Shown here: piece by piece, positions 1 through 25,807 of the stretch
How positions within the stretch are numbered: the stretch's first letter is position 1
Layout of the letters: every line of letters starts with the position of its first letter
Source: a virus
Virus record (IMG/VR): IMGVR_UViG_3300035698_018660
Location: 1-25,807 of that record
DNA: 25,807 nucleotides
Direction: 5' to 3' (one strand)
Position numbers and translations under genes: made by a program
Notes under the pieces: model-generated
Databases searched by the model: none
What the model was told of the DNA's origin: nothing
The model's input: the letters and a program-made list of their open reading frames with translations, nothing else

Positions 1-93
1 GGTAGTAACTTAACGAAAGGAGGACAATCCAAGTGGAAGTTATGTTCTATATGTTCGTAACTGTTCCGATATGTGTAGAGATACTCATAGCAA

Positions 94-124
94 GGGTGTG
101 GAGTCCAATCCTCCCACCTTTTTT
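94..124 (+). terminator. Probable rho-independent terminator, rightward
   Basis: GGTG-T-GGAG (95-103) pairs with CTCCCACC (111-118), leaving one bulged T and a 7-base loop, and is followed directly by six T (119-124). It would end a rightward transcript coming from outside the window and converging on the leftward lysis genes. A strong Shine-Dalgarno-like AAAGGAGG lies just upstream (about 17-24). No gene ending here can be identified inside the window. Positions 125-218 hold no gene that I can support. Confidence 0.5.
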
Positions 125-218
125 CGTTTATGGGTATAAAATATGTATAAGGTATACACAAAAAAATGCAGAGATCATGTGTCCCTACATTTTTTTATTC
201 TATGATATTATTTTTATT

Positions 219-647
219 TTACCTCATCAATGTTCCACAAGGAAACTGCCAATGTGTCAACCCTGCTTTGTCATATAGATGTTTTGATAATTCTATCTGA
301 ATAAAAGGATCATTTTTCTTTGTCCAGTCAACCGGTGTTCCGTAAACCTCAGTCCACATCCACGCATAAGTGCTATTGATCATTTGGAATATTCCACTCG
401 CTGTTGAAATTGGATTTTTTGCATCAACATCTGGAAGTCCATCTTTATGCTGATCAGATTCACATAGAGCAGTTCTTTGTAAATCTTCCGGCAACTCTCT
501 AAATTCTTGTTCCCAAGTTTTCACCTCTACTATTACTATTTCTATCTCTTCCAATTGAACTTCTTCCTTTGTTGTCTGAGCAAACACCGGAAAAGCTAGA
601 AGCAACAAAATTATAATTATAAATATTAGTGTTCTTTTTATAAGCAT
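219..647 (-). CDS. Secreted lysozyme-fold muramidase / lytic transglycosylase-like protein
   Basis: A 142-residue protein, last gene of the lysis block. Residues 5-24 form a hydrophobic signal peptide or signal anchor ending in FPVFAQ. An acidic linker follows, then a small lysozyme-fold domain: ALCES (60-64) puts Glu63 at the expected catalytic position, SGIFQ (84-88) is the usual substrate-cleft motif, and HWQFPC lies near the C-terminus. Cys62 and Cys137 could form a disulfide. This arrangement is typical of SLT/Rpf-like transglycosylases that cut peptidoglycan glycan strands. The sec-type signal suggests it reaches the wall without needing a holin pore. No ribosome binding site is visible before the ATG. 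The exact family is uncertain; the lysozyme-like fold is fairly sure. Confidence 0.78.
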   Translation of the reverse strand: MLIKRTLIFIIIILLLLAFPVFAQTTKEEVQLEEIEIVIVEVKTWEQEFRELPEDLQRTALCESDQHKDGLPDVDAKNPISTASGIFQMINSTYAWMWTEVYGTPVDWTKKNDPFIQIELSKHLYDKAGLTHWQFPCGTLMR

Positions 648-707
648 TTCTTAATTTCAATAACACATTCAACCATCTTACTCATTGTGTCGACAATCAA
701 TTGCCAT

Positions 708-734
708 AGCTCTCTTGAGCTTTAATTTATTATA
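708..734 (-). promoter_or_regulatory. Small hairpin and -10-like box before the lysozyme-like gene
   Basis: In the 91-bp gap between the peptidase and the lysozyme-like gene there is a leftward TATAAT (734-729) followed by the perfect hairpin AGCTC-TCTT-GAGCT (708-721). No convincing -35 box is present. It may give the lysozyme-like gene its own weak promoter with a structured leader. The hairpin has no U-tract on the leftward transcript, so it is unlikely to be a terminator for the peptidase gene. Confidence 0.25.
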
Positions 735-738
735 TCAG

Positions 739-1764
739 TTATTTCAAGGCTTGAAGTGATTTGTTCCCAAAGAAATGACCCTTTAAATCGAGCAAAAATT
801 CCTTATTATCAACATTATTATCTAATTGCCACCTAAGAACTGCATCGGCTGTAATAGCTCCGTAGTAGCCAGTTAATGAGATATTTTTAGGAAAGTATCC
901 TTTGTTTTGCAAGTACCTCTGTATCTCTTTTATTTCTTCATTAGTATCTCCGAGCTTTTGAGGTTTTGTTATAAAGTATTTTTCAGAAGTGTTAGATGAT
1001 TCAAATTGAAAATTCATAAGATAACCTGCGTAGTAATTTCTTCTTGAAAAGAAATCTTCTGACACTAATCTTCTGCCTTCTTTCCCTTTGTTTCCCCACG
1101 AGTCTTCAATAAGCAAAAACTTTTTTCCATTGATTAAAAAGAAGTCTACACAAGTAACAGAATGTCTGACACTCGCTGAAAATAAATTAGTTTGTGTATC
1201 AATTAAAGAAGGCTCAACTTTATCCCATTCCTTGAAAGAACCCCAAAACCAAACCATAACACCTTTGCCAGTTTTTTGAATAATTGAAGCAACTGCATCA
1301 ATATCATTTGATGGTGCATGGATATAATTTTTTATTTTAAATACTTCTCCAACTTTTCTATAATGTTTTTTAATTAAATTTCTGTGGTCGTTGTTGTTTA
1401 TAATTTTGTTTGGATATAATTGTGCAAGTGTAATACCACCTGTCTTTAAAAGATTAAAAGCATCATCAGAACCCATGCCGGCAGTGTTATTTATTCTTCT
1501 TTCATATAAGTCGGATGCACTGAAATCAATCCACTCTCCTTCTTCTTTTAAGTGAGTGATCGCCATTAGTTTAGCCAAAGTAAAAGCAACGCATTGGTCG
1601 CTGTTCCCTTGATTGTATATAGGATATTTATTCCATTCTGATTCTTTCTTTTCTTTCCAGTTAGGAGTATCAGCAGATGCTACAATTTCTCTAAAAGAGT
1701 AATCTTTTATTTTTTCTTCTTCTGGGCGTGTATCAATTAACGCTCCATTATAATTTTCACTCAT
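739..1764 (-). CDS. Papain-like (C1) cysteine peptidase with C-terminal peptidoglycan-binding domain; putative endolysin
   Basis: A 341-residue, two-domain protein. The first ~255 residues look like a C1 papain-fold peptidase: NQGNSDQCVAF (51-61) holds the oxyanion Gln52 and nucleophile Cys58, RHSV (200-203) gives His201, and IEDSWG (219-224) matches the papain NSWG motif with Asp in place of Asn. Residues 270-320 match a PG_binding_1 repeat (NEEIKEIQRYLQNKGY, then TGYYGAITADAV). There is no signal peptide, so export would need the holin. Its position among holin-like genes suggests an endolysin cutting wall peptides or proteins. Papain-fold enzymes are unusual as phage endolysins, where CHAP, amidase and lysozyme folds dominate. 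A role in prohead or tail maturation is less likely given the wall-binding domain. Confidence 0.75.
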   Translation of the reverse strand: MSENYNGALIDTRPEEEKIKDYSFREIVASADTPNWKEKKESEWNKYPIYNQGNSDQCVAFTLAKLMAITHLKEEGEWIDFSASDLYERRINNTAGMGSDDAFNLLKTGGITLAQLYPNKIINNNDHRNLIKKHYRKVGEVFKIKNYIHAPSNDIDAVASIIQKTGKGVMVWFWGSFKEWDKVEPSLIDTQTNLFSASVRHSVTCVDFFLINGKKFLLIEDSWGNKGKEGRRLVSEDFFSRRNYYAGYLMNFQFESSNTSEKYFITKPQKLGDTNEEIKEIQRYLQNKGYFPKNISLTGYYGAITADAVLRWQLDNNVDNKEFLLDLKGHFFGNKSLQALK

Positions 1765-1765
1765 A

Positions 1766-1942
1766 TTATTTTCCTAAATAGTTATTGCTTTCATTTCCTT
1801 TATTAGAAAAGTAAAAAGTGAAAGCCATTGTTGCTAATGTTAAAAAGTCTTTTGCCTCTACGATGCCAAAAAAAGTAAGTCCGATAATGGCCACTGCCAT
1901 TCCTACAAAAACTATTTTTGAAGCTGATTCAAATATATTCAT
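1766..1942 (-). CDS. Small two-segment membrane protein, holin-like
   Basis: A 58-residue ORF starting at an ATG at 1942 and ending one base before the peptidase start. It has two hydrophobic segments, about residues 10-27 (IVFVGMAVAIIGLTFFGI) and 33-46, and a short polar tail (NKGNESNNYLGK). Size, topology and position between other membrane genes and a lytic enzyme suggest a holin or holin partner. No family-specific motif is visible. An alternative is a spanin-like accessory, but no lipobox is present. Confidence 0.65.
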   Translation of the reverse strand: MNIFESASKIVFVGMAVAIIGLTFFGIVEAKDFLTLATMAFTFYFSNKGNESNNYLGK

Positions 1943-1948
1943 GTTTGA

Positions 1949-2089
1949 TTAGTTAAAGTAATAATAACAATATTTTAACACACTAAGACAGCTAAGAGAT
2001 ATACGAAAGAAAAAAGCAATAATAATCATAGCTATTAACGCTCCATAAATTTGTTTTTTATTCGTATGTCGTTTCAATTCATGTTTCAT
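1949..2089 (-). CDS. Small single-pass membrane protein of the lysis block
   Basis: A 46-residue ORF that begins one base after the stop of the 105-residue holin-like gene and ends seven bases before the next start. It has a strongly basic N-terminus (MKHELKRHTNKKQ) followed by one hydrophobic segment, residues 14-30, and a Cys/Tyr-rich tail. The tight packing supports translation as part of the block. The function is unknown; a holin regulator or antiholin is possible. Confidence 0.55.
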   Translation of the reverse strand: MKHELKRHTNKKQIYGALIAMIIIAFFFRISLSCLSVLKYCYYYFN

Positions 2090-2090
2090 A

Positions 2091-2408
2091 TTATTTCCGA
2101 TCAATTTTAGAAGACAAAACATCTAATAAGATGCTGGCAACTCTATTAAGTCCGGCCATTCCAAGAAACGCTCCAATGGCAGAGAATAATACTACTATAA
2201 TTTGGTTATCAAATAAAATAAGTGCGATCATCCCAAAGATTGAACCAGCAAATGAAGCCAGAAGAAACAATATCCAGAAATCAACAGCATTAAATTGCAG
2301 TTTTGTATCTCTTGCGATTTTTAACTGACTTGTGGCGTGGACAATTGAACCGAAGAGGATGACTCCGAGTACAATGATCATGTGGTAAATTTCTGGTATT
2401 AGCTTCAT
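2091..2408 (-). CDS. Holin-like membrane protein
   Basis: A 105-residue protein with three likely membrane segments: about residues 8-25, 44-65 and 70-88. The tail is charged (SKIDRK) and there is a basic, hydrophilic loop after the first segment (KIARDTKLQF). Length, topology and place at the head of the lysis block match phage holins with three helices (LydA/holin class I type), which form the membrane lesion that releases the cytoplasmic endolysin. No signal peptide for secretion and no enzymatic motif are present. It is first in the block, about 50 bp after a possible leftward promoter. Confidence 0.65.
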   Translation of the reverse strand: MKLIPEIYHMIIVLGVILFGSIVHATSQLKIARDTKLQFNAVDFWILFLLASFAGSIFGMIALILFDNQIIVVLFSAIGAFLGMAGLNRVASILLDVLSSKIDRK

Positions 2409-2423
2409 TCGACTTTTTGATTA

Positions 2424-2462
2424 TTGCGTGCTATAATTAGTTTATGATTAAATTAATTATAG
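2424..2462. promoter_or_regulatory. Face-to-face promoter signals in a 9-bp inverted repeat, with TTGCGTGC motif
   Basis: TTGCGTGC (2424-2431) is followed directly by TATAAT (2432-2437), a rightward extended -10 (TGC-TATAAT), and six bases later by the ATG at 2444. The inverted repeat CTATAATTA (2431-2439) / TAATTATAG (2454-2462) places a second TATAAT (2461-2456) facing left, toward the lysis block. Neither has a good -35. If both work, they collide head-on, which could make them mutually exclusive. Confidence 0.4.
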
Positions 2463-2527
2463 TAGGATTGATAATATACTATCTTGTACTGCCATTTATA
2501 GTTGGAGTATTTATGAGGTCTAGATAA
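2444..2527 (+). CDS. 27-residue membrane peptide, probably leaderless
   Basis: A short rightward ORF coding one hydrophobic segment (IIVGLIIYYLVLPFIVGVF, residues 4-22) flanked by Lys at residue 3 and by Arg residues 25 and 27. The ATG lies six bases after TATAAT, so a transcript would start at or next to it. It is antisense to nothing and fills the gap between the lysis block and the next leftward operon. Such peptides can be toxins, holin regulators or chance ORFs. I accept it mainly because of the promoter fit, with low confidence. Confidence 0.35.
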   Translation: MIKLIIVGLIIYYLVLPFIVGVFMRSR

Positions 2528-2539
2528 TTATACAATAAA

Positions 2540-2567
2540 TAAAAAACCTTTGAAAGAGTCAAAGGTT
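2540..2567 (-). terminator. Rho-independent terminator, leftward
   Basis: On the minus strand a perfect 9-bp stem AACCTTTGA / TCAAAGGTT with a 5-base loop (2567-2545) runs into a T-rich tract (TTTTTTATTT). It lies just past the stop codon at 2575 and ends the four-gene operon that starts at 3730. The lysis genes further left must therefore be expressed by readthrough or from another promoter. Confidence 0.8.
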
Positions 2568-2574
2568 GAAAACT

Positions 2575-2784
2575 TTATATATACATATTTGTTTTTGAAT
2601 TGTGTTCCGCTATTTGTCTTTCACTTATTGCCTTAGAAGGTCCAAAAGGAGTGTTCTGGATTTCGTAACTCATTGAGTTAATGATCTTAGAAATCGTGGC
2701 CTTGTGTTTGTATGATACGCCTTTACTGTTTATAAGTAGTCCGAGCCGGAACACTTCACCGATTGAGTATAGTTTTTCTTTCAT
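2575..2784 (-). CDS. Small protein, possible DNA-binding
   Basis: A 69-residue protein from an ATG at 2784 (stop of the previous gene at 2786, one base between). The in-frame extension further upstream overlaps that gene and has no better start. It is basic and mostly helical by appearance; residues 6-35 (SIGEVFRLGLLINSKGVSYKHKA, first part) could form a helix-turn-helix, followed by SKIINSM. No family is recognised. It is the last gene before a strong terminator, in an operon of small unknown proteins, so a regulatory role is possible but unproven. Confidence 0.55.
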   Translation of the reverse strand: MKEKLYSIGEVFRLGLLINSKGVSYKHKATISKIINSMSYEIQNTPFGPSKAISERQIAEHNSKTNMYI

Positions 2785-2785
2785 G

Positions 2786-3067
2786 TTAATTTTCTTTAAT
2801 GTAAATATCACCTTCTGAATAAATAATTCTCGTTCCTTCTTTTGACACCTGCCAATTGTACTCTGTTTTGAAGCTTCCACGCCATTTTAGATTTTTAAGC
2901 TCAATGTAAAGCTCTCCATTTTGGCCATCTGGGCTTTCAAAGAATAGATCACCACAACCGATTTGATTTTTTAATTCATCTGGAACAATTCTGCAAATGT
3001 ATCTGTGTCTTCTGATAATTTTTGAGTTTACTTTTCTAATATCTGCCATTGCATTTTCTTTTGTCAT
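2786..3067 (-). CDS. Hypothetical protein, 93 residues
   Basis: I start it at the ATG at 3067 (MTKENAMADIRK), because the longer frame to 3142 overlaps the preceding small gene entirely. The N-terminal third is very basic (KVNSKIIRRHRYICR), the rest alternates charged and aromatic residues in a beta-like pattern (GELYIELKNLKWRG, then EGTRIIYSEGDIYIKEN). There is no membrane segment and no motif that I recognise. It sits inside the 3730-2575 operon. The function is unknown. Confidence 0.6.
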   Translation of the reverse strand: MTKENAMADIRKVNSKIIRRHRYICRIVPDELKNQIGCGDLFFESPDGQNGELYIELKNLKWRGSFKTEYNWQVSKEGTRIIYSEGDIYIKEN

Positions 3068-3077
3068 ATTTATTTTA

Positions 3078-3236
3078 TTAGTTAAGATCTTCATTATTAA
3101 AGGCACTGCTGAAGTGTGCATACATCTCTCTATCTGTTTCATCTTCTTGCACTTCTTTGAAGTATTTCATTTCCATTATTGGCACTTGTGTAACTATCTC
3201 TCCGGTTCGTGTATCTTTAAATTGTTTTGATTGCAT
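3078..3236 (-). CDS. Hypothetical protein, 52 residues
   Basis: A compact ORF from ATG 3236, starting two bases after the stop of the 163-residue gene and ending ten bases before the next start. It begins MQSKQFKDTRTGEIVTQVPI and then becomes acidic (EVQEDETDREMY). The KFKDTRTGE-type opening resembles small phage proteins of unknown role. Tight spacing on both sides is the main support. No function can be assigned. Confidence 0.6.
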   Translation of the reverse strand: MQSKQFKDTRTGEIVTQVPIMEMKYFKEVQEDETDREMYAHFSSAFNNEDLN

Positions 3237-3238
3237 AG

Positions 3239-3730
3239 TTATTTTTTATTAGTTCTAATAAATTCAAAACTTGTATATCCAAAGTAAAGGACCACTGATC
3301 CATCTACTTCTTTCCAAGCGTGGCCATAATTTTTAAAGTTGTTTTGATCAAAAACCATTCCTTTAACCTCAACTACATTTTTTTCTTCTGCATACTTGTT
3401 TGTATATTCTCTTCGCACAGAATCACGATCTTCCCATTGTTTAACCTCATTAAGTCTTGAATTAAATTCTTCTACTAATCCTTTCTCTTCTAACCACAGC
3501 CAGAAGTCTGGAAAATACTTTGCTTCCATGAAGCCTGTTTTTCCAAAGTCGGAAGCACTGTCCCAAGCGTAATCATCTGTGTATCTGTATTTTCTTCTCA
3601 CTAACCATTCACCTTTGATGATTTCTTTTTTAAGAGTCCCACGATTGTATGTATTGCTTTTTGGTTTTTCTGTTTTTTCAACAGCGTTTAAATTTTGAAC
3701 CAACTCTTCACCTATTGTTTTGATTGTCAT
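3239..3730 (-). CDS. Hypothetical protein, first gene of a four-gene operon
   Basis: A 163-residue protein. I choose the ATG at 3730 (MTIKTIGEELVQ), which follows TTAATTAA by ten bases and lies 35 bases after a clear -10 box; an upstream in-frame start at 3754 would place the coding region almost at the promoter. The sequence is soluble and rich in Tyr, Trp and charged residues (RRKYRYTDDYAWDSASDF; later FPDFWLWLEEKGL). No conserved motif is recognised. The dedicated promoter with a palindrome between its -35 and -10 suggests it belongs to a separately controlled accessory set rather than to virion assembly. Confidence 0.7.
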   Translation of the reverse strand: MTIKTIGEELVQNLNAVEKTEKPKSNTYNRGTLKKEIIKGEWLVRRKYRYTDDYAWDSASDFGKTGFMEAKYFPDFWLWLEEKGLVEEFNSRLNEVKQWEDRDSVRREYTNKYAEEKNVVEVKGMVFDQNNFKNYGHAWKEVDGSVVLYFGYTSFEFIRTNKK

Positions 3731-3765
3731 AAACTTTTCTTTAATTAATAACACTACTCTTCTAT

Positions 3766-3792
3766 ATTATACCAGTTGGCAACTGTTGTCAA
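3766..3792 (-). promoter_or_regulatory. Leftward promoter with internal palindrome
   Basis: TTGACA (3792-3787), a 15-bp spacer, then TGG-TATAAT (3774-3766). The spacer contains the palindrome CAGTTG-C-CAACTG (3773-3785), well placed for a repressor that blocks RNA polymerase. It drives the gene starting at 3730 with a leader of about 30 bases. A perfect DnaA box lies 17 bp upstream of the -35. Confidence 0.75.
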
Positions 3793-3805
3793 GTGTTTTA
3801 AAATA

Positions 3806-3821
3806 AAATGTGGATAACTTT
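3806..3821 (+). promoter_or_regulatory. Perfect DnaA box inside a 16-bp duplicated sequence
   Basis: AAATGTGGATAACTTT contains TGTGGATAA (3809-3817), the reverse complement of the DnaA box consensus TTATCCACA. The identical 16 bases occur again at 22735-22750. Here it lies upstream of the promoter at 3792, where host DnaA could regulate it. Confidence 0.6.
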
Positions 3822-3838
3822 TTGTCACCATTTAAACC

Positions 3839-3946
3839 TTAATTAGAACCACTATTTAGAGAATCAACAAGTTCTTGTCCCATCTTAGCTTGATCAGTTT
3901 TTGATTTCTTAAATGTTTCTTGTGCTTTTTTTGTCCAATTTGCCAT
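3839..3946 (-). CDS. Small basic protein, 35 residues
   Basis: A short ORF starting one base after the stop of the 880-residue virion gene (TAA-T-ATG). It is hydrophilic and Lys/Gln-rich (MANWTKKAQETFKKSKTDQA, then MGQELVDSL) and probably a single amphipathic helix. Its coupling to the internal virion gene suggests a small virion component or chaperone, but no homologue is recognised. It is the last gene of the virion block. Confidence 0.55.
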   Translation of the reverse strand: MANWTKKAQETFKKSKTDQAKMGQELVDSLNSGSN

Positions 3947-3947
3947 A

Positions 3948-6590
3948 TTATTCAATGTAACCATTTACTTGATCTATGTCAATTGCTCCTGTTTTGTAAA
4001 GTCTTCGAGCAATGTCATTAAATCTTTCTGTTAATTCTTCTTTTGTCGGATAATTAATCTTTGCTTCCAATTCTTCAAAGTTTACAATCTTTGCTTTTTT
4101 GAAACCTAAAGAGTTGTCAATAAAGTTTACCGGCACACCATCATTATATAATTCTTTTATTACATCCCATGAGTCAATGTGATTTCCGGCAACAACATTT
4201 GAAGGAACAAGTCTTCCACCTTCTTCTGGATTTGATAACATTCTTTTTACTACTCCATTTTCAAATGAGTCAAAAGGATCTCTGTAAACATAATTGATAA
4301 CAACATCTTTTCCGGCTTGAACAGCTTCTTCAATTTTCTTGACTGCTGACTTCATGCTTGAAAGGTTTGAGTCTAAAATTACAGCAGATTTACTCATGAT
4401 GTCCGTAACTTCTGGAATACCTTTTACTGCTGAAGTCTTTCCAGTTCCACTACCACCTGCAAGGAAAGAAGCATACTGACCATCTTGTTTTAATGCTTCA
4501 GTGTAAGCTTTTTTAGCTAAGTAAGAAGAAGGTTCTTGAACAGAAACAGCATTATATCCTACATACCCTTCGTCTTTAAAGAGTGATCGAAAATTATCAG
4601 TGTTGATTACTTTTCCATTTGTTCTTCTGTATTCTTCCAGAAGGGAAGGCTCATTATCTATAATTTTTTGGAAAGACTTTGTTTCTACTAATTTATTTTC
4701 TTTTGAAAGATTTGGTGACTTGTCAAAATCAGTCATCTTTACTGCTGTTGGATTATTACCTTTGACTGTTTTAGGCACAGTTGCCGAACTAAAAGACTTA
4801 CCACCTAAAGCTTCTTCAATTATATCTTCAAATGCTTTTTGTCTAACTGCATTACTTCTACCTGCCATTTTTCTACCGGTATCCATAAGTAACCCTTGAA
4901 TATTTCCGGCTTTTTCTATTCCAGAAGTTATCTGGCCTTGAAATCCTGTCTTTGGAGCAATGTCATAATATTTTTCAAGTATATTATAAAAGTCCACAAG
5001 CTCTTGCGTGTTAAGTCCTGATTTTCCAGTTTTTGCTGTCGCTTCATCAAGTTGTTTTAGGACCTGTTGAATTTTAGGATTTGTTTGTGCAAAACTTGTT
5101 AATCTTCTTGCCAAAAGACCTGCACTCATTTCCAAAATATCATCATCAGCACCATCGATCCCTTTCATGAATTTTCTGATTTCAGTAAGTGGAGTAACAA
5201 TTTTACTGTATTGTGTATTTAATTTTTTATAGTTTGAATTTTTAGAATCTAAAACATCTGACAATGATGAACGAATTGCTTCGTAAGCTCTTTCTTGAGT
5301 GTCGGTCATATTAGTAAGTGATTTCTTTTTACCTCCTAAAATCTCAAATAGTTCCTGTCGTAGTAAGTGTTTTGATTTTCCAGATCCATCTTTAATAGAC
5401 TCACTGAAAGCTTTTTGAATAGCACTTTGATCAGCCTTTGATAAATCAGAAGCTAGATTAGTTAATGAGAAATCTAATTGTCCAGAAGCAGACATTGATA
5501 TTTCTTTTAGTCCAGAAACTCCTTGCAGTTTACTTAAAATTACTGGAGTGATTTCACTTTGTGAAACATCGCCAAGTGACTCAGAAATTTCTCCAAGTTT
5601 TTTACCAACAGTTTTTCTTTCTGCTTCAAGTTCTTTCAATCTTCCGACAATAGGTTTTCCAACCACTTCAATTGGATTTTTTGTAGATCCACCAGTTTCA
5701 AATTGTTTAACAACATCAGCCAATTGTCTAAGAGATGATTTTTGTTCTTTTGGTAAGTTGTAAATTCTTTGAACATCTAAAATATCAACTTCATCTCTAA
5801 CCGCTTGTTTTGCCTTTTGAGTTGGAAGTTTTTTTACTAATTCTTTAGTGGCTTGTGTTGCTTCGTTGTTTGATTTTACTCTTCGTGGAATATCCATAAC
5901 TTCTTGTCCCATATTTTTTAATGGTTGTACTATACCTTTTACTATATTTAAAGTACCAGAACCAACCTCATTAATAGTAGGTCCCATAGATTTAACAGCA
6001 TCCACTCCTTTATTAAGAGCTTCACCGGCAACCTCTTGAAGTGGTTTTTTAATAAGACCTCCTGTTCCAATATCAAGAGCAAGTCCTAACCCTCCCAAAG
6101 TTGCATCGACATCTCTTCTTTTCACATCATCAAGGTTTTGATACCAAGTCATAACTTCTTGAACCGGTTGTGTGCCTGCTATTTTTTCAACTCCAGTTTC
6201 AACAACATCTCCGATAGCTTCTTGATATTTTTGTGGAGTCAAAGATTTCATTACACCCATAGATGTTTCTCCGATAATATCAGAAGCAAAACCAGCACCT
6301 TGTCCAAATTTTTGCAAAAGTCCTCGTGCTTTTGTTTGCTCTCCTCGTTGAACAGCTTCATCTATTTCTCCAAAAGTATCTGATCGCTTAACAGCTGAAT
6401 TTTTAATTCCTGTTACAATACCTTTAAGATCAGCAACGAAACCTTCGTCTGGCTTAATTCTGTTTCCATAGTCTGGATATTTTTTCAGAGTTTTTTCTCC
6501 AATTTCACGATCTGAAATACCACCATATTCCGGATATTGTCGTTTAATTTTTTGTCCAAATTCTTCTAATGTCAATTTATTTCCATCCAT
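3948..6590 (-). CDS. Large internal virion (ejected) protein with C-terminal zeta-toxin-like kinase domain
   Basis: An 880-residue protein. The N-terminus (about 1-45) carries a duplicated QYPEYGG / KYPDYGN motif often seen at the start of long phage virion proteins. Residues 100-600 are mostly helical and Lys/Glu/Gln-rich, with Ala/Gly-rich amphipathic stretches, as in ejected inner-core proteins. Near the end lies a P-loop, GGSGTGKT (712-719), then VILDSNL and a VYRDPFDSF segment with downstream basic residues, in the order seen in zeta-toxin/UDP-GlcNAc kinases. The preceding NGKVINTDNFR segment also fits that family. It is co-transcribed with another internal virion gene. Inference: it is injected with the DNA, where the kinase domain could act on host wall precursors or resident defences. 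Kinase activity is unproven. Confidence 0.7.
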   Translation of the reverse strand: MDGNKLTLEEFGQKIKRQYPEYGGISDREIGEKTLKKYPDYGNRIKPDEGFVADLKGIVTGIKNSAVKRSDTFGEIDEAVQRGEQTKARGLLQKFGQGAGFASDIIGETSMGVMKSLTPQKYQEAIGDVVETGVEKIAGTQPVQEVMTWYQNLDDVKRRDVDATLGGLGLALDIGTGGLIKKPLQEVAGEALNKGVDAVKSMGPTINEVGSGTLNIVKGIVQPLKNMGQEVMDIPRRVKSNNEATQATKELVKKLPTQKAKQAVRDEVDILDVQRIYNLPKEQKSSLRQLADVVKQFETGGSTKNPIEVVGKPIVGRLKELEAERKTVGKKLGEISESLGDVSQSEITPVILSKLQGVSGLKEISMSASGQLDFSLTNLASDLSKADQSAIQKAFSESIKDGSGKSKHLLRQELFEILGGKKKSLTNMTDTQERAYEAIRSSLSDVLDSKNSNYKKLNTQYSKIVTPLTEIRKFMKGIDGADDDILEMSAGLLARRLTSFAQTNPKIQQVLKQLDEATAKTGKSGLNTQELVDFYNILEKYYDIAPKTGFQGQITSGIEKAGNIQGLLMDTGRKMAGRSNAVRQKAFEDIIEEALGGKSFSSATVPKTVKGNNPTAVKMTDFDKSPNLSKENKLVETKSFQKIIDNEPSLLEEYRRTNGKVINTDNFRSLFKDEGYVGYNAVSVQEPSSYLAKKAYTEALKQDGQYASFLAGGSGTGKTSAVKGIPEVTDIMSKSAVILDSNLSSMKSAVKKIEEAVQAGKDVVINYVYRDPFDSFENGVVKRMLSNPEEGGRLVPSNVVAGNHIDSWDVIKELYNDGVPVNFIDNSLGFKKAKIVNFEELEAKINYPTKEELTERFNDIARRLYKTGAIDIDQVNGYIE

Positions 6591-6595
6591 AAAAA

Positions 6596-8005
6596 TTATA
6601 AGTTAAGGTTTAGGGGATCGCTCTGTACTCCGATACCTAAAGGATCAGAATTTAAACTACCACCAGCGTTTAAAACGGCTCTCTCTGTTAGCATTTGAAG
6701 TTGATCTAATTCTTTCTTAAAGGTTGCTTCGGTTGTTTTGTAGCCTACGACATTTCCGTTTTTATCAGTTTGTCGCCATGTTCCAATCCTTGAAGCTGAA
6801 GAGTTTAGCATAGCCAACTCTTTTTCAGACAAAGCACCCAGAGTTCCACCTGCTTTTTTCAAATTTACTAGCGTGTCCAATGTTTCTCGTGAAACTAATT
6901 GCTCTACTCCGGCAACGAAATCACCCTTTGATCCAGTAAATTTATTAAATAGATTAAATCGTGCTAAAGCGTTTGGTCCAACAGCATTTGCTGATCCGAT
7001 AGATGCTGAAAGTCCAGAAATTTGTCCAATTTTGTCTTTCAACACTGGAAGAACTGCCTTACTTGCATCTTCCGCTTCTTGAGCTGTTACAGCGTTTTTA
7101 AGAGCAAAAGAAAGGCTATCCTCCTCTCTTCTTAATACAGAAGAATATCTTGCCAACTCTTTTTGTCTTATAAAAGATTTTTCAGATTGTTTTTCTTCAA
7201 AAGATTGTTGAGCTTGCATTTTTTCACTCTCAGTCATGTCATTTTGAACAAAATCGTAAAGTGTTTTATAAAGACTTACTTGTCGAGCATCCTCATCTTT
7301 CATGTCTTGAATTCTATCAGTCACAGTCTTTTCTGCTGAAATAAAATCATTATTTGCTACATCATATTCAATTGATTTATATGCAAGATTTCTGTTTGTG
7401 TCTTCCGTAAGTTTATTAATTTCATTATTAATAGAACCCATTGAACGACCTTCTTTATTTGAATTTTTTAACTCACCTTTTTTTTCTTCATAACCCACAC
7501 GAATAGATCTCATTTGATTTAACAATTGATTTGATATTCTTCCTTTTTCTTCAACATTTGCATCTTTTCTAAGTTGAGCTTTTTCTGCTGTATTGTCTTT
7601 ATTTAAAGAGCCAAGAAGAGCTTCTTGAATCTGGTCCTTCATTGTTTTTTCTTTTACAACCGGAGTTGTTGCTACTGGCATAGGCTTGTTTTCTTGTGAA
7701 GTGGCCATTGCTGAAGCATTAAAGCCGGCATTTGCCACTGGCATAGTATTTTCTCTAACAACATTTTGAACTTGATTTACATTAGATGTTTCCTTATTCA
7801 GAGAATCGGCAGGGATGGGAGTCATTGTGTTTGAAGCTCTTGTAATTGTTTTTGGAGAAACAAAACCATCTGTTCCATCAAGTTTTGTAATATTAGCTCC
7901 AAATTTTGGGCTAGAATTTAAAGTGTTTTGAAATTTGTTTATTTCATTTATTTGTGAGCTTTTTGCTTCACTTCCGAATATATTTTGTAAAAAGTTTTTT
8001 GCCAT
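6596..8005 (-). CDS. Internal virion / ejection protein
   Basis: 469 residues from the ATG at 8005; the upstream in-frame TTG at 8014 is less likely. Residues 1-120 are low-complexity, rich in Asn, Pro and Thr. From about 125 to 320 the protein is long-helical and highly charged (EEKGRISNQLLNQM, then MQAQQSFEEKQSEKSF). The C-terminal third has an LKKAGGTLGALSEKELAML stretch that recurs in phage ejection proteins, and the protein ends in a short Leu/Asn tail. Position between the nozzle-like gene and the 880-residue virion gene matches the inner-core genes of podoviruses. It has its own extended -10 promoter just upstream. The function follows from context and composition rather than a catalytic motif. 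Confidence 0.65.
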   Translation of the reverse strand: MAKNFLQNIFGSEAKSSQINEINKFQNTLNSSPKFGANITKLDGTDGFVSPKTITRASNTMTPIPADSLNKETSNVNQVQNVVRENTMPVANAGFNASAMATSQENKPMPVATTPVVKEKTMKDQIQEALLGSLNKDNTAEKAQLRKDANVEEKGRISNQLLNQMRSIRVGYEEKKGELKNSNKEGRSMGSINNEINKLTEDTNRNLAYKSIEYDVANNDFISAEKTVTDRIQDMKDEDARQVSLYKTLYDFVQNDMTESEKMQAQQSFEEKQSEKSFIRQKELARYSSVLRREEDSLSFALKNAVTAQEAEDASKAVLPVLKDKIGQISGLSASIGSANAVGPNALARFNLFNKFTGSKGDFVAGVEQLVSRETLDTLVNLKKAGGTLGALSEKELAMLNSSASRIGTWRQTDKNGNVVGYKTTEATFKKELDQLQMLTERAVLNAGGSLNSDPLGIGVQSDPLNLNL

Positions 8006-8016
8006 AATTGTCAATT

Positions 8017-8027
8017 ATTATACCACA
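8017..8027 (-). promoter_or_regulatory. Extended -10 promoter for internal virion genes
   Basis: Leftward TGTGGTATAAT (8027-8017), preceded by a second TGTGGTATA copy (8036-8028), with 11 bases between the -10 and the ATG at 8005. No good -35 is seen at 15-17 bp. The repeated element may be a duplicated -10 or a partial operator. Confidence 0.55.
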
Positions 8028-8036
8028 TATACCACA

Positions 8037-10061
8037 TTAGATTGCGTCAATGTGTTTTTTGTTTGTTAATGTTATCTCTTCTATCGTCACATCTATACCT
8101 CTCATTTCAACTTTTATTTCCAAAAACTTTGATTTAGATCCAATAGGTTTTGAAAAATAATTTTTATTTGCATTTGGTGTTGTTGATGTGATCACTGCCA
8201 ATTCTTTGTAATTATCAACATTGAAACGAATGACATCACCAGAAACAGCAAAAGGAAAAGCTTCTTCTAGTGTGACAGTATAAGTTCCTGTACTTAAACT
8301 AATTGTGGATATTGTTGACATGTGTCCAGAACCTACGCCAGCAATAATTTCAACCTCATCACCAACAGAAGCCAAAGACATATCAACGACAGTTGTGAAA
8401 ACAGTTGTACTTGTCCAAACACCATTCCACGAACTTGTAATATTTCCTGTTATAGAACTAAAAGGCAATCCCACTTTATCAATTTCTTTATATTTAATTA
8501 TGATTTTATCTTCTACTTTTAAAGGCTTGAACTTCACATAAATATTTGAATATTCATCAATAATTCTCGGAGAAGATAATTTAGGCATAACAAAATATCC
8601 ACGATTAGGAAGGAAAGGAGAAACACCATTAATTACAGTCAAATCAGTCGCAGAATTTTGTTTTGAATAAAGATCTGCTGTCATGCAAATTCTTCCAGAT
8701 CTCGTGCTGTCAAATAAAACATTATTTAATACAGCCATAGACATATTATTGTCATAAGCACCCCAACCGAAATCAGAAGAAGCAAACACGAACCAACTTT
8801 GTCCGACTGCTCCAGCTCCAGAAATATCAATTGCTGTCCCTGCGATTGCATTTGCATAAGTTGTGGCCAATTTAAATACAGTTGAGCTTATTTTTATAAA
8901 GTAATAAACAGTTGACTCTTTCAGTTCGTCAATTACTGGAGTGGCTCTATCAAACAAAACATACATTCCGGTTGAGTAATTATTTAAGTTACCAGAAGTA
9001 AGCGTGAAGTTATTTAAAGAAGTATCAACTGTTACATTTGAACCAGAAATATTTCTAACTTTTGAAGCACTCGGAGCATATCTGTGGTAAAGAGAATTGT
9101 TTGTAAAATCAAAGCACCATATTCCAGAAAGGAAATTTGGAAGAATTCTTAAAATACCATTCTCAGTTAAGCTTGAGATATTCATATAAACCAAGTCACC
9201 ATCTGTGACCATTGATCTGTTTGTGGCTCTTGAAGCCGAGTTTTGTTTGTCGGCCCATTCAATATCAGAATTGTATACCGGCAACTGTGCCAAAGAATCA
9301 AAACCACCTCCATTAAAATAAAGAAGTTGCCCTAAAGATGTCAAACATATAACTGAAGATTTAAAAGGCTTCATTGTGAAAATTTCAAATGTTCCTACGC
9401 CGAAAGCGAACTCAATACCTACTTGAATTGTTGAAACTGTAAATAATTTTGCTTCACCTCCAGACAAATTTCTTGTTGCAATGTAAAGTGTGTTTCCAAC
9501 AGTTGAAAGGGAAGTGACATAATAACTTGAAGGAAGAGTTAGAATTGTTCCACTTACTGCCCACGCTGTACTAATAAATTTAACAATATTTCCACGAGCC
9601 ACAACTAACGAAGCTTCAGACTCCCAAGCTGTCATAACAAAAGGAGCTGTCACCGACATAGAAGTTGATACTGTTGTCCATGTAGTAGATGCTGAACGAT
9701 AAAATATACTTGCTCCATCAGAAACAACTTCTGTTCCATTAAAATAAACAACATCATCATCAAGTGAAGGAGATGGTGAATTTGTGTGAGAAGAGATATT
9801 TTGAAAAATGTCCAAATCCAAAGTTCCACGAAAAACTTCATCAGAGTTTATATAAACTTGTGAGGCAGAAGCCAACATAGCATCGGCACTATCAAGCGAT
9901 GCATCATCTTCTGTTGTCATTACAGCAAAAGAAGGCTCAGACAATTTTATATATCCTTCTTTATCTAAATTAATATTTCTTGATCTTAAAATAGTACCAG
10001 AAAAATCAGATTTATTATCTTGAAGATGTGTTTTTGTTTCTTGATTTGGTATTACAAACAT
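8037..10061 (-). CDS. Tail nozzle-like structural protein, beta-rich
   Basis: A 674-residue protein, very rich in Ser, Thr, Val and aromatic residues in short alternating strands, with repeated 'W/F-x-G/N-G' turns, which suggests a beta-propeller or beta-sandwich. It has no membrane segment or enzymatic motif. The opening (MFVIPNQETKTHLQDNKSDF) and the ILRSRNINLDKEGYIKLS segment look like the first blade of podovirus tail-nozzle/hub proteins, and its place downstream of the adaptor and fibre genes and before ejection genes fits that. The C-terminal ~150 residues look like a separate carbohydrate- or adhesin-type domain. An alternative is a receptor-binding tail protein. Confidence 0.6.
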   Translation of the reverse strand: MFVIPNQETKTHLQDNKSDFSGTILRSRNINLDKEGYIKLSEPSFAVMTTEDDASLDSADAMLASASQVYINSDEVFRGTLDLDIFQNISSHTNSPSPSLDDDVVYFNGTEVVSDGASIFYRSASTTWTTVSTSMSVTAPFVMTAWESEASLVVARGNIVKFISTAWAVSGTILTLPSSYYVTSLSTVGNTLYIATRNLSGGEAKLFTVSTIQVGIEFAFGVGTFEIFTMKPFKSSVICLTSLGQLLYFNGGGFDSLAQLPVYNSDIEWADKQNSASRATNRSMVTDGDLVYMNISSLTENGILRILPNFLSGIWCFDFTNNSLYHRYAPSASKVRNISGSNVTVDTSLNNFTLTSGNLNNYSTGMYVLFDRATPVIDELKESTVYYFIKISSTVFKLATTYANAIAGTAIDISGAGAVGQSWFVFASSDFGWGAYDNNMSMAVLNNVLFDSTRSGRICMTADLYSKQNSATDLTVINGVSPFLPNRGYFVMPKLSSPRIIDEYSNIYVKFKPLKVEDKIIIKYKEIDKVGLPFSSITGNITSSWNGVWTSTTVFTTVVDMSLASVGDEVEIIAGVGSGHMSTISTISLSTGTYTVTLEEAFPFAVSGDVIRFNVDNYKELAVITSTTPNANKNYFSKPIGSKSKFLEIKVEMRGIDVTIEEITLTNKKHIDAI

Positions 10062-10062
10062 A

Positions 10063-10218
10063 TTAAGGAGTGATTACTTTTATAATAATTCTTCTTGAAG
10101 ACTCATCTAATGGAAAAGTGATTTGCTGTTGTTTTTTATTTTTCATAAAAATTAACAAAGACTGAATATCTCTTTCCATCTGATCAAATTTTCTTTTTTC
10201 TTCAACTGTCATTGCCAT
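10063..10218 (-). CDS. Small virion-region protein, 51 residues
   Basis: I use the ATG at 10218, one base after the stop of the LamG protein; a longer frame to 10296 runs antisense-free but through that coding region. It starts MAMTVEEKRKFDQMERDIQS, an amphipathic helix with coiled-coil spacing, and ends in a basic beta-like stretch (SSRRIIIKVIT). It is stop-start coupled to both neighbours. A chaperone or tail-fibre accessory role is plausible from position only. Confidence 0.6.
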   Translation of the reverse strand: MAMTVEEKRKFDQMERDIQSLLIFMKNKKQQQITFPLDESSRRIIIKVITP

Positions 10219-10219
10219 A

Positions 10220-11623
10220 TTAGAGATTTTTACTTCTATTAATCCAGCTCTCTGTATTTTTATCAGTATTTGTTGCGGATGAGTTATTTTTGTCAAAAGG
10301 CAACCTCCACCCTGTTGTTTTGACTATTACATTTATCATTGTAACAACAAAAGTTGCAGTTGTCGCTTTTATACTTAGTGCCACACGAAACAAATTATCA
10401 ATTCCTGTTAGTGTGAATGTTCCAACTGATGCAATGATCCCAAAACCTTTTACCAAAATTGCATTAACACCAGTCAAAACAAATGTTGCCACCTCTGCGA
10501 TCAGATTTTGACCTTTTGAAAACAAGACACTAATTCCTGTAAGGATGAAAGCACCTGTATCTGCTATAAGTATTTTTCCTCTTAATAGGGTTACATCTAT
10601 TCCAGTCAAAACAAATGTCCCAACTGAAGCGATCAGTAAACCACCGGACCGGAAGACAATCTCTACTCCTGTAAGTGTAAATGTTCCAAGTGATGCAAGT
10701 AATCCAAAACCATTTCTCAATGCAGAAGCAAATCCTGTCAAAACAAATGTTCCGGAGCTTGCGATTATTGTCAAAGCAATTCTGAAAATATTATCAACAC
10801 CAGTCAAAACAAATGTCCCAACTGAAGCAATCATTCCCTTGCCTTGAATTAGGGTTGCATTTATTCCAGTCAAAACAAATGTCCCAACTGAAGCAATCAT
10901 GTTTCTACCTATTTTTAAGAGATTTGCAACACCAGTCAAAACAAAGGTCCCAATTGAAGCGATCATTGGATAATTTACACTAAAAGGATGTGATAATCCT
11001 GCACCTCCGTTGTATAAAGTGGTAACTTCTGCTGATGTAAGTGCTTTGTTCCAGATACCTACTTCGTCTATTTGTCCGTCAAAGTAGGAAGCTGAAACCA
11101 CACTTGAGCGACCTATTGAGACTAAGTGCGAAGATGTTTTCATCGTTCCAGTTTTTGCTACTGCAGTTGCATCACTTACACCATTTAAATACAGTTTTAT
11201 ATTAGTACCATCCCAAGTATATACAGCAAAATACCAAACACCTGTGGAAAGACTTGTTCCACCAGTTATGTACGCTTCAGTAGTAGTCGCCACCGTAGCC
11301 TGTAATTTATTGCCGTTAGTTACTCTAAATAATTGATTAAAAGTAGTGTTGTCTGTCTTACCTATCATGAATTGATATGCTCCGAGAACATCTAACTTTA
11401 TCCAACAAGCTACTGAAACTGCTGTATATGCAGAAAGCAAAGATGTCCCTACAGTTTGACATTGATTAGAACCATTAAGTGTCAGAGCATTGTTTATTTT
11501 TCCTGCTGTAAAGGTTGCTGTTCCTACATTTGTACCATTATTAGAACCTGCACTATCAACAGCGTTTCCAGATGCCTCGTCTAGTTTCCAGTAAGATACT
11601 AAGTTTGTTAGTAATGATGACAT
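10220..11623 (-). CDS. LamG-domain tail fibre / adhesin with ten 22-residue repeats
   Basis: 467 residues. The first ~215 form a LamG/concanavalin A-like jelly roll: LVSYWKLDEASGN (8-20), a VSVACWIKLD strand, WDGTNIKLYLNG and the closing IDEVGIWNKALTSAEVTTLY, all hallmark segments of that fold, which often binds glycans. Residues 220-439 are ten tandem 22-residue repeats of the type (M/L/I)IASVGTFVLTGV(N/D)xxxxxG, probably stacking as a beta-solenoid or fibre shaft. The last ~28 residues are polar. The head is N-terminal and the repeat shaft C-terminal, opposite to most tail fibres, whose tips are C-terminal. Likely host binding on the virion surface. The shared repeat is common in phage structural proteins. 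Confidence 0.75.
   Translation of the reverse strand: MSSLLTNLVSYWKLDEASGNAVDSAGSNNGTNVGTATFTAGKINNALTLNGSNQCQTVGTSLLSAYTAVSVACWIKLDVLGAYQFMIGKTDNTTFNQLFRVTNGNKLQATVATTTEAYITGGTSLSTGVWYFAVYTWDGTNIKLYLNGVSDATAVAKTGTMKTSSHLVSIGRSSVVSASYFDGQIDEVGIWNKALTSAEVTTLYNGGAGLSHPFSVNYPMIASIGTFVLTGVANLLKIGRNMIASVGTFVLTGINATLIQGKGMIASVGTFVLTGVDNIFRIALTIIASSGTFVLTGFASALRNGFGLLASLGTFTLTGVEIVFRSGGLLIASVGTFVLTGIDVTLLRGKILIADTGAFILTGISVLFSKGQNLIAEVATFVLTGVNAILVKGFGIIASVGTFTLTGIDNLFRVALSIKATTATFVVTMINVIVKTTGWRLPFDKNNSSATNTDKNTESWINRSKNL
10307..10966 (-). repeat. Ten 66-bp tandem coding repeats
   Basis: In-frame units of 66 bp within the LamG protein gene. Best conserved is the part reading ccagtcaaaacaaatgtccc on the plus strand (about 10606-10621, 10801-10820, 10867-10886 and others), coding GTFVLTG. 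Outer copies are more diverged than central ones at both protein and DNA level, so the array is old but has probably had local duplication or conversion. Confidence 0.85.
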
Positions 11624-11640
11624 AAGTTTTTTTAATTAAC

Positions 11641-12051
11641 TTATGCAATTGACAACACTCCGTTTACTCCATCAAAGTCAATTGTGAATGTATCACCATC
11701 TTGAAGAGTCAATGCTGATCCGTAATCGTAATAACCAATCAATTCATCATTTGTGGCTGTGTCATTAAAGATATATACATATCTAAAAGGTCCAGTTGTT
11801 CCACCAGTAGAAGTCAAAATTAGATCCGCAAGAATTAATCTGTATGTTCCAGAAATTTGTGCTGAAGATGTTCTTGTAAGAACTCTCGCAGACAAGTTTG
11901 TGTAAGCAATTTGAGTCAATTGTGATAATTGTGTCCAAGTTGATGTGTGTGCTGTGTTTGTAAGTGCAATTGTAAGAGTGTCCGCACCTAAGTTGTGAAC
12001 TTTTTCTGCTACCGCTTCTACAAATGAATTTATTTTGTTAAATGATGCCAT
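11641..12051 (-). CDS. Conserved phage virion structural protein, 136 residues
   Basis: The protein matches a common but poorly named phage family: it opens MASFNKINSFVEAVAEKVHNL, continues ADTLTIALTNTAH, and has SSAQISGTYRLIL, TGPFRYVYIFND and the ending DTFTIDFDGVNGVLSIA. These conserved segments alternate beta strands and turns. The family is regularly encoded among head-tail and fibre genes and is taken to be a virion surface or decoration component; the exact position in the particle is not known. Here it lies between the adaptor and the LamG fibre. It is complete at both ends. Confidence 0.7.
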   Translation of the reverse strand: MASFNKINSFVEAVAEKVHNLGADTLTIALTNTAHTSTWTQLSQLTQIAYTNLSARVLTRTSSAQISGTYRLILADLILTSTGGTTGPFRYVYIFNDTATNDELIGYYDYGSALTLQDGDTFTIDFDGVNGVLSIA

Positions 12052-12062
12052 GTTATGTTTAA

Positions 12063-12818
12063 TTATTTATTGCTTTCCATTTTTGGTGAAAGGCGTCTTT
12101 TAATATCTCTTTCTCTTTTTCCATAATGCTTTACCAATGCATTTTTCATTTCCAATAAATCGTTTTTTATGCGATCTATTTGTGGTAAGGAATGAATCCT
12201 TGCGTATTTATACGCAGTGATCAATACCAGTAAATAGTGAAATAAGCCAGAAAATCCAGCTTTTTTTGTTGTGTCCGCAACAGTGAAGTATGAGGCTTCT
12301 CTATTGATGAAAACTTTTAATCCACCTACCGCTTCATAATTTGGAATTAAATCCAAAAATATTCCATTTGATGTTTTATCGTATCTTTCCGGAACTCCTG
12401 TTCTATTTAATCCATCTACAAATCCTTCAATATTATTATTGTATAAGTCATGAGGTGATTGCTGATCTACCGGAGTAAGTTCTTTAAAAGTTCCATCTCC
12501 AATATCAATCATCACTTTATAAATATCTAAAATAACATTTCCTTGCTCATCTGTTGTGAACGCATAATCTCTCTGACCAGAAACTAAATTGGTTGTAATA
12601 ATAGGATATTTTGGATGGTTGATGTCATCAAATTGCCATGTGCCACCAGTGCTAAATATTAATGCAAAGATTTCATCTAGTGCATTATTAACATTGGCAG
12701 TCATTTTAGCCAAAAGAGTTGTGTCGCCAGAAATATCACCATCATTAAATCCACATTCATCTTCAATGTTTTGAACTATTCCATTTTTATTTGTTGTGTC
12801 AGAGAATTTTAAGCTCAT
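12063..12818 (-). CDS. Head-tail adaptor (podovirus connector ring) protein
   Basis: 251 residues. Segments that fit the podovirus adaptor/tail-tubular-A type: an N-terminal helical part (LLAKMTANVNNALDEIFALI, 32-51), HPKYPIITTNLVSGQRDYAF (68-87), VPERYDKTSNGIFLDLIPNY, then FINREASYFTVADTTKKAGF and the helical LFHYLLVLITAYKYARIH. The protein ends in a long basic helix. Proteins of this group form the dodecameric ring between portal and tail. The order MCP, small gene, adaptor matches that role. It is preceded by a gap with two hairpins. Confidence 0.7.
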   Translation of the reverse strand: MSLKFSDTTNKNGIVQNIEDECGFNDGDISGDTTLLAKMTANVNNALDEIFALIFSTGGTWQFDDINHPKYPIITTNLVSGQRDYAFTTDEQGNVILDIYKVMIDIGDGTFKELTPVDQQSPHDLYNNNIEGFVDGLNRTGVPERYDKTSNGIFLDLIPNYEAVGGLKVFINREASYFTVADTTKKAGFSGLFHYLLVLITAYKYARIHSLPQIDRIKNDLLEMKNALVKHYGKRERDIKRRLSPKMESNK

Positions 12819-12840
12819 GTTTTTGTTTGTTAATTAACAA

Positions 12841-12887
12841 GGACAGATTATGAATCTTCACGACCTGTCCACCTTAATTAAAAGGTG
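12841..12887. other. Two adjacent hairpins between capsid-side and adaptor genes
   Basis: GGACAG (12841-12846) pairs with CTGTCC (12865-12870), with GATT-ATG-AATC inside the loop; next to it CACCTT (12870-12875) pairs with AAGGTG (12882-12887) around AATTAA. No U-tract follows on the leftward transcript. They may tune expression between the abundant capsid message and the adaptor gene, by attenuation or as an RNA-processing site. Confidence 0.45.
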
Positions 12888-12895
12888 AGTCGCTA

Positions 12896-13111
12896 CTATT
12901 CTAAATTACTTAGTTTTTCCAACAATTCAGCTTTTTTAAGCTCATATTTTGCAGGGTTTTGTTCTTTGTATTTTTCTAACAATTCAGAATATTCTGCCTT
13001 TGTGTACTGAGTAAAAAAAGTAGGAACTTTAACAACTGGTGTTTCCACAACTGGTGTTTCCACAACTGGTGTTTCAGTTACTGCTTCTTTTTGTTTTTTA
13101 GTCTTTGCCAT
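12896..13111 (-). CDS. Small repeat-containing protein downstream of the capsid gene
   Basis: 71 residues in two parts. Residues 9-31 contain three VVETP-like units (ETPVVETPVVETPVVKVP), coded by 15-bp direct repeats, probably an extended Pro-rich spacer. The second half is a charged helix (YTKAEYSELLEKYKEQNPAKYELKKAELLEKL). Position next to the major capsid gene suggests a head accessory or decoration protein. No family is recognised. A 104-bp gap with an inverted repeat separates it from the capsid gene. Confidence 0.6.
   Translation of the reverse strand: MAKTKKQKEAVTETPVVETPVVETPVVKVPTFFTQYTKAEYSELLEKYKEQNPAKYELKKAELLEKLSNLE
13032..13075. repeat. 15-bp direct repeat, about three copies
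   Basis: The unit acaactggtgtttcc occurs at 13032-13046 and 13047-13061, with 14 of 15 bases again at 13062-13075. It codes the VVETP units of the small protein. Its near-perfect conservation indicates recent slippage, so copy number may vary between close relatives. Confidence 0.85.
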
Positions 13112-13134
13112 TTTTTTAATTTAGTTACTTGCTA

Positions 13135-13197
13135 GCGGTGTGTAAGTCATGTCGCAGAAATAGGTGAATAAAACTGTCAGCACAACCTACACACCGC
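13135..13197. other. Inverted repeat between capsid and small-protein genes
   Basis: GCGGTGTGTA (13135-13144) and TACACACCGC (13188-13197) form a perfect 10-bp stem around a 43-base loop, just past the major capsid stop at 13216. There is no U-tract. On RNA it would make a long-armed hairpin at the 3' end of the capsid cistron; stabilising that message or limiting downstream transcription are both possible. Confidence 0.5.
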
Positions 13198-13215
13198 CAA
13201 CAAGGCGATGAGTAA

Positions 13216-14073
13216 TTAAGCTCCTAGTGTAATATCAACAATAAGTGATAATTTTGGGGCCCATAATTTGAATCCGATGTAACCATAAGTTACAACTTCT
13301 CTACCAGTTTTTCCTGATACTTCTTTTTCTTCAAATCTAACTCCTCGTGGTGAAGCGTAAGTAGCAACTCCTTTCACTCCGAACACTCTGTGTCCAGCAT
13401 TTGTGTAAGTAGTTGTTCCTAGTGTTTCATCTGCGAAAGTTCCAGATCTAACAACATAAATATCAACACCCATGTAAGAATCCATGAATCCGTTTTTAAG
13501 TGCTGAATCTGCGAAATTAAATCCGTTTGTAGCTTGTGCTTGTACGAAACCAACAACATCAGTGTTTTCAATTACAAGGAAAAGTCCTTTGTAAACATCA
13601 GCAAATCCGGCAACTTTTGAGATAAGGTTGGCCATGATTGGGTTAACATTTGCAACTGTTGTAAATCCGCCGGCAGGAGTTGTGTAAGCTCCTGTTGCAT
13701 CTTCTGTAAGGTTGTTAAGAACAAATCTATCAATCTTAGTTGCAACTTGATAAATAGTTTCATCTACTCTAGATGCAAATATATCAAAGTTAGTAAGAAT
13801 GTCTTCAAAATCAAAGATGTGTTCTGCAACAATAACTTCGTCAGTTACAGTCAAAGTGTCATCAGTTGTAGTGTAATCAGAGATTGAGTAAGTTCCAGTA
13901 ATAGCTTGAACAGTTGCTACTGGTTGTGATCCGTATGGTGATTGAATTCGTTTGCTGTCTGTACGATCAACAGAACAAATTTTTTCTGAAACAAGTCGAT
14001 TTCTCAAAGATTGTTCCAGTGTAGCTAGCTTGTATTTGTCACGGTATGTTCGTGAACTAATTGTATTGGCCAT
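13216..14073 (-). CDS. Major capsid protein, HK97-like fold
   Basis: 285 residues. The N-terminus is a helical arm (RTYRDKYKLATLEQSLRNRL), followed by a strand-rich region (GTYSISDYTTTDDTLTVTDE), a spine-helix candidate (DETIYQVATKIDRFVLNNL, 103-121), an A-domain-like segment with PIMANLISKVAGFADVYKG, a VIENTDVVGFVQA segment, YMGVDIYVV and a closing VVTYGYIGFKLWAPKLSLIV. This order is that of small HK97-fold coat proteins of short-tailed phages. It follows directly on an acidic scaffold gene, and its place in the head gene order supports the call. No maturation protease gene is seen, so cleavage is not evident. Confidence 0.8.
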   Translation of the reverse strand: MANTISSRTYRDKYKLATLEQSLRNRLVSEKICSVDRTDSKRIQSPYGSQPVATVQAITGTYSISDYTTTDDTLTVTDEVIVAEHIFDFEDILTNFDIFASRVDETIYQVATKIDRFVLNNLTEDATGAYTTPAGGFTTVANVNPIMANLISKVAGFADVYKGLFLVIENTDVVGFVQAQATNGFNFADSALKNGFMDSYMGVDIYVVRSGTFADETLGTTTYTNAGHRVFGVKGVATYASPRGVRFEEKEVSGKTGREVVTYGYIGFKLWAPKLSLIVDITLGA

Positions 14074-14117
14074 TAGGGTATGAGTTAAATTATAAACTCA
14101 CCATTTTATTTAACTTC

Positions 14118-14681
14118 TTAGATACTTCGTTGTCGAAGTTGGATAAGTCTTGATAAGTCTTCATCAGAATCCGGCAACATTCCTTTTTTAGAATCTGCAA
14201 GTAATTCTGAATCTGTTTTTGCAAAACTTTTTGTTGATGTCTTGCCAGTATTTGTGGCATTTGCAACATTCCTTCTTTCTACTTTATCGGCGAGAATTGA
14301 TTTCAATAAATCATCTTCAAGTGCTTCAGCTATTGTGATCCCTTTAACACTCGCAAAAGTTTTAACTTCTGGAATATCTTCTCTATTAACTTGTGATTGC
14401 ATTAAAGAATACAAATCATCTGTTGATAAATCAGAACCTTTTTTTTCAGTTGATTTGTTTTCTGATTTTTTTTCTTCCGCTTTAATTGAAGCTTTAGTTT
14501 TCCAATGTTTCTTTTGAGCCAAAAGAGTTCTAATCTTTTTGTCTTTATCATCATCGGATGCGTTTGCATCTAAATCTTCGTCATCACCTTCTAAATCTAT
14601 TTCAAAATCAATATCATCTTGATCCTTAACTCCTTCATTATTTTCAATGTTCTCGTCTTGTTCGTTTAATTCTTTTTTCAT
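14118..14681 (-). CDS. Scaffolding protein
   Basis: 187 residues. Residues 1-55 are extremely acidic (DIDFEIDLEGDDEDLDANAS in part), the middle is a basic helical region (KKIRTLLAQKKHWKTKASIK), and a helical C-terminal half ends in a basic tail (LIQLRQRSI). This acidic-helical-basic pattern, the lack of Cys, and the position immediately before the capsid gene identify it as an assembly scaffold for procapsid formation. The start at 14681 is preceded by two other ATG codons (14691, 14700) in another frame. A promoter with an ~80-base structured leader precedes it, so scaffold and capsid can be expressed separately from the terminase/portal genes. Confidence 0.8.
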   Translation of the reverse strand: MKKELNEQDENIENNEGVKDQDDIDFEIDLEGDDEDLDANASDDDKDKKIRTLLAQKKHWKTKASIKAEEKKSENKSTEKKGSDLSTDDLYSLMQSQVNREDIPEVKTFASVKGITIAEALEDDLLKSILADKVERRNVANATNTGKTSTKSFAKTDSELLADSKKGMLPDSDEDLSRLIQLRQRSI

Positions 14682-14761
14682 GTTTAGTCATGTTAGTCAT
14701 TCTCTTTTCAAGGAGGGCTTACGCCTTTTTAAGACATTTTGTCGTCTATATTTATAAAATA

Positions 14762-14788
14762 ATTATACCACATGTATTTCAAATGCAA
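14762..14788 (-). promoter_or_regulatory. Leftward promoter for scaffold and capsid genes
   Basis: TTGCAT (14788-14783), 15-bp spacer, TG-TGG-TATAAT (14772-14762). It starts right after the stop codon at 14793. The leader to 14681 is about 75 bases and contains GACAAAATGTC and GGC-GTAA-GCC hairpins, possible mRNA stabilisers for a highly expressed head message. Confidence 0.7.
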
Positions 14789-14792
14789 CAAG

Positions 14793-15380
14793 TTAATTTG
14801 TTTTGTCTTGCTTCATTCTCTTTGAAATATCGTCAGCAGATAAATTCTTAGTCATAGATAATGCTTTCAATTGTGTTATTTGAAATTCACTGTGAGTAAT
14901 CAAAGCGTTGCGAACTACAAAATCAATATAGACAGAATCATCATCATTCTCAAAATTTGGTTTGTAATCTACAATCTTATTGCCAACTATTACATCTGGG
15001 TTTTTTAATCTTTCTATACCGGCAAAGATTTCCTTCATTAAAGACTCTCTAACTTTTAATGCTAGAACAGACTCTTCAACACCTCTTTCGCCTTTATCAA
15101 CTGATAACCACAAATCAATTAGCTGTCCAAAAGGAGCATCTAAATCAATCTCCGGAAAATAAGTTTTTCTTAAAAGTTTTATATTTTTAGGGTTGTTTGA
15201 AATTACTTTCAAATTTTCTTTATCTTTTTTTGACAGTGGAGCTTTCAAGAAAACTTTTCTTAAAACAATCAACAAGTCATCATTCTCAGTGAAAAGAGAT
15301 CTAATCATTTCTAATTCAACATCATCATATCTCATTCTTTGCTGTGGTTTTTTTTGTACGACATTTTCTTTTTCAGCCAT
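14793..15380 (-). CDS. Hypothetical protein between portal and scaffold
   Basis: 195 residues, soluble, mostly helical and highly charged. Segments include RYDDVELEMIRSLFTENDDLL (part), LRKVFLKAPLSKKDKENLKV and the C-terminal MTKNLSADDISKRMKQDKTN. No signal peptide, Cys cluster or motif that I know. In podovirus gene orders this slot can hold a head protein, scaffold helper or portal-associated factor. Assignment would need structure comparison. It is preceded by the portal stop with a 23-base gap. Confidence 0.6.
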   Translation of the reverse strand: MAEKENVVQKKPQQRMRYDDVELEMIRSLFTENDDLLIVLRKVFLKAPLSKKDKENLKVISNNPKNIKLLRKTYFPEIDLDAPFGQLIDLWLSVDKGERGVEESVLALKVRESLMKEIFAGIERLKNPDVIVGNKIVDYKPNFENDDDSVYIDFVVRNALITHSEFQITQLKALSMTKNLSADDISKRMKQDKTN

Positions 15381-15403
15381 TTTATTTAATTTAATATTAA
15401 TTC

Positions 15404-17197
15404 CTACGCACTAACTTGAGGTTGTGTAACCTCTGGAGTTTGTGGAGGAGGTGTTTGTGTGCCAGTTAATTCTAAAGGCGACACTGCACCAGTCATTGTT
15501 AAGATTTTACTGAATATCATTTTAGCATTTGGATCAGATAATACTAGTGGATTTGTTGCAATAGTCTGAAGAACTGTTGTCAGAGTTGTCAAATATGTTC
15601 CTGTGTTTGTTTGCTCTCCTGTTACATCCACTTCAAGATCCCACTCCATATCCTCGAAATATTCTTTCCATTGTTTTTCAGTCACATCTTCTGAAGGAAT
15701 AAAAGAACGAGTGTTTCCCATTTTGCTTAATTCTTCTTGAATACTTTCTTGAGTTGACTGAACATCCATTGATACCGGCAACTCACCTTTCACCAAAGAA
15801 TCAATCACTTCTTTTTTAATTCTCTTTTCTGTTTCTGAATTTATGTAAGAAACATCAATTTGCTTAATTTGACTATCAGTCAAAACTCCCATTATTTCTT
15901 TTCTGTTTGACAATTGTTTTCTTACGAATTTAAGAACATATTTTCTGAACATCTCTTCAATGCCTAGTCCTTTGTTTTCAGTCATAAGCTCAAACAAGTC
16001 ATGTGACTCTGCGAGAACAGCTTCAGTTTGTCGCCACGCTGTTCCAGATTTTGGAGTTTGTCCTAACATCGCTTCAGATATACCAACGATTTCATTTCCT
16101 AATTGTTTCCACGATGTACCAAAGTTTTGAAACTGTGTGATGTCGTGTGATCCATTATTGATTTGAGTAAGTGGCATATTTTCTCTGTGAACAAGAATGT
16201 CACCTTGCTCAATGGCCAGCAAAGCATTTTGTCCAACATAAGTGTCATCGGCTGTCTGGAATATAAGCTTGGAAGCAAGATCCAACTGATCCTTAATAGC
16301 TTTCATTGAGTGGTTTTCCATCCATTGAGATTCAAACAAATATTCAATTGCTCCAATTCCTGTTGATCTGTTGTCTTCTTCAATTAATGAGTGTAGTAAA
16401 TAAGGGCTTTCTTCTTTACCTTTAACCAAAACAAAGTCATCAAAATCATTTTCTTTTTCACCCATTACAAAAGAAACCACTTGCATTTGCTGAACATATA
16501 TATCCTCATCAGCCTCTTTTTCTGTAAGCAAAGATTTAGACAATTCACCATGAATTTCATAAAGTCTGATATAGCCTGCACGATTATCTTTATTTTGACC
16601 ATCAGCAGTTTCTCTTGATTGAACAGCAGAGATTAAAGATGCCACCATCCCTTGATCGTATGATTTATTTTTTCTAAGTTGTGCCGGTGTGTATTCTAAT
16701 ATTTCAATAACCGGATTGCTGTAAAAATCAATTGGATCAATAATTACTTTGTGCCAATTAACCACAACAGCATGAAGCTCTCCATCCTTCTCAACAAATT
16801 TTGTTACTGCTGAACCATATTTTGCCAATGTTCTTCCCCACTTATTAAGAAAAGTTCCAAAGTAAGATTTTCTCATCCATTCTTGAACCTTCATTGTTGC
16901 AATAAAAGCTCTTGTTGTGTCCTTTAGTTTTGTCGGTTTAATTAAAATATTTCTTCTATCAATATCTGTTGCACGATATACAACATTTACTGCACTTGTT
17001 CCAATATTGAAAAAAGGTTTATCTCTTCCCATTGAGTCGACTGGTCCAGAAATGTGCTTTGAATTTGCGTAAGCATCAATCTTGTCTAAGTTTTCCCTTA
17101 AATCAAATTGAACATACTTCGACAAAGTTGTTTCCCCTGCATTTTGGTAATCATTTTCTAGCTGTCTAATCAATGAACCAATTTCTTTTGTTGCCAT
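15404..17197 (-). CDS. Portal protein
   Basis: 597 residues, of the length of podovirus-type portals. Visible portal features: an N-terminal helical part, a strand-rich wing (WMRKSYFGTFLNKWGRTLAK, then GSAVTKFVEKDGELHAVVVN and WHKVIIDPIDFY), the segment SQWMENHSMKAIKDQLDLAS, the SGTAWRQTEAVLAESHDLFE stretch leading into the long helical stem, and a Pro/Gln/Thr-rich C-terminus (GTQTPPPQTPEVTQPQ). It follows the large terminase gene by 22 bases, with the start ATG after a TTAATTAA stretch. Its dodecamer would form the DNA channel and docking site for the terminase and later the adaptor. Confidence 0.82.
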   Translation of the reverse strand: MATKEIGSLIRQLENDYQNAGETTLSKYVQFDLRENLDKIDAYANSKHISGPVDSMGRDKPFFNIGTSAVNVVYRATDIDRRNILIKPTKLKDTTRAFIATMKVQEWMRKSYFGTFLNKWGRTLAKYGSAVTKFVEKDGELHAVVVNWHKVIIDPIDFYSNPVIEILEYTPAQLRKNKSYDQGMVASLISAVQSRETADGQNKDNRAGYIRLYEIHGELSKSLLTEKEADEDIYVQQMQVVSFVMGEKENDFDDFVLVKGKEESPYLLHSLIEEDNRSTGIGAIEYLFESQWMENHSMKAIKDQLDLASKLIFQTADDTYVGQNALLAIEQGDILVHRENMPLTQINNGSHDITQFQNFGTSWKQLGNEIVGISEAMLGQTPKSGTAWRQTEAVLAESHDLFELMTENKGLGIEEMFRKYVLKFVRKQLSNRKEIMGVLTDSQIKQIDVSYINSETEKRIKKEVIDSLVKGELPVSMDVQSTQESIQEELSKMGNTRSFIPSEDVTEKQWKEYFEDMEWDLEVDVTGEQTNTGTYLTTLTTVLQTIATNPLVLSDPNAKMIFSKILTMTGAVSPLELTGTQTPPPQTPEVTQPQVSA

Positions 17198-17219
17198 AAA
17201 CTTTTAATTAATTAATAAA

Positions 17220-18716
17220 TTATCTTGCAGAATTTAATGAAGATAAATTTTTGTTTCTAGTAAAAGAATTTCTTTGTCTGTTTTGAGCTTCAACAACTTC
17301 TTGTGAATCAATTGTTGACATCTCAGACCTAATCTCAAAGTACATTCTCATAATCCATGTATCTGAATCATCTGGGCTTCTACCCAAAGCTTCTTTAACA
17401 TATCCTTTTGCTGTCGCTGTCCTTTTTTGTTCTGGAATTGTCACATCTTTATATTGAGATAATTCTTCAATGACTAGATCTTTTTGCCACTCATCAACTT
17501 CAGAAGCAATCATGTGCTGATTAATCATTTCACCTAACTTAAATATACACTGAGATCTTAAATTTTTATAATCACTTGTATATTTTGGAACATGAGAAAG
17601 ATTTCCGGCGTTTGGTAATTGAACAATATTGTTATCTGTTTTAATTGGAGCAAAAGAAGATTTGTAACCAATGATGCCATTCAAAAATTTACTTTTTGCA
17701 ACTCCTGTGCCGACACCGATTGCATCAACTATAATTCTTGAAAAAGGAATTTTGTCTTGGCTTGCATATTCTCTAATCTTATCAACAATATTATCATTTG
17801 TTAAACCCTCAAAAGAAATTCTTTTATATTCAACGAGTCCATTCCAAAAAGAAAATACAGTTTTGTCTGCACCATCATCCGCAACATCAACTACCAAACA
17901 TTTTTTATCTGTTTTATCAATTGTATTAATGAAGACATCATTCAGTGCATCGTAATTGAAAATATTCATCAAGTCATCATCGTATTCCCAATCACCGAGC
18001 TTCAATCTCTTCCTTGTTTTTACATCTGAAATCTCATCAAGGTTTTCTCCATACTCATCAGCCGTGTGAGGATTGTCTGAATACAATGATTGTAAAAATC
18101 TATAATTGTCCGGAAGTCTTTTCTCTTTGGCCGGCTTATAAAAAACACGATATAACCATCCTTTATTAGGGTTACAAGTTAAAAGAAGCTTTGACTTCAA
18201 GTTGTATTCCTTATTCATGTGTCGGCCTATACGAGATTTTAAAACATCAAAAGCTTTGAAGGAAACTTCTCCAGCTTCTTCAATCCATCCACCAGTGTAT
18301 TCAGTTGAACCAAATCTTTCAAAATCTGGATCAGAAGGAACTTCATTCACATCGAGCAAATCTATCCTTGATCCATTAATGAATTCAATATAATTATATT
18401 GTCCATTAAGCTTCCAGTCTGTTTCCGGAATATTATGATACTTACACACCTTCTTAAAGGTCTGAAATGATGTTGTCATTAATCGTTTTAACTCTTTACG
18501 AGCTATAAACCATTTAGATCCTTCGTAAAAATAACAGTTGGTGATCAGCCATTCACAACCTAACCAACTCTTCCCACCACCAGCACCACCACCAAAAAGC
18601 AAATATTTTGTTGTTGTGTCTTGTAAATATAAATAAGCTCGATGCTGTTTACTTGTCGGAGATATTGTTGGAATCATTTGGAGTTTGATAATTAAATCCT
18701 GTAATCTTTTCACCAT
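17220..18716 (-). CDS. terL: Terminase large subunit (packaging ATPase/nuclease)
   Basis: 498 residues. ATPase domain: Walker A GGGAGGGKS (42-50), Walker B with catalytic Glu in GWIEEAGE (143-150), and coupling motif LLLTCNPN (177-184). Nuclease domain (RNase H fold): VVDVADDGADKT (275-286) with Asp277, IIVDAIGVGTG with Asp331, and a third acidic site in GRSPDDSDTW near the C-terminus. It drives ATP-dependent DNA packaging and cuts the concatemer. The reading frame starts at 18716, overlapping the small subunit gene by 68 bases; an alternative ATG at 18677 overlaps less and still keeps all motifs, and I consider it equally likely. Confidence 0.93.
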   Translation of the reverse strand: MVKRLQDLIIKLQMIPTISPTSKQHRAYLYLQDTTTKYLLFGGGAGGGKSWLGCEWLITNCYFYEGSKWFIARKELKRLMTTSFQTFKKVCKYHNIPETDWKLNGQYNYIEFINGSRIDLLDVNEVPSDPDFERFGSTEYTGGWIEEAGEVSFKAFDVLKSRIGRHMNKEYNLKSKLLLTCNPNKGWLYRVFYKPAKEKRLPDNYRFLQSLYSDNPHTADEYGENLDEISDVKTRKRLKLGDWEYDDDLMNIFNYDALNDVFINTIDKTDKKCLVVDVADDGADKTVFSFWNGLVEYKRISFEGLTNDNIVDKIREYASQDKIPFSRIIVDAIGVGTGVAKSKFLNGIIGYKSSFAPIKTDNNIVQLPNAGNLSHVPKYTSDYKNLRSQCIFKLGEMINQHMIASEVDEWQKDLVIEELSQYKDVTIPEQKRTATAKGYVKEALGRSPDDSDTWIMRMYFEIRSEMSTIDSQEVVEAQNRQRNSFTRNKNLSSLNSAR

Positions 18717-19113
18717 TAGAAGTCACATCTGTTTCAGATTTTTCATGCATGCCATGATTTGCCGATAACATCAGTTTAGCGATTGTTGGATTATAAAGGC
18801 CTAACATACTAAATTGTATGATCGTTTGCTTTTGTATGTGCAATAATTTCTTCAAAGAATCGGAAAACTTAGGATAAATCTTTCCCCACTCGATCAAAGT
18901 GTCAACATTTACATTCATTAATATTGCAAGTCCTTCGTAAGTTGGAAGCCATCCAAGAGCATACCTTTCAAAAGTATCGCTTTTAATACCACGAGTTTTG
19001 TGGAACTCTCCAATTTTAACTTCACACTCTTTTAAATAACTTTTAACTTCTCCACATCGGTTCTCGTTGTACTTCGTTGGTCTTCCTCCCTTTTTTTTAA
19101 TAGTTATAGTCAT
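18649..19113 (-). CDS. terS: Terminase small subunit
   Basis: 154 residues from the ATG at 19113; longer frames to 19203 cross the promoter and are rejected. The sequence has the basic opening KKKGGRPTKYNE (7-18), a helix-turn-helix region (YEGLAILMNVNVDTLIEWGK) preceded by FERYALGWLP, then LKKLLHIQKQTII and the family hallmark TIAKLMLSANHGMHEK, followed by a flexible tail. It recognises the packaging site and recruits the large subunit. The start codon lies six bases after the -10 box, so the message is probably leaderless. It is the first gene of the late leftward region and overlaps the large subunit gene. Confidence 0.88.
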   Translation of the reverse strand: MTITIKKKGGRPTKYNENRCGEVKSYLKECEVKIGEFHKTRGIKSDTFERYALGWLPTYEGLAILMNVNVDTLIEWGKIYPKFSDSLKKLLHIQKQTIIQFSMLGLYNPTIAKLMLSANHGMHEKSETDVTSNGEKITGFNYQTPNDSNNISDK

Positions 19114-19119
19114 CCCTAT

Positions 19120-19153
19120 ATCATACCACAAACAAAAACAAGTCAAATTTGAC
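19120..19153 (-). promoter_or_regulatory. Promoter of the terminase operon with palindromic operator
   Basis: TTGACT (19146-19141), 15-bp spacer, TGTGG-TATGAT (19130-19120), then six bases to the ATG. The perfect 12-bp palindrome GTCAAATTTGAC (19142-19153) overlaps the -35 box and is a likely repressor site. The spacing equals that of the promoters at 3792 and 14788. Confidence 0.72.
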
Positions 19154-19220
19154 ATGTGCAAAAACTTATTTTTTAACACTACTTCCCTATTGCCAAAAAG
19201 CAAATAACTAGCTAAAATGG

Positions 19221-19278
19221 GTTAACTACCACAGTGGTACAGCTCCCCCTATGCATAGGGGGCAATTGTAACTGCAGT
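19221..19278. other. Palindrome cluster upstream of the small terminase gene
   Basis: In 58 bases: GTTAAC (19221-19226), TACCAC-A-GTGGTA (19227-19239), the perfect 18-bp CCCCCTATGCATAGGGGG (19245-19262), CAATTG (19263-19268) and ACTGCAGT (19271-19278). The run of five C and five G is the most GC-rich stretch in its surroundings. The site lies between the divergent terminase operon and the HNH-like gene, where cos/pac sites often lie. It could also be a recombination, replication or dimeric-protein site. Confidence 0.6.
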
Positions 19279-19299
19279 ATAGAATACCCAAACTCCTAA

Positions 19300-19812
19300 A
19301 TGAAACTAAAAAATGACAATCAAATAATAGACACCCTTCGTGATTGGCGACTTGCGGACCTCCTTCCGGAAGCTGTTTCCCAAGAGATCGCTACATGTAT
19401 CGGAGCGTATAAATACAAACGGCTGAAAGAAATCTACGAAGAATATAAACACCTAGAATCAGAAGACCAAGAAATAAAAGAAGTCACACCTAAGCCTAAA
19501 AATATTCTGCCATTAGTTTTATACAAGAAACTTACAAAAGTTTTAAAGTACGAAATGTTAAAAGAAAGTGTTTTGATAAAACATAATTACACATGCTTTT
19601 GTTGCGAAGAAAAATTTGATCCAAGAGAAAAAGCAATATACAAAAAATATCCTTTACTCGTAAGATGCAATTTTCCAATAGTTAAATATATTGAAATGAA
19701 GGATTATAAAGATGTGAAAGAATTAATCAAAGACACAAAGATTTTTAACAGTGACAATTTCTTGCCAATCTGTAATGATTGCAAGCCTGCATCTTTTGGA
19801 AAGACAAAATAA
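19300..19812 (+). CDS. Degenerate HNH-like / treble-clef zinc protein
   Basis: 170 residues. The N-terminal ~90 are helical and charged (MKLKNDNQIIDTLRDWRLAD). The C-terminal half has two cysteine pairs, YTCFCCEEKF (98-107; Cys99 and Cys102) and LPICNDCK (155-162; Cys158 and Cys161), separated by about 55 residues, as in HNH nucleases with a zinc site. NFLPICNDCK matches the 'NL-x-x-LC-x-x-CN' end of the fold, but the catalytic His residues expected between the pairs are absent. Phages often carry HNH proteins next to terminase, where they assist packaging cleavage. This one may bind DNA without cutting. It is transcribed away from the terminase genes and ends inside a terminator. Confidence 0.6.
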   Translation: MKLKNDNQIIDTLRDWRLADLLPEAVSQEIATCIGAYKYKRLKEIYEEYKHLESEDQEIKEVTPKPKNILPLVLYKKLTKVLKYEMLKESVLIKHNYTCFCCEEKFDPREKAIYKKYPLLVRCNFPIVKYIEMKDYKDVKELIKDTKIFNSDNFLPICNDCKPASFGKTK

Positions 19813-19844
19813 AACCTCATGAGGATCGATGCCCATGAGGTTTT
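19811..19844. terminator. Bidirectional rho-independent terminator
   Basis: AAAACCTCATG (19811-19821) pairs perfectly with CATGAGGTTTT (19834-19844); the 12-base loop aggatcgatgcc could extend the stem by GG/CC. A and T runs at both ends allow termination both ways: the HNH-like gene from the left and the replication operon from the right. The stem overlaps the HNH-like stop codon. Confidence 0.88.
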
Positions 19845-19894
19845 ATTCAATAAAAAAATATGAAATTTTCTTAGGCAACAGCGTAAGCTGTCCA

Positions 19895-20074
19895 TTACAT
19901 TATATCAATATTTCTTTCAATTACGCAACTCATGTGAGCACTCTTATCTCTTCTTCCAAAGTAAAACTCATTTCTCTGAATGTTTTTTTGGCACAGACAG
20001 CATTTCATTGGACAGTGTAAGTAAGCAACTAATTTTTTAATTTGATATTTTTTGTAGCCAGAATTTTTTCTCAT
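19895..20074 (-). CDS. Small zinc-finger protein
   Basis: 59 residues from the ATG at 20074, which overlaps the stop of the ATPase gene (TAATG). The N-terminus is basic (MRKNSGYKKYQIKKLVAY). Then CCLCQKNIQRNEFYFGRR and KSAHMSCV give a Cys-x2-Cys ... His-x2-Cys set (Cys35/Cys36, Cys38, His55-type spacing approximate), the pattern of small PARP/treble-clef fingers in phage proteins. Translational coupling to a replication ATPase suggests a nucleic-acid-binding partner. The specific role is unknown. It is the last gene of the replication operon. Confidence 0.7.
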   Translation of the reverse strand: MRKNSGYKKYQIKKLVAYLHCPMKCCLCQKNIQRNEFYFGRRDKSAHMSCVIERNIDIM

Positions 20075-21345
20075 TATTTTATTAGTCCTTCCCAATTTGC
20101 TCCCCAAGCTTCAGCGTCTTCAGATCCTTCCACGCCTTCTTCTTCAGTTGACTCACGATTAATCAAGTTCTCACTTGTTTTTATATTTGATATTCTTCTA
20201 AGCACTTCCCAATCAGATTTTTCTCGCAAGGTCCACAACAGTCCATTATTCACATCACCATTTCTTTCCAATATACCAACTGCACTAAGGTTCTGAAGGA
20301 TGTTCCGGACCACATTAGTATCAAGTCCAACTTTGTCAGCAATGACAGTGGTCCGGACATTGATACCAAAATCATGTTTAGCCAAGACATCAAGACACGC
20401 TCTCTTCTCTTCATTGGCCAAAGAATATGCACACCAATCAATAATATTTAAATATTCTTCATGAAGTTCTGGATCACCAGTTTCGTATTTTTTAATGGCC
20501 ATAAGTCCCATTGCAATATTAGATAATTGTAGAGCAATACGCATAGGCATGGCCGGAACTGGTATTTTTATAATTACTTCATTCTTCCAATCTTTTTTGG
20601 CAACAGTTCGTATTCTTTCAGCAAGAAAAGCAACCTCTACTATTCGTTGCTTTGTTTTTTTATCAAGCTTAAACTCATGACCTTCACAACTTAATCCAAC
20701 ATCTTTCATGTATTCTCCATAAAGATTTGAAAGCTTTTCATCAAGTTCCTTTCCATAAAATTTTCTGTTTAGAGCAATCTCTGTTGCTTTTCTAGGATCG
20801 AAGTCTTTCATTCTAAAATAAACAAATCGCTGTCCCATGTCCGCCACTTCTTCAAAATGATCATAGATAGTTGGAGTACCTCCGGCAATAACTCCGAGCT
20901 TCCCTTTCCAAGTATTAGACTTATTGTCATTTCCAGAAGTCTTTGTCATTTCTCCATCGTAAATCATACGAAATTGTGAAAGTATAGCGTTCTTACTTTC
21001 AGCGTTCTTACTGAACAAAACAGTTAAATCAGATATTGCAATAATTCCTCGTGATCCAATTCTGTGAAGTAGTGAGTTATTTTTATCACCAGCTTTTGCA
21101 GATAAAAAAGTATTCTCAGTCAGATCATCAATTCGATGAATAAACTTTTCATCAGTCAATGCCATAGGCCTAAGAATTTGTGACTTACCACCAGAAGATG
21201 CTCCAATTATTACAAGCCAAATAGGATCACCTAGATCGAGCCTCGTTGCGATAAGTGTCGCAAGGGTTAAGTCAATAATTGAAGTGTCTTCAAAGTATTG
21301 GTATTTCTGGATTTCTTTTTTAAGGTCGATTAATTTCATTTTCAT
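20074..21345 (-). CDS. AAA-type ATPase with winged-helix tail; probable replication helicase or loader
   Basis: 423 residues; I use the ATG at 21345, one base after the preceding stop (the one at 21339 is possible). Walker A GASSGGKS (48-55), Walker B-like IIAISDLT (101-108, Asp107), sensor-1-like GVIAGGTP (151-158) and a candidate arginine finger MGQRFVYF (Arg173). Residues ~320-375 form a winged helix (RTTVIADKVGLDTNVVRNIL, then GILERNG). The acidic C-terminus (STEEEGVEGSEDAEAWG) could bind a partner such as an SSB. Position after the primase suggests a replicative helicase or helicase loader. It is not a DnaB type: no RecA-like H-motifs are seen. The Walker B has one Asp and no adjacent Glu. 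Confidence 0.7.
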   Translation of the reverse strand: MKMKLIDLKKEIQKYQYFEDTSIIDLTLATLIATRLDLGDPIWLVIIGASSGGKSQILRPMALTDEKFIHRIDDLTENTFLSAKAGDKNNSLLHRIGSRGIIAISDLTVLFSKNAESKNAILSQFRMIYDGEMTKTSGNDNKSNTWKGKLGVIAGGTPTIYDHFEEVADMGQRFVYFRMKDFDPRKATEIALNRKFYGKELDEKLSNLYGEYMKDVGLSCEGHEFKLDKKTKQRIVEVAFLAERIRTVAKKDWKNEVIIKIPVPAMPMRIALQLSNIAMGLMAIKKYETGDPELHEEYLNIIDWCAYSLANEEKRACLDVLAKHDFGINVRTTVIADKVGLDTNVVRNILQNLSAVGILERNGDVNNGLLWTLREKSDWEVLRRISNIKTSENLINRESTEEEGVEGSEDAEAWGANWEGLIK

Positions 21346-21346
21346 T

Positions 21347-21790
21347 TTAATTATTTTTATTTTTAAAGAAATTACCCTCAATGAATCTCTTATAATGAAC
21401 AGAGTCTTTTGTCACAAACCTTCCTAACAAAGCTGTGGCCATAGAACCTGCACTGTCTTTATAATAATATCTATTCTCATGACACAAAGCAGACAGCTCT
21501 GAGTAAACAGAAAGATTAGTCTTTTTTATGTAAGGTTTTTTCTTTGGGAGAGAACTACTTCTGCATTGTTCGTATTTTAATTGTGATCTTACTGATAACC
21601 ATCGGTGAAGATCTACTTTAACATTTGATTGCCAAAACATTTCCACAGTTTTTTTAAGTCGTGGAGTTTCTTGAAAGGTCCAGACAGCAGAAAGTCTTTC
21701 CAAAGATTCCACACTTGTATTTTTAAATCCAGACATTATTAGAAAAACAGCTTCATCAATCAAACAAGTTTTGTAGCTATTTTTTCTCAT
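21347..21790 (-). CDS. Hypothetical protein between primase and ATPase
   Basis: 147 residues, starting with an ATGA overlap to the primase stop, so it is translationally coupled. It is basic and soluble, with a helical region (ESLERLSAVWTFQETPRLKK), a central SLPKKKPYIKK linker and a terminal FFKNKNN. Two Cys residues do not form a clear zinc motif. In this slot it may be a primase or helicase accessory, perhaps the missing primase helicase-binding part, but I recognise no family. Confidence in the gene is high, in function nil. Confidence 0.7.
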   Translation of the reverse strand: MRKNSYKTCLIDEAVFLIMSGFKNTSVESLERLSAVWTFQETPRLKKTVEMFWQSNVKVDLHRWLSVRSQLKYEQCRSSSLPKKKPYIKKTNLSVYSELSALCHENRYYYKDSAGSMATALLGRFVTKDSVHYKRFIEGNFFKNKNN

Positions 21791-22701
21791 GATAATTTTC
21801 TTATGGCCTCTTTAAAAGAAGCATCCTTATTAAGCTTTCTATAAATATCAATTGCATCGTATGGCCTACCGCATCCACCGAAACAATATGCAGTGTTGGT
21901 TTCTTGATTATAATAAAGAGAAGGAGTCTTTTCTTTATGGAAAGGACAGCACGCTTTTTTGGCACGATTAAATTCAATTAATTCTGGAATTGGAAATTGC
22001 TTCGCTTTTGCAACAAGACTGTCAGCAACCTTTTTTGTTGAAGGAGTGTATTGCATTTTCTCATCTTCTTTTAACCACGCTTCATGAAAGAAACAATCCT
22101 TCCAAAGGCTTCTTCTATTGGACATATCCTCACGAACATCAAGGACATTTTTTGCTGTCCGAACAAGATCATGAAGATTTCCACCATTAAGCACATAGTC
22201 TGAAATGTCTTTAACACCAGAACGAGTTGGAAGAAACAGTAGTTTTACTTTATCAAGGCCAAACATTTTAGCTGTCTTTGCCATCCCTTCACCTCCGGCT
22301 TTGTCATTATCAAAGCAAAGAATAATTTCTTTGTCCTTTAGCATCTCTACCCACTCTTCTTTAAAAGACATTGCTCCACCAGTTGAGGTGACTGCCGGAA
22401 TATTATGACTCCAACAAACAAGACAATCTTTTTCACCCTCAACGAACAACACTGTCGAAGAATTTTTTGCTTGGAAATATCCATACAAATTAACAAACCC
22501 TCCACGATCATAAGAATATTTTGGGCCACTAATGATTTCTGGGCTTCTTCTATATTTATTAAAAATAAAATTACCTTCACTATCAACGACAGGAAAGGTA
22601 ATTAATCCAAAATCATTTGTGTGGATTTGAAAATCTTTTAAAACTTCTTGAGTTATTTTTTGCTTTTCTAGCCAGTCAGAATGATTTTTATTTAAATGCA
22701 T
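21787..22701 (-). CDS. DnaG-like primase with permuted domains (TOPRIM first, CHC2 zinc domain last)
   Basis: 304 residues from the ATG at 22701, seven bases after a -10 box; an open GTG-led frame to 22767 covers control repeats and is rejected. Residues 20-75 (FGLITFPVVDSEGNF ... KYSYDRGGFVNLYG) match the region before TOPRIM in phage primases. TOPRIM motifs: FVEGEKD (86-92), LCFDNDKAG (128-136) and KDISDYV. After a ~75-residue linker comes PIPELIEF and the CHC2 domain: CCPFHKEKTPSLYY (251-264) with Cys252 and His255, CFGGCG with Cys273 and Cys277 (one residue more than the usual CFGCG), then FKEAIRKLS, as normally follows a CHC2 domain. In DnaG the CHC2 domain is first. It makes primers at the fork; the order is unusual. 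Confidence 0.85.
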   Translation of the reverse strand: MHLNKNHSDWLEKQKITQEVLKDFQIHTNDFGLITFPVVDSEGNFIFNKYRRSPEIISGPKYSYDRGGFVNLYGYFQAKNSSTVLFVEGEKDCLVCWSHNIPAVTSTGGAMSFKEEWVEMLKDKEIILCFDNDKAGGEGMAKTAKMFGLDKVKLLFLPTRSGVKDISDYVLNGGNLHDLVRTAKNVLDVREDMSNRRSLWKDCFFHEAWLKEDEKMQYTPSTKKVADSLVAKAKQFPIPELIEFNRAKKACCPFHKEKTPSLYYNQETNTAYCFGGCGRPYDAIDIYRKLNKDASFKEAIRKLS

Positions 22702-22708
22702 GTCTAAA

Positions 22709-22736
22709 ATTTTAGCACGCAAAACTTTTAACGCAA
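22709..22736 (-). promoter_or_regulatory. Leftward primase-operon promoter
   Basis: TTGCGT (22736-22731), 16-bp spacer, TGC-TAAAAT (22717-22709), seven bases before the ATG at 22701. The TTGCGTGC motif (22722-22715) adjoins the -10, as at 2424-2431. The mRNA is likely leaderless. Confidence 0.5.
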
Positions 22737-22753
22737 ATGTGGATAACTTTAAA

Positions 22754-22781
22754 TTGATTTTTAGCACGCAAACGATATAAT
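22754..22781 (+). promoter_or_regulatory. Rightward promoter of the early operon
   Basis: TTGATT (22754-22759), 16-bp spacer that contains the second repeat, TATAAT (22776-22781), six bases before the GTG at 22788. Proteins bound to the repeat would cover this spacer, so the same protein could control both divergent operons. Confidence 0.6.
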
Positions 22782-22787
22782 TACATT

Positions 22788-22931
22788 GTGATAAATTTGC
22801 AGTATAAAGAACAAATAAAAATATTTATAGATCAAGAAATTTCTGAAGATGAAATAATTTTAATTTATGCTCCGGTGATGAGCAGTTTTGATACACAACA
22901 AATAATTTATGAAATTAAAAAAAGTCATTAA
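22788..22931 (+). CDS. Small early protein, 47 residues, GTG start
   Basis: It begins at a GTG placed six bases after TATAAT, which suggests a leaderless start. It reads (M)INLQYKEQIKIFIDQEISED, then EIILIYAPVMSSFDTQQIIY and a basic end (EIKKSH); acidic, likely a small alpha/beta fold. It overlaps the next small gene by 23 bases. No family is recognised. First position in an early operon is common for host takeover or regulatory proteins, but nothing in the sequence proves it. Confidence 0.5.
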   Translation: MINLQYKEQIKIFIDQEISEDEIILIYAPVMSSFDTQQIIYEIKKSH

Positions 22932-22998
22932 ATCATTTGTTGCGTACTCAATAATATTTATTATACTTTGTTTTTGTGCTTCACTTGCATTAAATTAA
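22909..22998 (+). CDS. 29-residue membrane peptide
   Basis: A basic start (MKLKKVIK) followed by one hydrophobic segment (AYSIIFIILCFCASLAL, residues 12-28) with two Cys. It overlaps the end of the 47-residue gene and ends one base before the next ATG, and this packing favours a real gene. Alternatively its C-x-C region makes it look like a truncated lipoprotein signal. A small early membrane peptide could block superinfection or act as a toxin; unproven. Confidence 0.5.
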   Translation: MKLKKVIKSFVAYSIIFIILCFCASLALN

Positions 22999-22999
22999 T

Positions 23000-23260
23000 A
23001 TGAAAAAAATTTGGAACGATAAAGAAGGAGTTGTTATGGACACATTTGAAGATGTTCAAAATATAGCTCTCTATCAACATGGTGGAGTTTATTTTGAGAT
23101 CATAAAAGAAAATGAATCTGAAACATTATATGTTGGATGGGTTGATGAATATGGTTTTGATAAAGTTTTTGAAAAAAGAGCAAAAAGAGAAGACTTTATA
23201 AATATACCAATTGAAGAGATGGTGAAATTTATCACTTCATTTAAAGATGAAAAATATTAA
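23000..23260 (+). CDS. Hypothetical early protein, 86 residues
   Basis: An acidic, soluble protein with aromatic-rich strands (LYQHGGVYFEIIKE; ETLYVGWVDEYGF) and a C-terminal helix (IPIEEMVKFITSFK). I use the ATG at 23000, one base after the preceding stop; an internal ATG at 23036 is possible. Its stop overlaps the helicase start (TAATG), so the two are translationally coupled, and it may be a helicase partner. No family is recognised. Confidence 0.65.
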   Translation: MKKIWNDKEGVVMDTFEDVQNIALYQHGGVYFEIIKENESETLYVGWVDEYGFDKVFEKRAKREDFINIPIEEMVKFITSFKDEKY

Positions 23261-24519
23261 TGTTATATAAGCATCAAAAAGAAATAGTTGATCAAGATGT
23301 AAAAAAAACTGGGTTGTGGCTCGGCACAGGATCTGGAAAAACAAGGACAGCTCTTGCAATGGCAAAAGGAAAGACACTTGTGATTTGTCCGAAGACTCAA
23401 AAAGAAGATCAGAACTGGGAGCGTGAAGCCAAAGAAATGGGAATTGAGATTGATCTAACAGTAATTGGAAAAGAAGCTTTCAGAAGAGATTATTTAACTC
23501 TTGGAAAATTTGACACAATTATAAACGATGAAGCTCACACATGCTTAGGAGTCACTCCATCAATTCACTACAAAAACAAAATGCCACGACCAAAGGCGAG
23601 TCAGCTTTTTTATGCACTGAAAGAATATATAACAAAACATAATCCAGAAAGAATTTATTTAGTAACAGCGACCATTGTAAAAAGTCCGATGACTGTTTGG
23701 GGAGCAGGTGTGATTTTAGGACAGTGGTCTGCAAACATTGATAGCTTCTATAAATTCAGAAGTATTTTTTATGTGAAACTGCCAATGATTGGAAGAGAAG
23801 TTTTTACAGCAAAATCAGATAAAGAAACAAAAGAACGGCTCGGCAAGCTTGTTAGAAAAATTGGATTTGTTGGAAGGCTCGAAGATTATTTTGATGTTCC
23901 GGAGCAAACTTATAAAAATGTTTTCATTGATCTAACAAAGGAACAAGTCACAGCAATCAAAGATGTCAAAATAGAATATCCAGATCCGATTGTGGCCATT
24001 GGAAAAATCAATCAAGTGGAAAATGGAATTCTTGCTGGTGATGAATATAATAAAGAAAAAACATTTACAGAGAATAAGACTGAGAAGATTTTAGAATATG
24101 CAGAAGAGTTTCCAAAAATGATCGTGTTTGTAAAATACACACAGCAAATAAATAACCTTGAAAGAAATCTCTTAAAGGCAAAGAAAAAAGTTTACACCTT
24201 AACTGGAAAAACTAATCATCGTGGAGAATTGTTGGCCATGCTAAAAAAGTCAGACGAGTATGTTTTGATTGTGCAGGCTCAAATCTCGGCAGGTTGGGAG
24301 CTTCCAGATTGTCCGGTAATGATTTTTGCTTCGAGAACTTATTCATTCGTTGACTATGATCAAGCTATTGGAAGAATTTTGAGATCAAATAAATTGAAGA
24401 AGAATCTCTATATAACATTAATTGCAAAGAGTCAGATTGATCTTGCGATTGAGGATGCATTGGTAAATAAAAAGGATTTTAATGAAAAGATATATGTAGA
24501 TAAAAATTTGCGTGCATAA
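23260..24519 (+). CDS. Superfamily 2 DEAH-box helicase
   Basis: 419 residues. Motif I GTGSGKT (22-28), an LVICPK strand (Ia, 40-45), DEAH (90-93, motif II), TAT (136-138, motif III), IVFVKYTQQ (motif IV region), SAGWELP and YDQAIGRILR (366-375, motif VI with its arginines). It is short, close to a bare two-RecA-domain core, as in phage UvsW-like or SNF2-like helicases. Likely roles are remodelling branched or R-loop DNA in replication or recombination. It lies in the early rightward operon, coupled to the small gene before it. No nuclease or primase domain is attached. The last codons (NLRA) overlap a TTGCGTGC promoter motif. Confidence 0.88.
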   Translation: MLYKHQKEIVDQDVKKTGLWLGTGSGKTRTALAMAKGKTLVICPKTQKEDQNWEREAKEMGIEIDLTVIGKEAFRRDYLTLGKFDTIINDEAHTCLGVTPSIHYKNKMPRPKASQLFYALKEYITKHNPERIYLVTATIVKSPMTVWGAGVILGQWSANIDSFYKFRSIFYVKLPMIGREVFTAKSDKETKERLGKLVRKIGFVGRLEDYFDVPEQTYKNVFIDLTKEQVTAIKDVKIEYPDPIVAIGKINQVENGILAGDEYNKEKTFTENKTEKILEYAEEFPKMIVFVKYTQQINNLERNLLKAKKKVYTLTGKTNHRGELLAMLKKSDEYVLIVQAQISAGWELPDCPVMIFASRTYSFVDYDQAIGRILRSNKLKKNLYITLIAKSQIDLAIEDALVNKKDFNEKIYVDKNLRA

Positions 24520-24536
24520 GTAATTTTATATATACT
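24508..24536 (+). promoter_or_regulatory. Rightward promoter for the small-gene run
   Basis: TTGCGT (24508-24513, part of TTGCGTGC), 17-bp spacer, TATACT (24531-24536), eight bases before the ATG at 24545. The -35 lies in the last codons of the helicase gene. Confidence 0.6.
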
Positions 24537-24544
24537 TAAAAAGT

Positions 24545-24670
24545 ATGAAAAATAAAATTACATTAGAAGAAAAACTAGAAAAAGAAAGAAACGAGTACGA
24601 AGACAACACTCTTAACAATAACGAATACGACCAAGACGATTGCGTCGACCATTTACCAACTTACGAATAA
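24545..24670 (+). CDS. Small acidic protein, 41 residues
   Basis: A short ORF right after a promoter. It is very acidic and Asn/Glu-rich: EEKLEKERNEYEDNTLNNNE, then YDQDDCVDHLPTYE. It probably lacks a fixed fold beyond an N-terminal helix. DNA-mimic inhibitors are often this acidic and small, but no specific family fits, so this remains a guess. It is followed closely by another small gene. Confidence 0.5.
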   Translation: MKNKITLEEKLEKERNEYEDNTLNNNEYDQDDCVDHLPTYE

Positions 24671-24676
24671 AATAAC

Positions 24677-24853
24677 ATGCAAACAAAACAAGAAATAAAA
24701 GACGAATATAAGAAAATAGAAGCACCTGCTTGGGCTGAATACTGGAAAATCAAAGACTCTGCTATGGCTAAATACTTGAAAATCCAACAAATTGCTTGGG
24801 CTGAAAAAAATAGAAAACTAAAGGAGTTAGACGAAAAAGTATCAACTAATTAA
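24677..24853 (+). CDS. Small repeat protein, 58 residues
   Basis: The core repeats an 11-residue-like unit: APAWAEYWKIK, DSAMAKYLKIQ, and a partial QIAWAEKN. Such 'PAWAEYxKI' units occur in phage proteins of unknown role and form amphipathic helices. The ends are charged (MQTKQEIKDEYKKIE; RKLKELDEKVSTN). Repeat number often varies in relatives. It lies six bases after the previous gene. Confidence 0.6.
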   Translation: MQTKQEIKDEYKKIEAPAWAEYWKIKDSAMAKYLKIQQIAWAEKNRKLKELDEKVSTN

Positions 24854-24859
24854 ATAATT

Positions 24860-25006
24860 ATGAAAGACTTTAATAAAGAATCAGAAATAAAACACATACT
24901 AAAACAAAGACGAAACGACAAAAGAGCAGTAGCACTTACATACATATTCTTAGGATTTGCTTTTGGGTACTTCCTAGCTCACTTTCTTGTTTACTTAATT
25001 AAATAG
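24860..25006 (+). CDS. Small membrane protein, 48 residues
   Basis: A charged N-terminal half (MKDFNKESEIKHILKQRRND) followed by one membrane segment, residues 24-46 (ALTYIFLGFAFGYFLAHFLV, in part), ending LIK. By the positive-inside rule the basic end is cytoplasmic. It ends with TAG, two bases before the next ATG. Function unknown. Confidence 0.6.
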   Translation: MKDFNKESEIKHILKQRRNDKRAVALTYIFLGFAFGYFLAHFLVYLIK

Positions 25007-25008
25007 AT

Positions 25009-25338
25009 ATGAAAAACTACACAGAAAGACGATTGGAAGAGTTTGATGAGAAGTCAGTGACTTTATTTACACGAAATGGGTTGGCTGTTTTACTTGATTA
25101 TCCCCCACACGATATGGTTTTAGATGAGGGTAAAGTAAGGGATTTCCTCTCCACCTCAATCGCACAAGCCGAGAAAGAGATGTACATACAAGGTTTCAAA
25201 GATGGGTTTGAACACTCTACAGAAAGCTTTAATGGAGAATACACACACCCAGATGTACCCAAAGACTTTCTTGAAAAAGATGCTAAGGAAGCACTAGACC
25301 TCCTATTCTCCCTAAACAAAGAGATTAACAATAAATAA
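25009..25338 (+). CDS. Hypothetical protein, 109 residues
   Basis: Opens MKNYTERRLEEFDEKSV and contains VRDFLSTSIAQAEKEMYIQG (about 43-62), then acidic, helical sequence to the end. The TERRLEE and LSTSIAQ(A/S)E segments are repeated in the next gene, so the two share modules. No catalytic motif is seen. The stop is followed in five bases by the next ATG. Confidence 0.65.
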   Translation: MKNYTERRLEEFDEKSVTLFTRNGLAVLLDYPPHDMVLDEGKVRDFLSTSIAQAEKEMYIQGFKDGFEHSTESFNGEYTHPDVPKDFLEKDAKEALDLLFSLNKEINNK

Positions 25339-25343
25339 CTAAT

Positions 25344-25807
25344 ATGACAAACACAGAAAGACGATTAGAAGAGCAAATAGAAGAATGGAAAAAAGAAATT
25401 GGAGAAATTCCTGAAAACACCTGTACAAGTATTGACGGTGTAATTAAAGATATAGAAAAATATGTTGATGAAGTTGAAAATCTACGAATAAATGCTTGGA
25501 AATACGAAAGTGCAGAGGAGTTAGGAAAAGACTTACCCGATATTGGTTGGTCTGGCTTAACATCAGATCTAGATGGAAAACTTCGTGAAGATAATGAGAG
25601 ACTCCGAGAACTTGGAATATTTTGGTATGAAAAATGTAAGGAGCTATCTACATCAATCGCACAATCCGAGCAGGAGATTTTAAAAAAGCTAGGAGATAAA
25701 TGGAGTTTAGCGAGATTTATGCACGAGAAGTATGAGCAGTATGCCTTTATTTTTGGATGGGACACTCAAGAGAAAACTAAGGTTGAGTTTGACAATTTGC
25801 CAGAAGA
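25344..25807 (+). CDS. Hypothetical protein, cut by the window edge
   Basis: At least 154 residues, without a stop. It opens MTNTERRLEEQIEEWKKEIG, with a helical, charged middle, then ELSTSIAQSEQEIL, and a C-terminal module DKWSLARFMHEKYEQYAFIF followed by GWDTQEKTKVEF and DNLPEE. The last module (WSLARFMHEKYE ... GW.TQ.KT.V.FDDLPEE) is a familiar domain of unknown function in phage and mobile element proteins, usually near the end of a protein. The gene probably ends shortly after the window. Confidence 0.7.
   Translation, partial: MTNTERRLEEQIEEWKKEIGEIPENTCTSIDGVIKDIEKYVDEVENLRINAWKYESAEELGKDLPDIGWSGLTSDLDGKLREDNERLRELGIFWYEKCKELSTSIAQSEQEILKKLGDKWSLARFMHEKYEQYAFIFGWDTQEKTKVEFDNLPE

Follow-up and report, generated by a model that had tools for sequence, protein, structure and literature searches.

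The locus at the left end of this viral DNA raises the question of whether a papain-family peptidase with a cell-wall-binding domain, encoded beside a protein with a signal peptide, serves a phage as an endolysin, and whether the two proteins work as a pair. The DNA analysed (hereafter the window) is an IMG/VR virus record of 25,807 bases, and its family matches for terminase, major-head and tail-fibre proteins identify a tailed phage. In the order of transcription, the minus strand of the left end encodes a holin candidate (2408-2091), a 58-aa membrane protein (1942-1766), the peptidase (1764-739) and the signal-peptide protein (647-219). The features are listed below; the rows are those of an alignment of relatives.

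219..647, minus strand: protein of 142 aa with a signal peptide or anchor, tentatively lysozyme-superfamily-like (sequence pattern, CES/FQ motif, profile matches)
739..1764, minus strand: C1 peptidase with a C-terminal PG-binding domain, candidate endolysin, 341 aa (Pfam, fold model)
814..942, minus strand: PG_binding_1 domain of the peptidase, residues 275-317 (PF01471, E 9.6e-9)
1102..1104, minus strand: codon of Asp221, which replaces the usual Asn (Asp in 15 of 16 rows, Glu in one)
1162..1164, minus strand: codon of His201, catalytic base position (invariant in 16 of 16 rows)
1591..1593, minus strand: codon of Cys58, nucleophile position (invariant in 16 of 16 rows; aligned with the cathepsin catalytic Cys)
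1609..1611, minus strand: codon of Gln52, oxyanion-hole position (invariant in 16 of 16 rows)
1766..1942, minus strand: small membrane protein of 58 aa, holin or holin-partner candidate (conserved beside C1 genes)
2091..2408, minus strand: holin candidate of 105 aa with three hydrophobic segments (phrog_6384 holin, E 5.3e-5; hydropathy)

The reading frame at 739-1764 starts with ATG, and its N-terminus (MSENYNGALIDTR) has no hydrophobic stretch. The Pfam search assigned residues 46-227 to Peptidase_C1 (PF00112; E 4.4e-9, 37.2 bits against a cut-off of 20.7) and residues 275-317 to PG_binding_1 (PF01471; 35.7 bits against a cut-off of 23), and the CHAP and NlpC/P60 profiles gave no match at E values up to 1. 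An AlphaFold2 model, built from an alignment of 15 sequences, had a pLDDT of 85.6 and a pTM of 0.83. Its top match in the PDB was xylellain (3ois_A; Z 25.9, rmsd 2.7, 235 aligned residues), covering residues 1-253 of the model and including the N-terminal stretch, and the 50 PDB matches listed were papain-family chains with Z scores from 19.8 to 25.9. The sequence-only reading, which had proposed structure prediction as a check, was thus borne out on the papain fold by profile and model together, on the wall-binding domain, and on the cytoplasmic start, for which a signal peptide is absent. Catalytic and wall-binding domains without a signal peptide are the features expected of an endolysin. 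We filed the protein in peptidase family C1 as a putative Asp variant because the profile and the modelled fold fit and because the Asn of the triad is usual in this family, not strictly defining.

Alignment to cathepsin S, procaricain and cathepsin K placed Cys58, His201 and Asp221 on the Cys, His and Asn of papain, and none of the catalytic residues appears misplaced, which the earlier reading had named as a possible flaw. Its substitution of Asp for Asn was likewise confirmed, the usual Asn being absent. In the alignment of 16 rows of C1 relatives, which counts the window's own row and omits an identical copy (L014), two intein-bearing genes (L017, L020), two fragments (L025, L026) and distant relatives, Ser222 was also invariant. 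Eight further rows had Asn (six), Gly (one) and Asp (one) at the third triad position, giving 16 Asp, one Glu, six Asn and one Gly in 24 rows when L017, L025 and the distant relatives were included. In the phylogenetic tree, the Asp and Glu rows clustered together with support values of 83/97, which is below the star level of the tool, and the four states of the third residue required three changes, the minimum possible, to be read with caution for the long branches flagged by warnings (L070, L074 and L027). From this grouping, Asp at the third position marks a subfamily and is not an isolated change.

The catalytic Cys is also the site of inteins in two relatives. In L017, an insert at 6002-8026 (intein domain E 1e-13) has intein-splicing and LAGLIDADG matches, and the catalytic Cys is the first residue past it; in L020, an intein at the same Cys was recognised by eye at 6968-7663, where the contig ends inside the intein. 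Inteins habitually occupy the active sites of essential proteins. Their position at this Cys suggests that the residue and the C1 gene matter to both phages. As a separate observation, another C1-bearing phage (L005, 4686-6908) appears by eye to have an intein-like insert in its terminase large subunit.

Relatives of the peptidase were found in 14 IMG/VR records, in one GenBank phage (MW202577.1) and in genome contigs assigned to Jorgensenbacteria (L022), an uncultured bacterium (L023), WOR-3 (L024), Parcubacteria (L025) and a Bacteroidetes MAG (L026). For the IMG/VR records and the genome contigs, alignment queries were productive, whereas most scans for close relatives with single proteins were not: P0001 and P0003 had no relatives and P0008 found its own record only. 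One of 50,697 phage records matched the peptidase at E <= 0.01. The claimed rarity therefore holds for this subfamily but not for C1 peptidases of phages at large: 15 phage records match the more distant C1 protein of Thermoanaerobacterium phage THSA-485A, and a search of predicted viral structures found C1 proteins of several tailed phages, the first of them A0A6J5MXS7 (Peptidoglycan binding-like).

In the order of the Jorgensenbacteria genome G001, which holds L022, 5 of 150 genomes matched the C1 part, G001 included; four of the matches had E values of 3e-15 or better and one of 8.5e-6, and G1060 holds two copies. Because just two of 379 genomes in the phylum of G001 matched, G001 itself and G174 (E 1.7e-8), the gene is rare in that phylum. 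Four of 299 genomes in the phylum of G007 matched (best E 2.3e-7), as did eight of 296 in the phylum of G005, where G005 itself, with the L026 fragment, gave E 1.6e-39 and the others 4.1e-6 or weaker. A renewed search of seven genomes reported no Peptidase_C1 beyond the known loci, a weak negative, since it failed to recover the copies already identified in G001, G002 and G1060.

Two genomic copies lie at apparent prophage ends: in L070 (G1008) the C1 gene is accompanied by an integrase gene and then a Mur ligase gene, and in L074 (G174) by an integrase gene and then rpiB and transketolase genes. The copy in L023, located directly after obg and before an M23 peptidase gene, looks like part of a host chromosome, and the two peptidase genes there (7004-9854) may be what is left of a prophage or a lysis pair that was captured. 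On the Parcubacteria contig L025 (255-1333), the C1 gene is broken by an internal duplication and a frame change and lies beside a holin-like ORF. The fragment in the Bacteroidetes MAG (L026) is at the extreme end of a 5-kb contig, where it overlaps with an ORF of ABC type, and by eye it is similar to the copy in L023; we suspect a chimera and did not count it as host evidence.

The neighbourhood of the gene suggests a function in lysis. The holin candidate, two genes upstream of the peptidase, has 31% identity over 87 aa (E 4e-10) to the product of L018 6622-6963, which is encoded upstream of the L018 C1 gene and matches Phage_holin_3_3 (LydA) over the cut-off. The 58-aa protein has no Pfam family at E 0.1, and it shares 41-48% identity with the copies adjoining the C1 genes of L002, L022 and L018, in which the pattern SASK...FYF...NKG is conserved, and 43.6% with the copy in L074. 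To extend this to the whole set, we counted small membrane ORFs by a simple hydropathy rule (fewer than 150 aa, a hydrophobic segment, at most 300 bases from the gene, same strand). Such an ORF adjoined the C1 gene in 16 of 22 loci (the exceptions being L006, L009, L015, L016, L023 and L024). Of the remaining ORFs of 200 aa or longer in these loci, 13 of 130 had such a neighbour (Fisher P 1.7e-9, a value that is too small since the C1 relatives are not independent; the simplicity of the hydropathy rule is a further limit). It is therefore probable, in keeping with the earlier reading, that the peptidase gene sits in a lysis cassette.

The secreted partner fared less well. The protein at 219-647 begins by eye with a classical signal-peptide pattern (KR, a long hydrophobic run, VFA|Q), as claimed, but its label as lysozyme-like is weak. 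Alone, this protein (P0002) had no credible Pfam match, and neither it nor its relatives reached the cut-off of the SLT, Rpf or lysozyme profiles. The CES and FQ of the CES...FQ motif, with Glu63 of CES coded at 459-461, were invariant in five of five aligned rows, and a profile of five relatives matched RpfC (E 0.004) across the Glu region and lysozyme C (E 1.3e-4) only at profile positions 81-137, past the Glu. The fold model was poor (pLDDT 59.7), and a fold search with it found nothing at E <= 0.001. These matches hint at a lysozyme-like protein.

A second wall-enzyme candidate within 3 kb of the C1 gene was found in 9 of the 22 loci. Five are lysozyme-like proteins with CES...FQ (the window, L002, L015, L022 and L070) and the others are an SLT (L006), a Glucosaminidase-like protein (L074), an Amidase_3 (L016) and an M23 peptidase (L023); the SLT, Amidase_3 and M23 candidates, three of the nine, passed the Pfam cut-off. 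In the other 13 loci, no second wall enzyme was recognised by visual inspection, by motif or in Pfam searches of selected ORFs; at L005 and L069 the flanks available for this are short. The pairing in the sequence-only reading thus recurs but is not obligatory, and the peptidase looks like the constant element, with the second wall enzyme optional. Two further observations concern these loci: in L074 (8608-9759) DUF5675 takes the place of PG_binding_1 on the C1 peptidase, a domain swap within the putative lysis enzyme, and L006 (7878-8738) has a tmRNA gene and four tRNA genes shortly past its lysis genes, of which the tmRNA and three tRNAs were confirmed by Rfam.

With the domains, fold, aligned triad, conservation and gene neighbourhood computed here, we consider it probable that a tailed phage uses the protein at 739-1764, a cysteine peptidase of the papain family, as its endolysin. 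Because it lacks a signal peptide, it would accumulate in the cytoplasm until the holin (candidate at 2091-2408, possibly with the 58-aa protein at 1766-1942) opens and lets it cross the membrane, and PG_binding_1 would then bring it to the wall. Its Cys-His-Asp triad may there cut peptide bonds of the envelope, either in the stem or cross-link peptides of peptidoglycan or in proteins fixed to peptidoglycan; the choice of bond is a guess because our searches found no C1-family peptidase with proven peptidoglycan cleavage. The protein at 219-647 would be secreted through Sec and is likely to cleave the glycan strands, and the two enzymes may jointly attack the peptide and glycan parts of the envelope.

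For the substrate, the sequence-only reading had suggested that the target may be a surface protein layer or an unusual cross-bridge. The peptidase may instead of an endolysin be a genuine protease acting on surface-layer proteins or others anchored in the wall, leaving the lysozyme-like partner alone to cut peptidoglycan. The nearest solved folds are general proteases, and the domain matches the PF00112 profile but neither CHAP nor NlpC/P60, as would suit such a protease. In addition, three genomes of 0.8-1.1 Mb that hold C1 relatives contain further stretches matching the PG_binding profile, often in long open frames (6 in Jorgensenbacteria G001, 10 in the uncultured bacterium G002, 11 in Parcubacteria G004), so that surface proteins of the host may be anchored in a similar way. 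The comparison with Bacillus (3 in 4.6 Mb) and Spirulina (6 in 7.3 Mb) is, however, biased, because the three genomes were picked for matching, and where no partner was recognised, in 13 of the 22 loci, the peptidase would have to suffice. We therefore regard a protease confined to surface proteins as possible but rather doubtful. Still more tentative is a broader form of the idea, in which Patescibacteria phages of unrelated packaging types would share a constant papain-family lysis endoprotease that strips a protein layer, guided to wall-anchored proteins by a PG_binding domain like that of the host surface proteins, and would use a variable second enzyme for glycan.

Two alternatives place the enzyme outside lysis. 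It might be carried in the virion to open the envelope at entry: the gene comes after structural genes, tail proteins can bear wall enzymes (for example the papain-like amidases of tyroviruses, PMC9703825), and in L007, L010 and L011 the C1 gene is directly 3' of a gene for a protein of 1,068-1,101 aa. Yet the peptidase is small, is encoded as a protein in its own right and has a wall-binding domain, a membrane ORF adjoins its gene in 16 of the 22 loci, the gene is near an integrase gene in two probable prophages, and nine long upstream proteins in other loci, those in which no partner was recognised, have no Pfam wall-enzyme domain at E 0.01; an entry enzyme is thus improbable. Tailed phages often require maturation proteases, and family scans identified no other such protease in the window, so that a role in head or tail maturation was also considered. 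The C-terminal wall-binding domain and the location of the gene with the holin candidate, not with the capsid gene (13216-14073), make this role very improbable. An endolysin acting from the cytoplasm remains our preferred reading.

As for the host, Patescibacteria appear to be the best-supported hosts of the C1 family, since relatives are found in their genomes and two of these (L070, L074) lie at apparent prophage ends, and the family is apparently not exclusive to them because the L024 contig was binned to a WOR-3 MAG. For the phage of the window we infer a Patescibacterium as the somewhat favoured host, probable and not certain because its terminase is closest to those of phages of Bacteroides, Cellulophaga, Polaribacter and Flavobacterium (about 36-41% identity). 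The idea of a single lineage for all C1-bearing phages is unsupported, as the window's terminase had a match in none of the 22 C1-bearing records or genomes, an empty result that is itself weak.

Some other features of the window are recorded here. An 880-aa protein (3948-6590) with a C-terminal Zeta_toxin kinase domain has 32% identity over 811 aa to a protein of MW202577.1, and its kinase region is also related to a protein of L006; the kinase is fused to what may be a virion protein. The product of 10220-11623 has a Laminin-G domain followed by ASVGTFVLTG-like repeats, perhaps a fibre or decoration protein. In the primase-like ORF at 21787-22767, PHROG match ranges place the TOPRIM-like part ahead of the CHC2-like zinc finger, which is at the end of the ORF, whereas the usual arrangement is the opposite.

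Lysis by Patescibacteria (CPR) phages seems little described. Searches of the open literature, as far as its text was accessible, found no description of the lysis enzymes of Patescibacteria phages and no paper describing a C1 (PF00112) endolysin. In term searches of two papers on Patescibacteria/CPR phages, PMC12911398 does not mention endolysin, holin, lysozyme or papain, and PMC13059738 does not mention endolysin, peptidase, lysozyme, lysis or papain; a C1 endolysin is also absent from the papain passages of PMC5411513, PMC9862828 and PMC13379245. A candidate papain-family endolysin that occurs in several otherwise unlike phages is a specific protein whose action could be assayed on an envelope rarely available from culture.

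Among the closest known systems is MW202577.1 (ctPCi537, Manatee Spring; protein UOF78884.1), which is like the window in domain order, in the Asp of the triad, in the small membrane protein adjoining the peptidase gene and in a nearby gene named lyZ1. It differs in its gene order, which runs peptidase, membrane protein, lysozyme; its peptidase is 28% identical, and it has no match to the window's terminase. In phage THSA-485A, where the two adjacent genes are Tsac_2838 and Tsac_2839, the C1 peptidase gene (PF00112, 47.5 bits) begins 15 nt past the gene of a lysozyme endolysin with GH25 and PG_binding_1 domains. Its C1 protein differs in matching only PF00112, PG_binding_1 being on the GH25 enzyme instead, in having Asn by eye in the triad, and in being distant from the window's peptidase. 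Judged from these sequences, THSA-485A is an independent case of papain and lysozyme in one phage, and its named laboratory host, Thermoanaerobacterium saccharolyticum JW/SL-YS485, makes it a system for dissecting the pair.

Other likenesses are by description. PMC3314691 ascribes domain N5 of mycobacteriophage endolysins to the papain family, as the first of its kind in endolysins; N5 shares this ascription with the peptidase at 739-1764 and differs in being C39-like by the authors' table. PeiW and PeiP (PMC4592898) are cysteine peptidases that serve phages in lysis and combine a Cys-His-Asp triad with a domain that binds the wall. They differ in their archaeal pseudomurein substrate, their N-terminal binding domain and their likeness to transglutaminases, and by analogy they set a precedent for phage wall lysis by a cysteine peptidase with this triad. 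The CHAP and NlpC/P60 endolysins share the papain-like clan, wall cleavage and use by phages (PMC10318531) and belong to families other than PF00112. Finally, PMC10380794 reports xylellain-type C1A peptidases acquired by Myoviridae and Siphoviridae. Compared with xylellain, the top fold match, the peptidase of the window has 19% identity, an added PG_binding_1 domain, Asp instead of Asn, and a lysis context. Xylellain-type peptidases in tailed phages are thus already known, and what appears to be new is a probable wall-binding papain-family lysis enzyme with a Cys-His-Asp triad, in phages tied mostly to Patescibacteria.
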